Shown here one piece after another: positions 1 to 64,000 of a DNA stretch of 64,000 bases. The DNA is from Loigolactobacillus iwatensis. GTDB lineage: Bacteria > Bacillota > Bacilli > Lactobacillales > Lactobacillaceae. Numbering within the stretch: position 1 is the stretch's first letter; every line of letters starts with the position of its first letter. Made by a program: the position numbers and the translations under genes. The stretch lies in NCBI RefSeq assembly GCF_003950295.1, contig NZ_RHNP01000002.1:1-64000 (forward strand), in the 5' to 3' direction. Under the pieces are notes generated by a model, which was given only the letters and a program-made list of their open reading frames with translations, had not been told where the DNA came from and made no database searches.

Positions 1-402
1 TCAATTAAAGATTGAATTGACGATATTGGTATACAATTTAGGCTTTTTTGATTTTATGACGAACTAGCACCACGCGTATAAATAATATTATTTTAATCCT
101 TTTTAGGTGAAATAACACCTTTGTCGCTACTAGATAAAATGAGTCGGAATTCATTAATTGTTGGCCAATTTTATTTTTTTACCAGTCAAATATAGGAAGC
201 ATTTTAGCCGAAATAAGCGTACTATAAGTTTAGTCATTTTTAAAAACGAGCAATGAAAAATGGCGTTAATTGCTTGAAGCTGGGAGTTAGATTAGGGCGA
301 GAAACCATCTTTTCGGCACGCTTTTAAGCAAAATGATCGAATTTACACTGATTATCCGCTAAAATAATTAGTATAAAATTAAAAAGAAAGAGGTTATCGA
401 CA
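1..402. other. Intergenic region at window edge
   Basis: I see no convincing gene in this AT-rich stretch. A weak promoter for the downstream gene can be proposed at 342-370: TTTACA, a 17-bp spacer and TAATTA. A purine-rich ribosome binding site (AAAGAAAGAGG) lies at about 383-393. The far left may be the downstream flank of a gene outside the window. Confidence 0.4.
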
Positions 403-759
403 GTGAAATTAATTGAAGTTCCAATCAAGGTTAACGTTAGCTTGCGTAAGATGATTCCGAATACGATTGCGTACCTTTATGGAAACACAGCAATCCGTTA
501 TTTTCGTAAGTATACGCTTGGTAATACTAGTGTTTATTATGTCGATAGTTTCCGTCGAATTGACGTTATTCTAACTAATACAACACGCAATATTCGGACG
601 GATGAAATCGATTTTGTAGTGGATCGATTATTGAATGAACAAACGCTTGGCGAAGTAACGCGGCTGAGTAAAGAAAAAATTGAGGCCGCGCGGCACCATA
701 AAATCCGTAAAATGAAGGATATTGTGATTGCTGAAGCCAAGCCGATTGAAAAAGACTAG
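403..759 (+). CDS. DUF1827-like small protein
   Basis: A small basic protein of 118 residues that starts with GTG behind the purine-rich AAAGAAAGAGG. The N-terminal half (MKLIEVPIKVNV..., then YTLGNTSVYYVDSF and a strand ending in ILTNTTRNI) resembles the DUF1827 family of unknown function found in lactobacilli and streptococci. This is recognition by pattern only. There is no signal peptide, membrane segment or cysteine. It is monocistronic, ended by a strong bidirectional terminator shared with the convergent purine permease. No function can be proposed. Confidence 0.6.
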   Translation: MKLIEVPIKVNVSLRKMIPNTIAYLYGNTAIRYFRKYTLGNTSVYYVDSFRRIDVILTNTTRNIRTDEIDFVVDRLLNEQTLGEVTRLSKEKIEAARHHKIRKMKDIVIAEAKPIEKD

Positions 760-805
760 AAATAATTTTTTGAGATATGTTCCGATTATAAGTAATTGAA
801 AATGA

Positions 806-846
806 AAAAGACGTCTGACAAAAGTAATCTTGTCAAACGTCTTTTT
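806..846. terminator. Bidirectional terminator
   Basis: Inverted repeat AAAGACGTcTGACAA / TTGTCAaACGTCTTT around an 8-base loop. It has an A-tract on the left and a T-tract on the right, so it can end the DUF1827 gene on the plus strand and the permease gene on the minus strand. Confidence 0.85.
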
Positions 847-859
847 TCTAATTTAGTTT

Positions 860-2170
860 TCAATTAACGTTTAAAATCCATAAGAAGATCAGAAAGACAA
901 AGAACAGGCCGTACATTAATGGGTGGACTTCTTTTCGGCGACCGGCGGCGATCATGGTGATAGGATACATGATGAAGCCTAAGGCGATACCGTCAGAAAT
1001 ACTGTACGTGAGGGGCATGCCCAACACGATTAGAAATGCAGGAATAGCAATTTCTAATTGTTGCCAATCAATTTGTTTCAACGATTGGGCCATTAACACA
1101 CCAACAATAATTAATGCCGGCGCTGTTACCTGGCTAGTGACAACTGACAAAAGTGGTGAGAAGAAAAGGCCAACAATGAAGAGCAAGCCAGTAACTACGG
1201 CGGTGAGGCCAGAACGACCACCGACTGCGATGCCGGCCGAGGATTCAACGTAGGCTGAAGTTGGCGAGGTTCCCAGCAAGGAACCAACTAACATTGAGGA
1301 TGAATCGGCTAATAAGGCGCGGCCGACCCGGGGCATTTTATTATCTTTCATAAAACCGGCTTGTTCGGCCAATCCGACTAGTGTACCCGCAGTATCAAAG
1401 AAGGTGACTAGCAGGAAGGTGAGCACCACCACGACCAACTGTAGTGAATTGATTTCGCCAACGTGGGTTAAGGCAACCATGAAAGTTGGGTGCAAACTGG
1501 GTGCGCTGGAAATAATTGCACTGGGTAAATGAATTAAACCAGTTATTAATCCGAGTAGAGACGTTAAAACCATCCCGATAAAAATAGCACCAGGAACTTT
1601 TCGTGTCATCAGAATTGCGGTAACAATTAGGCCGAAAATAGTTAGCCAAGTGGTACTAACGTTTAGGGAACCTAGGCCAACCACCGTCGATTTGTTAGCA
1701 ACAATTAGGCCACCATCATGTAAACCAATGAAAGCAATGAAAAGACCAATACCAGCCGCAATTGCTAGTTTAAGGTTATGCGGAATAGCGTTGATAATTG
1801 CCTCACGAAGTTTGAAAACTGTGATGATCATAAAAATGATTGAGGCAACAAAAACACCGGCTAGCGCAGTTTGCCAGGGAATTTTCATGCCAATAACAAC
1901 TGAATAAGTGAAGAAGGCATTAACCCCGAGGCCAGGAGCAATTGCGATTGGGTACTTGGCCAAAATTCCCATTAACAAACAGCCAAGTGCACTAGCTAAG
2001 GCAGTAGCGGTGAATACTGCACCTTTATCCATCCCTGAAGCACCTAAGACACTGGGATTAACAAATAATATGTAAGCCATTGAAATGAATGTTGTGAAAC
2101 CGGCGAGTACTTCTCGGCGGACGTTCGTCCCCAATTCATCTAACTTGAAGTAATTTGAAATGTATTGCAT
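860..2170 (-). CDS. NCS2 family purine permease (AzgA/PbuG type)
   Basis: A 436-residue multi-spanning membrane protein of the NCS2 nucleobase transporter family, AzgA/PbuG branch, expected to import hypoxanthine, guanine or adenine with protons. Typical features are the N-terminal REVLAGFTTFISMAYILFVNP, the motif GLGVNAFFTY (helix 3), the FFDTAGTLVGLAEQAG segment (helix 8 region) and GTSPTSAYVESSAGIAVGGRSGLTAV (helix 10 region). The length and about twelve hydrophobic segments match full-length members. The gene is monocistronic. Its upstream region carries a sigma-70 promoter and PurR-like boxes, so purine repression is likely. The exact substrate cannot be read from the sequence. Confidence 0.92.
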   Translation of the reverse strand: MQYISNYFKLDELGTNVRREVLAGFTTFISMAYILFVNPSVLGASGMDKGAVFTATALASALGCLLMGILAKYPIAIAPGLGVNAFFTYSVVIGMKIPWQTALAGVFVASIIFMIITVFKLREAIINAIPHNLKLAIAAGIGLFIAFIGLHDGGLIVANKSTVVGLGSLNVSTTWLTIFGLIVTAILMTRKVPGAIFIGMVLTSLLGLITGLIHLPSAIISSAPSLHPTFMVALTHVGEINSLQLVVVVLTFLLVTFFDTAGTLVGLAEQAGFMKDNKMPRVGRALLADSSSMLVGSLLGTSPTSAYVESSAGIAVGGRSGLTAVVTGLLFIVGLFFSPLLSVVTSQVTAPALIIVGVLMAQSLKQIDWQQLEIAIPAFLIVLGMPLTYSISDGIALGFIMYPITMIAAGRRKEVHPLMYGLFFVFLIFLWILNVN

Positions 2171-2255
2171 GCTTAATCTCCCTTTTCACTTGATTAGTTA
2201 AGAATAAAGGCACATTAATGAATATTGTTCGTGTTTAATCGCTTGAACAAGTTCT

Positions 2256-2283
2256 ATAATACTATTAAAATGATATTTTTCAA
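2256..2283 (-). promoter_or_regulatory. Promoter of the purine permease
   Basis: On the minus strand TTGAAA (2278-2283), a 16-bp spacer and TATTAT (2256-2261). The predicted transcript has a leader of about 80 nt before the permease start. PurR-like boxes lie on both sides. Confidence 0.55.
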
Positions 2284-2291
2284 GTATTTAA

Positions 2292-2324
2292 GAACAATTA
2301 GCGAAAACATTTTGCTTAATGTTC
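2292..2324. promoter_or_regulatory. Candidate PurR operator (paired PurBoxes)
   Basis: GAACAATTA (2292-2300) and TTAATGTTC (2316-2324) form an inverted repeat separated by 15 bp. This closely matches the Bacillus subtilis PurBox pair (CGAACATTA, N16-17, TAATGTTCG). It lies just upstream of the permease -35. A third half-site, GTTCG in the plus-strand context AATATTGTTCG, sits at 2221-2231 downstream of the -10. The operator also lies upstream of the divergent carbonic anhydrase gene. Confidence 0.5.
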
Positions 2325-2448
2325 AATTTTCATTAAATGAGCATAACAATAAAATTAGAGTTGCGAGTTGGCAATAATTGGGAAGTCTCTTATACTAAGA
2401 GCAATGAAGGATTAAATGGTGAAAATTAAGATGAAGAAGAGTGAGTAA

Positions 2449-3105
2449 ATGAACGAATTAAACTACCAAATGCAATCGCAGTGGGCCTATGGTGCTGGTA
2501 AACAACAATCACCAATTGCACTAGAAACGGTATCCCAAAATATTTTGGAGGCCGCCGATTTTTTGGAATGGCAGGGACCGTACTATGTTCAGGACGTCTG
2601 TGATAATGGCAATAATTTATTACTACACGGGCAAGGACACGCGCGGCTTGACCAGCGTTTATTCCATTTAGTTCAACTACATTTTCACGCGCCGGCCGAA
2701 CACACAATCAATGGTGAATTACGAGCCATGGAATGGCACTTTGTCCACACCGATGCGATCGGTAAAACGGCGGTTGTTGCCGTCAGTGCTGTTATCGGCC
2801 AACCTAATCCCCAGTTTGAACAAATCCTTGATCAATACCAAACTGGTAAATCAACAACGTTTGCAGAAACTATTTTGGTAACTTCGCTCTTACCAACAAC
2901 AGGCCTGATTTATCATTACGTTGGTTCATTGACGACACCACCATTAATCGAAGGTGTAGAGTGGTATGTAGCGGAAAAACCCTTTACGATTTCGCAAGAG
3001 CAGCTGGAACGCTACCAACAATTTTTCCCAAAAACAAATAACCGGGATTTACAGCCGTTGAATGAGCGCCAAGTAATGCAATATGATTTGGGTAGTAATG
3101 ACTAA
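2449..3105 (+). CDS. cah: Alpha-class carbonic anhydrase
   Basis: 218 residues, alpha-type carbonic anhydrase interconverting CO2 and bicarbonate. The zinc ligands are visible as H78 and H80 in QLHFHAPAEH and H97 in MEWHFVH. The gatekeeper region is LTTPPLIEGVEW with T162/T163, and the family N-terminal motif W-x-Y...QQSPI is at residues 12-23. There is no signal peptide, so the enzyme should be cytoplasmic, where it would supply bicarbonate for carboxylations such as purine, pyrimidine and fatty acid synthesis. The gene is divergent from a purine permease and shares its upstream region. The ribosome binding site is weak, so the start is less certain than the family call. Confidence 0.93.
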   Translation: MNELNYQMQSQWAYGAGKQQSPIALETVSQNILEAADFLEWQGPYYVQDVCDNGNNLLLHGQGHARLDQRLFHLVQLHFHAPAEHTINGELRAMEWHFVHTDAIGKTAVVAVSAVIGQPNPQFEQILDQYQTGKSTTFAETILVTSLLPTTGLIYHYVGSLTTPPLIEGVEWYVAEKPFTISQEQLERYQQFFPKTNNRDLQPLNERQVMQYDLGSND

Positions 3106-3114
3106 ATTATATTT

Positions 3115-3206
3115 GGGAGTGTGACAAAAGTCGGTTTTGGCGCCTGTTCTAGAGCAATGTTCGGAAACAATAAGAGGCTAGGACTTTTTGTCCCGGCCTC
3201 TGTAAA
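3115..3206. repeat. Family A repeat, short form (copy A1)
   Basis: Starts GGAGTGTGACAAAAGTCGG, contains TTCTAGAGCAATGTTCGGAAA and ends in a hairpin AAGAGGCtaGGAC / GTCCcgGCCTCT. The same string order recurs at 33829-33923 and, in longer or decayed form, at 9055, 12070, 13909 and 35568. It probably serves as the terminator of the carbonic anhydrase gene. Confidence 0.7.
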
Positions 3207-3377
3207 TATATTTGAAAAAGTACGCGGATTCTTTTTATATATTAGTTATATTTTTAGAGTACTTGCCGTCGGTAGTTTCAAATAGATTCAAGTTGTGAAT
3301 TGGCTGGAGAACGCTTATAATACAAAACATATTTTGGCCGCTTAAGCTGCGCTAGGAGAATTAAGGAGGAAATCGGC

Positions 3378-3707
3378 ATGCTAACTGTGTTTGATGTATT
3401 AAAAATAATTCGGATCAATCACGATCAGTTGGACACACATCAGGTTGTAATGACACAAAGAGATGGTAAGCCTAATAGTGTTCTGACGGATTTATTGACG
3501 GACGTTGTCACTAAGACGCGGATGTTTGTTGATTTGGAGCAAATTCATTCTAGTAGCGAATTGATTACGACTTTGCGCGAAGTAACGCCATTACCCGAAG
3601 AGGTATTAACTGAGTACGAAAAGATTTTAGGGCAACCTGTCGTTACAATTAATTTTGCAACACGTAAAGGTCTCGTTGAATTGGTTTACGATGAATACGC
3701 CTATTAA
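3378..3707 (+). CDS. Hypothetical protein, 109 aa
   Basis: Preceded by a good ribosome binding site (AAGGAGGAAATCGGC before ATG). It is a soluble-looking, mildly acidic protein with mixed helix and strand pattern. It has no cysteine, no membrane segment and no recognisable motif. It stands alone between the carbonic anhydrase and the glutamate-cysteine ligase, with 270-300 bp non-coding on each side. The coding quality (ribosome binding site, codon use like its neighbours) supports a real gene; I do not recognise the family. Confidence 0.65.
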   Translation: MLTVFDVLKIIRINHDQLDTHQVVMTQRDGKPNSVLTDLLTDVVTKTRMFVDLEQIHSSSELITTLREVTPLPEEVLTEYEKILGQPVVTINFATRKGLVELVYDEYAY

Positions 3708-4011
3708 AACGTATTTAAGTTTTATTTTGACACGTAGAAAAATTGTTACCGGTCGGTGATTTAGGCCAGATCGTGGTGGACAATTATTTTTGTTAATATT
3801 TTTTGATTAATTTGGCTTAAACGTGCTGGGAAAGTGCCCTTTTTCAAAGATCCTTTAACCTATATAAATAAGTGTAGTGGCAAGTAAAGTGTTAGAGGAA
3901 CTGACTTTATTTGGCACTATTTTTGGACAGCAAATGATTAGGATTTTGGTGTTAATCCTTGCTAAAATAGGATTTAGATAAAATAGTTAGGACCTTTCTG
4001 GAGGTGATCAG
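3708..4011. other. Intergenic region with a hairpin
   Basis: No gene is seen. An imperfect hairpin at 3877-3917 (GTGgCAAgTAAAGT / ACTTTAtTTGgCAC) followed by TATTTTT could end transcription from upstream. A second small hairpin is formed by AGGATT and AATCCT just before the ligase gene. The ligase ribosome binding site GGAGGTGATC is at about 4000-4009. Confidence 0.4.
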
Positions 4012-5376
4012 ATGTTCGACAGCGTTGGAAAAGCAATTTTTGATCAGGAGCTCGTTTCGCGATCAAGTGATTTTACAATGGGAATTGAAGTCGAAATGCA
4101 CCGGATTGATAAAAATGGCCGATTGAGTAAGGAACCGTACCCAAACAATCTGGGTGATCAGGCAGAAAATCAGTTTATCAAAAATGACTTTGTTCAAACG
4201 CAATCCGAGGTTATTACGCCCCCGATTGCACACTCAGTTTCGGCGATGAATTACTTGATGGCGTTAAATAATACGTTGCGTAATGCTTTACAACCAACCG
4301 AACTACTGTGGCCGTTGTCAATGCCGCCAGTTTTGCCGAAGGATAAGACCAATATTTCAATAGCAGCCACTGAACCTAAGAAGAAAAAATATTTAGAGGC
4401 GGTGGCCAAACGTTACGGCTTTACCAATGGACTACCCAGTGGGGTGCACATCAATCTAAGCATTGATCAGCGTATTTTTGATATCGTTTATCCGGAAGTT
4501 GCGGATCGATTTAAAAATCGAACGGAAGTTGTTAACGCAATATACGTAAAGGTAGCACAACAATTTATGCGTTATCGGTGGTTACTCATTTACTTATTTG
4601 GGGCTAGTCCAATTGCTGAGGCTAATTATTTTAGTGCGGATAAGGCTCAGCCGGAACATCCAGTTCGCAGTTTACGTAGTAGTCATTACGGCTTTTATTA
4701 TGAATTTGTTGGGGATTACACGTCGGTTGCCAAATACGTTCGGGTCATTACGGACGCTGTTGCTAAGGATCGTTTACTATCGGAAAGTGAGTATCACGGC
4801 AGTGTTAGGCTTAAAGGAACCGGCAAATTAGCTGATGTGCCTGAAAAGGGCGTTGATTACTTAGAATTGCGAATGTTAGATTTGGATCCAACCACTTCCG
4901 TGGGTATCCGAACGGAAACGGTGCGCTTTATTCGTATTTTAATGAGCTATTTTATGATGTCACCGGGAATTGCTACTAGTCAAGTGAATGCGGTCATGAA
5001 AGAATCGGCTGAAATGCTCGAAACAGTTTCTCTAGAAATACCGAATGAACCAACAGTTTATCAAGCGCAGGCCCAAGAATTTTTAGATCAATTACAATTG
5101 TTTGGTGATCAAGTTCAGTGGGGCCCTGAATACCAGGAAGTTATGGATACAATGCGGGATCGTTTGGATAACCCAGAGCATACGCCGGCGGCTAACTTAG
5201 TTGGGCAAATGCATAACGGTTCTTTGACGGCGTATGCATTAAAAATGGCCCAGCGTTATCAAAAACGAGCGTTACGCAATATTGAGCCATTTAACGGCTT
5301 TAAGCAAAAACCAGCCTTGGACGAAAGTGAACTACGTCGTGATTTATTTAAAGGCAATTGGGAACCACGCAATTAA
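4012..5376 (+). CDS. gshA: Glutamate-cysteine ligase (GshA type)
   Basis: 454 residues, an ATP-dependent ligase of the gamma-glutamylcysteine synthetase family (GshA module of the Firmicute GshAB enzymes). Supporting segments are FTMGIEVEMHRID (residues 21-33, the conserved Gly-x-Glu-x-Glu metal and substrate region), FVQTQSEVITPP, LLWPLSMPP and GLPSGVHINLS. The glutathione synthetase ATP-grasp half found in bifunctional GshF is absent and no gshB follows. The product is therefore probably gamma-glutamylcysteine, or glutathione if a second gene exists elsewhere. Start chosen from the strong GGAGGTGATC ribosome binding site. Monocistronic. Confidence 0.88.
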   Translation: MFDSVGKAIFDQELVSRSSDFTMGIEVEMHRIDKNGRLSKEPYPNNLGDQAENQFIKNDFVQTQSEVITPPIAHSVSAMNYLMALNNTLRNALQPTELLWPLSMPPVLPKDKTNISIAATEPKKKKYLEAVAKRYGFTNGLPSGVHINLSIDQRIFDIVYPEVADRFKNRTEVVNAIYVKVAQQFMRYRWLLIYLFGASPIAEANYFSADKAQPEHPVRSLRSSHYGFYYEFVGDYTSVAKYVRVITDAVAKDRLLSESEYHGSVRLKGTGKLADVPEKGVDYLELRMLDLDPTTSVGIRTETVRFIRILMSYFMMSPGIATSQVNAVMKESAEMLETVSLEIPNEPTVYQAQAQEFLDQLQLFGDQVQWGPEYQEVMDTMRDRLDNPEHTPAANLVGQMHNGSLTAYALKMAQRYQKRALRNIEPFNGFKQKPALDESELRRDLFKGNWEPRN

Positions 5377-5433
5377 GGTTAGGTCAGTGCGCAGAATCTA
5401 GTCGTTTTTTCAAATACTTCTTAGTTTAAAGCC

Positions 5434-5474
5434 AAATAGACAGTAACCATATGTAAATTGGTTGCTGTCTATTT
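5434..5474. terminator. Terminator-like hairpin after gshA
   Basis: AAATAGACAGtAACC (5434-5448) pairs with GGTTgCTGTCTATTT (5460-5474). The stem is long with A/U ends on both sides, but only a short T-tract follows. Confidence 0.6.
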
Positions 5475-5511
5475 AGATACTGTCAATTTTAAGGTAAGTG
5501 CGAACTAGTGG

Positions 5512-5854
5512 AGTGTAGCGCTCATATTTAAAACTATTAGTTAGTTTTCAGAATGTCAAGTCCTAACTGGAACAAGACCGAATGGATTAGATTCCATTCC
5601 GGGGCGCGAGGACGGAACGCGTGGCGGGTTGGCGAGCTAACTTTTACCAGATAAAGGCAAAGCGGAGGTAAAAGTGGATCTCGCCAAGCCCGCATGATTC
5701 TAAATGGCCCAGACCGCCATTAAGAATCATCGACACGGCTGGTCCTCGCGCCCCGAAATGGAACCTAACCAAATCTGAGCACGTGTAATTCAGTAACCAA
5801 GCGGCATAAGCATTATTTTTAGTAGCGATATAATTTTAATATGAGCGCTACACT
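5512..5854. repeat. 343-bp palindromic element with 17-bp terminal inverted repeats (element C)
   Basis: Perfect terminal inverted repeats AGTGTAGCGCTCATATT (5512-5528) and AATATGAGCGCTACACT (5838-5854) bound a strongly folded interior. A long central helix is formed by TTCCATTcCGGGGCGCGAGG near 5593 and CCTCGCGCCCCGaAATGGAA near 5745. Inside it sit branch helices: GCGGGTTGGCGAG with CTCGCCAAGCCCGC, ACTTTTACC with GGTAAAAGT, and ATGATTCT with AGAATCAT. The interior is much richer in G and C than the surroundings. No open reading frame of note is present. It looks like a miniature mobile or structured element; only one copy is in the window. Confidence 0.7.
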
Positions 5855-5865
5855 TCCTAAAAATG

Positions 5866-6642
5866 CTAGTCAGTTAAATAAAGTCGCCGCAAATCCTTAA
5901 TGTCTTGACTAGAAAATTTCAATTCATTTTGCAGGTAATGTTCAGTGTCTCCTGAAAGTGCTTTGATTGTTGCAAAAACGGCATCAAAGTTGGCGTCCTC
6001 TACGGTTAATACTTGGTTCATGCGGTTGGTCATATCTTCACTGGCGTTTTTGGCGACAATTTGGTCGATGCTATCAACATTGTTAGTACTAAAAATCATG
6101 TTGGTCAATAAATAATCGCGCTTAATAATTTCCGGTTTAACTTGTAAAGCGGCCAAGACAAGCATGGCACCAGCACCAGTACGATCTTTACCGGCTGCAC
6201 AGTGAAAGACCACGCTCTTTTTATCGGTTGGGGTAGCCAGCATCGCCGCAAATAGTTTGCGCCAAGCTAGTTGAGCGTGGGGGTCGACGATCATTTGCTG
6301 ATAAGTTTGGGAAAAGAAGCCAAAGGACGAGTCCGCTAATTTAACATTTAATCCTTGCAAGCTATTTTGATCGGTAAAAGGATAAACCGGCGCCGCCTCA
6401 TAGTTGGTTGTGTCCGGTAAACGATCAGGAAACATGTCAACTTCACCACTGGAACGTAAATCAATATCGTAGTGTAAGCCGTATTGTTTGAGGAAAGCAA
6501 GGTCCTTAGTTTTTAGATCCCTTAAACTACCTGAGCGTAAAATCTTCTGCCATTTAACTTGACGCTGATTGATTGTTTCATAACCACCAAGTTCACGAAA
6601 ATTAACGCCACCGTCTAACTGTAAAACACGCTGTTGCTGCAT
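5866..6642 (-). CDS. Tyrosine/serine phosphatase (Y_phosphatase3 family)
   Basis: 258 residues with the cysteine phosphatase loop HCAAGKDRTGAG, giving catalytic C148 and R154, and an upstream IDLRSSGEVDMFPDRLP segment (D61) typical of the Y_phosphatase3 / DSP-like family. The N-terminus NFRELGGYETINQRQVKWQKILRSGSL is also diagnostic. It is cytosolic, with no signal peptide. Substrates may be phosphotyrosine proteins or phosphoinositide-like compounds and cannot be read from sequence. AAAGGAAGTG precedes ATG. The gene ends immediately beside element C and lies 59 bp downstream of icd, so the two could be cotranscribed. Confidence 0.88.
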   Translation of the reverse strand: MQQQRVLQLDGGVNFRELGGYETINQRQVKWQKILRSGSLRDLKTKDLAFLKQYGLHYDIDLRSSGEVDMFPDRLPDTTNYEAAPVYPFTDQNSLQGLNVKLADSSFGFFSQTYQQMIVDPHAQLAWRKLFAAMLATPTDKKSVVFHCAAGKDRTGAGAMLVLAALQVKPEIIKRDYLLTNMIFSTNNVDSIDQIVAKNASEDMTNRMNQVLTVEDANFDAVFATIKALSGDTEHYLQNELKFSSQDIKDLRRLYLTD

Positions 6643-6701
6643 AGCTACACTTCCTTTGCTTTTAATTCATTATAGCCGCTTTTATAGCAAAGAGCATGCA
6701 A

Positions 6702-7976
6702 CTAGCTGTTGATTAAGCGAACTAAATACGCACCAAATTCTTGTGTACCTAAAGTTGTTGCAGCGGTGAGGTTTTGAGCAAAATCGCTAGTAACGTGTTT
6801 AGTTTGAATTGCGGTTGCGATTGATTGTCGAATTGTAACGGCAACATTCGTCCAACCAAGGTAGTCAAAGAGCATTGCCCCGGATAATAGCAAGGAACTA
6901 GGGTTTAACTTATTTTGCCCAGCAAACTCAGGGGCCGTTCCATGGGTTGCCTCAAAAACAGCGGTGCCAGTATCGTAGTTAATGTTACCGCCAGGAGCAA
7001 TACCGATCCCGCCAACTTGGGCGGCTAGTGCGTCTGATAAATAATCACCATTTAAATTTAACGTTGCAATGACACTATAATCTTCCGGGTGTAACAAAAT
7101 TTGTTGTAAAAAATTATCGGGTAGTTTGTCGTTGATAATCACCTTACCCGTTTCTTTTGCTGTCTTAAGGGCCTCTTCGGCCGCTTTATTCCCTGAGATC
7201 TGATTCAGTTTATCGTATTGTCTTTGGGTGAAAACTTGTTTTGGAAAAGTGGATTCGATGGCAGTATAGCCCCAATTTTTAAAGCCACCTTCTGTATACT
7301 TCATAATATTGCCCTTATGAACTAGCGTGACGGTGGGCAGCTTGTGTGCTAAAGAGTAGTTAACTGCGGCAATAACTAAACGTGCCGTTCCTTCTTGTGA
7401 TACTGGTTTGATGCCAAATGCTGAGCTTGTTGGAAAGCGTACTTTTGTTAATTCAGCATGTGCGGCGAGAAAGACCTTTAGTTCTTGTGCTGCCGTAGAG
7501 TCGGCCTTGAATTCAATACCGGCGTAGATATCTTCGGTATTCTCCCGAAAAACTGTCATCGCCACTTTTTCAGGGGCCTTAACCGGTGATGGTGTCCCTG
7601 GAAAATAATGAATTGGTCGGACACAGGCAAATAAATCTAAAGCGTGGCGAATTTGAACGTTAAGTGAACGAAAGCCTTTACCAATTGGGGTTGTCAGCGG
7701 GCCTTTAATGCTGACTAGCCCTTTTTTCATTGTGGCCAGTGTTTCTTCGGGTAGATAATTGCCCGTTTTTTGGTAGGCCTTGCCGCCAGCAAGAACCTCT
7801 TGCCAAACGATCTTTTTTGTCGTGCCGTAATTCTTTCTGATGGCCGCGTCAAATACTGGCCGTGCAGCGTGCCAGATTTCGGGGCCAATACCGTCTCCTT
7901 GAATAAAAGGAATAATTGGATCTTGCGGGACTACTAGTTTTTTTGTTGTGGCGTTAAATGTTAACCAAGTTGCCAT
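6702..7976 (-). CDS. icd: Isocitrate dehydrogenase, probably NAD-dependent
   Basis: 424 residues, dimeric isocitrate dehydrogenase (isocitrate to 2-oxoglutarate plus CO2). The substrate loop is RSLNVQIRHALDLFACVRP and the metal and isocitrate region is RENTEDIYAGIEF. The coenzyme loop is HGTAPEFAGQNKLNP (H345-P359). In the NADP enzyme of Escherichia coli this loop reads HGTAPKYAG, with Y391 and R395 also contacting the 2'-phosphate. Here the four equivalents are E350, F351, S397 and Q401, so NAD is the likely coenzyme. No citrate synthase or aconitase gene lies nearby. AGGGGGAT precedes ATG. Divergent from an AEC carrier. Confidence 0.93.
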   Translation of the reverse strand: MATWLTFNATTKKLVVPQDPIIPFIQGDGIGPEIWHAARPVFDAAIRKNYGTTKKIVWQEVLAGGKAYQKTGNYLPEETLATMKKGLVSIKGPLTTPIGKGFRSLNVQIRHALDLFACVRPIHYFPGTPSPVKAPEKVAMTVFRENTEDIYAGIEFKADSTAAQELKVFLAAHAELTKVRFPTSSAFGIKPVSQEGTARLVIAAVNYSLAHKLPTVTLVHKGNIMKYTEGGFKNWGYTAIESTFPKQVFTQRQYDKLNQISGNKAAEEALKTAKETGKVIINDKLPDNFLQQILLHPEDYSVIATLNLNGDYLSDALAAQVGGIGIAPGGNINYDTGTAVFEATHGTAPEFAGQNKLNPSSLLLSGAMLFDYLGWTNVAVTIRQSIATAIQTKHVTSDFAQNLTAATTLGTQEFGAYLVRLINS

Positions 7977-8036
7977 AATAAATCCCCCTAAAATGAGAAA
8001 ATGATTTTAAAATTAGCTTGTTTTTAATCATATTTT

Positions 8037-8065
8037 AATGTAACATCTTTTTACATAAGAAACAA
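8037..8065 (-). promoter_or_regulatory. Candidate icd promoter
   Basis: On the minus strand TTGTTT (8060-8065), a 17-bp spacer and TACATT (8037-8042), within the 113-bp region between icd and the AEC carrier. Confidence 0.45.
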
Positions 8066-8089
8066 GTTTAATTATTAAGGGGTGTTTAA

Positions 8090-9007
8090 ATGTTTCAAAC
8101 ACTTATTTTGGCACTAATACCCATTATCTTTACGTTAGGTTTAGGTTATTTTGCTGCTTGGCGTGGTACCTTTGATGAGCGGGCTAGTAGTATCTTTGTT
8201 ACGTTGATTATGGCCTACGCGTTACCGCTAAGTGTTTTTTCAGGAATTTGGGGAACACCACGTCAACTTATTATCAAAGATAGATCCGTTGTGCTCTGGT
8301 TATTGTTGGCAATGGTAATTTGTTATCTCGTTTTATTTTTAAGCTATTATTTTATTGGGCATCAATCACGCTCGCTGGCCGCCTTACGGGCAATGGCAGT
8401 GGCCGATCCATCAGTTCCTTTCGTTGGGTCAGCGGTATTACCGTTGCTATTTGGCAGTAATTTGAGTGCCATCGATATTGGTATTTGTAGTTTAATTATT
8501 AATCTTTTGGCGCTACCGGTGACGATTTACTTATTAGAAAGTGATCAGCCTGCGGAGTCACATGAGCAAGGCCTTCTTCGTACATTTAAAAAACCATTAG
8601 TGTGGGCCTCGTTGTTTGGTTTTGTTTTGGTTCTAGCTGGTTCAACCATGCCAGCTAGTCTAGCAAATAATTTTACGCTTTTAGGTAAGGCAGCGGGCGG
8701 GGTTGCTATCTTTGCGGCCGGAATCGTTTTACAAACTAGAAAAATTCACTTGACCCTACCTGTGATCGGCAATGTTTTTTTGAAAAATATTTTATTTCCA
8801 TTAGTTGTCTGGGGCGTTCTAATCTTATTACAGGTTCCCGTTCAAGCTCGACGACTAGTGGTAGTGACGCTGGCAATCCCAATGGCAACCATGCCAACCG
8901 TTTTGGCCATTCAATACCAAGTTGCTGCATCAGAAATGGCCTCAACACAGTTTTTAAGCACGGTTGTTTCCTTTGTGACGATGGGATTTTTCATGATTGC
9001 AGTTTAA
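8090..9007 (+). CDS. AEC family transporter (auxin efflux carrier / malate permease type)
   Basis: 305 residues, about ten hydrophobic segments in two five-helix halves. It starts LILALIPIIFTLGLGYFAAWRGTF, the typical AEC N-terminus. Family members in lactic acid bacteria move malate or other organic acids. The divergent position 113 bp from icd makes a di- or tricarboxylate substrate plausible, but this is inference. AAGGGGTG precedes ATG. The gene is followed by a decayed family A repeat. Confidence 0.85.
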   Translation: MFQTLILALIPIIFTLGLGYFAAWRGTFDERASSIFVTLIMAYALPLSVFSGIWGTPRQLIIKDRSVVLWLLLAMVICYLVLFLSYYFIGHQSRSLAALRAMAVADPSVPFVGSAVLPLLFGSNLSAIDIGICSLIINLLALPVTIYLLESDQPAESHEQGLLRTFKKPLVWASLFGFVLVLAGSTMPASLANNFTLLGKAAGGVAIFAAGIVLQTRKIHLTLPVIGNVFLKNILFPLVVWGVLILLQVPVQARRLVVVTLAIPMATMPTVLAIQYQVAASEMASTQFLSTVVSFVTMGFFMIAV

Positions 9008-9054
9008 AAACAAAAAAATACGACCTAAGATTAATGCTATAAATTTGATCCCAA

Positions 9055-9140
9055 AGGAAGTGAGCCCAGACCTTTGGCGCCCTTTCTAGCGTAATGCTCG
9101 AAAATAGTAAGCGGCCAGAACTTTCTTCCCAACCTCTAGT
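9055..9140. repeat. Family A repeat, decayed short form (copy A2)
   Basis: Contains AGTGAGCCCAGACCTTTGGCGC, TTCTAGCGTAATGCTCGAAAATAGTAAG and a degenerate hairpin GCGGCCAGAA...TTCCCAACCTC. The order matches A1 and A5, but the hairpin arms have drifted. Confidence 0.6.
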
Positions 9141-9183
9141 GACCAATCAGATTCATAGCGTTAACTTTGTCGTATTTTTATAT

Positions 9184-9837
9184 TTATGCCAATTTTTTTA
9201 GTAATTCATCCAAATGCTTAATTACCGGGATTGATGGGCGATTTTTAGGCATTTCCTGTGAATTACGATTAAGCCAAATCGTTTGCCAATTTTCTGGTAG
9301 AGTTGCTAAATATTTGCCGGTTACATGAATGTGATCGGATGTGCCAATACCTGATTGTCGCAGTTGCTTCGTTACCTGATCGAAGAACGCTGCTTGTGGT
9401 TGGTAACACTGTAAATCTTCGGCTAACCAGAATTGATCAAAGGTGACCTTAAAATTTGCCAAATTATGTTCTAGAATTGGGCGCGGTAAATTGGATAAAA
9501 GCCCCAATTGGTAACCATTTTCTTTAAGCCGCATTAAGGTCTTAGAAACCTCGCGGAAACTTGGCAAATTTTGGTAAACTTTCATTAAATCAGTGACGTG
9601 TGTCGTTAAATTATTAACCTCAAATACAGTTTCGCAGGCTTTCAAGGCCTGGCGAACTATTTCTGAATAGGGGATAAACGTTGTTTGCGTTAATAATTGA
9701 TATTCATTTTGGAGATAGACCTTTTCTAATTCTTTGGAACTTTTACCACTTAAAACAGCGAGATCACCAATTGCTGCGTAAAAGGGGTCCGTATTAATGA
9801 GTACATCCTGGTCGGTAAAGGTAATTATTTTTGCCAT
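9184..9837 (-). CDS. HAD-superfamily protein with degenerate motifs
   Basis: 217 residues with a HAD Rossmann fold. Motif I is ITFTDQDVLINTD (D9 and D11 kept; the usual glycine-threonine after the second Asp is Val-Leu). Motif II is LGLLSNLPRP (S/N kept). The motif III lysine appears lost (LQCYQPQAAFF where K-P-D-P is usual), and the motif IV acidic pair is replaced by HVTGKYLATL where GDS...D is usual. The protein may be catalytically weak or have a binding role. No signal peptide. Flanked by a family A repeat downstream and a 250-bp non-coding region upstream. Confidence 0.7.
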   Translation of the reverse strand: MAKIITFTDQDVLINTDPFYAAIGDLAVLSGKSSKELEKVYLQNEYQLLTQTTFIPYSEIVRQALKACETVFEVNNLTTHVTDLMKVYQNLPSFREVSKTLMRLKENGYQLGLLSNLPRPILEHNLANFKVTFDQFWLAEDLQCYQPQAAFFDQVTKQLRQSGIGTSDHIHVTGKYLATLPENWQTIWLNRNSQEMPKNRPSIPVIKHLDELLKKLA

Positions 9838-10010
9838 ATTCGGTTAAACTCCTTTTTTGTAAGCAAGAGCGCGTTTAAAAAAATGCCTGTATTCAAACAT
9901 TATAACGTAGTCAGTGCTAATCATTGATTATTGCCGCATGAAATTGGGTACTTTTTCCGCCACGCTTCAAACTAATTCTAGCGCGTGGGTTAGAGGCCGT
10001 AAAGTTGGTC

Positions 10011-10047
10011 CATCAGTTGGGCAATTTAATCCGACCAACGACTGATG
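10011..10047. repeat. Small inverted repeat upstream of the ABC exporter
   Basis: CATCAGTTGG (10011-10020) pairs with CCAACgaCTGATG (10035-10047). It may be an operator or leader hairpin for the downstream gene; no regulator gene is adjacent. Confidence 0.4.
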
Positions 10048-10128
10048 TTCTAGCGCTGGCCAACGCATAGAATGAAAAAGCTTTGTAAATAAGTGAATTA
10101 CATAAAAAATGAAAAAGGAGGCCGTATT

Positions 10129-12039
10129 GTGAGCTTTTTAGAATTAAAGGATGTCCACAAGGCCTATCAATTAGCGGATAAGACTAAGTTTCCAGTTTTA
10201 AAGGGAATCAATTTGAGCTTTGAGCGCGGAGAATTTGTTTCAATTCTTGGTGAATCTGGGGGTGGGAAGACAACCCTAATGAATATTATTGGTGGTTTAG
10301 ACCACCAATATACTGGGGATGTTTTGGTTAACGGAAAGTCAACTAGAACTATGTCAGAGAAAGAATTAGATAATTACCGGCGCCAAACAATTGGTTTTGT
10401 TTTTCAAAACTTTAATTTAATCAGCCACTTATCAATTTTAGATAACGTCATGGTGAGTTTGGAAATGACTAAGTTAACGCACAAAGAGCAAGTGCAAACG
10501 GCGACTGATCTGTTGAAACGAGTTGGTTTAGGTGAGCACATCAAAAAGTACCCTAATCAATTATCGGGTGGTCAAAAACAGCGAGTAGCGATTGCCCGTG
10601 CTCTAGCCAGTGACCCTGATATCATTATTGCCGATGAGCCGACGGGGGCGCTTGATTCAGGCAATTCACACGAAATTATGGATTTGCTAAATGGAATCGC
10701 CACGGATGGGAAGCTCGTTATTTGTGTGACGCACTCGCAAGAAGTTGCCAATTACGGAACGCGGATTGTTCACATGGTTGATGGATTAATTGACCAAGAT
10801 CAACATTTAAAGGACGCATTTCCAGTAAAAGGGGCCAAAGCAAGTACGGTCACGCACCATTTAAGTTTTCGGGCTAACTTCAATATGGCAATGAAACATA
10901 TGCGCTATAACTTAAAACGTAATGTTTTGATCGTGTTTGGGGGTGCCATCGGAATTTTGAGTGTGTTGTTAATGCTGTCGCTGGGGCGTGGTGTTCAGGG
11001 TTACATGAATCACGAAATTTCCGGACAAATCAATCCACAAAGTATTCAGGTAACACAAAAGACTAAGTCAACGGACCCTAATTCGGTTAAGATGACGCAG
11101 GCTGATTACACAAAAATGACAAAGATGGCAAACGTTTCCTCAGTTGAGCGTGGTTTCTTTGCCCAAGGTGCTCAAGTTCAGTATGCCGGTAAAACTGATT
11201 CAATTTCGCTTTTCCAAACCTATAACAAAACGATCTTGGATAAGAGCCTGTCAATTGGCCACCAACCAACTGGGTTAAACGAAGTAACAATTACTAAAGA
11301 TTTAGCTCAAAAGTATGATAAGGCTGACTATAAAAAGATGGTGGGTAAGAAGATTACTTTCTTTGTTAATACCTACGATGCACAAAAGAAGCCAATTGTT
11401 TTATCCCGCCAAGTAACTGTTAGCGGAATTACAACCGGCCAAAGTGGTGCAACGGTTAGTTACAATACACTGCAGGCTATGTTTAAAGAAAAAAGTTTAA
11501 CGCTAAAGCCTAATTTCTTAACGGTTAACGTTAAGGGATTGACTAACGTTAAGCCGATTCAGGACAAAATTAAGGCAGATAAATATCAGATTACTGGTGC
11601 CGGGGCCATTTTAGATACAGTCAATACGTACGTTAAGTTGGCCTTCTACGTGTTAGCCGGAATTGCTGGTATTTCACTGTTGGTTTCTGCGATTATGATC
11701 ATTGTGGTTCTTTACATTAGTGTTTCTGAGCGGACCAAGGAAATTGGTATTTTGCGGGCATTAGGCGTTCGCAAGACAGATATCCGGACCCTTTTCTTCG
11801 CGGAGTCGTTTTTGATTGGGTTGTTTTCAAGTATTATTGGGGTGATCGTGGTTTGGTTGGCGCAACTTGGTATCAACCACGCAACGGAAAGCTTCATCCA
11901 CTATAATATTATTCAATTAACACCTGGTTACATTGCTTTTGGGATCATTGTTAGTGTTGTGATTAGTATCTTGGCGGCAATCGCGCCGGCCGGCAACGCA
12001 GCAAAATTAGACCCAGTTGAGGCCTTATCCCACGATTAA
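10129..12039 (+). CDS. ABC transporter, fused ATPase-permease (MacB/FtsX type)
   Basis: About 636 residues. The N-terminal ATPase domain (about 1-235) has Walker A GESGGGKTT, signature LSGGQKQRVAIARA, Walker B IIIADEPTGALD and switch histidine VTHSQ. A transmembrane segment near 270-290, a large extracytoplasmic MacB-PCD-like domain and three C-terminal helices (FtsX domain, VSERTKEIGILRALGVRK between helices) follow. Such proteins export peptides or lipids or detach envelope stress agents. GTG at 10129 is chosen because AAAAAGGAGG (10112-10121) sits 7 bp upstream; a GTG at 10093 is in frame but lacks such a site. The ATPase and permease are fused, unlike most Firmicute members, where they are separate genes. 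Confidence 0.88.
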   Translation: MSFLELKDVHKAYQLADKTKFPVLKGINLSFERGEFVSILGESGGGKTTLMNIIGGLDHQYTGDVLVNGKSTRTMSEKELDNYRRQTIGFVFQNFNLISHLSILDNVMVSLEMTKLTHKEQVQTATDLLKRVGLGEHIKKYPNQLSGGQKQRVAIARALASDPDIIIADEPTGALDSGNSHEIMDLLNGIATDGKLVICVTHSQEVANYGTRIVHMVDGLIDQDQHLKDAFPVKGAKASTVTHHLSFRANFNMAMKHMRYNLKRNVLIVFGGAIGILSVLLMLSLGRGVQGYMNHEISGQINPQSIQVTQKTKSTDPNSVKMTQADYTKMTKMANVSSVERGFFAQGAQVQYAGKTDSISLFQTYNKTILDKSLSIGHQPTGLNEVTITKDLAQKYDKADYKKMVGKKITFFVNTYDAQKKPIVLSRQVTVSGITTGQSGATVSYNTLQAMFKEKSLTLKPNFLTVNVKGLTNVKPIQDKIKADKYQITGAGAILDTVNTYVKLAFYVLAGIAGISLLVSAIMIIVVLYISVSERTKEIGILRALGVRKTDIRTLFFAESFLIGLFSSIIGVIVVWLAQLGINHATESFIHYNIIQLTPGYIAFGIIVSVVISILAAIAPAGNAAKLDPVEALSHD

Positions 12040-12069
12040 ATTAGTACCAATATAATCATTTGAAACTAG

Positions 12070-12250
12070 AAACAGTAAGAGGCTAGGATAAAAGTCCTAG
12101 CCTCTTACTGTTTCTAAATGCTGCTATAGTACGTGTGCCAATAGTCCGGGTTCACGTGCCTAACTACGGCTAATCCAATAATCATAGTACGGTTGTTGGA
12201 TTAGCTTATGCTATGCAGTAAATCTAGAATCGCCTTTTTGGCCCACTCCT
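12070..12250. repeat. Family A repeat, long form (copy A3) with terminator hairpin
   Basis: Begins with a perfect 19-bp hairpin (arms 12070-12088 and 12095-12113, core AAGAGGCTAGGA / TCCTAGCCTCTT). Then comes GTGCGCCA-like text, GGGTTCACGTGCCTAACTAC, a second hairpin GGCTAATCCAA / TTGGATTAGC, and the end TTTTTGGCCCACTCC. The same order occurs at 35568-35750, with changed but still pairing hairpin arms. It probably terminates the ABC exporter gene. Confidence 0.75.
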
Positions 12251-12256
12251 GCCTAT

Positions 12257-12748
12257 TTATTTTGCGCCGCTGTGATTATAATGATTTCCCTAAGTGGCCA
12301 TTGCTTCAATCACTGGCTGTAACGTTGCACCTAAGGGAGTCAAACGATAGTAAATGTTTTTGCTAGGGAGTGTTTGGAAAAGCGTTCAGATTCTGAGGAT
12401 TAGCCTAAACAGCCGAATTACCTTTGAAAAAGGTGATTTGGCCGTTGTAGCTAACCGCAGGAATCTGCTTTTTCAAACACGTTTACAGCAAATTAGTCGC
12501 GAAAATATTAACAAAGGTGTTTCTTGAATAACTATTCGATTGATTAGCCTATCTTTCTGTAATTCTTTTAGTTGTAACGCCAACATTCGCCGCCCAATAC
12601 TGGGAATAGCCCTTAATAACTCACCAAAATGAGTTGAGTCTTGATAAATTAGATGATAAAGAATAACCCCTTTCCATTTACCGGCAATAAACTGTAAGGT
12701 TGAAGCAACTGGACACCCAGGAGCGCAATCGTAAATTTGTTGTTTCAT
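12257..12748 (-). pseudogene. HxlR-family regulator interrupted by a family B element
   Basis: The N-terminal 78 codons (12748 down to 12515) encode a standard HxlR winged-helix protein: MKQQIYDCAPGCPVASTL, FIAGKWKGVILYHL, HFGELLRAIPSIGRRMLALQLKEL and NRIVIQETP. The family continuation resumes only at 12361, as KNIYYRLTPLGATLQPVIEAMAT, after 153 bp of family B repeat. A TAG at 12290-12292 replaces the expected Trp codon of the ...ATWGN... ending. The frame then runs GNHYNHSGAK to a stop at 12257. The intact parent probably had about 115 residues. The redox-responsive role typical of HxlR proteins beside a quinone-reductase-like gene is therefore likely lost. Confidence 0.85.
12362..12514. repeat. 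Family B element, short form (copy B1), inserted in HxlR gene
   Basis: Left part TAGGGAGTGTTTGGAAAAGC, conserved GATTCTGAGGATTAGCCTAA, apical hairpin ACCTTTgaaaAAGGT, conserved GTAGCTAACCGCAGGAATCTGC, right arm TTTTTCAAACACG. The whole unit folds into one long imperfect hairpin. The borders are set by where HxlR coding similarity stops and resumes. Confidence 0.85.
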
Positions 12749-12807
12749 AGTTAGCTTTAAAACTCCTTTTACGGGTACAATTAGAGTAGTATCAAAAATT
12801 ACCCTTA

Positions 12808-12836
12808 TTGTATTCCTTATTTTTTGTTAGTACAAT
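12808..12836 (+). promoter_or_regulatory. Promoter of the zinc-type dehydrogenase gene
   Basis: TTGTAT (12808-12813), a 17-bp spacer and TACAAT (12831-12836). The -10 lies inside the string GTACAATTGAG. A related GTACAATTAGAG lies about 50 bp upstream, near 12776, so the two may be regulator half-sites. Confidence 0.55.
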
Positions 12837-12869
12837 TGAGCCATAAATAATGAAGAGAGGTTGAATTTA

Positions 12870-13898
12870 ATGACAAAAATGAAAGCAGTTGGTTATTACA
12901 AAGGTTTACCGATTACTGATTCCGCCAGTTTTCAAGACGTATTGGTTGAAAAACCGCAACCGCAGGCTAATGATTTATTGGTTAAAGTGCTTGCTGTCTC
13001 GGTTAATCCTGTGGATACTAAAATTCGGCAGAGTACGCCAGAACAGACCCAGGTTAAGATTATTGGTTACGATGCTGTCGCCGAGGTTGTGGCACTTGGC
13101 ACTGCCGTGAAGGATTACCAAGTGGGTCAGCGGGTTTACTATGCCGGAACAACTCAGCGACCTGGTAGTGATGCCGAATTTCAGTTAATTGATGCCCGTT
13201 TAGTGGCGTTGGCACCAGAAAAGTTAACTGTTAACCAGGCCGCCGCGTTACCTCTAACGGCACTGACGGCTTACGAGTTACTTTTTGAAAAAATGGGCTT
13301 AATACCGGTTAAGAACGCAAATAATGGCAAAAGCTTATTGGTTATTAATGGCGCCGGTGGGGTTGGTTCATTAGCAATTCAATTGGCAAAGTGGGCCGGC
13401 TTAACCGTCATCGCAACCGCCAGCCCTAAAAACCACGCTTGGTTAAAAGAGCTAGGGGCCGACTATGCGGTCGATTATCATCAAGATTTACGTCAGCAAA
13501 TCACTACTTTGGGTTTTGATTTACTTGATAATATCGTGATTTTACATTCTACGGCGCGTTATTTTGATTTGGCCGCCGATTTAATAGGACCATTTGGCCA
13601 CGTCGGGTCAATTGTCGGATCAACTGAGAGGCTTGCTTTGGCCAAGCTAAAGAATAAATCGGCCAGTTTTGATTGGGAGTATATGTTTGCCAAAACGGAC
13701 TATGATTACCAAGTGGCCTCGCAAGGTGCCATTTTGAAGCAGATAGCAAAATTGTTAGATCAAGGCGTGTTACGGACAACGCTAACTCAAACAATTACTG
13801 CGGGTATCAACGCAACTACTATGAAAAAGGCGCACGCAATTGTTGAAGCAAACGCAATGGTCGGAAAATTAGTTGTTACGGGACCATTTAATGGTTAA
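12870..13898 (+). CDS. Zinc-type alcohol dehydrogenase-like / quinone oxidoreductase family protein
   Basis: About 342 residues of the medium-chain dehydrogenase/reductase superfamily. The GroES-like N-domain includes VSVNPVDTKIRQ, and the Rossmann dinucleotide site is INGAGGVGSLAIQLAKW. The catalytic zinc ligands of true alcohol dehydrogenases are not evident, so an NADPH-dependent quinone or enal reductase is likely. ATG at 12870 is chosen, with AGAGAGG 9 bp upstream; an in-frame TTG at 12861 would overlap that site. The gene is divergent from the broken HxlR regulator, a common regulator-target pairing, so expression may now be constitutive. Confidence 0.87.
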   Translation: MTKMKAVGYYKGLPITDSASFQDVLVEKPQPQANDLLVKVLAVSVNPVDTKIRQSTPEQTQVKIIGYDAVAEVVALGTAVKDYQVGQRVYYAGTTQRPGSDAEFQLIDARLVALAPEKLTVNQAAALPLTALTAYELLFEKMGLIPVKNANNGKSLLVINGAGGVGSLAIQLAKWAGLTVIATASPKNHAWLKELGADYAVDYHQDLRQQITTLGFDLLDNIVILHSTARYFDLAADLIGPFGHVGSIVGSTERLALAKLKNKSASFDWEYMFAKTDYDYQVASQGAILKQIAKLLDQGVLRTTLTQTITAGINATTMKKAHAIVEANAMVGKLVVTGPFNG

Positions 13899-13908
13899 CT
13901 GAAAAAAT

Positions 13909-14045
13909 GTTAAGCGGTTAGGACAAAAGTTCCAGCCGCTTACTATTTTCGATCGTTACCATAGACCGTGCGCCAAAGGCCTGGTTTCACTTACCTAGCT
14001 TACGCTGCACAGTAAACTCAAAGTCTACTTTTACGCCACACCCGA
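13909..14045. repeat. Family A repeat (copy A4)
   Basis: Terminator hairpin TAAGCGGTTAGGAC / GTTCCAGCCGCTTA, then TTTTCGATCGTTACCATAGA, GTGCGCCAAAGGCCTGG and TACGCTGCACAGTAAACTC. The internal CTAATCC hairpin seen in A3 and A6 is deleted. Probable terminator of the dehydrogenase gene. Confidence 0.65.
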
Positions 14046-14202
14046 TTTTTGATTGATCATTGATTAATAGACTAGATTAATTATCGAAAACTTTTTGATC
14101 CATAAAATTTTCATGCAAATTCAGTAGCGCCCCGTGGTATACTAATTACTTGTGTGCAACATTTAAGTGCATAAACTTACATATACCTGAGGAGGAGAAG
14201 TT

Positions 14203-14919
14203 GTGGTTCATCAGTTGTTAGCAGAGTTCATGGGTACAGCACTCATGATTATTTTTGGTGTTGGCGTTCATTGTAGTGAAGTTTTGAAGGGAACCAAGTA
14301 TCGTGGTTCAGGACATATTTTTGCGATTACTACTTGGGGATTTGGTATTACAATCTCATTATTTATTTTCGGAAATGTTTGTATTAATCCAGCAATGGTA
14401 TTAGCACAATGTCTATTGGGAAACCTCAAGTGGTCGCTATTTTTACCGTATTCAATTGCTGAGGTCCTGGGTGGCGTTGTCGGTGCCATAATTGTTTGGA
14501 TTATGTATGCCGATCATTTTAAGGCTTCAGAAGATGAAATTTCACCAATTACGATTCGTAACTTGTTTGCAACGGCACCTGCTGTCCGCAATTTACCCCG
14601 TAACTTCTTCGTGGAATTTTTTGATACATTTTTATTTATTTCTGGGATTTTGGCCATTTCACAAATCAAAACGCCGGGAATTGTACCAATTGGCGTTGGT
14701 TTGCTGGTCTGGGCGATTGGTATGGGCTTAGGCGGACCAACAGGATTCGCCATGAATTTGGCCCGTGACATGGGTCCCCGGATTGCCCACGCAATATTAC
14801 CAATTAAAAATAAGGCGGATAGCGATTGGCAGTACGGTATTTTAGTGCCGGGTATTGCACCTTTTGTTGGGGCTGCCTGTGCGGCGTTATTTATGCACGG
14901 CTTTTTCCATATTGTTTAA
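14203..14919 (+). CDS. MIP family channel (aquaporin/glycerol facilitator) with altered second NPA box
   Basis: 238 residues, six membrane segments. The first half-helix box is a canonical INPAM (residues 61-65). The second is MNLARDMGPR, so NPA is replaced by NLA (185-187) while the following R188 and D189 are kept. Lactobacilli carry several GlpF-like channels that pass water, glycerol, dihydroxyacetone or lactic acid. The substrate here is not predictable. Starts at GTG behind GAGGAGGAGAAGTT. Followed after 30 bp by a GNAT gene, probably cotranscribed. Confidence 0.88.
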   Translation: MVHQLLAEFMGTALMIIFGVGVHCSEVLKGTKYRGSGHIFAITTWGFGITISLFIFGNVCINPAMVLAQCLLGNLKWSLFLPYSIAEVLGGVVGAIIVWIMYADHFKASEDEISPITIRNLFATAPAVRNLPRNFFVEFFDTFLFISGILAISQIKTPGIVPIGVGLLVWAIGMGLGGPTGFAMNLARDMGPRIAHAILPIKNKADSDWQYGILVPGIAPFVGAACAALFMHGFFHIV

Positions 14920-14948
14920 TGATCGGATAATTTTAAAGTGAAACTGGT

Positions 14949-15398
14949 GTGGTGACGATGATGAGCAAAATTGAAGTACGAGTGGCAAAAAAGAATGATT
15001 TGTCAGCGATGGCACAAATCTATTTGGAAGATCGCCAACGTTATTTTAATTGGGTACTAAATCCGCAATTAGCGGATTTAGTGGCGGAAACGAAACGTGA
15101 ACGATTAATTGTTGCGCTAATTGATGATCAAGTAGTTGGTTTTGCGGCCTTATATGAGCTCATTAGTTTTGTACACCTTTTATTTGTCGCACCACAACAT
15201 CAACGGCAAGGCGTCGGATTGGCCTTGATTAAAACGCTCAGCCAGATGGCGCGGGAACCATTAACGCTTAAGTGTGTGCAGCGCAATGATTCTGCGTTAG
15301 CTTTTTACCAACAAATTGGGTTTGTGATAACTAAGGATAATCAATACGCAACACCAGCGAATTTTACCTTAAAATTAGTTCATCCTGATTGGAATTAG
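14949..15398 (+). CDS. GNAT family N-acetyltransferase
   Basis: About 146-149 residues. The acetyl-CoA loop is VAPQHQRQGVGLALIKTL (Q/RxxGxG/A motif), followed by LKCVQRNDSALAFYQQIGFV, typical of GNAT motif B. The substrate is unknown. The start is uncertain: GTG 14949, ATG 14958 and ATG 14961 are in frame and no strong ribosome binding site separates them. It lies 29 bp behind the aquaporin gene. Confidence 0.85.
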   Translation: MVTMMSKIEVRVAKKNDLSAMAQIYLEDRQRYFNWVLNPQLADLVAETKRERLIVALIDDQVVGFAALYELISFVHLLFVAPQHQRQGVGLALIKTLSQMAREPLTLKCVQRNDSALAFYQQIGFVITKDNQYATPANFTLKLVHPDWN

Positions 15399-15472
15399 TT
15401 GAGTAACAATTGAGCTCTCGGTATTTTTTAAGTACGCTGGCTAAATTTAAAACAAACGAATTGAATATTTTG

Positions 15473-15553
15473 AAACGTGAATGATCGTCTACCTTGTTAT
15501 GTGGAACAGCTTCAAAGCTCACATTAAAGATAGATGATTCCTCACGTTTTTTT
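15473..15553. terminator. Long terminator hairpin before rsmG
   Basis: AAACGTGA at 15473-15480 pairs with TCACGTTT ending near 15549. Inner pairing is GATcGTCTA with TAGATGATt, and a run of seven T follows. It separates the aquaporin/GNAT unit from the rsmG operon. Confidence 0.65.
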
Positions 15554-15577
15554 GTGGAAAGGATTTGCTGGAATTCC

Positions 15578-15606
15578 TTGCGCCCGTAGTGATTTTACGT
15601 TACAGT
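15578..15606 (+). promoter_or_regulatory. Promoter of the rsmG-noc-parAB operon
   Basis: TTGCGC (15578-15583), a 17-bp spacer and TACAGT (15601-15606), about 58 bp upstream of rsmG. A perfect palindrome follows directly downstream. Confidence 0.5.
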
Positions 15607-15616
15607 AGACAGAGTA

Positions 15617-15639
15617 CGTGAAACATTAAATGTTTCACG
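15617..15639. promoter_or_regulatory. Perfect 23-bp palindrome with everted parS half-sites
   Basis: Two 11-bp arms, CGTGAAACATT and AATGTTTCACG, flank one central A. Each arm contains the parS half TGTTTCACG, but the halves are outward-facing compared with the consensus TGTTTCACGTGAAACA. It lies at about +11 to +33 of the operon encoding two ParB-type proteins. Possible operator for Noc, ParB or another regulator. Confidence 0.5.
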
Positions 15640-15663
15640 AAGCTTAGGAAAAGGTGGATGTAA

Positions 15664-16404
15664 ATGACTCCAACATCATTTAAAGCTGCATTGGCTGAAC
15701 ACGATATTCAGCTGAGTGACCAACAAATGGCCCAGTTTGCAACTTATTTTAAATTATTAATTGCAACTAATGAAAAGATGAACTTAACTAGTATTACCGA
15801 TGAGGCAGGGGTTTATTTAAAACATTTCTATGACTCACTAACACCAAGCTTTTACATAGAATCATTGCGGCATGAGGCATTAACAATCTGTGATGTTGGC
15901 GCCGGTGCTGGATTTCCATCGTTGCCGTTGAAAATTGTTTTTCCGCAATTAAGGGTTACAATTGTGGATTCACTGAATAAACGAATTAAATTTTTAAATG
16001 AGCTTGCTGCCGCGCTTAATTTGAGTGACGTTGCGTTTTATCATGATCGAGCAGAACTTTTTGGAAGTAAGCGTAGTGAACATCGTGAAAGTTTCGACTT
16101 GGTCACTGCGCGGGCAGTCGCTAGGTTAAACGTTTTAAGTGAGCTTTGTTTACCGCTTGTTAAAAAAGGTGGCCAGTTTATTGCCTTGAAGGGGCAGTTA
16201 CCTGACGCCGAATTAACCGAGGCCAAATACGCAATTCATTTGTTGGGTGGTAATCTAGCAACTAATGAAGCCTTTGAGCTACCTGATAATGGTGGCGCAC
16301 GGCAATTATTGACCATTGTTAAGCGCCGCCAAACGCCTAAGCGCTATCCAAGGCGAGCAGGTGTCCCCAATAAAGAACCGCTAGTTGAGAAAACATTGAA
16401 TTAA
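15664..16404 (+). CDS. rsmG: 16S rRNA m7G527 methyltransferase RsmG
   Basis: 246 residues (GidB). It methylates N7 of G527 in 16S rRNA with S-adenosylmethionine. Visible motifs are [19 protein letters not shown], the SAM-binding loop [20 protein letters not shown] and [15 protein letters not shown]. It is the first gene of the rsmG-noc-parA-parB block that marks the origin region in many Firmicutes. Ribosome binding site AAAAGGTGG. Confidence 0.96.
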
Positions 16405-16430
16405 ATCACAAAAATGAAGGAGTATTAATC

Positions 16431-17267
16431 ATGGCGCTTTCATCATTTTTTGGCAATAATCACCATAAAGCCGAAGTTACCAATAAAGTTGTTTTAATCC
16501 CAACTGCACAAATTATCCCTAATCGATTTCAACCACGTCAAGTTTTCAACGCCGCTAAAATTTCTGAATTGGCGGACACAATTCGACAACATGGATTACT
16601 GCAACCGATTGTTTTACGTAAATATCACCAAGATCACTATGAAATTGTCGCCGGTGAACGCCGTTTTCGGGCAATTACTGAATTAGGCTGGGAAAAAGTG
16701 TCGGCAATTGTTACGCCCCTTGACGATCAAGAGACTGCATCAATGGCCCTGATTGAAAATTTACAACGGGAAGAATTAACGGTTATTGAAGAGGCGCGGG
16801 CTTACCAAAAGCTAATGACGTTGAATGAGCTCACCCAGGAAGCGCTGGCAAGGCGAATCGGTAAGAGTCAATCGTTTGTAGCAAATAAATTACGTTTGTT
16901 AAAATTGGCACAGCCAGTTCAAGATGCGCTGTTAGCGCAAGAAATAACTGAACGACACGGTCGTAGTTTGTTATCCTTGAATACAAGGTTTCAAATAAAA
17001 ATGCTAGCTAAAATTAAAACTGAACACTTAACTGTTAAGCAAACGGATGAATTGATCAAAAACGTTTTACAGACGGCAAAATTACCTAAACAAACTGGTA
17101 GTACAAAACAAGCAAAGAAGCCGCTGACTAAGCGACAAACTAAGTCTGCGATTGCAGCAATTAAACGATCCTTACAGTATTATCAGGATGCTGGGATGGC
17201 CGTTAAAGAAAATGAAGAGAATTTGGCGGATGTGTACCGAATTACAATTGAGTTGCCAAAAAAATAG
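16431..17267 (+). CDS. noc: Nucleoid occlusion protein Noc (ParB-like)
   Basis: 278 residues. The ParB/Sulfiredoxin CTP-binding domain contains the VAGERRFRAI motif, and the helix-turn-helix reads LTQEALARRIGKSQSFVANKLRLLKL. The extreme N-terminus MALSSFFG resembles the short amphipathic membrane-targeting helix of Bacillus Noc, which distinguishes it from ParB. A second ParB-type gene follows, fitting the usual noc-parA-parB order. It should bind Noc-type sites and prevent division over the nucleoid. ATG with a GAAGGAGTATTA ribosome binding site. Confidence 0.9.
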   Translation: MALSSFFGNNHHKAEVTNKVVLIPTAQIIPNRFQPRQVFNAAKISELADTIRQHGLLQPIVLRKYHQDHYEIVAGERRFRAITELGWEKVSAIVTPLDDQETASMALIENLQREELTVIEEARAYQKLMTLNELTQEALARRIGKSQSFVANKLRLLKLAQPVQDALLAQEITERHGRSLLSLNTRFQIKMLAKIKTEHLTVKQTDELIKNVLQTAKLPKQTGSTKQAKKPLTKRQTKSAIAAIKRSLQYYQDAGMAVKENEENLADVYRITIELPKK

Positions 17268-17289
17268 TTGAAAGAGGTGAGGACCACTC

Positions 17290-18057
17290 ATGACACAAAT
17301 TATTGCTGTAGCGAACCAAAAGGGTGGTGTTGGTAAAACAACTACCACAATTAATTTAGGCGCTTGCTTGGCAGATTTGGGGCAGAAAGTTTTACTAATT
17401 GACACTGATGCTCAAGGAAACGCCACAAGTGGGGTTGGAATTGAGAAGGGCACAATTGATAAGGACATTTATGATGTCCTAATTGATGAGTATCCATTGG
17501 CAAAGGTTATTCAAACAACCCAACGTGAAAATTTAGATATTGTGCCCGCAACGATTCAGTTGGCTGGAGCAGAAATTGAATTAACAACGCGAATGGCCCG
17601 GGAATCACGCTTGAAAACAAGCCTTAAGGCAATTGAAGGACAGTATGATTTCATTTTAATCGATTGTCCACCGTCGTTAGGTAATTTAACGATTAATGCC
17701 TTTACGGCCAGTCATTCGATTTTAATCCCCGTACAAAGTGAGTATTACGCATTGGAGGGGCTAAGCCAACTTTTAAACACGATTCACTTAGTTCAAAAAC
17801 ATTTCAATCCCCAACTCAAAATTGAAGGTGTCTTGTTAACGATGTATGATGCACGAACTAATTTAGGTGCCGAGGTGGTGGCCGAAGTTCGCAAATATTT
17901 CCCGGAAAATGTTTACCAAACCATTATTCCGCGTAATGTTCGGCTATCGGAGGCGCCTAGTCACGGGTTACCAATCATTGATTATGACCCTCGCTCAAAG
18001 GGTGCAGAAGTCTACCAAAAATTGGCAAAGGAAGTGCTAACAGCCAATGGCAAATAA
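17290..18057 (+). CDS. parA: Chromosome partitioning ATPase ParA (Soj)
   Basis: 255 residues, deviant Walker-type P-loop ATPase. The motif is VANQKGGVGKTTTTINLGA (signature Lys early in the loop), Walker A' is LLIDTDAQGNAT and Walker B is FILIDCPPSLG. It works with ParB for origin segregation and can regulate DnaA. The gene is 22 bp after noc, overlaps parB by 11 bp and has an AGAGGTGAGG ribosome binding site. Confidence 0.96.
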   Translation: MTQIIAVANQKGGVGKTTTTINLGACLADLGQKVLLIDTDAQGNATSGVGIEKGTIDKDIYDVLIDEYPLAKVIQTTQRENLDIVPATIQLAGAEIELTTRMARESRLKTSLKAIEGQYDFILIDCPPSLGNLTINAFTASHSILIPVQSEYYALEGLSQLLNTIHLVQKHFNPQLKIEGVLLTMYDARTNLGAEVVAEVRKYFPENVYQTIIPRNVRLSEAPSHGLPIIDYDPRSKGAEVYQKLAKEVLTANGK

Positions 18058-18916
18058 ACAACATAAAAGTCTGGGTCGGGGAATGGACGCATTATTCGCG
18101 GATATTGATAATTTTGACGAAAAAAAGGCAACTGAAACGGTTGTTGAAATAGCGTTGCTGGATATCCGTCCCAATCCTTATCAACCCCGAAAAATGTTTG
18201 ATCAAACTGCGTTAAATGAACTAGCAGATTCAATAAAGAAAAATGGCGTTTTTCAACCAATTATTGTACGCCAAAGTATTAATGGGTACGAAATCATTGC
18301 CGGTGAACGGCGTTTTCGTGCCTCTAAGTTAGCCAATAAAACGATGATCCCGGCGATTGTGCGTGAAGCTGACGAGACCCTTATGTTAGAGGTTGCCGTT
18401 TTAGAGAATTTACAGCGGGAAGACTTAACACCAATCGAAGAAGCTGAGGCCTACGCAACTTTGATGAAAAAATTAAAGCTGACGCAAGCCCAAGTTGCCG
18501 CTCGTTTGGGTAAAAGTCGACCGTATATTGCTAATTATTTACGTTTGCAAACTCTGCCAACGGAAGTCAAACTGTTACTTCAAGACCAAAAACTGTCAAT
18601 GGGCCAGGCGCGAACGTTACTTGGATTACATGATAAGCATAAAATGGTAGCATTAGCTAAACGCACAGTAAAAGAAAGTTTGACTGTCCGCCAATTAGAG
18701 AAAATCGTAAACGAACTCAACGCCGAAAGGCCGGCAGCAAAGGTGGCACCAGAAAAATCACCTTACCTGCGAGTTAGCGAAACACGATTGCAGGATAAGT
18801 TTGGCACAAAAGTTAATATTGCAGCTCACGGTGAAAAAGGTAAAATTGAGATTGGTTATCTATCGACTGACGACCTTAATCGAATCTTAGAAATATTAGG
18901 TGTTATCGACGATTAA
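18047..18916 (+). CDS. parB: Chromosome partitioning protein ParB (Spo0J)
   Basis: 289 residues. It begins KSLGRGMDALFADI, the typical Spo0J N-terminus that stimulates ParA. The ParB CTPase domain has IIAGERRFRASKLA and ENLQREDLTPIEEAEAY; the helix-turn-helix is LTQAQVAARLGKSRPYIANYLRL, followed by a C-terminal dimerisation domain. It binds parS and loads condensin. Overlap with parA suggests translational coupling. Confidence 0.96.
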   Translation: MANKQHKSLGRGMDALFADIDNFDEKKATETVVEIALLDIRPNPYQPRKMFDQTALNELADSIKKNGVFQPIIVRQSINGYEIIAGERRFRASKLANKTMIPAIVREADETLMLEVAVLENLQREDLTPIEEAEAYATLMKKLKLTQAQVAARLGKSRPYIANYLRLQTLPTEVKLLLQDQKLSMGQARTLLGLHDKHKMVALAKRTVKESLTVRQLEKIVNELNAERPAAKVAPEKSPYLRVSETRLQDKFGTKVNIAAHGEKGKIEIGYLSTDDLNRILEILGVIDD

Positions 18917-18941
18917 ATTTAACCATTGAGGAGGTCGTTTA

Positions 18942-19130
18942 ATGTTTGATTTAAATGACATTGTGGAAATGAAAAAGCCCCATGCGTGCGGGACAAATCG
19001 CTGGGAAATTATTCGAATGGGCGCCGATATTAAGATTCAATGTACGGGCTGTCAACACATTGTGCTCATGTCGCGTCGTGATTTTACCAAAAAAATGAAA
19101 AAAGTTTTAGAAAAAGCACCTAAAGATTAA
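18942..19130 (+). CDS. DUF951 family protein
   Basis: 62 residues of the DUF951 family, which typically lies between parB and ychF in lactobacilli and streptococci. Cysteines at CGTNRWEI and CTGC suggest a small metal- or nucleic-acid-binding fold (KIQCTGCQHIVLMSRRDF). Function unknown. Good ribosome binding site (GAGGAGGTCG), 25 bp after parB. Confidence 0.9.
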   Translation: MFDLNDIVEMKKPHACGTNRWEIIRMGADIKIQCTGCQHIVLMSRRDFTKKMKKVLEKAPKD

Positions 19131-19249
19131 AATGTTTTACGCGTCAATGGCAGTAACGTCTTGATTTTCAGACAGCCACGTTGCACCTTTCTACGTGGTT
19201 TGATGATTATTTTTAAATTAGAAAAATTAAAGAAGAGAGTGACATAAAA

Positions 19250-20350
19250 ATGGCTTTAACAGCAGGTATCGTTGGGCTACCCAACGTTGGTAAGTCAACA
19301 TTATTTAACGCAATTACAAAGGCCGGTGCCGAAATGGCAAATTATCCATTTGCGACAATCGACCCTAACGTCGGCATGGTAGAAGTTCCTGACAAACGAT
19401 TGGATCGAATTCAAGAAATTATTCCGGCCAAGAAAGTTGTACCAACTACTTTTGAATTTACGGATATCGCCGGAATCGTGAAGGGTGCAAGTAAAGGTGA
19501 AGGACTTGGGAATAAGTTCTTAGAGAATATTCGCCGCGTAGATGCGATCGTGCACGTTGTTCGGGCATTTGATGACGACAATATTACCTCAGTTACGGGA
19601 ACGGTTGATCCGCTGGATGATATTGATACAATTAACTTGGAACTTGGGCTAGCCGATTTAGATAGCGTTAATAAACGATTAGTCAAAGTTGAGCGCGATG
19701 CTAAGTCCCGTGACAAGGACATACTCGCTGAGTTGGCCGTTTTACAAAAAATTAAACCAGTACTTGAAAATGGTGATTCAGTTCGTTCGATTGAGTTTGA
19801 TGAAGATGAGCAAAAAATTGTCAAAGGGTTATTTTTATTAACTGCCAAGCCAGTTTTATACGTTGCTAATATTGCTGAAGATGATATGGCGGCGCCGGAA
19901 GAATCAAAGTACGTTAAACAAATTGAGGATTATGCCAAAAAAGAAGGTGCCGAAACAATTGGTGTTTCAGCGAAAACCGAAGAAGAAATTGCAGAATTAG
20001 ATGACGCTGACAAAGCAGATTTTCTTGAAGCAGAAGGTGTTGAGGAGTCTGGGCTAGATCGTTTAATCCGTGCTTCTTATCATTTATTAGGCCTAGGGAC
20101 CTTCTTTACTGCTGGTGGCAAAGAAACTCGGGCTTGGACGTTTAAGCGCGGTATCAAAGCGCCTCAAGCAGCAGGTATTATTCATTCTGACTTTGAACGT
20201 GGCTTTATTCGTGCGGAAACCTTCTCATTTAGTGATTTAGATGAATTAGGTAGTATGGCGGCAGTCCGTGAAGCCGGCAAATTACGGCTTGAAGGAAAAG
20301 ATTACGTTGTGCAGGATGGCGATATTATTGAATTCCGCTTTAATGTCTAA
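19250..20350 (+). CDS. ychF: Redox-regulated ATPase YchF (OLA1 family)
   Basis: 366 residues. P-loop GLPNVGKSTLFNAI, switch segments NYPFATIDPNVG and FTDIAGIVKGASKGEGLGNKFL, and a C-terminal TGS domain (FTAGGKETRAWTFKRGIKAPQAAGIIHSD shows its start). YchF binds ribosomes and prefers ATP over GTP in this family. Its place after parB-DUF951 is conserved in this group of bacteria. Confidence 0.96.
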   Translation: MALTAGIVGLPNVGKSTLFNAITKAGAEMANYPFATIDPNVGMVEVPDKRLDRIQEIIPAKKVVPTTFEFTDIAGIVKGASKGEGLGNKFLENIRRVDAIVHVVRAFDDDNITSVTGTVDPLDDIDTINLELGLADLDSVNKRLVKVERDAKSRDKDILAELAVLQKIKPVLENGDSVRSIEFDEDEQKIVKGLFLLTAKPVLYVANIAEDDMAAPEESKYVKQIEDYAKKEGAETIGVSAKTEEEIAELDDADKADFLEAEGVEESGLDRLIRASYHLLGLGTFFTAGGKETRAWTFKRGIKAPQAAGIIHSDFERGFIRAETFSFSDLDELGSMAAVREAGKLRLEGKDYVVQDGDIIEFRFNV

Positions 20351-20564
20351 TTGGAAAGCGGCGCAAAGTACGGTTGCACTAAATTAGCTAGGAGAAATAC
20401 AGTAAAAGTAATTTTAAAACATGATTTTGGCTAAACGTAAAGGGCCATTTTAAGCACGTCTGATCTAATTTAAAGACTGTCTTTATAAAAATAGCATCGG
20501 AATACTTTCTGATAAAATAAATTTCTGCGGCCGAAATAATCATCAAAAATAGGAGCGTGACAAC

Positions 20565-21278
20565 GTGAGCGAAGAAGATGAATCAAAGCGTAATGAAGGT
20601 GTACAAAAGCATGACAAGCCGACACCAAAAACGCCAACTGAAATGGTTGATCGTTTAACCAAACGGAATGCGGAATACATGTTTCGTTTGAAAAAGGCGT
20701 TGGCAGAGACAAAATTATCTGCGGAACGACAGACGCAAGCATACAGTGAAATGTTACCCCAGCTAATTGAAGGTCAAAAAAAGGGCCAAACAGCGCGGCA
20801 ACAATTTGGTACGGTGACTGAACGTGTACAAGCGATTGTTGATGGTCCCAAAAAGGGCCGCGAAGCCAATACTAATCGTTGGTTAGTGATGCTGGACAAC
20901 ACACTGATGATTTTCATGATTTTTACGTTAATGTATGGGATCACCGGAATGCTTTCAAAACAGCCACAAAAAGAAGCAGCGATGGGTATCTTATCTCTAG
21001 TAATTGTTTCGCTTGCGGCTGGCTTTGGTTCCGAAGAATTAATGCGATTAATCGGACCACGTGATAAAAAGAAAAAGCGCATGGCTTGGTGGAAGTTGTT
21101 ATTAATGGGCGTTGGTGGCTTTATTGTTTTGATGTTAGTTTATATAGTAACATCAATGATTCCAGGTCCGCTCAATGCCGTTTTACCAGGTGTTGTTTAC
21201 TTAGTACTTGGTGCCGTAACTTTTGTGGTACGCTTGTACTTGAAACGCCGGTTTAATATTCAAGGAACGATGTTTTAA
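20565..21278 (+). CDS. DUF1129 family membrane protein
   Basis: 237 residues. A charged cytoplasmic N-terminal half (about 1-105, helical, rich in Lys/Glu/Gln) is followed by four hydrophobic segments near 107-125, 137-153, 172-192 and 200-220. This layout and the neighbourhood after ychF match DUF1129. No enzymatic motif is seen. GTG start with AGGAG about 8 bp upstream; a strong terminator follows. Confidence 0.85.
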   Translation: MSEEDESKRNEGVQKHDKPTPKTPTEMVDRLTKRNAEYMFRLKKALAETKLSAERQTQAYSEMLPQLIEGQKKGQTARQQFGTVTERVQAIVDGPKKGREANTNRWLVMLDNTLMIFMIFTLMYGITGMLSKQPQKEAAMGILSLVIVSLAAGFGSEELMRLIGPRDKKKKRMAWWKLLLMGVGGFIVLMLVYIVTSMIPGPLNAVLPGVVYLVLGAVTFVVRLYLKRRFNIQGTMF

Positions 21279-21306
21279 TACTTTTTAAATAAAAGATAGA
21301 AAATGC

Positions 21307-21350
21307 AAAAGGTGGCAGGACAAAATTCGATTTTGTCCTGCCACCTTTTT
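21307..21350. terminator. Strong bidirectional terminator
   Basis: AAAAGGTGGCAGGACAAAA pairs perfectly with TTTTGTCCTGCCACCTTTT around a short loop (21307-21350), with an A-tract and a T-tract. It serves the DUF1129 gene and the convergent deoC. Confidence 0.9.
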
Positions 21351-21394
21351 ATTAGCCTCAAATATTTTTATTGATAACCAGACGTTACTGCCTT

Positions 21395-22117
21395 TTAGTT
21401 ATCCTGTGGTACTTGGATGGTAGTCAGGTGATCTAACGTCATCCGTTGTTTAAGCGCATCGATAATTTTTATGCCTGAGCTAGTGCCAATTCGTTCAGCG
21501 CCCGCTGCCAACATAGCCAAAAAATCATCGGAGTTGCGAATGCCACCAGCGGCCTTGACCTTGACGTGTTCGCCAACAGTCTGTTTCATTAACCGAACGT
21601 CGGCCAAATTAGCGCCGCTTGGGCCGAATCCAGTTGCTGTTTTAATAAAATCAGGTTGAACATCACGGGCAATTTCGGCCATTTTTTGAATTTCGGCCTT
21701 CGTTAGGTAAGAATTTTCAAAAATCACTTTACACAAAACATTCTGCGAGTGGCAGGCAGTGACAATTGTCTGCATTTCTTTTTCAAGGTAGGCGTAATTT
21801 TTGTTTCTTAATTCAGTAATGTTAATGACATAGTCAATTTCGTCAGCACCGTTTTCAATAGCATCTTTAGTTTCAAAAAGTTTTGCGGCAATTGTTGTTT
21901 GGCCAAAGGGAAAACTAATTGCGGCACCAGTATGGATATCAGTACCTTGTAACAGATTGGCGCAAAATTTAGTTTGAACTTGGTTGATTGCCACCATTTT
22001 GAAATGGTACTGGCGAGCTTCAGCGCAAAGCTTTCCCATATCACTGGGCGTTGCATCAGCGTGTAGATTAGTGTGGTCAATGAATCGGGCAAATTGATCA
22101 AGTGTATATTCTGACAT
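21395..22117 (-). CDS. deoC: Deoxyribose-phosphate aldolase DeoC
   Basis: 240 residues, class I aldolase that splits 2-deoxyribose 5-phosphate into acetaldehyde and glyceraldehyde 3-phosphate. [35 protein letters not shown] (Schiff-base lysine in KTATGF) and [12 protein letters not shown] are diagnostic. It stands alone, not with deoB/pdp genes. A promoter with an overlapping cre-like box lies upstream, suggesting catabolite repression. Ribosome binding site TTGGAGG. Confidence 0.95.
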
Positions 22118-22147
22118 AGTAAACCTCCAATTTAGTGTATATGAAAA

Positions 22148-22176
22148 CCATAACCTTTCTAAGCAAGCGCTGTCAA
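22148..22176 (-). promoter_or_regulatory. deoC promoter with overlapping cre-like site
   Basis: On the minus strand TTGACA (22171-22176), a 17-bp spacer and TTATGG (22148-22153). TGACAGCGCTTGCT (22162-22175) overlaps the -35 and fits the CcpA cre pattern around its AGCGCT core. Confidence 0.45.
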
Positions 22177-22345
22177 ATTAATATCTAGATGGCGGCCGAG
22201 CATGTTTGGCGGGTCATTACCGCAAGCGTACTTAGGCAAACTTAGTCGATAAAATTAGCAAAAGTAATTTTCCAAGGACTCCCTGAGTTAGTTTCTAAAA
22301 GGCTCACTGGTATTTTAAGCAGTATTCAAAACTAAATGTATTTGC

Positions 22346-22418
22346 TATACTTAAACGACTAATAAATAAATACCACAAAATCAGATGAAACTATCTGATT
22401 CAGGGATACTTAAACGAC
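22346..22418 (+). promoter_or_regulatory. Upstream control region of the MFS efflux gene
   Basis: A TATACT -10 candidate (22346-22351) is followed by a direct repeat ATACTTAAACGAC (22347-22359 and 22406-22418). Between the copies is a perfect 8-bp inverted repeat AATCAGAT / ATCTGATT (22379-22400) around a six-base loop. No good -35 is visible. This region precedes the attenuator leader. Confidence 0.4.
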
Positions 22419-22485
22419 GTAAAATTCAAATAGATCAAGCTTTAAGCGCGTTATCTAGCGCGCTTAAAAGAAGGAGGATACTTAG

Positions 22486-22545
22486 ATGGCTACTATCTTA
22501 TTTTTTGTAAAGATTCGAAAAAATGAATCGGTAAGTACTTACTAG
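22486..22545 (+). CDS. Leader peptide of the MFS translational attenuator (19 aa)
   Basis: MATILFFVKIRKNESVSTY and stop. It has the best ribosome binding site in the area (AAGAAGGAGGATACTTAG before ATG), preceded by a perfect 10-bp hairpin (22441-22450 with 22459-22468). Its 3' codons overlap the first segment of a set of mutually exclusive stems that end by enclosing the ribosome binding site of the next gene. This is the architecture of drug-inducible leader peptides (erm, cat, mef type). Confidence 0.7.
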   Translation: MATILFFVKIRKNESVSTY

Positions 22546-22598
22546 AATCGCCGATTAGACAATGTTTTGATCGGCCATTGATAAAGGAGATCAAAATA
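22512..22598 (+). promoter_or_regulatory. Translational attenuator before the MFS gene
   Basis: Segment 1 AATCGG (22526-22531, in the leader frame) pairs with segment 2 CCGATT (22551-22556). Segment 2 can instead pair as GCCGAT (22550-22555) with segment 3 ATCGGC (22570-22575). Segment 3 overlaps TTTTGATC (22565-22572), which pairs perfectly with GATCAAAA (22589-22596). That stem holds the AAGGAGAT ribosome binding site (22584-22591) in its loop and edge, right before ATG 22598. Ribosome stalling on the leader would mask segment 1, let 2 pair with 3, and free the start site. Confidence 0.7.
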
Positions 22599-23794
22599 TG
22601 AAAGACAACTGGCAACACCGAGCATACCTATTTCTATTTAGCCAAAACATATCATTATTTGGTTCAATGGTGACTGGATTCGCAATTACTTGGTATATTT
22701 CGCTTAAAACTAATTCAGGTATCTGGCTTTCACTAGCAACAGTCTGTACACTTTTACCACAAATTATTGTGGCTCTGATAGGTGGAAGCCTAGCGGATCG
22801 CTATTCACGTAAGTGGTTAATTATATTTTCTGACGGTGGGATTGCTTTGGCAACATTGATTTTACTCATCCTGTTTAGTTTAGGCCAGCAAGCAATGTGG
22901 CTATTATTAGTCTTTGCCGCCATTCGCTCGATTGGCCAAGGATTACAGCAGCCTGCGGTCAGTTCAGCCTACCCGCAACTAGTGCCTCAAAATAACCTCA
23001 CACAAATCAATGGTTTGAATCAAACCTTGATGTCGTTATCAAACTTACTGGCGCCGGTTATTGGGGGCCTAATTCTCGCAAATTTTAATCTAAAGTTTGC
23101 GTTTTTAATCGATATTGTTACGGCCATTATTGAAATTAGTTGCTTATTAAGTCTTCATTTTCCACAATTTATTAAAGTGGAAAATGAACAGCCAACTATT
23201 CGTCAAACACTGTTCGGTGGTCTGCGTTACGTTCGGCAGACAACTGTTTTAAAACATTTGTTATTTATTTATCTGAGCACCTTTTTATTTATGGTGCCAG
23301 TCATGGTTTTAAGTTTACTGCTAATCCAACGTCGTTATGGTGCCAGCGTTACTAATCTAACGTGGCAGGAGGTTGTTTGGGCAAGTGGTTCAATTGTTGG
23401 TGGATTGGCAATCACCAAACAAAAGAAATTCAAAAATAATCAACACGCGTTAACTATCTCGGTTGCTCTTTTTGGCGTCATTATGGCAACTATGGGAATT
23501 ATGCCAAATTTTAGCGGTTATCTATTCTTGGTCTTTGGTTGTGGCTTAGTAATGCCTTATATGATGACCGCACAAACAGTGATTATTCAAAATACAACAG
23601 TCGAACAATGGATGGGACGTATCTTTGCAGTTTTTCAAGTCGCCAGTAACCTGATGATTTTAGTTGGGACGCTCCTGTTTGGCCCACTTGCTGATTATTT
23701 ACCAGTTCAATGGCTATTTATTCTCTGTGGCAGTTTGATGCTATTGTGCGCCTTGATTTATTATCGTCAAGTGACTAAGGTCGTTAAGCTTTAG
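22598..23794 (+). CDS. MFS efflux transporter (Mef-like drug exporter)
   Basis: 398 residues, twelve hydrophobic segments, major facilitator of the MefA/MFS_3 type. GGSLADRYSRKWLIIFSDG is the loop 2-3 motif, and IRSIGQGLQQPAVSSAYPQLVPQNNLTQINGLNQ and WMGRIFAVFQVASNL are characteristic of this branch, which includes macrolide and lipophilic-drug exporters. The substrate is not known. The leader peptide and attenuator directly upstream strongly suggest induction by a ribosome-targeting compound. Confidence 0.85.
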   Translation: MKDNWQHRAYLFLFSQNISLFGSMVTGFAITWYISLKTNSGIWLSLATVCTLLPQIIVALIGGSLADRYSRKWLIIFSDGGIALATLILLILFSLGQQAMWLLLVFAAIRSIGQGLQQPAVSSAYPQLVPQNNLTQINGLNQTLMSLSNLLAPVIGGLILANFNLKFAFLIDIVTAIIEISCLLSLHFPQFIKVENEQPTIRQTLFGGLRYVRQTTVLKHLLFIYLSTFLFMVPVMVLSLLLIQRRYGASVTNLTWQEVVWASGSIVGGLAITKQKKFKNNQHALTISVALFGVIMATMGIMPNFSGYLFLVFGCGLVMPYMMTAQTVIIQNTTVEQWMGRIFAVFQVASNLMILVGTLLFGPLADYLPVQWLFILCGSLMLLCALIYYRQVTKVVKL

Positions 23795-23819
23795 ATTAAA
23801 AAATGATTAAAAATAGTTG

Positions 23820-23848
23820 TTGACAGCTCATTGATATTACATTATTCT
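23820..23848 (+). promoter_or_regulatory. Promoter of the leucine-type attenuator transcript
   Basis: TTGACA (23820-23825), a 17-bp spacer and TATTCT (23843-23848). The predicted transcript starts about 30 nt before the leader peptide start. Confidence 0.75.
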
Positions 23849-23884
23849 ATTATCATTATCTTAATTTGAAAGGAGGTCATCATA

Positions 23885-23974
23885 GTGAATCAATTAAATA
23901 ATCAATTAGTTCAGGTGGCCTCCGTAAATCAAAATACAGCCCTCCTACTCAAAAGCAAGGACCTAACAAAGTAA
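23885..23974 (+). CDS. Leucine-rich attenuator leader peptide (29 aa)
   Basis: GTG start 8 bp after AAAGGAGG. The peptide begins MNQLNNQLVQVAS, continues VNQNTALLLKSK and ends DLTK. Three consecutive leucine codons, CTC CTA CTC (codons 20-22, 23942-23950), use the less common forms. GCCTCC at 23919-23924 can pair with the leader ribosome binding site. It directly precedes a terminator/antiterminator region and then a branched-chain amino acid binding protein. Confidence 0.75.
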   Translation: MNQLNNQLVQVASVNQNTALLLKSKDLTK

Positions 23975-24000
23975 TCTAACCTGTTTAGATGAAAAATGTT

Positions 24001-24074
24001 AAGCCCTTATTCTGCTTTTTAGTAATGAGGGCGCACGACTGTTTACCTCATTCCTAATCGAATGAGGTTTTTTT
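24001..24074 (+). promoter_or_regulatory. Transcription attenuator (terminator/antiterminator)
   Basis: Segment 1 GCCCTTATT (24003-24011) pairs with segment 2 AATGAGGGC (24024-24032). Segment 3 CCTCATT (24046-24052) pairs with segment 4 AATGAGG (24061-24067) to give a terminator with a T-run at 24068-24074. Segments 2 and 3 are also perfectly complementary over 7 bp, giving an antiterminator. In addition GCCCTC in the leader (Ala19-Leu20 codons, 23939-23944) can pair with GAGGGC of segment 2, coupling ribosome position to the fold. Confidence 0.75.
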
Positions 24075-24142
24075 ATTAGAAAAATGAGGGGGATAGCAAT
24101 TACCGACTAGTTATAACAAAGAATTTAAAAGGGAGATTGATT

Positions 24143-25336
24143 ATGATGAAAAAAGGGACAAAACGAATTATGGGGATTGTGGCGGCCATTTTATTAAGTG
24201 GCACTTTGGCGGGTTGCGGCAATGCTAGTTCGAACAATAAAGGCAATGAGGCCGGCAAGACAATCAAAATTGGGGTTAATATGGAGTTGTCTGGGTCGGC
24301 TGCTGCCTATGGTAATGCGCAAAAACAAGGAATTCAGTTAGCCGTTGATCAGATTAACCAAAAGGGCGGTATTAAAGTTGACGGTAAAAAGAAAAAAGTT
24401 CAATTAGTGATCCGTGATAATAAAACGAATAGTTCTGAGGCAACTTCAGTGGCGGCAAAATTAGTTAATAATGATAAGGTGGTTGCTGTTGTTGGGCCCG
24501 CGACAACTAATGCTGGTACTGCCGCAATTCCAAATATGACCAAGGCGGCCGTGCCACAGGTTAGTCCTTCCGCAACCGATCCAAATTATACCTTAGACAA
24601 AGATGGCAAGGTGCAACCGTATGTATTCCGGGCTTGTTATCAAAATAATTTCCAAGGTAAAACTGGCGCCAGTTTTACCGAAAATAATTTACACGCTAAG
24701 CGAGCCGTTATACTGGCTGATAAATCCAGTGATTACGGCACAGGTTTAACTGAAGCTTTTAAGAAAAATTATAAAGGCAAAGTTGTGATGACGCAGTATT
24801 TCCAGGAAGGTGATAAGGACTTTAATGCGGCCTTGACTCAATTAAAATCAAAAAAATTTGATGCTATTTACGTTCCAGGGTACTATTCTGAGATTGGTCT
24901 GATTATTAAACAGGCGCGGCAGATGGGAATTAAGCAGCCAATCGTTGGAACTGATGGGATGGCTGATCCTAAATTGGCCCAGATCGCGGGTAACAAGAAT
25001 GCAAATAATGTTTACTATACAACGCCGTTCTCCGCTAAAACGGCTACCGATGATACTCAAGTTCAGAACTTTATGCTGGCCTTCAAAAATAAATTTCACA
25101 CAACAGCACCAACTTTTTCGGCTTTAAGCTATGATTCGGTTTACATGATTAAACAAGCTATTGAAAAAGAAAATTCAACTAACTCAGTAAAAATTGCAAC
25201 TGGTTTGGCCCATCTGAAAAACTTTAATGGCGTGACTGGTAAAACAACGATTGATAAGGATCATAATCCGCAAAAACCGATTGCCGTTGAACAATTAACT
25301 GACGGAAAAGTGACGAAGGCCTACGCAATTAAGTAG
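24143..25336 (+). CDS. Branched-chain amino acid ABC transporter substrate-binding lipoprotein (LivJ family)
   Basis: About 397 residues. The signal peptide with lipobox LAGC places it as a lipid-anchored surface protein. The mature part is a type I periplasmic-binding fold of the LivJ/Peripla_BP_6 family: IKIGVNMELSGSAAAYG, VVAVVGPATTNAG, VVMTQYFQEGDKDFNAALTQLK. It should bind leucine, isoleucine or valine, or another amide. No livH, livM, livG or livF genes follow, so it is an orphan here. ATG 24143 is chosen over TTG 24137 because AAAGGGAGA lies 7 bp before it. Controlled by a leucine-codon attenuator. Confidence 0.9.
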   Translation: MMKKGTKRIMGIVAAILLSGTLAGCGNASSNNKGNEAGKTIKIGVNMELSGSAAAYGNAQKQGIQLAVDQINQKGGIKVDGKKKKVQLVIRDNKTNSSEATSVAAKLVNNDKVVAVVGPATTNAGTAAIPNMTKAAVPQVSPSATDPNYTLDKDGKVQPYVFRACYQNNFQGKTGASFTENNLHAKRAVILADKSSDYGTGLTEAFKKNYKGKVVMTQYFQEGDKDFNAALTQLKSKKFDAIYVPGYYSEIGLIIKQARQMGIKQPIVGTDGMADPKLAQIAGNKNANNVYYTTPFSAKTATDDTQVQNFMLAFKNKFHTTAPTFSALSYDSVYMIKQAIEKENSTNSVKIATGLAHLKNFNGVTGKTTIDKDHNPQKPIAVEQLTDGKVTKAYAIK

Positions 25337-25386
25337 ACTTAACTGCCTGACTAAGATTTATTAAGTTGTAACGGTATGTTAGACTT

Positions 25387-25440
25387 AATGCGGTGGTTCG
25401 AAAAATGCCCACCTAAAAAAACTAGAATCGAGGTTAGATT
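25387..25440 (+). promoter_or_regulatory. Candidate preQ1-I-like riboswitch before queT
   Basis: A compact hairpin GGTGG / CCACC (25392-25396 and 25408-25412) is followed by the A-rich tail TAAAAAAACTA, very like the 3' tail of preQ1-I aptamers. TCGA in the loop could pair with TCGA at 25428-25431 next to the ribosome binding site. The canonical loop UAG is not evident, so the call is tentative. The downstream gene is a queuosine-precursor transporter, which supports it. Confidence 0.45.
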
Positions 25441-25441
25441 C

Positions 25442-25933
25442 ATGGAAAAAACACAGATAAAGACGGCAACCTTAACGAAGGCTGGCCTAATTGCTGGACT
25501 GTACGTTGCAATTTCACTTGTAATTGCGCCTTATAGTTTTGGCGCCGTTCAGTTTCGTTTTGCAGAAATGTTCAATCATTTGGCCGTTTTTAATAAACGC
25601 TATATTTGGGCTTTGACGCTAGGCTGTTTAATTACTAATTTCTTTTCTCCGCTAGGTGTTATCGATGTCGTTTGTGGAACGTTGGGCACCTTAGTGATGA
25701 CAACGATTAGTTATTTTGTTAGCCGTTACGTTAAATCTGTTGCGCTAAAACTGACGATTAGTACTGTAGTTTGCACGCTAGCAATGTGGAGCGTTGCCTT
25801 GGAATTACACGTTATTAATCACCTACCATTTTGGCCAACTTATTTGACGGTGGCTATTGGAGAATTGGTTTCAATGGTCGTTGGTGGTTTCTTGATTTAT
25901 GCCGTTTCTCGCCAAATCGATTTAACTAAATAA
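25442..25933 (+). CDS. queT: QueT family queuosine precursor transporter
   Basis: About 163 residues, five to six membrane segments, QueT family (COG4708), the substrate-binding S component of an ECF transporter for preQ1 or related queuosine precursors. PYSFGAVQFRFAEMFNHLAVFNKRYIWALTLGCLITNFFSPLG is the characteristic core. It needs the shared EcfAAT module encoded elsewhere. ATG 25442 is preferred over an upstream in-frame ATG at 25376, because the upstream extension would run through the candidate riboswitch. Confidence 0.9.
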   Translation: MEKTQIKTATLTKAGLIAGLYVAISLVIAPYSFGAVQFRFAEMFNHLAVFNKRYIWALTLGCLITNFFSPLGVIDVVCGTLGTLVMTTISYFVSRYVKSVALKLTISTVVCTLAMWSVALELHVINHLPFWPTYLTVAIGELVSMVVGGFLIYAVSRQIDLTK

Positions 25934-26211
25934 GATTTTGAACGGACAGATCAATGGTATTAGTCTTCGTAGGTAACTTAAGGCATTAATTAAGTTGAAT
26001 GCAGGGCAATACTTTTGGTCTGTTTTTTTGTATCCTTGCAAATACTAAAAATAAACAGATTTCCTGATTTGTTCTTCAAGTTAGTAAAAAAATACGGGAA
26101 GGCTTTTATTGGACCTCTTTTTCTGGTATATTAAATTTAGACGTAAATTAGAATGAATCTAATAAAATAGTGAGTATCATTAATCTCAACCTTAGTAAGG
26201 AGAAGAACAAA

Positions 26212-27150
26212 ATGCCAATCGATATTAATAATGCACAGGATGTCTACAAAGATGCCGGTGATAACATTAATTTTACAACGCTATTATTAAAACGTGAGAA
26301 CCAAGGCGCTGAACTGGAGGCAGTTCAAGAGCTGGCGGAACGAATTCCAGCAGTAATTCGTAGCATGAATGTGCGTTACCCAAAAGCCTATTTAAAGGTT
26401 ACTTTTGGAATTGGTTCTAGTGCCTGGGATTACCTCTTTCCTGCAGCAGATAAGCCTAAAGAATTAGTTGATTTTGAGCAAATTGAGGGCCCTAAGTATA
26501 CCGCCGTTGCTACTCCTGGTGATCTATTTTTTCACGTTCGCGCACATGAAATGGCCGTTGTTTATGAAGTGATGGACCAATTGATGCAATTTATCAGACC
26601 CGTAACAACAGTGGCCGATGAAACGCACGGTTTCCGCTATTTTGAGGGTCGGGCTGTCATCGGTTTTATTGACGGAAGTGAAAATCCAGATCCAGGTGAA
26701 ACGGCCGCGTACGCATTAATCGGTGACGAGGACCCAGAATTTATTGATGGCTCGTACGCTTTTGCCCAAAAATACATTCATAATATGAAGGCTTGGAATA
26801 AAACTACTACTGAGGATCAGGAAAAGGCAATTGGCCGGAAAAAATATTCTGATTTAGAATTATCTGATGAGGAGAAGGCCAAAAATGCCCACAATGTTGT
26901 CTCACAGGATAATGATGGTGGTGTAGAACATAAGATTGTTCGCATGAACGTTCCTTTTTCTAACCCCGGTAAGGAAGTTACGGGAACTTATTTTATTGGC
27001 TACGGTCATTACACAGTAACGCGGCGGATGTTAGAGAGCATGTTTACTAATAGCGACCGACTACTTGATTTCAGTACACCAATTACTGGCGCGGTATATT
27101 TTGTTCCCTCAAAATCTATTTTAGATAAGATTAGCGCTGGGGAACTTTAA
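26212..27150 (+). CDS. Dye-decolorizing (DyP-type) heme peroxidase
   Basis: 312 residues. The GxxDG motif is GFIDGSENP (distal aspartate), and the probable proximal heme histidine is in DGGVEHKIVRMNVPF. YFIGYGHYTVTRRMLESMF is typical of the C-terminal half. There is no Tat signal or lipobox, so it is cytoplasmic; no encapsulin gene is adjacent. It uses peroxide to oxidise unknown substrates or may help handle heme. ATG 26212 is chosen from AAGGAGAAG six bases upstream; an in-frame GTG at 26170 is less likely. Confidence 0.92.
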   Translation: MPIDINNAQDVYKDAGDNINFTTLLLKRENQGAELEAVQELAERIPAVIRSMNVRYPKAYLKVTFGIGSSAWDYLFPAADKPKELVDFEQIEGPKYTAVATPGDLFFHVRAHEMAVVYEVMDQLMQFIRPVTTVADETHGFRYFEGRAVIGFIDGSENPDPGETAAYALIGDEDPEFIDGSYAFAQKYIHNMKAWNKTTTEDQEKAIGRKKYSDLELSDEEKAKNAHNVVSQDNDGGVEHKIVRMNVPFSNPGKEVTGTYFIGYGHYTVTRRMLESMFTNSDRLLDFSTPITGAVYFVPSKSILDKISAGEL

Positions 27151-27214
27151 GCTTTACTGAAACCTGTGATATAGGCTGTCTTATGGCGCCTTCACTTATA
27201 CGGTTCACAAAAGT

Positions 27215-27244
27215 AAAAAAGGCCACTTAATAGGGCCTTTTTTT
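27215..27244 (+). terminator. Terminator after DyP peroxidase
   Basis: AAAAAAGGCC and GGCCTTTTTTT around a short loop, with a run of seven T. Confidence 0.8.
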
Positions 27245-27370
27245 GCTACCCAAAACATACTTATGGCATACTAGATCATAGTTTAAAATAATCTTACTAA
27301 TATTTTTCTAACCAATATAAAGAATCTAAATGTTTATTTTCCAGATATAAAAGTTAAAGGAGCAAACGGC

Positions 27371-28486
27371 ATGGAGAAGTGGTCACCACAAAAAATTAAA
27401 TTGTTTCAGGAAAAATTATTAGATTGGTATGATCAAGAAGGTCGTGATTTACCTTGGCGTAAGGATCATGATCCCTATCACGTATGGGTCTCAGAAATCA
27501 TGTTACAGCAAACACAAGTTAAGACGGTAATTCCTTATTATCAACGGTTCATGACGCTATTTCCTACGGTTAGTACACTGGCAGCGGCACCGGAAGATCA
27601 ATTATTAAAGGCCTGGGAGGGGTTAGGCTATTACTCCCGGGTGCGAAATATGCAAAAGGCAGCTCAACAAATTATGGCCGATTATGGAGGGCAGTGGCCG
27701 AATACTGCAGTTGAATTGCAAAAATTAAGTGGTATCGGGCCATATACGGCTGGCGCAATTGCTAGTATTGCCTTTGATGAAAAGGTTCCTGCAATTGACG
27801 GTAATGCATTTCGCGTTTTTTCACGATTATTTGAAGTTGATGTGGATATTACGAAACCACAAGCCCAGCCGGTTTTTTATTCACTTATTGAAGAAGTTAT
27901 GCCGGCAGAACGGCCCGGAGACTTCAACCAAGCCATTATGGATCTAGGCTCAAGTTATATGACGGCCAAGAATCCAGATAGTGAGCACTCACCCGTGAAG
28001 GAATTTAATCAAGCTTATTTAGACGGTAAAGAATTGGCCTATCCAGTTCGGACAAAAAAGCCCCGCCCAGTGCCAGTTAATTATGTTGCGTTAATTATTA
28101 AGACGCCGCAGGGTTATTTGCTAGAGCAGCGTTCAAGCAAGGGAATGTTGGCCAACCTATGGACCTTCCCGCTAGTGAAGTGGCAAGATTTAAGTGATGA
28201 TGAGAATCTAAAAACGGCCGCGCTTCCGCAACTGGCGACTGATTATTTGGTTAGTACCAGTAATTTACGGTTGAATTTCCGTTTACTACCGGCAAAAATA
28301 GTTACGCATACTTTTACCCACCAGAAATGGTCACTAACTTTATTATTTGCAGAAACAACTGCTAAACAGGACCTAAGTTTTTTCCCTGGTCGTTTAATTA
28401 AGGCAAATGATTTCGCAAGTGTGACGTGGCCCAAGGTACAACAAAAGCTGTGGGACGAGTACCGGAAAAGTTTGTCAGCTGATTAA
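27371..28486 (+). CDS. mutY: A/G-specific adenine glycosylase MutY lacking the FeS-cluster cysteines
   Basis: 371 residues. It removes adenine opposite 8-oxoguanine. The glycosylase core has WVSEIMLQQTQVKTVIPYY with the catalytic Glu, the helix-hairpin-helix LQKLSGIGPYTAGAIASIAF and the catalytic Asp in IMDLGSS. The NUDIX-like C-terminal domain recognises 8-oxoG. The usual C-x6-C-x2-C-x5-C cluster is gone: the region reads MDLGSSYMTAKNPDSEHSPVKEF without any cysteine. Clusterless MutY forms are known in lactobacilli. Ribosome binding site AAAGGAGC. Confidence 0.93.
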   Translation: MEKWSPQKIKLFQEKLLDWYDQEGRDLPWRKDHDPYHVWVSEIMLQQTQVKTVIPYYQRFMTLFPTVSTLAAAPEDQLLKAWEGLGYYSRVRNMQKAAQQIMADYGGQWPNTAVELQKLSGIGPYTAGAIASIAFDEKVPAIDGNAFRVFSRLFEVDVDITKPQAQPVFYSLIEEVMPAERPGDFNQAIMDLGSSYMTAKNPDSEHSPVKEFNQAYLDGKELAYPVRTKKPRPVPVNYVALIIKTPQGYLLEQRSSKGMLANLWTFPLVKWQDLSDDENLKTAALPQLATDYLVSTSNLRLNFRLLPAKIVTHTFTHQKWSLTLLFAETTAKQDLSFFPGRLIKANDFASVTWPKVQQKLWDEYRKSLSAD

Positions 28487-28497
28487 ATAAAGTTGTT

Positions 28498-28538
28498 AAG
28501 TACAAATAATTGTACTTTATGTTGACCACCGCTATAAT
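28498..28538 (+). promoter_or_regulatory. Promoter with overlapping palindromic operator
   Basis: TTGTAC (28510-28515), a 17-bp spacer and TATAAT (28533-28538) precede the PPOx-family gene. The -35 is part of a perfect palindrome AAGTACAA-ATAA-TTGTACTT (28498-28517), so a repressor is likely to act here. Confidence 0.6.
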
Positions 28539-28634
28539 GATTTTGTTTCCAAAAGCTTTGGCATAAGCTACTAAATAGAGAAGGTTTGTAGATAGCGACA
28601 AGCAATAATAAAAAATTCAGGAGGATCATTTAAA

Positions 28635-29033
28635 ATGGCAAAATTAACCCAGGCAATGAAGGATATGTTGGCTAATAATTTGGCCTATATTGCAACAGTA
28701 GACAATGAAGGAAATCCAGATATTGGACCAAAAATGTCTTTACGCGCACTTGATGATACACATTTAATCTATAATGAAATGACAGCTAAGCAAACGATGC
28801 GCAACATTGCGGCCAATGGCAAAGCAATCGTTGCTGCGGCGAGCCTAGATAATATGAAGGGTTTTCGTTTTGCCGGAACTGCCAAACTATACACAACTGG
28901 CCCGTACTTTGATAATGCTATGGAATGGGCAAAAGCAGGGCATCCAGCTCCTAAGTCTGCCGGAGTTATCACCATCGACAAAATTTATACATTGGATGCC
29001 GGACCATTAGCAGGCGAATTAGTTCAGGAATAA
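28635..29033 (+). CDS. Pyridoxamine 5'-phosphate oxidase family protein
   Basis: 132 residues with a split-barrel flavin-binding fold: LAYIATVDNEGNPDIGPKMSLRALDDTHLIYNE and FRFAGTAKLYTTGPYFDNAM. Members of this small-domain group bind FMN or F420-like flavins and often reduce small substrates; the true PdxH function is not implied. Strong ribosome binding site (CAGGAGGATCATTTAAA), own regulated promoter and a terminator downstream, so it is monocistronic. Confidence 0.85.
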   Translation: MAKLTQAMKDMLANNLAYIATVDNEGNPDIGPKMSLRALDDTHLIYNEMTAKQTMRNIAANGKAIVAAASLDNMKGFRFAGTAKLYTTGPYFDNAMEWAKAGHPAPKSAGVITIDKIYTLDAGPLAGELVQE

Positions 29034-29035
29034 CA

Positions 29036-29079
29036 AAGTGCGCAACTGGTTAGGATTATTGACCGGCTGCGCTTTTTTT
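29036..29079 (+). terminator. Terminator
   Basis: GTGCGCAaCTGGT pairs with ACCGGcTGCGC, followed by a run of seven T. Confidence 0.75.
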
Positions 29080-29127
29080 GTCTTTTAGAACTTGAAGTAG
29101 GTGCTGTTCCAAGATGGAGGGGTAAAA

Positions 29128-29919
29128 ATGGCTAAAATAATACGGAGCACGAATGTTATTTACCAAGATAAATTAGGACTTACCTTAGATGTTTATCGAA
29201 ATCAGGAGCAACAAAATGGTGGCGCCTTAATCGATTTGCATGGTGGTGGTTGGTTTCGCGGCGATAAGGCCAAGGATCGTGACTTGGCCATGCAATTGGC
29301 GCAACTGGGTTACCTAGTTGTGGTTCCTAACTATCGCTTAACGCCGCTTGCCTATTTTCCCGAACCAATTGAAGATGTGGCTGCCGTGGTGGAATGGCTT
29401 CGGCAAAGTAGGGAGATTTTTAATCGGCAACGCATTGGCGCAATTGGATCCTCGGCGGGTGGTAATCTTGCTATTGAGTTAGCAATTCGTTACGGCATTC
29501 CCGCCGTTTCTTGGTCAGGCATTATTGAAATTGATGACTGGCTAGAGGACCATAAGGACGTTGTTGCAGCTGCCGATACAAAACAAGATTTTGGGAAAGC
29601 GGCCAGTGCAAAGATTAATCAAAGTGGCGCCAATGATTCGTTTTATAAATGGTTTGTTTTAAACTATTTAAAAAATAATGTTAAACAGGCCGGCGCAGCA
29701 GCACCGATTCACCGCTTAAGTACAACCACTGGCCCGTTATTTTTGGTAAATTCACTGAACGAGTTTGTGCCGGTTTCTGGTGTTCTAAACTTACAACGTT
29801 GGCTAGTCGAGTTAGGGGTGCCAACAATGACCAAATTATTGGCCGGTAGCGAACATGCTAAAGGTTATTTGGAAGAAATAATGCCGGCGACACAAGCGTT
29901 CTTGGCCGAGTTTGTTTAG
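29128..29919 (+). CDS. Alpha/beta hydrolase (esterase/lipase-like)
   Basis: 263 residues. Oxyanion motif LHGGGWFRGDK, nucleophile elbow IGSSAGG (Ser), and the probable acid and base in NEFVPVSG and GSEHAKGY. The family is the carboxylesterase / hormone-sensitive lipase-like group acting on small acyl esters. Cytoplasmic, no signal peptide. ATG 29128 is chosen because GGAGGGG lies immediately upstream; an in-frame GTG at 29101 lies before that site. Confidence 0.87.
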   Translation: MAKIIRSTNVIYQDKLGLTLDVYRNQEQQNGGALIDLHGGGWFRGDKAKDRDLAMQLAQLGYLVVVPNYRLTPLAYFPEPIEDVAAVVEWLRQSREIFNRQRIGAIGSSAGGNLAIELAIRYGIPAVSWSGIIEIDDWLEDHKDVVAAADTKQDFGKAASAKINQSGANDSFYKWFVLNYLKNNVKQAGAAAPIHRLSTTTGPLFLVNSLNEFVPVSGVLNLQRWLVELGVPTMTKLLAGSEHAKGYLEEIMPATQAFLAEFV

Positions 29920-30113
29920 TCGGCGAGTGGCTGAAAGGTTTATTAAGTTATGGTCGTTCGCTAGTGTAGTTAAGTTGAGCAACTGTTTATTTTTTAAATA
30001 CGACTTAAATTCAGAACTATTTTAATCAATATTTAACAATGAATTTAGTCTTGAAACGCTAATCAAATACCGTTTTGAATATACATCAATGCAGATGATT
30101 CTTGAAAGTAGAC
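29920..30113. other. Intergenic region before the T-box
   Basis: AT-rich, no open reading frame, hairpin terminator or repeat copy that I can recognise. Confidence 0.4.
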
Positions 30114-30142
30114 TTGACAGATTAGAAAATAGCTACTATAGT
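30114..30142 (+). promoter_or_regulatory. Promoter of the T-box-metF transcript
   Basis: Near-consensus: TTGACA (30114-30119), a 17-bp spacer and TATAGT (30137-30142). Confidence 0.8.
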
Positions 30143-30174
30143 TTTATTAAACTTTAATTTAAATATCATAATGT

Positions 30175-30421
30175 GCTGACGAGAAGAGTAGCAATTGACC
30201 GAATTAGAAGAGACCTTCTGCTTGCTGCAAGGAAGGATTTGGGTGGTTGTGAATATGAACTTTGAGTATGTAATTAGGTTCACGCTTAATTACCGCATGA
30301 CCAACGATAAGTGGTCACTACTTTCGCGAATAGCGGGGTAGTTGAGGCGCTTTTGCGTAAAAATAGGTGGTACCACGATTAATAATCGTCCTTAGATTCT
30401 TTGGAATCTAAGGACTTTTTT
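30175..30421 (+). ncRNA. T-box riboswitch (probably methionine-specific)
   Basis: The 14-base T-box signature AGGTGGTACCACG is at 30365-30377, followed by the terminator GTCCTTAGATTC / GAATCTAAGGAC (30388-30415) and a T-run. The upstream stem I region has AGAAGAGAcc-type elements. A candidate specifier AUG at 30255-30257 in GAATATGAAC fits tRNA-Met and the downstream metF, although UAU overlaps it by register. Uncharged tRNA would favour antitermination. Confidence 0.9.
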
Positions 30422-30534
30422 GTTGGTCTTAATCATGTTTCAAAATAGTTCTGTTAGTAATTCTGATCGATTTAATAAAAAATGGGCGCCTTTTAGGCAC
30501 GCTTAATTTGTAAATTAATAAAGGAGATTTTTTC

Positions 30535-31416
30535 ATGCCATTAACTGATTTATTCCAAAAGAAAACGGTTTTTTCATTCGAAGTTTTTCCACCAAAGGCA
30601 ACAACACCAGCGGAAAAATTACAAGCAACTTTGCATAATCTTCAAGGAATTCACCCTGATTTTATTTCGGTTACCTTGGGTGCAGGGGGTACTGGTCGCT
30701 ATGGTGCAACGGTGGATATTGCCGATATGATTCAAAATCAATTAGGTATTACGGCCGTTTCGCATATTCCTGGTCTTTATTTAAGCGAGGCCGATGTGCT
30801 AAATTTGCTGCAAAAGCTCGCTGAACGAAATGTTCACAACGTTTTGGCTTTACGGGGCGACCGAGTTCCTGGCCGCGAACCACTAGGCGTATTTAAGCAC
30901 GCGGATCAGTTAACCACCTTTATTAAACAAAATAGTGATTTTGATGTTATGGGGGCATGTTATCCCTATACACATAAAGATGCGACATCTGGGGTTGCTG
31001 ACATTCAACATTTAGCCAATAAAGTAGCGGCCGGCGCAGACCATTTAATTTCGCAGATTTTCTTTGACAATAATCAATTTTATAATTTCCGTGAAAAAGC
31101 GGAACTTGCTGGAATTAATGTGCCAATTGAGGCTGGTATTATGCCAGTCACTAATAAACGGCAGATTGAAAATATCACCTCTGTTGCAGGTGTTCCTTTA
31201 CCAGAAAAATTCACTTGCATGATGGAGCGTTACGCCGACAATAAAGAGGCATTACGGGATGCTGGAATCGCCTACGCAATCGATCAGATCGTTGATTTAG
31301 TTGCTCAGGGGGTTGATGGTGTCCATCTATACACGATGAATAATAGTTACGTTGCACAACGAATTTGGGACGCAACGGCCTCACTATTTCAGGCTTCGGC
31401 AACAACGACAAAGTAG
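30535..31416 (+). CDS. metF: Methylenetetrahydrofolate reductase MetF
   Basis: 293 residues, flavin-dependent TIM-barrel enzyme forming 5-methyltetrahydrofolate for methionine synthesis. FSFEVFPPKA, FISVTLGAGGTGR, NVLALRGDRVPG, ISQIFFDNNQFYNF and EAGIMPVTN are family landmarks. It is controlled by the T-box directly upstream. No metE or metH is adjacent. AAAGGAG precedes ATG; a strong hairpin follows. Confidence 0.95.
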   Translation: MPLTDLFQKKTVFSFEVFPPKATTPAEKLQATLHNLQGIHPDFISVTLGAGGTGRYGATVDIADMIQNQLGITAVSHIPGLYLSEADVLNLLQKLAERNVHNVLALRGDRVPGREPLGVFKHADQLTTFIKQNSDFDVMGACYPYTHKDATSGVADIQHLANKVAAGADHLISQIFFDNNQFYNFREKAELAGINVPIEAGIMPVTNKRQIENITSVAGVPLPEKFTCMMERYADNKEALRDAGIAYAIDQIVDLVAQGVDGVHLYTMNNSYVAQRIWDATASLFQASATTTK

Positions 31417-31430
31417 CACTTTAACTTTAC

Positions 31431-31462
31431 CCCCGGTATTGGATCAAAATCCAATACCGGGG
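31431..31462 (+). terminator. Terminator after metF
   Basis: CCCCGGTATTGGAT and ATCCAATACCGGGG form a perfect 14-bp stem with a 4-base loop. The T-tract is short (ATTTTA). Confidence 0.75.
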
Positions 31463-31527
31463 ATTTTACTTTGACCAAATATATTACGAAATTCAAACTT
31501 TATGTTATTAAGACCTAGCTGGTTTCT

Positions 31528-31719
31528 TCACTGGACAGCAAATTGAATACCAGCAAGTTCTAGTTGTTCTAAATAATGACTTAGGTCTGCCAATGGTCAA
31601 CCTGTGTAAAGGGCAATTTTTGCCTTCTGGGTAATAGCAGTTTGGATCGCATGAATTGTAGTCGTTGTCGGCTTATTTTGTGAATTCAGTAAAATTCTAC
31701 CAACTCCGATTGCAATCAT
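31528..31719 (-). pseudogene. Remnant of a Cof-type HAD phosphatase
   Basis: Translation from ATG 31717-31719 gives MIAIGVGRILLNSQNKP and then TIHAIQTAITQKAKIALYTG, a stop (31597-31599), and then PLADLSHYLEQLELAGIQFAVQ to a second stop. Intact Cof proteins read DVDGTLLNS and TGR at these places. Both catalytic aspartates have become glycine, the TGR arginine is a stop codon, and the rest of the protein is missing. Confidence 0.7.
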
Positions 31720-31761
31720 TTTTATTGGCAGATGCGTTTTCTCCTTTTATCCTTGGTAGGA

Positions 31762-32145
31762 TTAAACGGTTAATTCAATTTGATTGCCTTCAGGATCACA
31801 GACTACTCTTTCGTAATAGTTATCGCCAGTGACACGTGGCCCGCTCAAATGTTGATAGCCAGCTTCGGTAATTTTGGCTGATAATGTGTCAACGGCTTGT
31901 CTAGAACCTAAAGCAAAGGCCAAATGCTGATAGCCCAGCGGATATCCAGTTAAGCGACTTGAATTGAGATCAGCCCGGGTGCAGACTTCTAAACGAGCAC
32001 CGTCTGAAAAAGTTAAAAACTGGGAAGTAAACGTTGTTCGCGAGTTGTAGTATTTTGCTGATGCCATTGCACCGAAGTATTTTTCATAAAAAGAAACGGT
32101 TTGTTCAAGTTTTGATACAAATAATCCAACATGTTCAATTCTCAT
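31762..32145 (-). CDS. VOC family (glyoxalase I-like) protein
   Basis: 127 residues, two beta-alpha-beta-beta-beta modules. The four metal ligands of the glyoxalase I pattern are visible: His in RIEHVG, Glu in ARLEVCTR, His in YQHLAFAL and Glu in NQIELTV. It may be a lactoylglutathione lyase or a related isomerase; glutathione or gamma-glutamylcysteine supply from gshA would fit. Start at 32145 with GAGGTG 6 bp upstream; the GTG at 32154 is part of that site. Confidence 0.85.
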   Translation of the reverse strand: MRIEHVGLFVSKLEQTVSFYEKYFGAMASAKYYNSRTTFTSQFLTFSDGARLEVCTRADLNSSRLTGYPLGYQHLAFALGSRQAVDTLSAKITEAGYQHLSGPRVTGDNYYERVVCDPEGNQIELTV

Positions 32146-32244
32146 TATTTTCACCTCAAATAATTGGGTTAAGCTTTATTAACTAAGTTATGCTATAAAC
32201 CCAATATAGCACGTTGATAATTGTTTATCTATTTACAGTGGAGG

Positions 32245-32400
32245 TTATAAATCGGGGGTGCGCTTATCTAGTAACATTATGTCGTGTAAAGTGGAGACGT
32301 CGGCCGAATTGCTTGCGTGCATCCAACAATTAATCAGGCGACACCACTTCGCTCTAACTTGATCCTCATTGCTATCCGAACATGCCGGCCTTTTTTGAAA
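32245..32400 (-). pseudogene. Possible remnant of a SnoaL/NTF2-like protein
   Basis: One minus-strand frame reads NEDQVRAKWCRLINCWMH then ASNSADVSTLHDIMLLDK and ends at TAA 32245-32247. The pattern resembles the N-terminal helices of DUF4440/SnoaL-like NTF2-fold proteins (…W..A...GD...L...M..D), but the rest of the fold is missing and the upstream frame is closed by a stop. Weak evidence. Confidence 0.3.
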
Positions 32401-32527
32401 TTATTTTTGTTATTATTTTCTTGGCCAATTTACTTTTCTGTTCGTGCCAATTGATTTTGTAATAGCAGATTGCAAAAGCCTAGAATTTGGTAAAAAGGGT
32501 AATCTAAAAACAATTTTTAGGATCGAA

Positions 32528-32569
32528 AAAGAGGTCCAAAGGCAAATCTTAAAGCCTTTAGACCTCTTT
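32528..32569 (-). terminator. Terminator of the aldo-keto reductase gene
   Basis: AAAGAGGTCtAAAGGC and GCCTTTgGACCTCTTT on the minus strand, followed by TTTTT. Confidence 0.8.
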
Positions 32570-32571
32570 GC

Positions 32572-33423
32572 TTATTTTTTTGCCGTTTTTTCTAACCATT
32601 CGGTATCGTCAGGGCTGCGGCTACCGCGTTGATTTTTATCAATTGCAGCGATTTTGGCCATTTCTTCATCGGATAGGCTAAAATCAAAAATATCGCGATT
32701 TTGCTGGATTCGATTTTCATGGATTGATTTTGGAATGACAATTTCGTCACGTTGTACGTGCCAACGTAAAATGATTTGTGCTGTTGACTTGGTGTGCTTT
32801 TTAGCCAATTCAGTTAGGGTAGGGTCATTAAGAACGTTGCCCTTTCCTTGACCTAATGGGCCCCAAGCTTCATGAGCAATATTATGTTTTGCCATGAAGT
32901 CGTGTAGTCCTTTTTGTTGGAAGTAAGGGTGCGTCTCAATTTGGTTAACAACTGGAACAACATCAGTGTGAGCCATTAGGTCTTCTAAATGATGAATTTG
33001 GAAGTTAGAGACCCCAATTGCCCGAATTTTACCGGCGTGATACAGTTCTTCCATAGCCTTCCAACTCTCAATGTAGTTAGGACTTGGCCAGTGAATTAAA
33101 TACATGTCCAGATAATCAACGCCTAATCGTTTCAAAGAAGCATTGAAAGCAGCCTTTGTTTCTTCATAGCCGTGATCGCTGTTCCATAGTTTAGAAGTAA
33201 TGAACAGGTCTTTGCGGTCAAGGTTACTTTCTTTGATCGCCTCACCAACGGCCGTTTCGTTTTCGTAAATCATTGCCGTATCAATGTGGCGGTAATCAGC
33301 TGCAAGCGCCCATTTAATTGATTGTTTGAGTTCGTTAGCGTCTTTAACTAAGAACACACCAAGACCGAGCTGAGGAATCTTAACACCGTTATTTAAAGTT
33401 ACGTTAGGAATCTGATTATTCAA
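32572..33423 (-). CDS. Aldo/keto reductase
   Basis: 283 residues, (beta/alpha)8 NADPH-dependent carbonyl reductase of the 2,5-diketo-gluconate reductase group. The catalytic tetrad is complete: D48 and Y53 in HIDTAMIYENE, K78 in ITSKLW and H111 in LIHWPSP. The coenzyme region IPKSIHENRIQQN near the C-terminus is typical. AAAGGGAG precedes ATG. Monocistronic with its own terminator. Confidence 0.94.
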   Translation of the reverse strand: MNNQIPNVTLNNGVKIPQLGLGVFLVKDANELKQSIKWALAADYRHIDTAMIYENETAVGEAIKESNLDRKDLFITSKLWNSDHGYEETKAAFNASLKRLGVDYLDMYLIHWPSPNYIESWKAMEELYHAGKIRAIGVSNFQIHHLEDLMAHTDVVPVVNQIETHPYFQQKGLHDFMAKHNIAHEAWGPLGQGKGNVLNDPTLTELAKKHTKSTAQIILRWHVQRDEIVIPKSIHENRIQQNRDIFDFSLSDEEMAKIAAIDKNQRGSRSPDDTEWLEKTAKK

Positions 33424-33581
33424 GTTGTGCCACTCCCTTTGTTAGTATTTACTGATTCAGTTGTGTAAAAAGCTTAAAAAAGCAGAATCTGAGTGCTTTT
33501 CTAAACACTCTTTAGTTTAGCAGACTGGCATTAAGCTTCAAACCTTTTAGTTTTATGGTAAGCTAATATTTGGGGGCTCAG

Positions 33582-33836
33582 ATGGATAAAGAAAAAGATA
33601 TGGCGATAATCAATGCAGTTGTTGAAGCAGTATTAGCACCAGAATTCACTAAGATTAAACGCTGGCTTGCCCAGCACCCTGAGCCGGTGGGTGATCATTT
33701 AAAGTGGCAAGTATGGGTTGGCCACCGGCGGCAAGCAATTGGGCGTTATGAGGATAAAGTAACTAATACTACGGCAATTGCAATTCAGGCGGTTAACCAA
33801 TTAGAAAAGCGGCGCTCAATAAAAAAGGATGAGTGA
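33582..33836 (+). CDS. Hypothetical protein, 84 aa
   Basis: A small soluble helical protein with no recognised domain. ATG 33582 is chosen because GGGGGCT lies upstream; further in-frame starts exist at 33570 and 33600. Its last codons run into a family A repeat that supplies the terminator. Coding status is probable rather than certain. Confidence 0.5.
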   Translation: MDKEKDMAIINAVVEAVLAPEFTKIKRWLAQHPEPVGDHLKWQVWVGHRRQAIGRYEDKVTNTTAIAIQAVNQLEKRRSIKKDE

Positions 33837-33923
33837 GACAAAAGTCGGTTTTGGGTTCACGTTCTAGAGGAATGATCGAAAATAACAAGAGGCCGGGACA
33901 AAAGTCCCGGCCTCTTGTTATGA
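33829..33923. repeat. Family A repeat, short form (copy A5) with terminator hairpin
   Basis: GAGTGAGACAAAAGTCGG, TTGGGTTCACGTTCTAGAGG, ATCGAAAATAACAAG and a perfect 17-bp hairpin (33883-33899 with 33904-33920, core GAGGCCGGGAC / GTCCCGGCCTC). It is placed between convergent genes and can serve both. Confidence 0.75.
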
Positions 33924-33946
33924 AATTAAGTTATTTCGTTGATACT

Positions 33947-35332
33947 TTAGTCAGCTAATTGTTGGCGAATGCGGCGTTCTTCACCAACCGCGACAACTGC
34001 CAGGACGATGATACTGAGAATTAATGCAATGTAAAAGACAATAAAAGTATCATCCCAGCCGTGTAATAGTTGACCAAAGAGGTGCAATCCATTGGCCTTT
34101 GGATCGGCAATGGCCGCAAAACCAACTTGGGCCATTAAGTCACCAAAGATATAAGCAAAGGTACCAGTTAGGCCATCGGAAACGTTTAGTGCGCTTTTTG
34201 GGACAAAGCTAATGACGGAAACGCCAATCAACAATTGTGGACCGTAAATCAACATGCCCAAGAAGAATAATGAGGTGTTAATTAATAACGGTGTATTGCC
34301 GTAACGGTAGCCAAGAACGACAAAGGCCGTTAAGAAAAGGCAAATGATTGAGACAATTGCGCGGCGGCCTTTTAATAGGTCAGAAACGAGGCCCCAAACA
34401 ACACTGCCAATGATGCCGCCCAGTTGGAACAGCAATAAGGTGTTGGCGCCTTGGGCAACAGTAAAATGCAGCTGTTGAACAGTGTATAAGGGTGCCCAAT
34501 TAACAATCCCGATACGAACAACGTAGACGAAGACGTTAGCAATACAGAGTAGCCAAACCCAAGGGCTTTTCATGACGAAAGTCTTAAAGATTGTCCACTT
34601 ACTCATTTTGGCAGCGGTGGTGTCAGCTACGGCAACTTTTTCATCAAAAATAACTTCACTTGGATCCCAACCTAATTCTTGGGGATCGTCGGCGCCGAAA
34701 AAAAGCCCCCAAAAGCCAATAATTAAACCAATAATAGCGGGAAAAATAAACATACCACCAACGTTACCACCAAATAAATGATTAGCACCCCAAAGCGCGA
34801 TAATTCCGGCAACGGCACCGCCAAATTCGTGGGAAATATTCCAAATTCCAATGTAACGGCCACGAGTTTTAATGGTCGTCCAGCGGGAAATGGTTGACAG
34901 TGATGCTGATCCGCCTGGAGATTGGAATAGGCCATTGAGTGACCAAAGGACCAAAATTAATCCAACTGGTGCTTGGTTCATCAGTAATAAAACACCAATG
35001 ATCATAGTCATAAGGGCAGCAAGAATAAGTAAGAAGGACATAAACTTCTTGGTATTTTTACCGTCCACAACGTAGCCAAGTAAGGTTTTACCGATACCAT
35101 AAGCTAGAGAAAAGCCGTACCCAATCCAGCCCAATTCAGTCGTGGTAATACCATTATTTTTAACTAATAATGGTTGCGCGGCGGATAGGTTATTGCGGAT
35201 CAAATACATACAGAAATAAACAAAGAAAACGACCAGAAATGATTTTAAAAACTCACCGAACCAGCGTTTCCGTTCTTGCGCGACCGATAACCCAAGCTTT
35301 TGCGGTCGCTTTAAATCAAAGTAACGTAACAT
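33947..35332 (-). CDS. uhpT: Hexose-6-phosphate:phosphate antiporter (UhpT-like MFS)
   Basis: 461 residues, twelve membrane segments, organophosphate:Pi antiporter family. Similarity to UhpT is clear in KSFLVVFFVYFCMYLIRNN, GYGFSLAYGIGKTLLGYVVDGKNTKKF, FQSPGGSASLSTISRWT, GIWNISHEFGGAVAG and GPQLLIGVSVISFVPKSA. It probably imports glucose-6-phosphate or a related sugar phosphate. No uhpABC-type two-component system is adjacent. A TATAAT -10 candidate is at 35384-35389 on the minus strand. Confidence 0.9.
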   Translation of the reverse strand: MLRYFDLKRPQKLGLSVAQERKRWFGEFLKSFLVVFFVYFCMYLIRNNLSAAQPLLVKNNGITTTELGWIGYGFSLAYGIGKTLLGYVVDGKNTKKFMSFLLILAALMTMIIGVLLLMNQAPVGLILVLWSLNGLFQSPGGSASLSTISRWTTIKTRGRYIGIWNISHEFGGAVAGIIALWGANHLFGGNVGGMFIFPAIIGLIIGFWGLFFGADDPQELGWDPSEVIFDEKVAVADTTAAKMSKWTIFKTFVMKSPWVWLLCIANVFVYVVRIGIVNWAPLYTVQQLHFTVAQGANTLLLFQLGGIIGSVVWGLVSDLLKGRRAIVSIICLFLTAFVVLGYRYGNTPLLINTSLFFLGMLIYGPQLLIGVSVISFVPKSALNVSDGLTGTFAYIFGDLMAQVGFAAIADPKANGLHLFGQLLHGWDDTFIVFYIALILSIIVLAVVAVGEERRIRQQLAD

Positions 35333-35567
35333 TTAGAACCCTCCAAAGTAACTAAACTTAGGCCAAATAGCTGCCTACACTCTATTATAAGCACTGAAGT
35401 GTGTTTTTTTGCAAAAAATTTATAGACCGTTAACTTTTTTATGTTGATTGAGGTGAAATAATCAGTGAGGCCCGGTATCTAAAAATTCTGCCAAGAGCCA
35501 ATATATTTAGGAAGATTAAATGGTGAATACCAGAAAAAGTATTTCTGAAACAGTACAAAAAAAACCG

Positions 35568-35750
35568 GATTAGGTCAGTGGTTGGGACAAAAGTCTTAGT
35601 CCGCTGACTATTACCGAGCATTGCTCTAGAACGTGCGCCAAAAGTCTGGGTTCATGTGCCTAACTACAGCTAATCCAATAACCATAGTGCAATTATTAGA
35701 TTGGCTTACGTTACGCAGTAAACCCAAAACTAACTTTTGGCCCACTCCTC
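35568..35750. repeat. Family A repeat, long form (copy A6)
   Basis: Hairpin GTCAGTGGTTGGGAC / GTCTTAGTCCGCTGAC, then TTACCGAGCATTGCTCTAGA, GTGCGCCAAAAGTCTGGGTT, GTGCCTAACTACAGCTAATC, a second hairpin, and the end CTTTTGGCCCACTCC. The order is the same as in A3. The first hairpin has different sequence from A3 but still pairs. The rest of 35333-35880 holds the uhpT upstream region and nothing else recognisable. Confidence 0.75.
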
Positions 35751-35880
35751 AATCTTTTTGAACTGCGCGCATATTTCTTGAAACAACGCAAACTGACTTG
35801 TTACGCTGAGGTTAGGCCTTGAGAAATAGTAGGTGAGGTTTTAAATTACGCAACTAATAAAGACAAGGGAGGCAACAATA

Positions 35881-36402
35881 ATGGCAGTTAAGCACATTGC
35901 GGTATTAGTTACTAATGGGGTTGAAGATGTCGAACTCACTTCACCGCAGGAAGCACTGGTTAATGCTGGCTACGGTTTAATTTTAATTGGTGAACGTGCC
36001 GGTGAAATTATTCGTGGAAAAAAGGGCACACCGTTTCGAATTACAGCTTCAATTGATAGTGTTAGTCCAAAGGATTTTGTCGCCTTATTAATTCCAGGCG
36101 GATTTTCGCCTGATCAATTGCGTGGTGATGAACGTTTCGTTAATTTTGTTAAGGCGTTTCTCACCGCTAAACGGCCACTATTCGCAATTTGCCACGGGCC
36201 GCAGTTATTTATTCAAACAGGTTTGGCCGCTTCGCTGACTTTGACGGCGTATAAAACCGTTCAGCCTGATCTGGCCTATGCTGGAGCAAAGGTTAAAGAT
36301 CAAGCAGTTGTAATTGATGGGCCGTTAATTACTAGTCGTAATCCAGCTGACTTGCCTGAATTTAATCAAGCGATCGTGGCGGCATTGCCAAAATTAACCT
36401 AG
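35881..36402 (+). CDS. DJ-1/PfpI family protein
   Basis: 173 residues, class I glutamine-amidotransferase-like fold. The nucleophile elbow is FAICHGPQLF with C104-H105, and the conserved Glu is in NGVEDVELTSPQ near residue 15. LLIPGGFSPDQLRGDERFVNFV completes the PfpI/YhbO pattern. Such proteins act as deglycases, glyoxalases or chaperones; the precise activity is uncertain. Ribosome binding site AAGGGAGG. Confidence 0.9.
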   Translation: MAVKHIAVLVTNGVEDVELTSPQEALVNAGYGLILIGERAGEIIRGKKGTPFRITASIDSVSPKDFVALLIPGGFSPDQLRGDERFVNFVKAFLTAKRPLFAICHGPQLFIQTGLAASLTLTAYKTVQPDLAYAGAKVKDQAVVIDGPLITSRNPADLPEFNQAIVAALPKLT

Positions 36403-36403
36403 A

Positions 36404-36446
36404 GCGTGTTTAAAAAAGTGCTCAAAATTTGTTTTTTTAAACACGG
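36404..36446. repeat. Hairpin related to family B outer arms
   Basis: CGTGTTTAAAAAA and TTTTTTTAAACACG pair around a 12-base loop. The ends match the outer arms of family B, but the conserved core is absent. Confidence 0.5.
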
Positions 36447-36465
36447 CCTAATAAATTCGGCCAAT

Positions 36466-36529
36466 AAAAAGAAGCATCCTAGCTTAATTACGGAGTATTA
36501 CTCCTAAATTAGCTAGGGTGCTTCTTTTT
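36466..36529. terminator. Bidirectional terminator
   Basis: AAAAAGAAGCATCCTAGCT pairs with AGCTAGGGTGCTTCTTTTT, with inner extension TAATTA / TAAATTA. Serves the PfpI gene and the convergent ABC importer operon. Confidence 0.85.
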
Positions 36530-36540
36530 GAGCGATAAAA

Positions 36541-37587
36541 TTATTTAGCTGGTTTTTCACCCGCCAGGATTCGGTTAGCATCTGCTTTAGATAAATCATA
36601 ATTGTAATATTGTTGATAGAATTGCTGTGTCTTTTTAGTCATATTTAATTGCTTAAATTGACTAGGGTTCAACTTCTTAGCGGCCCACAGAACTTGCAAA
36701 GATTCTTCAGCACTATAGCGATCCCACGGGAAGGTGCCTTGCGGATTGCCGTAAACGCGACCAGCTTTAACGGCCTTTAAATTGGTAAAGCGAGAATCTT
36801 TGCGTAAGGCGGCTAAAGCTTCTTTAGAGCTTGTACTACCAACGATGATCACGTCAGGATTGGCCTTAACAATCTGTTCGGCGGTTACTTGAATCATGTT
36901 ACCTTTAGTTTTAATGGCGTTTTGGCCACCACTTAATTTGATCCATTCGTTAACGATGGTACCTGTACCATCAACCTTGAGTAAGTCAGTCGGATTTACA
37001 ATATGTAAAACCTTTTGTTTTGTAGCGTTCTTCTTTTGGTGTTTTTTAACGTAGCTAATATTACTATCTAGTTGTTTAACGTAAGTGTTGGCCACTTTTG
37101 GTGCTGAGCCACCTAAAACCGTAGCCGTGGTCTTAACTGATTTCTTTAGGCCGGCGAAATTCTGATACATAACGTTTACGGATGGAATGCCAGCTTTAGT
37201 TGCTGCTTCGGCCTGCTTTGGGTCCGAGGTTAGCACAACATCAGGTTTGACTTTAAGAAGTTCTTCAGTTTGTAAATCATCACCACTAAATGGTGATGTT
37301 ACTTTGGAAATTTGTGGGTAAACCTTAACAAACCAAGGCATTTGTTTAATCGTATCAGTGGTGGCAACTAATTTATGTTGGCCGCCTAATAGTAAAACAA
37401 CTTGGTTATTGGCGTGCCAAAGATCGGCGACGCGGTTAATCTTCTTAGGAATTGTGACTTTTTTACCAGTGAGATCGGTAACTTGGCGTGTTGCGGCGGC
37501 CTGGCTGGCAGTAGTAGTCGTTCCGCCAAACAGCATGAAGGCCCCCAGTAAACTAGCAATTAGGCCAATTTTTTTAAATCGTAACAT
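36541..37587 (-). CDS. ABC substrate-binding protein, Fe-siderophore/B12/molybdate class
   Basis: 348 residues, class III binding protein (Peripla_BP_2, BtuF/FhuD type): TRQVTDLTGKKVTIPKKINRVADLW, VKPDVVLTS, FPWDRYSAEESLQVLWAAKKLNP. The N-terminus is a signal peptide (MLRFKKIGLIASLLGAFMLFGG) that ends near ASQAAA. No lipobox cysteine is present, unusual for a Gram-positive binding protein. ATG 37587 is chosen from AGAAGGGAA upstream. Third gene of the permease-ATPase-binding protein operon next to molybdopterin genes. Molybdate or tungstate, as in Haemophilus MolBCA, is the favoured substrate by context; iron-siderophore, heme or cobalamin remain possible. Confidence 0.85.
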   Translation of the reverse strand: MLRFKKIGLIASLLGAFMLFGGTTTTASQAAATRQVTDLTGKKVTIPKKINRVADLWHANNQVVLLLGGQHKLVATTDTIKQMPWFVKVYPQISKVTSPFSGDDLQTEELLKVKPDVVLTSDPKQAEAATKAGIPSVNVMYQNFAGLKKSVKTTATVLGGSAPKVANTYVKQLDSNISYVKKHQKKNATKQKVLHIVNPTDLLKVDGTGTIVNEWIKLSGGQNAIKTKGNMIQVTAEQIVKANPDVIIVGSTSSKEALAALRKDSRFTNLKAVKAGRVYGNPQGTFPWDRYSAEESLQVLWAAKKLNPSQFKQLNMTKKTQQFYQQYYNYDLSKADANRILAGEKPAK

Positions 37588-37603
37588 ATAGCTAAATTCC
37601 CTT

Positions 37604-38401
37604 CTAATTTTCAATTTGTTGTTGATCAACGACACAGGTGCGCTGATTTGTTTCTGGAATGGTAACAACGCGCAGGGGTAATTGGTAAACGGCACTCAAG
37701 GTTTCGTTTGTTAAAATTTCAGTGGCCAAGCCGGTTTGAAAATGACCAGCTTTATCCAAAGTACTAACGACAGCATTTAACAGTAATGCCTGATTTGGAT
37801 CGTGCGTTGTCAGTAAAATTCCGTAACCTGCTGTGGCTAATTGCTGGATCAAATGTAGAACGCGAACTTGATTAGCAACGTCTAGGGCAGAAGTTGGCTC
37901 GTCAAAAATAATTAACGCTGGTTCTTGCAGTAACGCCCGGGCAATACTGGCCAATTGTTGTTGACCACCACTCACGGCCTGGTAAGGTTGATTGCCTAAT
38001 TCGGCGATTCCTAATTTGGCTAGGGCGGCGTCTGCTTTAGCATAATCGGCAGCAGATGGTGTTGTCAGTAATTTAAGGTAGGGTGCCCGGCCAAGTAACA
38101 CATAGTCCCGTAATGAGAAATTAACCATCGTTCGGTCGGTGCTCATTTGGGGAACGTAGGCTATTTTTTTTGCTCGTTTTTGCGCCGCTATCTGGTGGAG
38201 ATCAACATCATCTAGTAACACTTGGCCAGAAGTTGGTTGGTAAACGCCGGTTAAACAGTTTAGAAGGGTCGACTTACCAACGCCATTTGGTCCTAAAATG
38301 CAGTTGATTTGACCACTTTTTAGATTCAGATTGAGCTCTTGAAATAAGGGCCGTTGCGAACGGTAGCCAAAAGCTAGGTGTTGTGCTGCCAAAGTTGTCA
38401 T
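37604..38401 (-). CDS. ABC transporter ATP-binding protein (FhuC/BtuD type)
   Basis: 265 residues. Walker A GPNGVGKSTLLN, signature SGGQQQLASIARALLQ, Walker B LIIFDEPTSALD and switch His TTHDPNQ. The class is that of siderophore, B12 or molybdate importers. The start is fixed at 38401 because its ATG overlaps the permease stop as ATGA. It is 16 bp before the binding-protein gene. Confidence 0.93.
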   Translation of the reverse strand: MTTLAAQHLAFGYRSQRPLFQELNLNLKSGQINCILGPNGVGKSTLLNCLTGVYQPTSGQVLLDDVDLHQIAAQKRAKKIAYVPQMSTDRTMVNFSLRDYVLLGRAPYLKLLTTPSAADYAKADAALAKLGIAELGNQPYQAVSGGQQQLASIARALLQEPALIIFDEPTSALDVANQVRVLHLIQQLATAGYGILLTTHDPNQALLLNAVVSTLDKAGHFQTGLATEILTNETLSAVYQLPLRVVTIPETNQRTCVVDQQQIEN

Positions 38402-39417
38402 GATAAATTCACCCGTTTCTTCAATAACAACCAAACAAATAATGGCGTGCCAATAAAGCCAGTTAGGATGCCTAGCGGAATTTCGCCTGCACTAATGGTT
38501 CGTGCGATTGTATCCAAAATAAGTAAAAAGGCGGCCCCTAAAATTGCGGATAGCGGTAGCGCCCGGGCATTGTTTTGCCCCCCGACCAAGCGGGCTGCAT
38601 GGGGGATGACTAGGCCAATCCAACCAACAGTGCCGCTTAGACAGACAGAACCGGCCGTCAAAATAGTTGCACATAAAATAACGATTCCTTGTTCGATGCG
38701 CAGATTAACGCCTAAGGTAGTCGCCTCAGCAGCATTTAAAGTTAGGACGTTTAGCCGCCAACGAAACAGAAACAAAATGATACCAGCAATCAATAGTGAT
38801 GGTGCTACCAGCAAAAGATTATGCGGCGTGACCTTTTCTAAACTGCCAAGTTGCCAGTAAGTGATGTCAGGTAGTTGTTGTTCTGGGTCGGCCAAGTATT
38901 TAAGCAGGCCAATAACGGCTTGCATGAAGCCACTGATAATAATCCCGGCAAGAACCAAGGTGATTGTCGTTTTCGAATTCAGCAATGATTGCAGTAGTAG
39001 TGCCAACAAAACGGCGGCCAAACCAACAAGGAAGGCCATCATTTGGATACTGGCAGTTCTAAAGCCGAGTAAAATTGCAATGGCCGCACCAGCTGCTGCA
39101 CCATTAGAAACACCAAGTAAATCAGGTGAAACAAGTGGATTCTTAAAAATACTTTGAAAAGCAGTTCCTGAAATCGCCAAGGCAGCACCAATTAACATTG
39201 CGGCGATAATTCGCGGTAAACGCAAATTTAAAATGATATTTTGCGTTGTTGCGTCTACTGGTCGACCAAGGTGTAATAAATGCAAGAAAAAATGCCAAAC
39301 CTCACCAATTGAAAGCGGATAGCGGCCCAAACAAAGCGCGCTTAAAACAGCTAACAGTAAGACAAATAGACTGATTACTAACAGACCACTATAAGGTAAG
39401 GCATGCTTTTTGGTGAT
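38398..39417 (-). CDS. ABC transporter permease (FecCD/BtuC type) with probable ATC start codon
   Basis: 339 residues if started at ATC 39415-39417; about ten membrane segments, FecCD family: LRLPRIIAAMLIGAALAISGTAFQ, NPLVSPDLLGVSNGAAAG, GTVGWIGLVIPHAARLVGG. The first membrane helix (SGLLVISLFVLLLAVLSALCLG) lies upstream of the first usable conventional start (TTG at 39330). AAAGGAGG (CCTCC at 39426-39430 on plus) sits exactly 8 bp before ATC, and no ATG, GTG or TTG is in the window between. So a non-canonical AUC start is likely. First gene of the importer operon. Confidence 0.85.
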   Translation of the reverse strand: MTKKHALPYSGLLVISLFVLLLAVLSALCLGRYPLSIGEVWHFFLHLLHLGRPVDATTQNIILNLRLPRIIAAMLIGAALAISGTAFQSIFKNPLVSPDLLGVSNGAAAGAAIAILLGFRTASIQMMAFLVGLAAVLLALLLQSLLNSKTTITLVLAGIIISGFMQAVIGLLKYLADPEQQLPDITYWQLGSLEKVTPHNLLLVAPSLLIAGIILFLFRWRLNVLTLNAAEATTLGVNLRIEQGIVILCATILTAGSVCLSGTVGWIGLVIPHAARLVGGQNNARALPLSAILGAAFLLILDTIARTISAGEIPLGILTGFIGTPLFVWLLLKKRVNLS

Positions 39418-39639
39418 AGGATTAACCTCCTTTGATCGATTTTACTGAATGTTGTGACTAAGCTTTGCGCCATTCTAGTCCGATCATATTGATATAAACG
39501 TACCTCGAAAAGTTGAATTCTTGCGTTGATTCACAGAATCTGCAGTACTTCTCAAAATATGTTTTAAACCAAGAACGATTTTAAACCGAATTAACTGGAG
39601 TAATGTCATTAACACTGGACCGTACTTAATTGTAGGTTC

Positions 39640-39674
39640 AGTATAGCATGATGCCGGATTCTCGATTATTAGGG
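39640..39674 (-). promoter_or_regulatory. Nre-type promoter of the ABC importer operon
   Basis: On the minus strand CCCTAAT (39668-39674), 22 bp, TATACT (39640-39645). This architecture recurs upstream of the flavodoxin operon and, in both directions, between moeB and narG. No proper -35 is present, consistent with activator dependence. Confidence 0.65.
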
Positions 39675-39750
39675 AATTGACTAATTTCAATTTAATAACT
39701 TGTCTGACATACTTTAGACAATCAATGAAACCGGATAGGTGGTGGCAAAT

Positions 39751-40158
39751 GTGCATTATATTGCAATCTCAAAAGAGCCGTTAGACGTTAATGCGCTTTA
39801 TGAAAAAGTAAAAGATCCACAGTTTGGTGGAATCGTTGTTTTTTCTGGTACAGTTCGTCAGTGGACCGGGGATGTTGAAACCCAAGAGATTGAGTACACT
39901 GCCTACGAATCAATGGCAATCAAGGAGCTCACAAAGCTAGCAGTTAATATTGAACAAAAGGGCGCCAACGTTGTAATTGTTCATCGGATTGGCCGGCTAA
40001 AGTTAGCCGACGAGGCCGTTTTTGTTGGTGTAGCAGCAGCGCACCGTGCTGAGGCTTTCACGTGGTGCGAATCATTGATCGACGAATTAAAGCAGCACGT
40101 TCCAATTTGGAAGAAGGAGTTTGATACTGATCAAATTAGGTGGGGAGGTCCAGCATAA
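39751..40158 (+). CDS. moaE: Molybdopterin synthase catalytic subunit MoaE
   Basis: About 135 residues, large subunit of molybdopterin synthase converting cyclic pyranopterin monophosphate to molybdopterin with thiocarboxylated MoaD. VVFSGTVRQWTG, YTAYESMAIKELTKLA, VHRIGRLKLADEAVFVGVAAAHRAEAF and PIWKKEF are family motifs. GTG 39751 fits AGGTGG 8 bp upstream; GTG 39739 and 39742 are in-frame alternatives. It overlaps moaD by one base (TAATG). Confidence 0.94.
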   Translation: MHYIAISKEPLDVNALYEKVKDPQFGGIVVFSGTVRQWTGDVETQEIEYTAYESMAIKELTKLAVNIEQKGANVVIVHRIGRLKLADEAVFVGVAAAHRAEAFTWCESLIDELKQHVPIWKKEFDTDQIRWGGPA

Positions 40159-40397
40159 TGGAAGTTAAACTTTTTGCCATTCTCGCCGAACAATTGGGCG
40201 ACCAGGTCCACTTAAAGGTTAGTGAGCCAATCACGGCCGATAAAATCAAACAGGCGATGGTGGCCCAATTTCCCCAAACAATGGGCGTGATCAAGGATTC
40301 AATGGTTGCGGTTAATCAAACCTTTGTGACAACCGAACAGTTTCAGGCGCAACAAGTTAATGAAATTGCACTGATTCCGCCAGTTAGTGGGGGCTAA
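40158..40397 (+). CDS. moaD: Molybdopterin synthase sulfur carrier MoaD
   Basis: 79 residues, ubiquitin-like fold ending in the required C-terminal Gly-Gly (ALIPPVSGG), which is adenylated by MoeB and thiocarboxylated. ATG at 40158 overlaps the moaE stop, with GGGGAGGT upstream. This supports translational coupling of the two synthase subunits. Confidence 0.94.
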   Translation: MEVKLFAILAEQLGDQVHLKVSEPITADKIKQAMVAQFPQTMGVIKDSMVAVNQTFVTTEQFQAQQVNEIALIPPVSGG

Positions 40398-40399
40398 CT

Positions 40400-40736
40400 A
40401 GAGAGTGTTTGAAAAGGCGCTTAGATTCTGAGGATTACTAACGATGTCGATCGGACTAGGATAAACCGAAGTCCGAATCGCAGCCTAAACAGACGAATTA
40501 CCTTTGAAAAAGGTGATTTGGCTGTTGTAGCTACTATTCCGCAATTGAAGATTATTAGCCCAGATCGCTAATAATCCTGATGCTTCATCCGTTGTCCATT
40601 CAACTACGGCGAAAACCGCCAAGGAGCACAGTTATAAAGTCCGTAACTGTGTTTCCTCGACTAAGTTCGTCTCGGTCACCGCAGGGATCTGCTTTTTCAA
40701 ACACATTTACATTGAATCTGTTGCCAACACTCCCTA
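40400..40736. repeat. Family B element, extended form (copy B2)
   Basis: Ends GAGAGTGTTTGAAAAGGC and GCTTTTTCAAACAC...AACACTCCC. The conserved GATTCTGAGGATTA...GCCTAAACAG is split by an extra hairpin (CGATcGGACT / AAGTCCgaATCG). After the apical ACCTTTgaaaAAGGT come further hairpins: GATTATTAGC / GCTAATAATC, CGGCGaaaaCCGCC and CACAGTTA / TAACTGTG. It ends ACCGCAGGGATCTGC. It lies between moaD and moaA. Confidence 0.8.
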
Positions 40737-40762
40737 AAAACTTTAGAAAGTAGGTTTTAAAT

Positions 40763-41758
40763 ATGAAACAACTTTATGATCGCTACGATCGTTTACATAA
40801 TTATATCCGGGTTTCAATTACGGATCGCTGTCCTTTGCGCTGTGTTTATTGCATGCCTAAGGAAGGCTTACCATTTTTCCCGTCAGATCGTGTTTTATCG
40901 CAAGACGAAATCGTTCAAATGGTTCAGAACTTTGCTGAAATGGGCGTTTCAAAAGTTCGTTTTACTGGCGGGGAACCACTTTTGCGGACGGACGTTGCCG
41001 AAATTATTAGTCGAGTGCACGATATTCCAGAAATTGACGATATCTCTGTGACCACTAATGGGCTATACTTAGCACGTAAGGCGGAAGCGCTTAAAGAAGC
41101 TGGCTTGGATCGGCTTAATATCAGTTTGGATACCTTTAAGGCGGATCGTTATAAGAAAATCACGCGTGGTGGTAATATTAAGCAAGTTCTAAAAGGCATT
41201 GAAGTTGCCAGCAAACTTGGTTTTATGATCAAACTTAACGTGGTAGTGATCAAAAACCAAAATGATGACGAGATTTTAGATTTTCTGAATTATACTCGCG
41301 ACCACAACGTTAATATTCGTTTTATTGAATTTATGCCAATTGGTAATTCAAAAGAGGTTTGGAAAAAAGAATACGTTGGCTTAAAGAGTGTATTTGACGT
41401 TTGCCAGGAGAATGGTATTGAGTATCAGCCGATCACTTTGCGCGGTAATGGCCCTTCTGAGAACTTCAAAATTAAGGACGCTACGGGGAGCTTTGGTTTA
41501 ATTCACCCGATTAGTAATAAATTTTGTGAAACATGTAATCGTCTGCGGATCACCCCGGATGGTTATGTAAAAGCTTGCTTGTACTGGGGGGAAGAAATTA
41601 ATATTCGTAAAGCGATTCCGGATAAGCCAGAGTTCCAGCGGCTAATTCAACAGGCATTAGATAATAAACCATTGAATCATGAAATGGCCTTAACTGATGC
41701 AGACAAGGTGATCAACAAAGCCCCTACTTGGCGTCATATGAGTCAAATTGGAGGATAG
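40763..41758 (+). CDS. moaA: GTP 3',8-cyclase MoaA
   Basis: 331 residues, radical SAM enzyme starting molybdopterin synthesis. The N-terminal cluster motif is [17 protein letters not shown] (Cx3Cx2C), the GGEPLLR loop binds SAM, and the C-terminal substrate cluster is [24 protein letters not shown]. It typically works with MoaC, encoded at 52847. AAAGTAGG precedes ATG. Followed 5 bp later by narK. Confidence 0.96.
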
Positions 41759-41763
41759 TACTT

Positions 41764-42942
41764 ATGCAGAAAACAAGCAAATTTAATGCCGTAATGGCAC
41801 TAACCATGGGAACTTTGGCCATGGTGGGCTGCTTTATGGCTTGGTCGAGTTTCGCACCATTAGCAGGACAAATTGCGCAGACGTTTTCACTGTCAGTATC
41901 GCAACGGACATTGTTGTTAGCAACACCAGTATTGCTGGGATCAATTATGCGAATTCCAGTTGGGATTTTAAGCGATCGTTATGGTGGTAAAAAGGTTTAC
42001 ATCATTTTAATGATTTTTGTTTTAATTCCATTATTCTTAGTTCCACGAGTTCACTCATTTGGAATGCTATTATTTGTTGCACTATTACTTGGGATGAGCG
42101 GAACCTCATTTGCCGTAGGGATCTCGTACGTTTCAGTTTGGTTTCCACCGGAACGCCAAGGTTTAGTGCTAGGGATTGCTAGCTTGGGTAATATCGGTAA
42201 TGCCGTGGCGGCCTTAACGTTGCCACGAATTGCGGCTAAATGGAATTTTACGTCGGTTTACAATTTTCTGATCGGTGTTTTGGTTGTTTTAATTGTTCTT
42301 TTTGCAGTTTTATGTAAAGAAATGCCAGTTGATAAGAGTAAGACTTTAAAGGATTCTCTGTCAGTGGCTAAAGATGCGAATACCTGGTACTTATCCTTAT
42401 TCTACGCGTTAACATTTGGATTATTCATGTCTTTCAGTAATCTCACACCAACACTTTTAGGCGGCCTTTTCAAAATGAATGCCGTTGACGCTGGACTCTG
42501 GGCGGCCGTTTTTTCAGGCTTTTGTACGATTGTTCGCCCAGTTGGCGGTGTTTTATCCGATCATTTCCGACCGATGGCACTCTTACAGTGGGTATTGATT
42601 GGAATTGCTATCTTTGCAGTTGAAATGGGCTTAACTTTAAGCACAATGATGCTGTTCTTGATTGGTTTAGTCTTAATTGGTTTAACGGCTGGACTTGGTA
42701 ACGGGATTATTTTCAAAATGGTTCCTTACGTCTCCAAAGGTAACACAGGTGCTGTAACAGGCTTTGTTGGTGCCATTGGCGGCTTAGGCGGCTATTTTCC
42801 ACCAATTCTACTAGGAACATTAAAACAGGCAACTGGTAGCTATACGTGGGGCTTTTGGTTATTAGCGTTATTCGCCGTTGTCTGCTGGTACGTTTTATGG
42901 CAGAAATTTATTCGTGGCGGATCGTTTATTGTTAAAAGCTAG
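41764..42942 (+). CDS. narK: Nitrate/nitrite transporter NarK
   Basis: 392 residues, MFS nitrate/nitrite porter with twelve membrane segments. The nitrate signature regions are visible as AVGISYVSVWFPPERQGLVLGIASLGNIGNAVAAL and GLTAGLGNGIIFKMVPY...TGAVTGFVGAIGGLGGYFPP. It imports nitrate and/or exports nitrite for the NarGHI system. ATG 41764 is chosen, with TTGGAGGATAG upstream; it is in an operon with moaA. Confidence 0.95.
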   Translation: MQKTSKFNAVMALTMGTLAMVGCFMAWSSFAPLAGQIAQTFSLSVSQRTLLLATPVLLGSIMRIPVGILSDRYGGKKVYIILMIFVLIPLFLVPRVHSFGMLLFVALLLGMSGTSFAVGISYVSVWFPPERQGLVLGIASLGNIGNAVAALTLPRIAAKWNFTSVYNFLIGVLVVLIVLFAVLCKEMPVDKSKTLKDSLSVAKDANTWYLSLFYALTFGLFMSFSNLTPTLLGGLFKMNAVDAGLWAAVFSGFCTIVRPVGGVLSDHFRPMALLQWVLIGIAIFAVEMGLTLSTMMLFLIGLVLIGLTAGLGNGIIFKMVPYVSKGNTGAVTGFVGAIGGLGGYFPPILLGTLKQATGSYTWGFWLLALFAVVCWYVLWQKFIRGGSFIVKS

Positions 42943-43166
42943 AAAAGAGTGGTTCAAGGAGCGCCGAAGTTTTGCGGGGAGCCTAATAGTTGATTAGCCA
43001 AATGGTGAAAAATTTAGGTGAAAACGCAAAGGCTGCTTCTTGGGCCATATTTTATTTGGTTGAACTTACTTTTTTGGGACAGCATTTGGCTTTTATTCTG
43101 ATCTGAGTTTGGTGTAAACTTATTTTTGCTGGTATGTTCCGGACTAAATATGGCGTAACCGTTTTT
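42943..43166. other. Intergenic region after narK
   Basis: No gene or clear terminator seen. The right end TTTTTTCAAACACTC resembles the outer arm of family B and may be a fragment of that repeat. Confidence 0.35.
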
Positions 43167-43547
43167 TCAAACACTCGCTTGGTCTTTAAGCAGCAAAGTA
43201 ACCGTAGCACTGGCGGTGACGACTTGTTTGGTTGTTTCGGTTAGTTCAACTTGCCACGTTTGCAGTGTCTTACCGGCATGAATTGGTGTTGCACTAGCTT
43301 CTAGGGTGCCGGCTTGAACCGCTCGCAAATGGTGGATTTCTAGATCTACACCAACAGCAATTTTATGCCATGCCTGGGCACTTTCGTTGGCACCAAGGCT
43401 TGCAGCGGTTTCAGCAAGAACGGCGTTAATGCCACCGTGAACGAGGCCAAAAGGTTGTTTCAATTGGTCAGTAACCGGTAAACGCAAGACAACTTGTTCG
43501 GCGGTTTGTTTAACTGTTTCAATACCTAATAATTCAATTAGATTCAT
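43167..43547 (-). CDS. PaaI-type hotdog thioesterase, probable DHNA-CoA thioesterase
   Basis: 126 residues. The hotdog active-site segment is QPFGLVHGGINAVLAETAASLGAN. Such thioesterases complete menaquinone synthesis by hydrolysing 1,4-dihydroxy-2-naphthoyl-CoA (MenI function). The divergent position 42 bp from menB supports that role. GAGGACACC precedes ATG. The general call is firm, the substrate is inferred from context. Confidence 0.85.
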   Translation of the reverse strand: MNLIELLGIETVKQTAEQVVLRLPVTDQLKQPFGLVHGGINAVLAETAASLGANESAQAWHKIAVGVDLEIHHLRAVQAGTLEASATPIHAGKTLQTWQVELTETTKQVVTASATVTLLLKDQASV

Positions 43548-43589
43548 AATGGTGTCCTCACAATCGATTAGAAATGGAGTGGATAATAT

Positions 43590-44411
43590 ATGACCACAGT
43601 AACATGGGAAAAGGTAAAAGACTACTCGGAGATTATTTTTGAACGGGCCGATAGTATTGCCAAGATAACGATGAACCGACCGAAGCGGATGAACGCTTTT
43701 ACACCAGTGACGGTTGAGGAAATGATCGATGCTTTCACCACCTGCCGGGACGACTCATCAATTGGCGTGGTTATTTTAACTGGTGCTGGCGATAAGGCCT
43801 TTTCTTCAGGCGGTGATCAGGGGGTTCGCGGCAATGGCGGCTACGTTGGTCCGGATAAAATTGCCCGGTTGAACGTGCTTGATTTACAACGCCTAATTCG
43901 GATTATCCCTAAACCAGTAATTGCAATGGTTAAAGGTTGGTCCGTTGGCGGGGGTAACATTTTACAGCTAGTTTGTGATTTAACGATCGCCGCCGATAAT
44001 GCCCAATTTGGTCAAACTGGCCCTAAGGTGGGTAGTTTTGACGCCGGTTATGGTTCTGGCTATTTAGCACGAGTAATTGGGCATAAACGGGCCAAGGAAG
44101 TTTGGTTCTTAAATCATTTTTACAGCGCCGAAGAGGCCTACCAGATGAATTGGATTAATAAAGTGGTACCGCTAGCCGAAGTTGAATCCGTTACGCTAGA
44201 TTGGTGTAACGAAATTTTGCAGAAATCACCGACGGCCTTGCGTTTTATCAAAGCAGCAATGAATGCTGATACCGATGGCTTGGCCGGCCTACAACAATTA
44301 GGTGGCGACGCAACAATGTTGTTTTATACGACTGATGAAGGCAAGGAAGGCCGCGATGCTTTCAATGAGAAACGCAAGCCTGATTTTAAGCAATTTCCAA
44401 AGTTTCCTTAG
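43590..44411 (+). CDS. menB: 1,4-dihydroxy-2-naphthoyl-CoA synthase MenB
   Basis: 273 residues, crotonase family, converts o-succinylbenzoyl-CoA to DHNA-Co[70 protein letters not shown] and [20 protein letters not shown] are MenB-specific. The product supplies demethylmenaquinone/menaquinone for the nitrate reductase chain. Immediately upstream of menE (9 bp). Confidence 0.95.
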
Positions 44412-44420
44412 GCCGGGCAG

Positions 44421-45863
44421 ATGGAGAATTGGTTAACTAAGCGTGTCTTGCTTTCACCAAAACAAACGGCGGTAGTATTTGATGGGCAAGAACGAACTTT
44501 CCAGGAATTAGATCAAGACGTCCAAAAGTGGGCAAAGCATTTAGCTGGTCTGGAACATTTACCGAAACGAGTTGCAGTTTTAACCGGGAATAATCTGACT
44601 GGTTACGAGATTATTTTGGCCTTACAGCAACTTGGTCGTACGCTAGTGTTGTTAAATAGTCGCTTGGCCAGCGACGAGTTACAGTTTCAGCTGGATGATG
44701 CGGAGATTCAGCTGTGTTTAGTTAGCGATGAGTTAGTGGCACAGTATCAATTAAAAGTTGAACAACAGCTCACTTTCACCGCTTTGCGTCAAATAAAAGC
44801 GGCCAGGGCACAAATAATTAGTGACTTTGTTGAAGATCAAGTAACGACTATTATGTACACTTCAGGAACAACTGGTCGGCCCAAGGGTGTTCAGCAAACG
44901 TTTAAAAATCATTTTTACTCTGCGGTGGGTTCAGCCTTAAATCTTGGTTTAGGAACTGATGATAATTGGCTATGTGCAGTACCTATTTTTCACATCAGTG
45001 GTTTTTCGATCATGATGCGCGGCTTGATTTACGGAATGACCGTTACACTGTTTGATCAATTTAACGCCGGAAAAGTTGCGCAGGCCTTGGCCCAGCAGCC
45101 AGTGACAACAATGTCAGTAGTGCCGTATATGTTGAAACAATTATTGGCGCTGCAACCTGTGGTACCGTACAATCCGCGATTTCGTTGTTTACTGCTTGGT
45201 GGTGGGCCAATTGATCGAGAAACGCTAGAAGTGTGCCAACAACGGCAAATTCCGGTGATTCAATCTTATGGCATGACCGAAACGGCTTCCCAGGTAGTCG
45301 CGTTGAGTTTTAAGGATGCACCACGCAAGATTGGTTCGGCTGGCAAGCCGTTATTCCCAGTTAGCGTTCGAATCCAGGGAGCAAGCCAACCTGGCCAAGT
45401 TGGTGAAATATATTTGCAGTCGCCTACATTAACGCCAGGTTATTTAAAGCGGCCGGCTAAAAATAAGCAATTGTTGGCGGCTGGCTGGTTTAAAACGGGC
45501 GATCTAGGTTATCTGGACGCAGAAGGATTCCTGTTTGTTAAGGGTCGAGAAGGCGACATGATTAGCTCTGGTGGTGAAAATATTTTCCCTAACGAGGTTG
45601 AAGCGGCCTACGTTAATTTTCCAGAATTAAGCCAAATAGTGGTTGTTGGTGTGGTGGATGAAAAATGGGGCGCACGACCAATTGCCTTTGTGGCCGGAAC
45701 TAGGCTGACAGCTACGGCGTTACGTGAATATGGGCGGGCACATTTAGCCCACTATAAAGTACCCGTGGTATTTTACCAAGTGGAAGATTTTCCGCGAACG
45801 GCAAGCGGTAAAATTCAGCGCCGGCGACTACTAAACGCCCATTATCAGCAAAACAAGTTATAA
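44421..45863 (+). CDS. menE: o-Succinylbenzoate-CoA ligase MenE
   Basis: 480 residues, adenylate-forming enzyme activating o-succinylbenzoate. The AMP-binding P-loop is TTIMYTSGTTGRPKGVQQTFKNH, then SYGMTETASQVV, GWFKTGDLGYLDAEGFLFVKGREGDMISSGGENIFPNEVE and the C-terminal catalytic lysine in TASGKIQRRRL. Cotranscribed with menB. menF, menD, menC and menA are not in this window, so only the middle of the pathway is encoded here. Confidence 0.93.
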   Translation: MENWLTKRVLLSPKQTAVVFDGQERTFQELDQDVQKWAKHLAGLEHLPKRVAVLTGNNLTGYEIILALQQLGRTLVLLNSRLASDELQFQLDDAEIQLCLVSDELVAQYQLKVEQQLTFTALRQIKAARAQIISDFVEDQVTTIMYTSGTTGRPKGVQQTFKNHFYSAVGSALNLGLGTDDNWLCAVPIFHISGFSIMMRGLIYGMTVTLFDQFNAGKVAQALAQQPVTTMSVVPYMLKQLLALQPVVPYNPRFRCLLLGGGPIDRETLEVCQQRQIPVIQSYGMTETASQVVALSFKDAPRKIGSAGKPLFPVSVRIQGASQPGQVGEIYLQSPTLTPGYLKRPAKNKQLLAAGWFKTGDLGYLDAEGFLFVKGREGDMISSGGENIFPNEVEAAYVNFPELSQIVVVGVVDEKWGARPIAFVAGTRLTATALREYGRAHLAHYKVPVVFYQVEDFPRTASGKIQRRRLLNAHYQQNKL

Positions 45864-45916
45864 AAATAGCGCCAGCTAAGCTAAAAAATTAATTTTGGTT
45901 TAGCTGGCGCTATTTT
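45863..45916. terminator. Bidirectional terminator
   Basis: AAAATAGCGCCAGCTAA pairs perfectly with TTAGCTGGCGCTATTTT around a 20-base loop, between the convergent menE and polyprenyl synthase genes. Confidence 0.85.
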
Positions 45917-45921
45917 GTTGG

Positions 45922-46899
45922 TTACTGTTCACGTTGTAATAATCGGCGCGTTAATGTTTCTAGTGCCTGGCGTGCAGGCGTTTCCGGTAACATTTTAATA
46001 TCCAATAAGGCTTGGTCAGTTAATTCATTGGCCATGGTGCGTGCTTGAGCAACGCCATCACTCTTTGTGACCAAGTCCTGAATTGTTTGTAAATCAGCCT
46101 CGGTTAGCTGAATACCCCGTTTTAAGTACGGGCGTAATTTTTCTGGTTGTGCCTCAAGGGCAAACAATAACGGTAATGTGTAAATTCCTTGTTGAATGTC
46201 TTGAAGGATTGGTTTACGAATATCTTGTTGTTCACCAGTGTAATCTAAAACGTCATCTAAAATTTGGAAGGCCAAGCCAATCGAACGGCCAATTTGTTCT
46301 GCCGATTCCACAATAATCATGTCAGCGTGGGCCAATTTAGCACCTTGGGCACAGGCAAGGGCAAAGAGCTTTGCCGTTTTGCCTTCGATCTCTTTTAAGT
46401 ATTGATCCACCGTTTCCTTTAAATGATAGTTCAGATCGTATTGATCTAACTCGCCGTCCAAAATACCGTGCATGGCGTGGGTATTAACTGCGATGTCATT
46501 AAAAGTTTCCGCTGATTTTAAGACTTGGTCAAAATATAGTGTGAATAATAGATCACCAGCGTAGATTGCGTTTCGATTACCAACCCGCGTATGAACCGTC
46601 TGCGTTCCCCGGCGTTCAGGCGCCTGATCAATGACATCGTCGTGAATCAGGGTTGCCAAATGTAATAATTCAATTGCGGCAGCACCAGCTTGCAGTCTTT
46701 CCTCATTTTGGTCAGGTCCAAATTCACTGAACAAGTAAAATAGTCCAGCGCGGATTAGCTTACCACCATGACGCAACAAAGACTGTACCCGCTCATTCAC
46801 TGCCGGTTGTTTGATTCGTGCAGCTTCAATCAAGTAAGGTGTCAAAGCTGTTAATTTAGTTTGAATGGTGGGAAAATCATCCCAGATTTGAAGCGCCAT
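45922..46899 (-). CDS. Polyprenyl diphosphate synthase (heptaprenyl/octaprenyl type)
   Basis: 325 residues, trans-isoprenyl diphosphate synthase. First aspartate-rich motif LIHDDVIDQAPERRG, second ILDDVLDYTG, plus GGKLIRAG near the N-terminus. In this context it makes the long isoprenoid side chain of menaquinone. It is the last gene of the operon that starts with the flavodoxin-like protein, 38 bp after the 326-residue protein. Its partner menA is not in the window. Confidence 0.92.
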   Translation of the reverse strand: MALQIWDDFPTIQTKLTALTPYLIEAARIKQPAVNERVQSLLRHGGKLIRAGLFYLFSEFGPDQNEERLQAGAAAIELLHLATLIHDDVIDQAPERRGTQTVHTRVGNRNAIYAGDLLFTLYFDQVLKSAETFNDIAVNTHAMHGILDGELDQYDLNYHLKETVDQYLKEIEGKTAKLFALACAQGAKLAHADMIIVESAEQIGRSIGLAFQILDDVLDYTGEQQDIRKPILQDIQQGIYTLPLLFALEAQPEKLRPYLKRGIQLTEADLQTIQDLVTKSDGVAQARTMANELTDQALLDIKMLPETPARQALETLTRRLLQREQ

Positions 46900-46937
46900 A
46901 GGGAAATACCTCTGTTTTCTTAATATCTAGTTACTTA

Positions 46938-47918
46938 TTATACGTTAAATTTAGCAATTTCAGCAGTTAAATGCTCAGAAATTGGCATAAAAATGTCAGT
47001 AAAGTAATTATTAAAGTCAACTTTTGCCTTTGGATTTTGCGTTTGCTTATTAGCTTTTTGCATAGCATCGTTACGCATCATTGAAATTAAGCTATCTTTA
47101 ATGTGATACAAGTGCTTTTCAAGTTTACCATTACTTTTACTATATTTGATTAAATAGTAATAAAAAACTTCATAAAAAGTATTATCTAGGTCCCAAAAGA
47201 AAGTATTACGCAAAACACGATCATTCATTGCTTGCGCAAATAGTTGGTCAGCAACAATCTCGTTTTGAGCAAATGAAGCGGCAGAACTTGCGATTGCTTT
47301 GATTTCTTGGTTGTCGGACATGTAACGAGAAAATTGTTCGACGTCACTGTCAGGCAATTCGAAACCGACTGTTTTTTTACGTTCGGCAAGTGAAAGCTTT
47401 TGGATCTGTTCCGCAAATTTGGGCTGAATTTTTTGACTATCGATAATTAAATCATTTTCGACATCGTCTAATAATTTCTGATTGGCCTCCAAAAAAAGGT
47501 TAACCTGGTCCCAAATTTTAGGGAAAGTTTGGTTAAAGTTTTTAAATAGGTCGTCAGTTGTGGTAACAATTTCACGTTGAACCTTTGCGTTTTCAGTGTG
47601 GGGCTCAAATTGCACGACTAAAGGCAGCGCCAGAGTTTCATCACTAGCAATTGTGCCTTCTTCTTTGCGCTTTTTAGCGGTGTAGTCACGTAATTCCTGC
47701 AAATCTAATAGGCCGAGTGGCGCGATGGTTAACTCGGAATTAGTTGTCATTATTTGTAGCGCAAAAGGTGACCCTGCATCCTGATTTTTAATAAACGCCT
47801 TTAGAGCAGTCATTAATTTGGATTGGTTTTGCAACGTGTTTTCAGGATCGGCATAAAAGCCAGAAGTGTAAATTGGTACATTTTCATATTTTGCGTTTAA
47901 TTTATCTTGAATATCCAT
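46938..47918 (-). CDS. Unknown protein, 326 aa, Nre-type operon
   Basis: A soluble, acidic, largely helical protein without cysteines, signal peptide or membrane segments. It starts MDIQDKLNAKYENVPIYTSGFYADPE and has a long helical stretch from about 120 to 215. A YYYLIKYSKSNGKLEKHLYHIKD segment lies near residue 255. I recognise no family. It lies 5 bp after the 87-residue gene and 38 bp before the polyprenyl synthase. AAAGGACTG precedes ATG. Its place under a probable NreC promoter suggests a role in nitrate respiration. Confidence 0.75.
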   Translation of the reverse strand: MDIQDKLNAKYENVPIYTSGFYADPENTLQNQSKLMTALKAFIKNQDAGSPFALQIMTTNSELTIAPLGLLDLQELRDYTAKKRKEEGTIASDETLALPLVVQFEPHTENAKVQREIVTTTDDLFKNFNQTFPKIWDQVNLFLEANQKLLDDVENDLIIDSQKIQPKFAEQIQKLSLAERKKTVGFELPDSDVEQFSRYMSDNQEIKAIASSAASFAQNEIVADQLFAQAMNDRVLRNTFFWDLDNTFYEVFYYYLIKYSKSNGKLEKHLYHIKDSLISMMRNDAMQKANKQTQNPKAKVDFNNYFTDIFMPISEHLTAEIAKFNV

Positions 47919-47923
47919 AATTA

Positions 47924-48187
47924 TCAGTCCTTTTGTGGCAGATGTTCAGCTAAAAAAGTTTCGCCAGTTTCAGTTAGTTCGGCGTTATGTAAATCAACGC
48001 TGGCAACTGGTTTGTCAGTGCCATCTTCAATTATGGCATTACGTAAAAATTTTTCAGCGACCGCATCCTGAGCCGTTTGGTAAAGCATTGATGCCGGATT
48101 GATACTGCGGGCGCTGCGAAAACGGTGCCGCTTAACGTCATTTAGGATGCCAGTGAGTTCTTCGGTTCGACTAACATTGTGTGCCAT
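47924..48187 (-). CDS. Unknown small protein, 87 aa, Nre-type operon
   Basis: Begins MAHNVSRTEELTGILNDVKRHRFRSARSINPAS; the rest is mixed helix with no cysteines and no membrane segment. No known domain is recognised. A strong AGGAGGA precedes ATG. Second gene of the operon, between the flavodoxin-like protein and the 326-residue protein; the two unknown proteins are almost contiguous and may form a complex. Confidence 0.75.
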   Translation of the reverse strand: MAHNVSRTEELTGILNDVKRHRFRSARSINPASMLYQTAQDAVAEKFLRNAIIEDGTDKPVASVDLHNAELTETGETFLAEHLPQKD

Positions 48188-48223
48188 GATGAGTCCTCCT
48201 ATTTATGAGTCAATTGTAACGAC

Positions 48224-48985
48224 TTAACGTCTTCTGTGGCGGAGAAAAGTGAAGAAGTGTAGTAATGATGCTAATAAAATAAAGAAAATTAATACGAATG
48301 AAACGTAGGTTGCCCAGAACTTACCGGCGGCGAAAACGCCAAAAATTAATTGTTGTAGTCCCATTGTAACAAGTGCCATTGCGGCAATCATGCAAAATAA
48401 TTCTAGATATCGTTTCAATGTGTTATCATCCTTTTTCTTTTTAGCGGTTATTTTTGCACCCCAACGTTCACATAACGCTAGTTTTTGCGGATCAGCCTTT
48501 TCTTGGTTCCAAGTGCCAGTGCCAACAATTTCGGTAACCTTGATTAAGCCTGCGCCGGTAAGGGCACGATCAATTGTTTTGAAAGTGTCGTCAGTAATTC
48601 CAGTGAAGAAATTTTCAAAACTGGAAATAAAACAAGTCGTAATCGATAAATAATGTTTATCTTTAAACTGAGCGGGTAAAGTGTCTGCCTTCTTAGTCAT
48701 GCGTACCATCCGCGGCCGCATACAATCAAAGAAGTTCTTCATGATGCCGGATAACGCACCCCAATAAGTTGGTGCGGCGATGATCCAAAAATCACTTTCT
48801 TGTAACTTGGTTTCTAATTTATCTAAAACAGGATTTTCCTGGCCTGTATCAGGTTTGATATCATAGTCAGCAAGATACAGCAGTTCATAACTGTCTGCGT
48901 CCGGGATTCCCTTAGCTGTCGCGGCCAGGTACTGCGCCGTGATACCATCCTTTTTATGAGAACCTAGAATACCTAAAACTTTCAC
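48224..48985 (-). CDS. Flavodoxin-fold NADPH-dependent FMN reductase-like protein with C-terminal membrane anchor
   Basis: 253 residues. The N-terminal 185 residues are a flavodoxin-like fold of the FMN reductase/NAD(P)H quinone reductase type: VLGILGSHKKDGITAQYL (phosphate loop), IIAAPTYWGALSGIMKNFFDCMRPR. C-terminal to this are two hydrophobic segments (about 190-210 and 220-242) ending FLRHRRR. So the flavin domain should be held on the inner membrane face, where it could pass electrons to or from quinones. GTG start, TTGGAGTGATC upstream. First gene of the four-gene operon under an Nre-type promoter. Confidence 0.82.
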   Translation of the reverse strand: MKVLGILGSHKKDGITAQYLAATAKGIPDADSYELLYLADYDIKPDTGQENPVLDKLETKLQESDFWIIAAPTYWGALSGIMKNFFDCMRPRMVRMTKKADTLPAQFKDKHYLSITTCFISSFENFFTGITDDTFKTIDRALTGAGLIKVTEIVGTGTWNQEKADPQKLALCERWGAKITAKKKKDDNTLKRYLELFCMIAAMALVTMGLQQLIFGVFAAGKFWATYVSFVLIFFILLASLLHFFTFLRHRRR

Positions 48986-49025
48986 AATTGATCACTCCAA
49001 CTTTATGTAACAATCTTCATCTAAT

Positions 49026-49060
49026 AGCATAACGATTATCGGACCGAACGACTATTAGGG
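49026..49060 (-). promoter_or_regulatory. Nre-type promoter of the flavodoxin operon
   Basis: On the minus strand CCCTAAT (49054-49060), 22 bp, TATGCT (49026-49031), with a GGG-TTTTA-CCC context at the upstream edge (GGGTAAAACCC). It shares CCCTAATARTCG with the importer promoter at 39640-39674. Confidence 0.65.
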
Positions 49061-49074
49061 TTTTACCCAAAAGA

Positions 49075-49449
49075 GCGCTAAAAGGACTGGGAGATTCTGA
49101 GGATTAGCCTAGTTTGCCGGATTATTTGCGCAGCGAATGATCCGACAAACGTAGCTAACCGCAGGAATCTAGTCCTTTTAGCGGGTTTAGAATAGAAAAC
49201 TTGTCCCAAGTCGTATTTGAAAAAGGTGATTTGGCTGTTGTAGCTACTATTACGCAATTGAGGATTATTAGCACAAAACGCTAATAATCTAGATGCTTCA
49301 TACGTTGTCCATTCAACTACGGCGAAAACCGCCAAGTTGAAACATGGCAACCGCAGGAATCTGCTTTTCCAAACACGTTTCCATCAAAATAGGTCGGCAA
49401 ACGTAGCTAACCGCAGGAATCTAGTCCTTTTAGCGCGTTTAGAATAGAA
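49075..49449. repeat. Composite family B cluster (copies B3 and B4)
   Basis: B3 (49075-49183) is a complete short element. Its outer arms CGCTAAAAGGACT / AGTCCTTTTAGCG differ from other copies but pair perfectly; its apical arms GTTTGcCGGATt / gATCCGaCAAAC also pair. B4 (about 49213-49392) is a long form lacking its left arm. A 58-bp direct repeat (49142-49199 and 49392-49449, near identical) flanks B4, so B4 seems to have entered with duplication of the B3 right arm. No gene lies in 48986-49524. Confidence 0.75.
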
Positions 49450-49524
49450 AAATTTTCACTAAGCCATTCTGCCAAGATAACCAAAAAAAGTCTGGAACAA
49501 TTATCCAGGCTTAATATTGTCATT

Positions 49525-50178
49525 TTAAAAATCAATCAGTCCGTGGTGCAAAGCGTAATGAACCAATTCTACCCGGTTCTTAAAGCCTAATTTACGGTTG
49601 ATGCTAGCTTTGTGGGCTTCAACGGTTTTGGTTGAGATAAATAATTTTTTCGCGATTTCTTTATTTGAATAGCCAAGCGCAATTAAGGGAAGAACTTCCT
49701 TTTCGCGGCTAGAGAGATCTGCGTATCCTTTCATTTTGACATTAACTTTTTGTGAATTGATTTCAGCTAAGTCCGTTTTGGTCAAAATAATATTTTGATC
49801 AACGTAGGTTTGGTGATTAGCTACGGATTTAAGCGCGCTTAATAATTCATCATCGGACGAACTTTTTAGAACATACGAATTAGCGCCGTTTTGCATCGCT
49901 TTGTCAATGTATTCCTGTTCTTCATGCATTGATAAAATGACAATCCCCATCTTAGGGTAGCGCTCGCGGATTCGTTGGGTCGTGATTAACCCACTTTCAC
50001 CAGGTGGCATGTTTAAATCAAGAACTATAATATCAACGTCAGCGCGCTCAATCTGAAGAAAAGCTTCATTACCATTTGCTGCCTGGGCAACAACTTGAAA
50101 ATTGGCTTGCTGATTAATAAGAAATGACAGACCACTGCGAACAATTGCGTGGTCATCGGCGATTAATACCTTGTGCAA
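49525..50178 (-). CDS. nreC: Response regulator NreC (NarL/LuxR family)
   Basis: About 217 residues. Receiver domain with D8/D9 and phosphoacceptor D54 (IIVLDLNMPP), K in VLKSSS; C-terminal LuxR helix-turn-helix DLSSREKEVLPLIALGYSNKEIAKKLFISTKTVEAHKASINRKL. With NreB and NreA it should activate narGHJI and narK under anoxia plus nitrate. TTG 50178 is preferred over ATG 50193 because GGAGG inside that extension sits 8 bp before TTG. The gene is separated from nreB by 240 bp with a strong hairpin. Confidence 0.88.
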   Translation of the reverse strand: MHKVLIADDHAIVRSGLSFLINQQANFQVVAQAANGNEAFLQIERADVDIIVLDLNMPPGESGLITTQRIRERYPKMGIVILSMHEEQEYIDKAMQNGANSYVLKSSSDDELLSALKSVANHQTYVDQNIILTKTDLAEINSQKVNVKMKGYADLSSREKEVLPLIALGYSNKEIAKKLFISTKTVEAHKASINRKLGFKNRVELVHYALHHGLIDF

Positions 50179-50264
50179 GTGCGTGGCCTCCATAGTAACA
50201 AATTGAAATGAGCCAAATCTAAGTTTGGGTTAAATTGAGACAGTAACTGTAATTAAGGCACTAA

Positions 50265-50308
50265 ATTGTGTTTGGTAAATGCTTTTACTAGTATTTGCCA
50301 AACACAAT
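50265..50308. repeat. Perfect-arm hairpin between nreB and nreC
   Basis: ATTGTGTTTGGtAAAT and ATTTgCCAAACACAAT pair with one mismatch around a 12-base loop. A family B-like CTTTCCAAACACTCCC lies at 50334-50349. No T-run follows, so it may stabilise or process the nreAB-nreC transcript. Confidence 0.55.
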
Positions 50309-50419
50309 CTTGACTAATGCTCAAAACCTGGGGTCTTTCCAAACACTCCCTATTTTTAAAAAGCAGCTTCCTGTATCTTGTTACTTAAACCTGATTTAGC
50401 CCATAATTATACTGTAAGA

Positions 50420-51448
50420 TTAAGCAATGGGAAATTCGGCTTTGACAGTTGTGCCTTCACCAATTTTAGAGTTGATTTGAAAAACGCCGTTTAGGGCTTT
50501 GACACGCTCATTCATATTCATTAGGCCCAGTGAGTGCCCATTAAAACTAAGGTGTTTTTGAACATCAAACCCTGATCCATCATCAATTATTTCTAAGCTA
50601 ATTCGGTGGTCGTGAGCGACTAGCATGAGGTTGATTTCATTAGCCGAAGCGTGTTTGATGGCGTTGGTCATGGATTCTTGTGCAATGCGATAGAGGACCG
50701 TTTGGACATCTTCCACCAAATTAAGCTGATCGGCGTTATGTGAAACTACCATAATAGCAATTCCGGTATTTTCTTCTAAACGCTTTGCTAGGGCCTTTAA
50801 CGCGGACTCTAAACCAAAACTATCAAGGACGGAGGGCCGAATATCTAAGGCCATTCCTTTCACTTCTTGAAGTGTTTCGTATAACTGCTTTTCAATCAAC
50901 TTGGTTTGGTGATTGAAAGCAGCATCATCAGTGTGACTAGTTGCCGGATCCAAATGACGGATACCCATAATGGCAGAATAGACACCTTGAGCAATACTAT
51001 CGTGCAAGTCCTGTGACAGACGTTTTCGTTCTTCCTCATGAGCACGATTAACGTACTGGACTAACTTTCGTTGTTGGGCCAATTGATCCATTCGTTGCAT
51101 TAACGCCTCACTTTTTAGCGTTAATGAGTAGACTTTTTTGGCGTGATCTAGCTCAGAATAAACCACAAAGAAGGAGAAAGATTGGCCGTCCTTTGACTTT
51201 AAGGTAAGCGGAACCGAAGTCTTGGCCATTCCTTTGACAACACAGTTGAAACAGTCATCAGTTTTTGTTCGTTGTTGTTTGACGACGGCCTGCATAAGTT
51301 CAGTAATGTAAGTGGTGCTCAAATCATAATCAGCCTGTAGTGTCTGAGCTGCTTGGTTAGAAACTAGTAGTTGATCGTCTTGAAAAATGAAAATAGCATC
51401 GGCCGTTTCACTGAAGTTTTTCTCAACCCAATTAGCAGATTCTAACAA
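50420..51448 (-). CDS. nreB: Sensor histidine kinase NreB with an incomplete FeS cysteine set
   Basis: About 342 residues, cytoplasmic. An N-terminal PAS-like domain is followed by HisKA_3 (EEERKRLSQDLHDSIAQGVYSAI, phosphoacceptor H149) and HATPase (ESMTNAIKHA, IIDDGSGFDVQKH). Staphylococcus NreB binds an oxygen-labile 4Fe-4S cluster with four cysteines (C-x2-C-x11-C-x2-C). Here only C66 and C69 (DDCFNC) exist in the whole protein; the other two positions are Leu and Lys. TTG 51448 is chosen from GGAGG 7 bp upstream; an in-frame TTG at 51463 precedes that site. Confidence 0.88.
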   Translation of the reverse strand: MLESANWVEKNFSETADAIFIFQDDQLLVSNQAAQTLQADYDLSTTYITELMQAVVKQQRTKTDDCFNCVVKGMAKTSVPLTLKSKDGQSFSFFVVYSELDHAKKVYSLTLKSEALMQRMDQLAQQRKLVQYVNRAHEEERKRLSQDLHDSIAQGVYSAIMGIRHLDPATSHTDDAAFNHQTKLIEKQLYETLQEVKGMALDIRPSVLDSFGLESALKALAKRLEENTGIAIMVVSHNADQLNLVEDVQTVLYRIAQESMTNAIKHASANEINLMLVAHDHRISLEIIDDGSGFDVQKHLSFNGHSLGLMNMNERVKALNGVFQINSKIGEGTTVKAEFPIA

Positions 51449-51521
51449 TTTTTTCACCTCCAAGGTAAAAAATAAAATAGCGAAAAAAAACGTGACAAGG
51501 TAAGCCTCATCACGTGAATAG

Positions 51522-51965
51522 TTAAGAATTATTGGAATGCGTTAAGTATTCCTGCAACACGTGACTGGAGTGAACAGTGACACGTTGGTGATTACGATAA
51601 CCAGCAAGTAAAACACCGCTGACCAACTGATCGCTATCCAAAATTGGGATTGCGACGGCATTGGTTAGATGCTCTACCATTGTGATTGGGCAGGAAATAT
51701 AATCGGTATATTGATGGTGTTCAAGGTCGTTTTCAATAAACGGCTCACCGGTGCGAACAACTAGGCCAGCAATGCCGATACCACTTCGTAAAACGATTCG
51801 CCGAAAACGTTCGTTAGTGTTACCAGCAGCAAAGCGCCAACGGATTTTCCGTAGGCCCGTTACTTCCTGCAACGCTATACTAACAAAATCGAAATCTTCT
51901 TGGTGGTAGATAGTTTGAACAAGATTATTGAAGACGCTCTCTTTTGCGATCTCTTCATCACCCAT
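51522..51965 (-). CDS. nreA: GAF-domain nitrate receptor NreA
   Basis: About 147 residues of GAF fold (RWRFAAGNTNERFRRIVLRSGIGIAGLVVRTGEPFIENDL, AVAIPILDSDQLVSGVLLAGYRNHQ). NreA binds nitrate and modulates NreB. ATG 51965 with AAAGGAG 10 bp upstream fits the family length; an alternative ATG at 52037 overlaps the preceding stop (TAATG) and would add 24 residues. It lies directly before nreB. Confidence 0.85.
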   Translation of the reverse strand: MGDEEIAKESVFNNLVQTIYHQEDFDFVSIALQEVTGLRKIRWRFAAGNTNERFRRIVLRSGIGIAGLVVRTGEPFIENDLEHHQYTDYISCPITMVEHLTNAVAIPILDSDQLVSGVLLAGYRNHQRVTVHSSHVLQEYLTHSNNS

Positions 51966-52036
51966 ATCAGTGTCACTCCTTTCTGAGTATAGCATATTTG
52001 GGTTCTTTTTTCGGGACATTTCGATTTTTAGGCTCA

Positions 52037-52297
52037 TTAATCCGCAGAAAAATAACTGTCTTTAGCTGGTTTTACTTCTGGATCAATAAATTGATGGTAG
52101 TGATCGTAGTCGCGCCGAATTGGTTGGATTTGCTGTTCTAATTTTTCAATGGCCTCGTCTTGTTCTAAAGTTCGGAGGTCAGCGCGTTGATCTGCAATAT
52201 CATTTTCCAGTAATGTTCGCCGAATTCGCAAATCCATTAAGGTGATTTGGAGTAATTTTTGAAAATCAGCGTCGCTCATATCTTCTTTAGTTAACAT
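52037..52297 (-). CDS. Unknown coiled-coil-like protein, 86 aa
   Basis: Begins MLTKEDMSDADFQKLLQITL; then a highly charged helix (LENDIADQRADLRTLEQDEAIEKLEQQI), likely coiled coil. No cysteine, no membrane segment. ATG 52297 lies 3 bp after the mobA stop; its own stop overlaps the alternative nreA start. It sits between molybdenum cofactor genes and nreA in one operon, so it may be a small partner of either system. Confidence 0.75.
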   Translation of the reverse strand: MLTKEDMSDADFQKLLQITLMDLRIRRTLLENDIADQRADLRTLEQDEAIEKLEQQIQPIRRDYDHYHQFIDPEVKPAKDSYFSAD

Positions 52298-52299
52298 AA

Positions 52300-52860
52300 T
52301 TATCGCTCCCAAGTATTTAAATTTGTGAAGGCTTGACTAGTTGAAAAGGTTAGTGGTCGACAACGTTGCTTAATGAATACTTGTAAGCGCCGCTGATCTT
52401 GGGCCAAGGCTGCCGCCACTTCTTGATGACTAGTTTTAAAGTGCGCCAACGTATAGTGATTGTATTCTGGTGTTTGGACGAAACTATCATTTACCGCCAG
52501 TAGCCGCTGTAAAATCTGTGGTGTCAACCAGGGATAGTCGGTGGGCAAGAGTAAATAATCTTGCTTGGCGGTGGCCTGCTTAGTAGCCGCAAACAAGCCA
52601 CCTAAGGGACCAGCGGCCAAGAAGGGCTGCTGATCCTGGATGATTTCAACCGTGGCCGGTAATAACTGCCGGATTGCGGTACTGTTGGTTGTGTTTGCGG
52701 CAACAATGATTTGACTAACAAATGGTTGTAGTAAATTGGTGGCGACTTGAATGTTAGGCTGGCCAATTTCAGGAACGGTAAACAGAGCCTTGTCTTGACC
52801 AAAACGTTGTGATTTACCACCGGCCAAAATAAGGCCGATTGTTTTTTTAGGCCTCGTCAT
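52300..52860 (-). CDS. mobA: Molybdenum cofactor guanylyltransferase MobA
   Basis: 186 residues from ATG 52860. Nucleotidyltransferase signature [31 protein letters not shown] and [18 protein letters not shown]. It adds GMP to Mo-molybdopterin to give the bis-MGD form needed by NarG. It overlaps the moaC end by 14 bp; a longer in-frame start at 52902 is less likely. Confidence 0.92.
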
Positions 52861-53329
52861 TAAATTCAAAGTGGCCACTTTTACCACCATCTTTTTCAAC
52901 AAGGTGAATGTTAGAAATTATCATACCGCGATCAATTGCCTTACACATATCGTAAATGGTCAATAGGGCAATCTCACAGGCAGTTAGGGCTTCAATTTCA
53001 ACGCCAGTAACGTGTTTCGTTTTAACGGTAGTAACTGCCGTGATGGTGGTTTTGTCGTCGTCACTAAAGTGAATATCGACGCCGGTTAAAGGAATTAAGT
53101 GGCACATGGGAATTAAGTCGCTGGTTTTTTTAGCGGCCATAATTCCCGCAACTTGGGCGACGGCCAAAACGTCGCCTTTTTTCATAGTACCAGCGTGAAT
53201 GCGTTCTAAAGTTGCCGGCTGCATTATGATTTGGCCAGTTGCTTTAGCAATGCGAAAGGTGACGTCCTTTTGCGTGACGTCCACCATTTTAGCACGATTT
53301 TGGTCGTTGAAGTGGGTTAATTCGGCCAT
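52847..53329 (-). CDS. moaC: Cyclic pyranopterin monophosphate synthase MoaC
   Basis: 160 residues, acts after Moa[51 protein letters not shown] (catalytic Lys and His region) and [23 protein letters not shown]. Strong AAGGAGGAC precedes ATG. It overlaps both neighbours, so translation is coupled in the operon. Confidence 0.96.
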
Positions 53330-53820
53330 GTTTGTCCTCCTTGTAAAAAATGATTAAACCAAGCTTCGCGCTTAGTTGTTGTTGAAAAATCAATACAGTC
53401 TGAAAATTCAGGCTGGGTGAGACTGGCAAAGGCCAAAACGTGGGTTAATTGCGTAAAATCACTTACTTTTTCGCCTGGGCGTACCAGCACTAATTTTGGA
53501 TAATTAGCTTCTTTAAAACCTTCAAGCAAACAGAATTGATCAGCCTGGCGGTACTGTACCACTAGGTCGGCCGCCTTCGGTTGTTCGGTTATTTTCTGAT
53601 GGAGCATGATACCCTGAGCGGTTGCCAAAATGGTGGTTGCCGCGCCAGCCTGACTAAACTTAGCGGTATCCGTTTGTGGCTGATCCATGCTGGCATTGTG
53701 GGCGTCGTGTTTTAGCACAATAACTGGTTGCCCGCGCTGTTTTAACACGGCCAGAAAGCTTTGAATCGTTGTTGTTTTGCCACTTTTTTTAAAGCCGACT
53801 ACTTGAAAGGGAGTAACCAT
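53317..53820 (-). CDS. mobB: MobB, GTP-binding adapter for molybdopterin guanine dinucleotide synthesis
   Basis: 167 residues. P-loop [22 protein letters not shown] and [17 protein letters not shown] (MobB signature with His). It helps MobA or delivers GTP. ATG 53820 is chosen with GAGGTGG upstream; it overlaps the moeA end by 22 bp. Confidence 0.92.
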
Positions 53821-55022
53821 GTTTCCACCTCGGCGTTTAACGCGATTGGTTCGTGACTGTGGGGAATTTTGAATAAGCAAGTGGTTGATTGTAAATTGCC
53901 CAGATCGCCGGAACGATCGCTGCCGTTAAGTTGAACGTAATAGCGGCCATCTGCTGCCAAGCGGTAAGTTCCCCGTAATACCTTATCGTAGCCGTTTGTT
54001 TTGTGATACGGCTTTTCCAAAATGGCGGTGACTTTTTGTGACTTAGAGGCTTGGTCAACGTAACGGCGTAAAACTGGTTCAGTAAATAAATAAAAGCCAG
54101 TAAAGCAAGCGCCAGGATTACCTGATAAGGCCATGACTAAAGTATTTTGGTCAACAAAAGCAGTTGTGACACTACCTGGTCGTAATTTTAATTTATTGAA
54201 TAAAAGTTCGTCCGAATTGCGAGCGGCCTCGGCCAAGTAGTCGAAGTCGCCAACAGAAACGCCGCCATCGGTAATGACAACATCGTTATTGGCACGCAAT
54301 CTTTTTAGGTTGGATTTTAGTAATTCATAGTCGTCTTGTAGCTGAATTTCTTCAGTTAAAATGGCGCCACTTTCTTTGACCAAATTAGCGATCATTGGAC
54401 CGTTGCTATTAAAAATTTTACCGGGTTGTGGCTGATCACCTTGATGAAGTAATTCAGTTCCCGTTGTGATTAATGCCACGCGTGGTTGGCGGTAGACTAG
54501 CACTTTGGATTGGCCAAAGGCACTTAATAGACTTAAACCACCAGGATTTAGTTCCGTGCCAGCCGCGATTAAAAGATCGCCTTGTTTAAATTCTGAGCCG
54601 GCTGGGGTAATATTGTCATTTTTGCCAGTCACCATAATTTTGACCTGCTCTGGCCGATCTGGTACGGCGCGGGTTTGTTCAAGCATAATAACTTTGCCAG
54701 CGTTGTCTGGAACAAAGGCGCCAGTCATAATGCGTGCCGTTTCGTTTTCACCAAGATCACCATCGAAAGTTGCGCCGGCCTGAATTTCGCCGCGAACTTT
54801 GAAAATCTTTGGGTAGTCATGATCGTCTTCACTGCGAATTGCGTAGCCATCGTAGCCAGAACGACGAAAATTTGGATAATCATAAGTTGCGCGGCTATCT
54901 TCCGCTAAAATACGGTGATTGGCCTGATCAATCGAAATTTCCTCGGTTCGGCGGTAAACGGGAAGTGCTGCTAATTTGGCCTGTGCTTCTTCAAGTGTAA
55001 TTGGATTTCTACGATCTAACAT
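53799..55022 (-). CDS. moeA: Molybdopterin molybdenumtransferase MoeA
   Basis: 407 residues, inserts molybdate into adenylated molybdopterin. YPNFRRSGYDGYAIRSED, IMTGAFVPDNAGKVIMLEQT, GTELLHQGDQPQPGKIFNSNG, VVITDGGVSVGDFDYL and SGNPGACFTGFYLF are the family blocks. In operon with moaB and mobB. The transporter operon at 36541-39417 may provide its molybdate. Confidence 0.95.
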   Translation of the reverse strand: MLDRRNPITLEEAQAKLAALPVYRRTEEISIDQANHRILAEDSRATYDYPNFRRSGYDGYAIRSEDDHDYPKIFKVRGEIQAGATFDGDLGENETARIMTGAFVPDNAGKVIMLEQTRAVPDRPEQVKIMVTGKNDNITPAGSEFKQGDLLIAAGTELNPGGLSLLSAFGQSKVLVYRQPRVALITTGTELLHQGDQPQPGKIFNSNGPMIANLVKESGAILTEEIQLQDDYELLKSNLKRLRANNDVVITDGGVSVGDFDYLAEAARNSDELLFNKLKLRPGSVTTAFVDQNTLVMALSGNPGACFTGFYLFTEPVLRRYVDQASKSQKVTAILEKPYHKTNGYDKVLRGTYRLAADGRYYVQLNGSDRSGDLGNLQSTTCLFKIPHSHEPIALNAEVETWLLPFK

Positions 55023-55030
55023 TTAATAAC

Positions 55031-55498
55031 CTACTTTCGTCTTTCAAATAATAAATGACTAAATTCCGGCAAAATTAATTGATTGAGCGCCGTTTTGCAA
55101 GCGTTGGTTGAACCAGGTAAAACAAAACAAAGTTGTTCCCGGGTGTTAAAACCAGCCATTGCCCGGGAAGCTAACGCGTGCGAGCCGATTTCACTGTAGC
55201 TTAGACTGCGAAAGGCCTCGCCAAAACCTGGAATTGGAACGGACAATAAGGGTTCAAGGGCTGGGAAAGTAACATCGCGCTTAGCAATGCCCGTTCCCCC
55301 GTTTGTAATTAATAAATCAATTTTTAGCTGTTCTAATTGTAAAAAGGCACTTTGAATTTCAACAACGTCGTCCTTCACAACTAAACGTTTGGCCATTTTA
55401 ACTTCTTGTTCGGCCAAAGCCTGGCTGATGTACTGACCACTTTTATCGCTGGCCAGACTTCGGGTATCACTGATTGTTAAAATTGCGGCGGTTGTCAT
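55031..55498 (-). CDS. moaB: MoaB/MogA family molybdopterin adenylyltransferase
   Basis: 155 residues from ATG 55498. ILTISDTRSLASDKSGQYI, LLITNGGTGIAKRDVTFPALEPLL and VLPGSTNACKTALNQLILPEF are characteristic. It adenylates molybdopterin before MoeA acts. ATG overlaps the moeB stop as ATGA and lies 9 bp after AAAGGAG. Confidence 0.94.
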   Translation of the reverse strand: MTTAAILTISDTRSLASDKSGQYISQALAEQEVKMAKRLVVKDDVVEIQSAFLQLEQLKIDLLITNGGTGIAKRDVTFPALEPLLSVPIPGFGEAFRSLSYSEIGSHALASRAMAGFNTREQLCFVLPGSTNACKTALNQLILPEFSHLLFERRK

Positions 55499-56514
55499 GA
55501 TTGAATTGCTCCTTTGAATAAATGCCACAAATCGCGGTAAACGATTTCTGCCGCGTTTTTGTTGGCTAAATCATATAAGTGTAGCTTGCCCGTTTTAAAG
55601 TAACTAACAGTTGCACCGTGCCACTGAAAATTGATGAAGGCTTTAGTGGCCTGAAAAGTGACGTGCTCCTTTTTTAGTAGGTTGCTGATTGCGGCTAATG
55701 GTACTGTGGTAGGCAAATAAACGGAATAAGCCTGACTACCACACATGGTTCGCAGTAACGTGCGATCAGTTACTGGAACCGCCACTTTTTCCTGGCTACA
55801 AATTGGACAAGTAGACTGTTTTTTGATTTGAAATTGTTGCTGACTTGCCGGCCAACAGCTGATGGTCATCAACTGGTTATTGGCAACGTGGCCTTCAACA
55901 ATGTAGCGCATGGCCAGGGCAATTTGTTGTGCTGAAACTAACGGAATTAGCGGGGTTGCAACGCCTAAAACATCGCAATCACGCTCTTTTAACTGGGCCA
56001 AATTGGGAAAGGCACAGTTGAGGCAAGGGCCATGGCTTGGGTCAATGAACATTAAATTACCGGAAACACCAGCGCAGCCAGAGAAGATGTAAGGAAAGTG
56101 TTGGTTTAGCGCCAATCGATTAAGTGTGTCGCGCACGCTAAAATTGTCGGTACAATCTAAAGCCAAGGTTGGCTTGTCCATTTGGGCCAACAATTCCGGT
56201 CGAAGTTCAACCGGGAAAGTGGTGACGGCCACTTCATGGTTAATTTGCCGAAGCACATGTGCGGCCGCTTCAACCTTGAAATTGGCTTGGGCGGCGTCAA
56301 TTTCAGTAAAAAGCGTTTGTCGTTGGAGGTTGGTTTCACTAACAGTGTCCGGGTCAACCAAGTAAAGTTGTTTAACGCCTGCGCGAACTAGCTGTTCGGC
56401 TGCATAGCTGCCTAAAGCGCCGCACCCAACGATTAAAATGGTACTGGCACTAATTTTAGCTTGCCCGGCCGCGCCAATTTGTTTGACGCGCGCTTGCCGA
56501 TCGTAACGATCCAT
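55495..56514 (-). CDS. moeB: MoeB/ThiF/HesA family adenylyltransferase
   Basis: 339 residues. DRYDRQARVKQIGAAGQ, nucleotide loop VGCGALGSYAAEQLVRAG, ETNLQRQTLF, and the zinc cysteines PCLNC and CPIC. It adenylates the MoaD C-terminal Gly-Gly. A C-terminal extension of about 90 residues (after QEKVAVPV) ends in a MoaD- or ThiS-like-sized module rather than the rhodanese domain of some homologs. First gene of the molybdenum cofactor-nre operon; AAAGGAGG precedes ATG. Confidence 0.92.
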   Translation of the reverse strand: MDRYDRQARVKQIGAAGQAKISASTILIVGCGALGSYAAEQLVRAGVKQLYLVDPDTVSETNLQRQTLFTEIDAAQANFKVEAAAHVLRQINHEVAVTTFPVELRPELLAQMDKPTLALDCTDNFSVRDTLNRLALNQHFPYIFSGCAGVSGNLMFIDPSHGPCLNCAFPNLAQLKERDCDVLGVATPLIPLVSAQQIALAMRYIVEGHVANNQLMTISCWPASQQQFQIKKQSTCPICSQEKVAVPVTDRTLLRTMCGSQAYSVYLPTTVPLAAISNLLKKEHVTFQATKAFINFQWHGATVSYFKTGKLHLYDLANKNAAEIVYRDLWHLFKGAIQS

Positions 56515-56575
56515 TAGTGGATGTCCTCCTTTCAGAGTGCCGCAAAAGGCGTCCAGGTTCTGAGCATTAGCCTAG

Positions 56576-56720
56576 AGAGTGTTTGGAAAAGCGTTTAGAT
56601 TCTGAGGATTAGCCTAAACAGACGAATTACCTTTGAAAAAGGTGATTTGGCTGTTGTAGCTAACCGCAGGAATCTGCTTTTTCAAGCACGTTTACACAAA
56701 TTAGCGTTAACACGTCTTAG
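56576..56720. repeat. Family B element, short form (copy B5)
   Basis: AGAGAGTGTTTGGAAAAGCG, GATTCTGAGGATTAGCCTAA, ACCTTTgaaaAAGGT, GTAGCTAACCGCAGGAATCT, GCTTTTTCAAGCACG. It lies in the 5' leader of the moeB operon on the minus strand. A decayed left arm (GGTTCTGAGCATTAGCCTA, 56556-56574) directly precedes it. Confidence 0.8.
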
Positions 56721-56929
56721 ACAAAAGGCTACTTTTACGGTTAATTAGTTTCTAACGCCCCAGACGTAAAAAACAGCTTAATAAGCACCTACATCTGAGT
56801 TAATTCAGCCTTAACAGCCTTTAGAAAAATAGGTTAGCCCCATCAATAAAATGAAATCTCTTACATTCCAACTAAAATTAGCACAAAAAAGGACTAAAAT
56901 TTCCTGTTTTTGCGAAAGATCGGGCAATT

Positions 56930-56975
56930 CCCTAATCGAAGTATAGCATCACACATGATATTGTGAACATTAGGG
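56930..56975. promoter_or_regulatory. Divergent Nre-type promoters of narGHJI and the moeB operon
   Basis: Plus strand: CCCTAAT (56930-56936), 22 bp, TATTGT (56959-56964). Minus strand: CCCTAAT (56969-56975 as ATTAGGG on plus), 23 bp, TATACT (56940-56945). The two TTCCCTAAT boxes form an inverted repeat framing both -10 elements. CCCTA/TAGGG matches the half-site reported for staphylococcal NreC. Confidence 0.7.
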
Positions 56976-57082
56976 AAAAGTCTTACTTTTACGAATGAGT
57001 TTTATCGGAAAAGCAGTCCTTTTTCGAACTAAAAACATGGCTATCTATTAAAAATTAAGATTTGGAAAGGACGTGAGGGATT

Positions 57083-60000
57083 GTGAAATCTCGTTTTTTC
57101 AAGCGGGTCGAAAAATTTAACGGTAATTTTACGCAACTAGAAGAAAACAACCGCCGTTGGGAGAAACTCTACAAGCAGCGTTGGTCCCATGACAAAGTTG
57201 TGCGAACAACACACGGGGTTAACTGTACTGGCTCGTGTAGTTGGAACGTTTACGTTAAGCAGGGCATCATTACTTGGGAGCACCAATCGACAGATTACCC
57301 GTCGTGTGGTCCGAATATGCCAGAGTTTGAACCACGTGGCTGTCCTCGTGGGGCAAGCTTTTCTTGGTATGAATACAGCCCAGTTCGGATTAAATATCCG
57401 TACGTTCGGGGTAAATTATGGGAACTTTGGGACAAGGCTAATTCTGAGACCGGCGATCCAGTAGCCGCTTGGACAAGCATTGTTGAAGATCCTGAAAAAA
57501 CGAAGTACTACAAGAGTGCCCGTGGTCATGGTGGTTTGGTTCGAGTTCACTGGGATGAAGCCTTGGAATTAATTTCGGCAATGTTGATTTATACGTTGAA
57601 GAAATATGGTCCAGACCGAATTGCTGGTTTCTCACCAATTCCTGCAATGTCAATGATTAGCTACGCATCAGGCGCACGTTTCCTTTCCTTATTAGGTAGC
57701 GAAATGTTGAGTTTTTATGATTGGTACGCTGATTTGCCGCCAGCATCACCACAGGTTTGGGGTGAACAAACTGATGTCCCTGAATCTAGTGATTGGTATA
57801 ACAGTCAGTACATCGTGATGTGGGGCTCAAATGTACCGTTAACGCGGACACCAGATGCTCATTTCATGACCGAGGCTCGTTACCACGGTGCTAAAATCGT
57901 TTCCGTCAGCCCAGATTACGCTGAAAACGTTAAGTTTGCGGATAACTGGTTAGCACCACATCCTGGAACTGACGCTGCGTTAGCGCAAGGCATGACCCAC
58001 GTTATTTTAAATGACTACTACAATAAGCGCGATGAACCACAATTTACTAATTACGTTAAACAATATACAGATCTACCGTTCCTCGTCTTTCTTGATCCTA
58101 GTGCGGCCGATGCCAGTCACTATACGTCTGGCCGTTTTGTCCGTATTAGTGATTTAAGCGATCAGCCAATTGTTAATGGCGATTGGAAGACCGTTGTTTG
58201 GGACAAGAATACCAATCAGCCAGTCGTACCAAACGGCACAATTGGGCAACGTTGGGAAGATAACCGCAAGTGGAATCTGACGTTGAAGGACGCTGCTGGC
58301 AATCCAGTTGAACCTGTACTAAGTGCAGGGACGGAAGGCGCTAACGTTGTGGTTGATTTTCCAGTCTTCAATCAAAGCGGTAACACCGTTTTAAACCGTC
58401 ACTTACCCGTTCGTTCGGTCCAACTAAAAGATGGCAGTAGTAAATTAGTAACGACGGTCTTTGATTTGATGATGAGTCAGTATGGCATTAAACGCCAGGC
58501 CGACGATGATTTGGCGGCTAAGGGTTACGATGACGCTGACAGCTTGTATACACCAGCTTGGCAAGAAAAAGTTACTGGTGTTAAAGCTAGTTTAGTGATT
58601 CAAATCGCCCGTGAATTTGCGCAAAATGCCTTAGATACTGGCGGTAAAACAATGGTTATTATGGGCGCCGGCATTAATCACTGGTTTAACAGCGATATGA
58701 CTTACCGCGCAATCATTAATATGCTAATGCTTTGCGGCTGTGAAGGTGTCTCTGGCGGCGGCTGGGCCCATTATGTTGGTCAGGAAAAATTACGCCCACA
58801 AGAAGGTTGGAGCACGATTGCCTTTGCTAATGACTGGCAAAAAGGTGGCGCGCGCCAGCAAAATGGGACGTCTTTCTTCTACTTTGCCAGTGATCAGTGG
58901 AAGTACGATGAATTAGATAATCGCGCGCTGAAATCACCAGTTAAGCACACTAAACACGGCTACGATCACCCAGCCGATTATAACCAGTTGGCGATTCGTT
59001 TAGGCTGGTTACCTGGCTACCCGCAATTTGATCGCAACTCACTTGATTTTGCGAAGGATTACGGCACAACTGATATTGGTGAAATTAGTAAAAAAGTGGT
59101 TAGCGAATTAAAACAAGGCAGTTTGAACTTTGCAGCTGAAGATCCAGATGCTAACGCAAACCAGCCTAAAGGAATGTTTGTTTGGCGGTCAAACTTGTTT
59201 GCTTCTTCTGGTAAGGGTCAAGAGTATTTCATGAAACATTTGCTTGGTGCCGAAAATGGTTTGTTAGCTAAATCAAACGATAACTTTAAGCCAACCGAAA
59301 TGAAGTGGAACGATAAAACAATTGAAGGCAAGCTTGATTTGTTAGTTTCGATGGATTTCCGGATGGTTACGACGCCACTTTACTCTGACGTTGTTCTGCC
59401 AGCTGCAACTTGGTATGAAAAAGAAGATTTGTCATCAACTGATATGCACCCATTTATTCACCCATTCAATGCCGCAGTTAATCCACTTTGGGAATCAAAG
59501 AGTGATTGGCAGACGTTTGCTGATTTAGCGAAGAAATTTTCTGAAATGGCGAAAAAATACATGCCTGATCCAGTTTACGATTTGAAGACGCAACCGTTAG
59601 GCCATGATTCCAAGGCCGAGATTGCCCAACCATTTGGTGAAATCAAAGATTGGAAGAAAGGCGAGATTGAGGCAATTCCTGGGCAAACGATGCCAAGTCT
59701 ATCCTTAATCAAACGTGATTACAGCCAAGTTTACGACAAATACGTTGCCTTAGGACCCAATGCTAACGGCAATGAAGGCGGCCTTGGTTATTCCTACAAT
59801 GTTGAGGATCAATACAAGGAATTGTGCGATCGGAATTCCGTTTTTGATGAAGGCTTAAATGCTGGTTGTCCAAAATTGGATCAAGATAAAAAAGTTGCTG
59901 AGGCTGTTTTGGTACTTTCCAGTGCCTCTAATGGTCACGTTGCCATGAAAGCTTGGAAGAGTGCTGAAGAAAAGACCGGCATGAAGTTAACTGATATTAG

Positions 60001-60751
60001 TGCTGGCCGGGCGGAAGATGAAATGACCTTTAAGGACATTACGATTCAACCCCGGGAGGCCATTCCGACGCCAGTCTTCAGTAGTTCAAAGCACGATGGC
60101 GATCGTTATTCACCGTTTACCGTTAATATTGAGCGGTTAGTACCGTTTAGAACGCTAACTGGTCGGCAACAATTTTACCTAGACCACGAAGTTTTCCAAG
60201 AATATGGTGAAGAGTTGGCCGCTTACAAGCCAACCTTGCCGCCAATGGTTATGGGGCCAAAGGATACGAAAATTGAGCCCGATGATAATGAGTTGACGCT
60301 GCGTTACATGACACCGCATGGTAAGTGGAATATTCATACCACCTACTACGATAATCTGGAAATGCTGACCCTGTTCCGTGGTGGGCCTAACGTTTGGATT
60401 AGCACGGTGGACGCCGACAAGACGGGGATTAAAGATAATGATTGGCTAGAGTTATATAACCGAAATGGTGTTGTTACCGCCCGGGCAGTTGTCAGTCACC
60501 GGATGCCTGAAGGTTCCATGTACATGTACCACGCACAGGATATGGAAATTCAGGAACCATTATCGACAATTACCGGTAACCGTGGTGGTAGTCATAATGC
60601 ACCAACGCAAATTCACATTAAGCCAACGCAAATGGTTGGTGGCTACGCGCAGTTAAGTTACGGCTTTAACTACTACGGACCAATTGGGAACCAGCGTGAT
60701 TTATACGTCAAAGTAAGAAAGCTTAAGAAGGTGAAATGGAATGAAGATTAA
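57083..60751 (+). CDS. narG: Respiratory nitrate reductase alpha subunit NarG
   Basis: 1222 residues, bis-MGD molybdoenzyme reducing nitrate to nitrite at the inner membrane face. The FS0 cluster ligands are H44, C48, C52 (THGVNCTGSCSW) and C87 (RGCPRG). The Mo-ligand Asp is in WGEQTDVPESSDW, followed by WGSNVPLTRTPDAHF. There is no Tat signal, as expected. Length and motifs are complete. GTG start behind GTGAGGGA. Overlaps narH by 11 bp. Transcription should start near 56970 under Nre control. Confidence 0.97.
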   Translation: MKSRFFKRVEKFNGNFTQLEENNRRWEKLYKQRWSHDKVVRTTHGVNCTGSCSWNVYVKQGIITWEHQSTDYPSCGPNMPEFEPRGCPRGASFSWYEYSPVRIKYPYVRGKLWELWDKANSETGDPVAAWTSIVEDPEKTKYYKSARGHGGLVRVHWDEALELISAMLIYTLKKYGPDRIAGFSPIPAMSMISYASGARFLSLLGSEMLSFYDWYADLPPASPQVWGEQTDVPESSDWYNSQYIVMWGSNVPLTRTPDAHFMTEARYHGAKIVSVSPDYAENVKFADNWLAPHPGTDAALAQGMTHVILNDYYNKRDEPQFTNYVKQYTDLPFLVFLDPSAADASHYTSGRFVRISDLSDQPIVNGDWKTVVWDKNTNQPVVPNGTIGQRWEDNRKWNLTLKDAAGNPVEPVLSAGTEGANVVVDFPVFNQSGNTVLNRHLPVRSVQLKDGSSKLVTTVFDLMMSQYGIKRQADDDLAAKGYDDADSLYTPAWQEKVTGVKASLVIQIAREFAQNALDTGGKTMVIMGAGINHWFNSDMTYRAIINMLMLCGCEGVSGGGWAHYVGQEKLRPQEGWSTIAFANDWQKGGARQQNGTSFFYFASDQWKYDELDNRALKSPVKHTKHGYDHPADYNQLAIRLGWLPGYPQFDRNSLDFAKDYGTTDIGEISKKVVSELKQGSLNFAAEDPDANANQPKGMFVWRSNLFASSGKGQEYFMKHLLGAENGLLAKSNDNFKPTEMKWNDKTIEGKLDLLVSMDFRMVTTPLYSDVVLPAATWYEKEDLSSTDMHPFIHPFNAAVNPLWESKSDWQTFADLAKKFSEMAKKYMPDPVYDLKTQPLGHDSKAEIAQPFGEIKDWKKGEIEAIPGQTMPSLSLIKRDYSQVYDKYVALGPNANGNEGGLGYSYNVEDQYKELCDRNSVFDEGLNAGCPKLDQDKKVAEAVLVLSSASNGHVAMKAWKSAEEKTGMKLTDISAGRAEDEMTFKDITIQPREAIPTPVFSSSKHDGDRYSPFTVNIERLVPFRTLTGRQQFYLDHEVFQEYGEELAAYKPTLPPMVMGPKDTKIEPDDNELTLRYMTPHGKWNIHTTYYDNLEMLTLFRGGPNVWISTVDADKTGIKDNDWLELYNRNGVVTARAVVSHRMPEGSMYMYHAQDMEIQEPLSTITGNRGGSHNAPTQIHIKPTQMVGGYAQLSYGFNYYGPIGNQRDLYVKVRKLKKVKWNED

Positions 60752-62300
60752 AGCGCAAATCGGCATGGTTCTGAACCTGGATAAGTGTATCGGTTGTCAT
60801 ACTTGTTCCGTTACATGTAAAAATACTTGGACAAACCGTCCTGGGGCAGAGTACATGTGGTTTAATAACGTTGAAACTAAACCTGGCGTTGGTTATCCCA
60901 AACGCTGGGAAGATGAAAGCCATTATCATGGTGGCTGGGAATTAAATAGCAAAGGTAAACTACAGCTAAAAGCTGGGAATAAGCTTAACAAGATTGCTTT
61001 AGGCAAGATCTTTTACCAACCAGATATGCCTGAATTAGATGACTACTACGAACCTTGGACCTACGATTACCAAACACTTTTTGGTCCCGAAAAGAAACAT
61101 CAGCCCGTTGCCCGGGCAAAATCGCAAATTACCGGTGACTACATGGACCTTAAAGGCGGCCCTAACTGGGATGATGATTTAGCTGGATCAACCAATACGT
61201 TTGATCAAGATCCTAACATGCAAAAGATTGAAACTGACATTAAGGCTAATTTTGAGCAGGCCTTTATGATGTACCTACCACGTTTATGTGAGCATTGTTT
61301 AAACGCACCTTGTGTGGCTTCTTGCCCTTCAGGTGCCATGTATAAACGTGATGAAGATGGGATCGTTTTGGTTGACCAGGAACGCTGCCGTGGCTGGCGT
61401 TTTTGTATGACTGGCTGTCCTTACAAGAAAGTTTACTTTAACTGGCGAACAAATAAGGCTGAAAAATGTACCTTCTGTTATCCTCGGATTGAAGAAGGCA
61501 TGCCAACTGTTTGTGCCGAAACTTGTGTTGGCCGAATTCGCTACATTGGTGCCATTTTATATGACGCTGATCGCGTGGCTGAAGCTGCTGAAGAACCTGA
61601 TGACACTAAATTATACGAATCACAATTAAGTTTATTCTTAGATCCAAATGATCCTGAAGTCATCAAACAGGCACGCAAAGACGGTGTTAACGATGAAATG
61701 ATCAAAGCTGCGCAAAATTCACCGATTTACCGGATGGCCGTCAAAGAAAAGATTGCCTTCCCGTTACACCCTGAATACCGCACAATGCCAATGGTTTGGT
61801 ACATTCCACCGTTGTCACCAATCATGAACTACTTTGAAGGCCGCGATTCGATCAATGATCCTGAAATGATTTTCCCAGGAATTGACGAAATGCGGATCCC
61901 CGTTGATTATTTAGCTAGCTTATTGTCAGGTGGTAATAAGGAAGTTATCAAAGCCGCGCTGTACAAATTAGCGATGATGCGTTTGTACATGCGGGCACGG
62001 ACAAGTGGTAAGGACTTTGACGTTAGCAAGTTAGGCCGCGTTAATTTAAACGAGCGGACAGCAACGTCACTTTACCGATTATTGGCCATTGCTAAATACG
62101 AAGATCGTTTCGTTATTCCACAAAATCACAAGGAACAAGTGGAGGATGGCTACGCAGAACAAGGCGAATTAGGCTATGACGAATGCCAAGGCTGTTCCTT
62201 AGCACCACAACATAGCAGTATGTTCAAGAAGGCGGAAGAAGGAAAATCGACTGCCGAAATTTACTCAGAAACATTCTATGGGGGGATCTGGCGTGATTAA
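60741..62300 (+). CDS. narH: Respiratory nitrate reductase beta subunit NarH
   Basis: 519 residues, electron-transfer subunit with four FeS clusters: CIGCHTCSVTCKN, CEHCLNAPCVASCP, CRGWRFCMTGCP and CTFCYPR/CAETCVGR. The Trp in CRGWRFC marks the 3Fe-4S cluster, as in Escherichia coli NarH. Connects NarI hemes to NarG. Confidence 0.97.
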   Translation: MKIKAQIGMVLNLDKCIGCHTCSVTCKNTWTNRPGAEYMWFNNVETKPGVGYPKRWEDESHYHGGWELNSKGKLQLKAGNKLNKIALGKIFYQPDMPELDDYYEPWTYDYQTLFGPEKKHQPVARAKSQITGDYMDLKGGPNWDDDLAGSTNTFDQDPNMQKIETDIKANFEQAFMMYLPRLCEHCLNAPCVASCPSGAMYKRDEDGIVLVDQERCRGWRFCMTGCPYKKVYFNWRTNKAEKCTFCYPRIEEGMPTVCAETCVGRIRYIGAILYDADRVAEAAEEPDDTKLYESQLSLFLDPNDPEVIKQARKDGVNDEMIKAAQNSPIYRMAVKEKIAFPLHPEYRTMPMVWYIPPLSPIMNYFEGRDSINDPEMIFPGIDEMRIPVDYLASLLSGGNKEVIKAALYKLAMMRLYMRARTSGKDFDVSKLGRVNLNERTATSLYRLLAIAKYEDRFVIPQNHKEQVEDGYAEQGELGYDECQGCSLAPQHSSMFKKAEEGKSTAEIYSETFYGGIWRD

Positions 62301-62871
62301 TATTCAACGAGTTGACGAATTACGGCCGGGTTTTGTTTATTTTTCACATTTGCTAGATTACCCGGATGATGAAGTCATGTTACCGACATTTTTGAGTGAT
62401 TTTCAGCGGGATTATCCCGAAACTGAAAACAAGGCGGCTTTTGTTAAATGGATTGAAAAAATGCAGTCAAAGTCGTTATTTAATCTTCAAAAAGAATACT
62501 CGAATTTATTTGAGTTAAATAAACGCTTTACGCTTTATCTGAGTTACTATCGTTACCAGGATTCCCGTGAGCGCGGCCAGTTATTGGCTAAGCTTAAAAT
62601 GTTGTACGAGATGTTTGGGGTGTCCGTTGATGGCGATGAATTGGCCGATTACTTTCCGTTGATGCTGGAGTTTTTATCCTACGGTGAGTGGGATCAGGAT
62701 GAACGCCAGCAGGATATTGGCCTAGTTTTCCAAGTTATTGAAGATGGCACTTATAACATTATCCAAAATGAAGTTGAGTACGCCGACGAGGATTACCTTG
62801 AGTTGGTTCGACTTTTGCGTCAGGAATTTAAATCATGCATTGTTCCGCAACAGGAGGTGGCTCGCTCATGA
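62293..62871 (+). CDS. narJ: Nitrate reductase assembly chaperone NarJ
   Basis: About 192 residues, TorD/NarJ-like helical chaperone needed for molybdenum cofactor insertion into NarG. FVYFSHLLDYPDDEV, YSNLFELNKRFTLYLSYYRYQDSRERGQLL and DYFPLMLEFL are typical. GTG 62293 behind GGGGGGATC is preferred to ATG 62278; both overlap the narH end. Confidence 0.93.
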   Translation: MINIQRVDELRPGFVYFSHLLDYPDDEVMLPTFLSDFQRDYPETENKAAFVKWIEKMQSKSLFNLQKEYSNLFELNKRFTLYLSYYRYQDSRERGQLLAKLKMLYEMFGVSVDGDELADYFPLMLEFLSYGEWDQDERQQDIGLVFQVIEDGTYNIIQNEVEYADEDYLELVRLLRQEFKSCIVPQQEVARS

Positions 62872-63560
62872 TGGCGCACCCGTTTCAGTTCCTTTTATGG
62901 ACTTTTTACCCGTACCTCATGCTAGGCTCGTTTTTCTTCGGTACCATTATTCGGTTTGCCTTTTTCCACCCAACGGTTACGGCAAAGTCTAGCGAAATTT
63001 TAGAAAAAAAGACTTTAATGATTGGTAGTATTTTATTTCACGTTGGGATTATTGGTGTGTTCTTTGGCCACATTGCTGGAATTTTCATTCCTAAGGCTTG
63101 GACCGATGCATTGGGGATTAGCAATGAGATGTACCATATGTTTGCGCTGGGCGCTGGTGGCGTCTTTGGTATTATGGCAACCGTGGGTGTTTACGTTCTG
63201 TGTTTCCGCCGCTACCATAACCACCGAGTTTTTCACGCCAGCTCAATCGGTGACCTTGTGATCATCACTGCTTTGACGATTGAAATCACGTTGGGGATGT
63301 CATCTTCATTTATTGCTGGTCCAATGAATCCGTCGTTTAATTACCGGACCTCATTAGCAATTTGGGTACGTCAATTATTCATGTTCCACCCCGATTTTCG
63401 ACTGATGTTAAACGTGCCATTACTTTATAAATGCCACGTTGTCTTCGGTCTCATGATTTTCGGTGCATTCCCGTATACACGCCTAGTCCACGCTTTAGCG
63501 TTGCCATGGCAGTATATTTTCCGCCGCTTCATCGTTTACCGAAAAAAGCCACAAATCTAA
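62868..63560 (+). CDS. narI: Respiratory nitrate reductase gamma subunit NarI
   Basis: 230 residues, membrane cytochrome b with five helices. Heme ligands by spacing: H58 and H68 (LFHVGIIGVFFGH) and the C-terminal pair 18 apart in KCHVVFGLMIFGAFPYTRLVH. It oxidises menaquinol. The organism must obtain heme from outside or make it elsewhere; no heme genes are here. ATG 62868 overlaps the narJ stop (ATGA), with CAGGAGGTGG upstream. Confidence 0.95.
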   Translation: MMAHPFQFLLWTFYPYLMLGSFFFGTIIRFAFFHPTVTAKSSEILEKKTLMIGSILFHVGIIGVFFGHIAGIFIPKAWTDALGISNEMYHMFALGAGGVFGIMATVGVYVLCFRRYHNHRVFHASSIGDLVIITALTIEITLGMSSSFIAGPMNPSFNYRTSLAIWVRQLFMFHPDFRLMLNVPLLYKCHVVFGLMIFGAFPYTRLVHALALPWQYIFRRFIVYRKKPQI

Positions 63561-63566
63561 AAGAAG

Positions 63567-63780
63567 CGAAAAAAAGAGCGCTAAGATTCTGAGGATTAGC
63601 CTAAGAAGGCGATTTGGCCATGAAATGGCCGAATTGACTTCTGTAGCTACTACTCCGCGGCTGGAATATTTTTAGCATAAAACGCTAAAAAATTCTGATG
63701 CTACGTACGTTGACCATTCAACTATGGCGAAGATCGCCAAGTTGAAACATGGCAACCGCAGGAATCTGCTCTTTTTTTCG
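63567..63780. repeat. Family B element, long form (copy B6), terminator of narGHJI
   Basis: Outer arms CGAAAAAAAGAGC / GCTCTTTTTTTCG pair over 12-13 bp and give a T-run, so the element can terminate narGHJI. Conserved GATTCTGAGGATTAGCCTAA, apical GGCCATgaaATGGCC, TAGCTACTACTCCGC, hairpin GAATaTTTTTAGC / GCTAAAAAATTC, CATTCAACTATGGCG / CGCCAAGTTGAAACATG and ACCGCAGGAATCT. Its helices differ in sequence from B1-B5 but keep pairing. Confidence 0.8.
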
Positions 63781-63866
63781 TGATCAAGAAAACATATTTG
63801 GTCGTTATATAAGGTTGGTTGGCCCTTTTCCACAAAACAAAATTAATGCACCGCACAAAACTCAGT

Positions 63867-63894
63867 TTGACTTGCGCAATTATTCGTATAAAGT
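63867..63894 (+). promoter_or_regulatory. Promoter of the last gene
   Basis: TTGACT (63867-63872), a 16-bp spacer and TAAAGT (63889-63894). Confidence 0.5.
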
Positions 63895-63928
63895 AAAGCG
63901 TATCAATGATAAAAAGGAAGTTATCAGT

Positions 63929-64000
63929 ATGATTAAATTGGTTCAGCCAAGTGAGCTTCAGCAAGTGATTACGTTTTACGAAAATCTTATTGATGGCATG
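63929..64000 (+). CDS. Partial GNAT-like acetyltransferase, runs off the window
   Basis: ATG with AAAAAGGAAG 8 bp upstream. The visible start MIKLVQPSELQQVITFYENL fits the first strand and helix of a GNAT protein. Only 24 codons are present, so the family call is provisional. Confidence 0.5.
   Translation, partial: MIKLVQPSELQQVITFYENLIDGM

Follow-up and report, generated by a model that had tools for sequence, protein, structure and literature searches.

In the enterobacterial leu, his and trp attenuators, a stalled ribosome favours the antiterminator and an untranslated leader terminates; the his and leu schemes use neighbouring A:B, C:D and E:F hairpins. Among Gram-positive bacteria, branched-chain amino acid (BCAA) attenuators have been shown or predicted for the synthesis operons of several species, according to the accessible part of a review. 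Within the literature consulted, the closest proven case is Rli60 of Listeria monocytogenes, a ribosome-mediated ilv-leu attenuator in which start-codon and ribosome binding site (RBS) mutants lower ilvD transcription and terminator mutants raise it, each in one of two media (PMC5864092, as far as its accessible part goes). Partial texts also describe a leucine-rich attenuator for ilv-leu of S. aureus (PMC5794164) and mention BCAA leader peptides (PMC6123439). The accessible part of a T-box survey assigns T-boxes to some BCAA symporters, with lactobacilli among the hosts, and lists Listeria and staphylococci as being without T-box control of BCAA synthesis. In a broad screen, an ABC-leader was found 5' of a multidrug exporter in two lactobacilli; the terms livJ, leucine and branched do not occur in its main text. 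No report of a leucine attenuator upstream of liv genes in lactobacilli was found in the open-access literature, as judged from the titles and the beginnings of abstracts.

The DNA analysed here, referred to as the window, is a 64,000-nucleotide stretch of Loigolactobacillus iwatensis (contig NZ_RHNP01000002.1, positions 1 to 64,000 of the forward strand). An initial annotation of the sequence had placed a leucine-codon attenuator in front of an orphan livJ gene. We computed the parts of this element, how far they are conserved and co-vary, and how folding of the nascent RNA depends on where the ribosome stands. Very probably, the element controls the LivJ-type binding protein by ribosome-mediated transcription attenuation, with charged leucine tRNA as the signal sensed.

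Components of the livJ leader

The promoter, the 29-codon leader headed by a Shine-Dalgarno (SD) sequence and the CTC CTA CTC run described in the initial annotation were all present, and exact coordinates were set for them (Table 1). Its pairing of segments 1 and 2 was recovered as 9 bp (24003-24011 with 24024-24032) and its perfect alternative pairing of segments 2 and 3 as seven pairs (AATGAGG, 24024-24030, with CCTCATT, 24046-24052). For the terminator formed by segments 3 and 4, the hairpin and T-run were present, but the arms were 9 bp (24045-24053/24060-24068) and not the 7 first given.

Table 1. Features of the element upstream of livJ in Loigolactobacillus iwatensis (window coordinates)
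Feature	Coordinates	Strand	Remarks or basis
Promoter, TTGACA-17-TATTCT	23820..23848	+	-35, 23820-23825; -10, 23843-23848
Leader RBS (SD), AAAGGAGGT	23869..23877	+	Sequence
Leader ORF, GTG start to TAA, 29 codons, MNQLNNQLVQVASVNQNTALLLKSKDLTK	23885..23974	+	Core around LLL conserved
Segment A1, Ala + CTC CTA CTC (23942-23950) + AAA AGC; partner B2	23939..23956	+	Duplex -19.3 kcal/mol, covariation
Segment A2, AAGGACCTAACA, conserved AGGAC element; partner B1	23957..23968	+	Duplex -6.0 kcal/mol, two mismatches
Segment B1, TGTTAAGCCCTTATT; partner A2 or B2	23997..24011	+	Covariation
Segment B2, GCTTTTTAGTAATGAGGGC; partner A1, B1 (24024-24032) or C (antiterminator, 24024-24030)	24014..24032	+	Covariation
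Segment C, terminator 5' arm = antiterminator 3' arm	24045..24053	+	Covariation
Segment D (24060-24068) + T-run, intrinsic terminator 3' arm	24060..24077	+	Sequence
livJ RBS	24128..24135	+	Sequence
livJ, LivJ-type branched-chain amino acid binding lipoprotein (Peripla_BP_6; ligand predicted)	24143..25336	+	ATG at 24143

The fold of 23855-24090 had a z-score of -5.9, with 0 of 200 shuffles as good. With the terminator held fixed, none of 2000 upstream dinucleotide shuffles contained a 7-bp antiterminator together with a competing upstream partner at or below -11 kcal/mol. The promoter scan by itself was not significant (12 found versus 11.9 expected in 4 kb), and terminator-like sites by themselves were common (5 versus 3.8 expected, 4 kb). 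Among homologous loci, a promoter-like site scoring at least 10/12 was present in the 100 nt 5' of the leader at 47 of 69, versus a mean of 3% in shuffles. The commonness of terminator-like sites would suit a mere terminator of the upstream MFS gene accompanied by chance hairpins. This explanation carries virtually no probability and is already contradicted by the shuffles, by the promoter-like sites at homologous loci and by the leader and its co-varying alternatives, which are kept in 11 genera.

Conservation in Lactobacillaceae

From 80 named LivJ loci, seven outside the Lactobacillaceae and three cut by contig ends (L068, L072 and L099) were removed, leaving 70. The element was found upstream of livJ in 69 of these, 68 by script and L038 by reading, and the conservation of leader frame, Leu run, terminator and alternative pairing predicted in the initial annotation was borne out at these 69. 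The exception was Lacticaseibacillus pantheris L075, a degenerate leader in which the RNA segments are kept and the old Leu run lies outside the SD-led frame. At the Lactococcus, Bavariicoccus and Streptococcus loci (L103-L106 and L108-L110), the script detected no leader of this kind. Because the loci were fetched by similarity to the attenuator-bearing LivJ, the element tracks one LivJ clade.

The analysed set comprised 70 sequences from 11 genera (69 relatives plus the window, with L075 left out). The best SD and start pair was in frame with the Leu run at 70 of 70 analysed loci, which had been picked for having such an ORF, L075 being the only one dropped from the 70 eligible. The intrinsic terminator and the mutually exclusive antiterminator were both conserved among them. 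The control run consisted of three Leu codons in 68 of the 70 and contained Ile in the other two, one Ligilactobacillus ruminis copy (L095) and Lactobacillus bombicola (L084); specificity may thus shift by codon change. The leader peptide was 23-40 aa long, with a divergent N-terminal half and a core that often read (A)LLLxxKDP. The residues 3' of the Leu run shifted with the frame (KDPT, or ERRT or SN followed by the stop) while the AGGAC nucleotides persisted.

The conserved peptide core around LLL would be expected if the leader peptide itself arrested the ribosome, as a leucine- or drug-bound arrest peptide, in which case the signal would not be tRNA charging; a ribosome-mediated attenuator is described for the drug exporter bmrC/bmrD of B. 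subtilis (PMC4191407, accessible part). Arrest of this kind is quite unlikely, as the residues that follow the run vary with the frame and only the AGGAC nucleotides stay, the residues further before the run also vary, one L. ruminis copy has an Ile run, and many of the controlled genes serve BCAA uptake or synthesis. The same conserved motif could mark a functional small protein encoded 5' of livJ. That reading is extremely improbable in view of the divergent N-terminal half, the spread in length, the ends that change with the frame and the third codon positions of the Leu run, which co-vary with B2.

Covariation of the pairings

An alignment of 36 sequences chosen from the 70 loci was scored for paired cells and two-sided changes. 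For A1:B2, A2:B1 and C:D taken together, 94.6% of cells were paired, versus 32-51% when slid by 1-3 columns; 15 pairs had two-sided changes, amounting to 71 such cells against a shuffled mean of 21.4. For the antiterminator B2:C together with A2:B1, 90.6% of cells were paired and 30 were two-sided, versus 10.9 in shuffles; the two-sided pairs (7) and pair types (16) were not above shuffles, 133 and 347 of 500 of which reached these numbers.

An alignment-free comparison of duplex energies was made over all 70 loci. The own partner beat the cross-genus mean at 61 loci for A1:B2 (mean energies own/cross-genus/shuffled, -16.3/-12.2/-6.6), 63 for A2:B1 (-7.3/-5.6/-4.2), 54 for B1:B2 (-15.3/-13.2/-7.3), 54 for B2:C (-14.6/-11.7/-7.3) and 70 for C:D (-18.1/-13.3/-5.9). 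Since sequence relatedness inflates such tests, two control pairings matter. For A2:B2 (-5.9/-6.1/-6.1) and A1:B1 (-2.8/-2.7/-3.4) there was no signal, the own partner beating the cross-genus mean in only 28 and 27 of the 70, respectively. All five proposed pairings co-vary and the two control pairings do not.

The pairing of leader GCCCTC with segment 2, mentioned only in passing in the initial annotation, proved to be a main covarying helix, A1:B2. The Leu run is written with TTA in Lactiplantibacillus, Lentilactobacillus, Levilactobacillus, Secundilactobacillus, Paucilactobacillus and Pediococcus, with TTG in Lacticaseibacillus and 11 of 12 Lactobacillus, with CTA in Liquorilactobacillus and as CTC CTA CTC in Loigolactobacillus. 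B2 changes with the Leu run, third codon positions included; A15-U112, for example, becomes G-C in 8 of the 36 sequences. CTC is the rarest Leu codon in the window ORFs (4% of 1681), and pairing with B2 may equally dictate its choice in the window run.

The AGGAC element and ribosome position

AGGAC lay 16 nt from the first codon of the Leu run at 51 of the 70 loci, 15 nt from it at 16 loci and closer at 3. Its reading frame differed between clades (54 versus 16 loci), and the leader stop codon fell anywhere between one base 5' and 29 bases 3' of it; the element is therefore kept as RNA. A ribosome covers approximately 12-13 nt beyond the first base of its A-site codon. On that general footprint, when the first Leu codon occupies the A site the leading edge of the ribosome falls at the distance that separates the run from AGGAC.

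The initial annotation had likened the element to leu/ilv-type attenuation with four segments. A ribosome-dependent Leu attenuator remained the best-supported reading, but the four segments alone were incomplete, A2 being missing, since some 40 nt separate segment 1 (24003) from the edge of a ribosome stalled on the Leu codons. The four-segment scheme on its own was rejected: a stalled ribosome would leave segment 1 uncovered, and AAGGACCTAACA (23957-23968) captures segment 1.

Nascent RNA was folded from the ribosome edge to just before D, with the probability of the antiterminator, P(B2:C), as output. In the window, the probability that the antiterminator was made before D was 0.01 with no ribosome. 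At a footprint of 13, P(B2:C) reached 0.98-1.0 for a ribosome on codons 15-18 (0-based numbering), the four codons that lead into the Leu run; it was 0.74 on the first codon of the run, 0.12-0.14 on the second and third, and approximately 0 at the stop. Placing the A site on the first Leu codon gave values of 0.74-1.0 for footprints 9-13, and 0.47 and 0.43 for footprints 14 and 15; over footprints 9-13, the second Leu codon gave 0.14-0.87 and the third 0.12-0.43. The highest antiterminator probability in the window was seen on non-Leu codons just 5' of the run.

Averaged over the 70 loci, P(B2:C) was 0.48-0.60 when the ribosome stood 8-20 codons 5' of the run, rose to 0.86-0.94 for positions -4 to 0 and was 0.44-0.56 for positions +4 to +11. 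The no-ribosome state was leakier in other species, with a family mean of 0.55. For the leuA leader of the window genome, the probability was 0.06 with no ribosome, peaked at 0.94 in the Leu/Ala stretch and was 0.3 at the stop. Once D was included, equilibrium folding favoured the terminator in all states (P(C:D) 0.87-1.0 as family means; window 1.0 throughout), so the switch must work kinetically. Two early single TTA Leu codons are also present (codons 4 and 8), and a ribosome stalled there would give termination.

Several of these values count against the model: the equilibrium preference for the terminator, the lower probabilities at the second and third Leu codons and at footprints 14 and 15, the peak on non-Leu codons, the two early TTA codons and the leaky no-ribosome state of other species. 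So do the degenerate leader of L075, the weak A2:B1 duplex of the window (-6.0 kcal/mol) and the behaviour of B. subtilis, another Firmicute, in which RNA polymerase is reported to outpace ribosomes (runaway transcription; PMC13323073, accessible part).

Proposed mechanism

We infer that the leader is translated and that read-through responds to leucine. With no ribosome on the leader, A1 and B2 would pair with each other, A2:B1 being nested inside, C:D would form and transcription would stop. When leucine is short, a ribosome would wait on the opening codon of the Leu run and cover A1, with A2 just beyond its leading edge; A2 would then take B1, leaving B2 free to pair with C as C emerges, and transcription would read through into livJ. 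When leucine is plentiful, the ribosome would pass over A2, B1 and B2 would pair, C:D would form and transcription would stop.

Related leaders in Lactobacillales

Two covariance models were built, R1 from livJ leaders and R2 from leuA/leuB leaders. A total of 40 matches (20 + 10 + 10) were read, the weak-scoring matches of both models lying mostly outside those inspected. At E <= 0.01, R1 had matches in 159 of 397 Lactobacillaceae genomes, and its E-value for the window was 4.9e-19. Twenty chosen R1 matches away from livJ were located before leuA (12), leuB (3), Fe-ADH-like genes (3), an OppA-like gene (1) and an SBP_bac_3 gene (1), with identities taken from Pfam for 8 of the 20 and named by eye for the rest.

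In the R2 leader alignment, 95.7% of cells were paired, with 15 two-sided cells versus 4.3 in shuffles. R2 matched 95 of the 397 Lactobacillaceae genomes at E <= 0.001. The window genome has a second member, before leuA (G000:C33:9281-9410, R2 E 1.3e-8), and R2 also matched the window livJ site (31.7 bits, E 0.008). At the order level and E <= 0.01, R2 matched 93 of 295 Lactobacillales genomes, including 11 from the Lactobacillaceae. Ten order-level matches were read, of which eight lay before ilvD and two before leuA (Pfam for 5/10, NCBIfam for 4/10); one of the ten, L212, had no SD-led leader by script. Ten further R2 matches included four before livJ-type genes, three before ilvD, one before a PTS_EIIC_2 gene and one before a weak HTH_38 gene (Pfam for 5/10). 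The tenth, L221, looked like a chance match on reading. In a 200-genome sample of Bacilli, the window genome was the sole R2 match at E <= 0.001; at least 16 further Lactobacillales genomes in this sample also had none at that threshold.

At the livJ site, the BCAA run comes first, then an AGGAC/AGGAT-like segment with complementarity to GAG(T/C)CC, and finally a terminator, the features by which the proposed class is defined. By the covariance models, the same architecture lies before leuA (also in the window genome), leuB, ilvD, livJ-type and other Lactobacillales genes.

The livJ gene and its neighbours

The window LivJ matched Peripla_BP_6, and its best NCBIfam match, below the model cut-off, was a high-affinity branched-chain amino acid binding protein. 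This agrees with the branched-chain amino acid binding lipoprotein of the initial annotation, the protein being LivJ-type and its ligand predicted. The sequence was 98% identical to LivJ of L. backii JCM 18665. Because the gene 3' of livJ is queT and not a permease gene, the window LivJ is an orphan. The term holds in the L. iwatensis genome but not in the two relatives checked with Pfam, L. plantarum (L033) and Liquorilactobacillus aquaticus (L032), where two BPD_transp_2 permease genes and an ABC ATPase gene come after livJ, and the element therefore heads a liv operon.

A paralogous livJ elsewhere in the window genome (L030) is 56% identical and is followed by a BPD_transp_2 permease gene. 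On reading of the upstream DNA, no such leader was present at L030 or at other LivJ loci of the family (L006-L012), and R1 gave no match at the paralogue. The orphan LivJ probably serves a Liv permease whose gene lies at another site of the genome, after the paralogous livJ.

CodY and catalogued leader RNAs

CodY was detected in none of 37 Lactobacillaceae genomes versus 18 of 23 from other families. With a CodY-box consensus as query, a CodY-box-like site with at most two mismatches was located before livJ at 14 of 16 other-family loci versus 0 of 14 Lactobacillaceae loci, four of the latter having a three-mismatch site, which is near chance. This suggests a regulator swap, with a CodY box in sister families and the attenuator in Lactobacillaceae. 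An exception was G038, which has a CodY box (L017) and yielded no match to CodY. G040 gave no CodY match either, and one of its livJ-type genes carries a Leu-run leader of the AGGAC class (L214).

At Rfam gathering scores, the livJ site had no match to T-boxes or riboswitches, and the window had none to Leu_leader or other catalogued leader RNAs; in 12 related loci scanned, no Rfam match fell at the element. A T-box or riboswitch at the site was rejected, the best sub-threshold match being PyrR (19.5 bits, cut-off 54, E = 3). Elsewhere in the window genome, T-box matches numbered 39 at E <= 0.001, 13 of them above the Rfam cut-off. The remark in the initial annotation that lactobacilli normally use T-boxes is thus right in that T-boxes are plentiful in the genome, but this kind of attenuator is common in the family too.

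The sub-threshold resemblance to a PyrR site, together with the stable multi-helix leader, would fit a terminator and antiterminator controlled by a ligand or an RNA-binding protein, the ORF being incidental. Such control is very unlikely, given that the best SD and start pair is in frame with the Leu run at every analysed locus, that the computed antiterminator peaks at or just before the Leu codons and that neither a riboswitch nor a T-box matches at the site.

Discussion

The livJ element resembles Rli60 in its short BCAA-codon leader and its opposed terminator and antiterminator. In the accessible Rli60 data, loss of leader translation lowers transcription, and the mutant outcomes are those predicted by the proposed livJ model (PMC5864092). 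Rli60 differs, as described there, in that it controls synthesis and not uptake, is expressed under CodY, senses BCAA and not Leu alone, and has four segments. Among the R2 matches, which reach ilvD leaders in other families, f8 genomes have ilvD leaders that end in ITILLL and carry an AGGACT/GAGTCCT helix, a likeness to Rli60 by its description; the Lactobacillales BCAA attenuators of the AGGAC plan may include Rli60.

The S. aureus attenuator also has an Ile/Leu leader, a terminator and a leucine response; its antiterminator reportedly uses the poly-U tail as partner, unlike that of the livJ element (PMC5794164, accessible part). The 200 Bacilli in which R2 had no match outside the window genome at E <= 0.001 perhaps include no staphylococci. 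As in the enterobacterial attenuators, a stalled ribosome would lead to the antiterminator and an untranslated leader to termination in the model proposed here. Unlike in those systems, the antiterminator strand is bound directly by the control codons (A1:B2), in a helix that encloses A2:B1. T-box leaders (RF00230) are alike in the amino-acid-responsive antitermination of amino-acid genes, but the livJ site has no T-box match and sensing would be by the translating ribosome.

On balance, we favour an uncatalogued, order-wide class of Lactobacillales 'AGGAC attenuators', in which control codons would lock the antiterminator strand and a frame-independent AGGAC at the leading edge of the ribosome would trip the switch. 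In the CodY-less Lactobacillaceae, the class would govern uptake (liv operons) as well as leuA/leuB, replacing the CodY box found before livJ in sister families.

The principle of ribosome-mediated attenuation is known; what is new is the target, the family, the nested A1:B2/A2:B1 arrangement and an apparently uncatalogued order-wide class, which the covariance models would let annotators find. Leader-peptide attenuation would be extended from BCAA synthesis to BCAA uptake. Given that RNA polymerase is reported to outrun ribosomes in B. subtilis, the class would also be a natural test bed for ribosome-dependent attenuation in Firmicutes. For food lactobacilli, in which CodY was not found and T-boxes are abundant, the element would provide a concrete leucine circuit.

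Pairing within the livJ leader

In the minimum-energy fold, a GGCCTCC stretch within the predicted attenuator's leader was paired with the leader's own ribosome binding site, and translation of the leader might thereby be delayed. Both pairing stretches were kept in L. backii, the one species compared. In the livJ leaders, the helix between A2 (the AGGAC segment after the Leu codons) and its partner B1 retained two mismatched positions, at alignment A2 columns 29 and 31, with A opposite C and C opposite A, respectively. The first of these positions was paired in 12/14 of the leuA leaders.

Other leaders in the window and in related genomes

Matches to two further RNA families were found in the window, both scoring below their Rfam cut-offs. 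The PreQ1-I-like aptamer was followed immediately by the queT transporter gene, while the gene downstream of the T-box match was judged by eye to be methylenetetrahydrofolate reductase-like. In genome G040, another livJ-type gene was found with a leader ending SHASLLLLLA, 3' of which lay two terminator-like hairpins. In genome G038 (locus L017), livJ was preceded by a CodY-box-like site, yet this genome had no CodY match.

Features and their coordinates
Feature	Sequence	Position	Bits	E-value	Rfam cut-off
RBS:GGCCTCC pairing	window	23869-23935
PreQ1-I riboswitch-like aptamer	window	25387-25430	31.3	4.8e-5	39
T-box leader match	window	30167-30396	82.1		93
Reductase-like gene	window	30535
SHASLLLLLA leader	L028 (G040)	1165-1257

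Class members before other genes

Class members also preceded genes of other types. At three loci (L184, L185 and L187) the gene was iron-containing alcohol dehydrogenase-like, and the leader (...ALLMLSIKDPIIIQC/Y) mixed Leu and Ile. At L223, a leader ending NVVLLII preceded a PTS_EIIC_2 gene, which is an odd target for a branched-chain amino acid attenuator. At L189, the gene encoded an amino-acid binding protein (SBP_bac_3) and the leader ended AILAVILI; this member perhaps senses Ile or Val.
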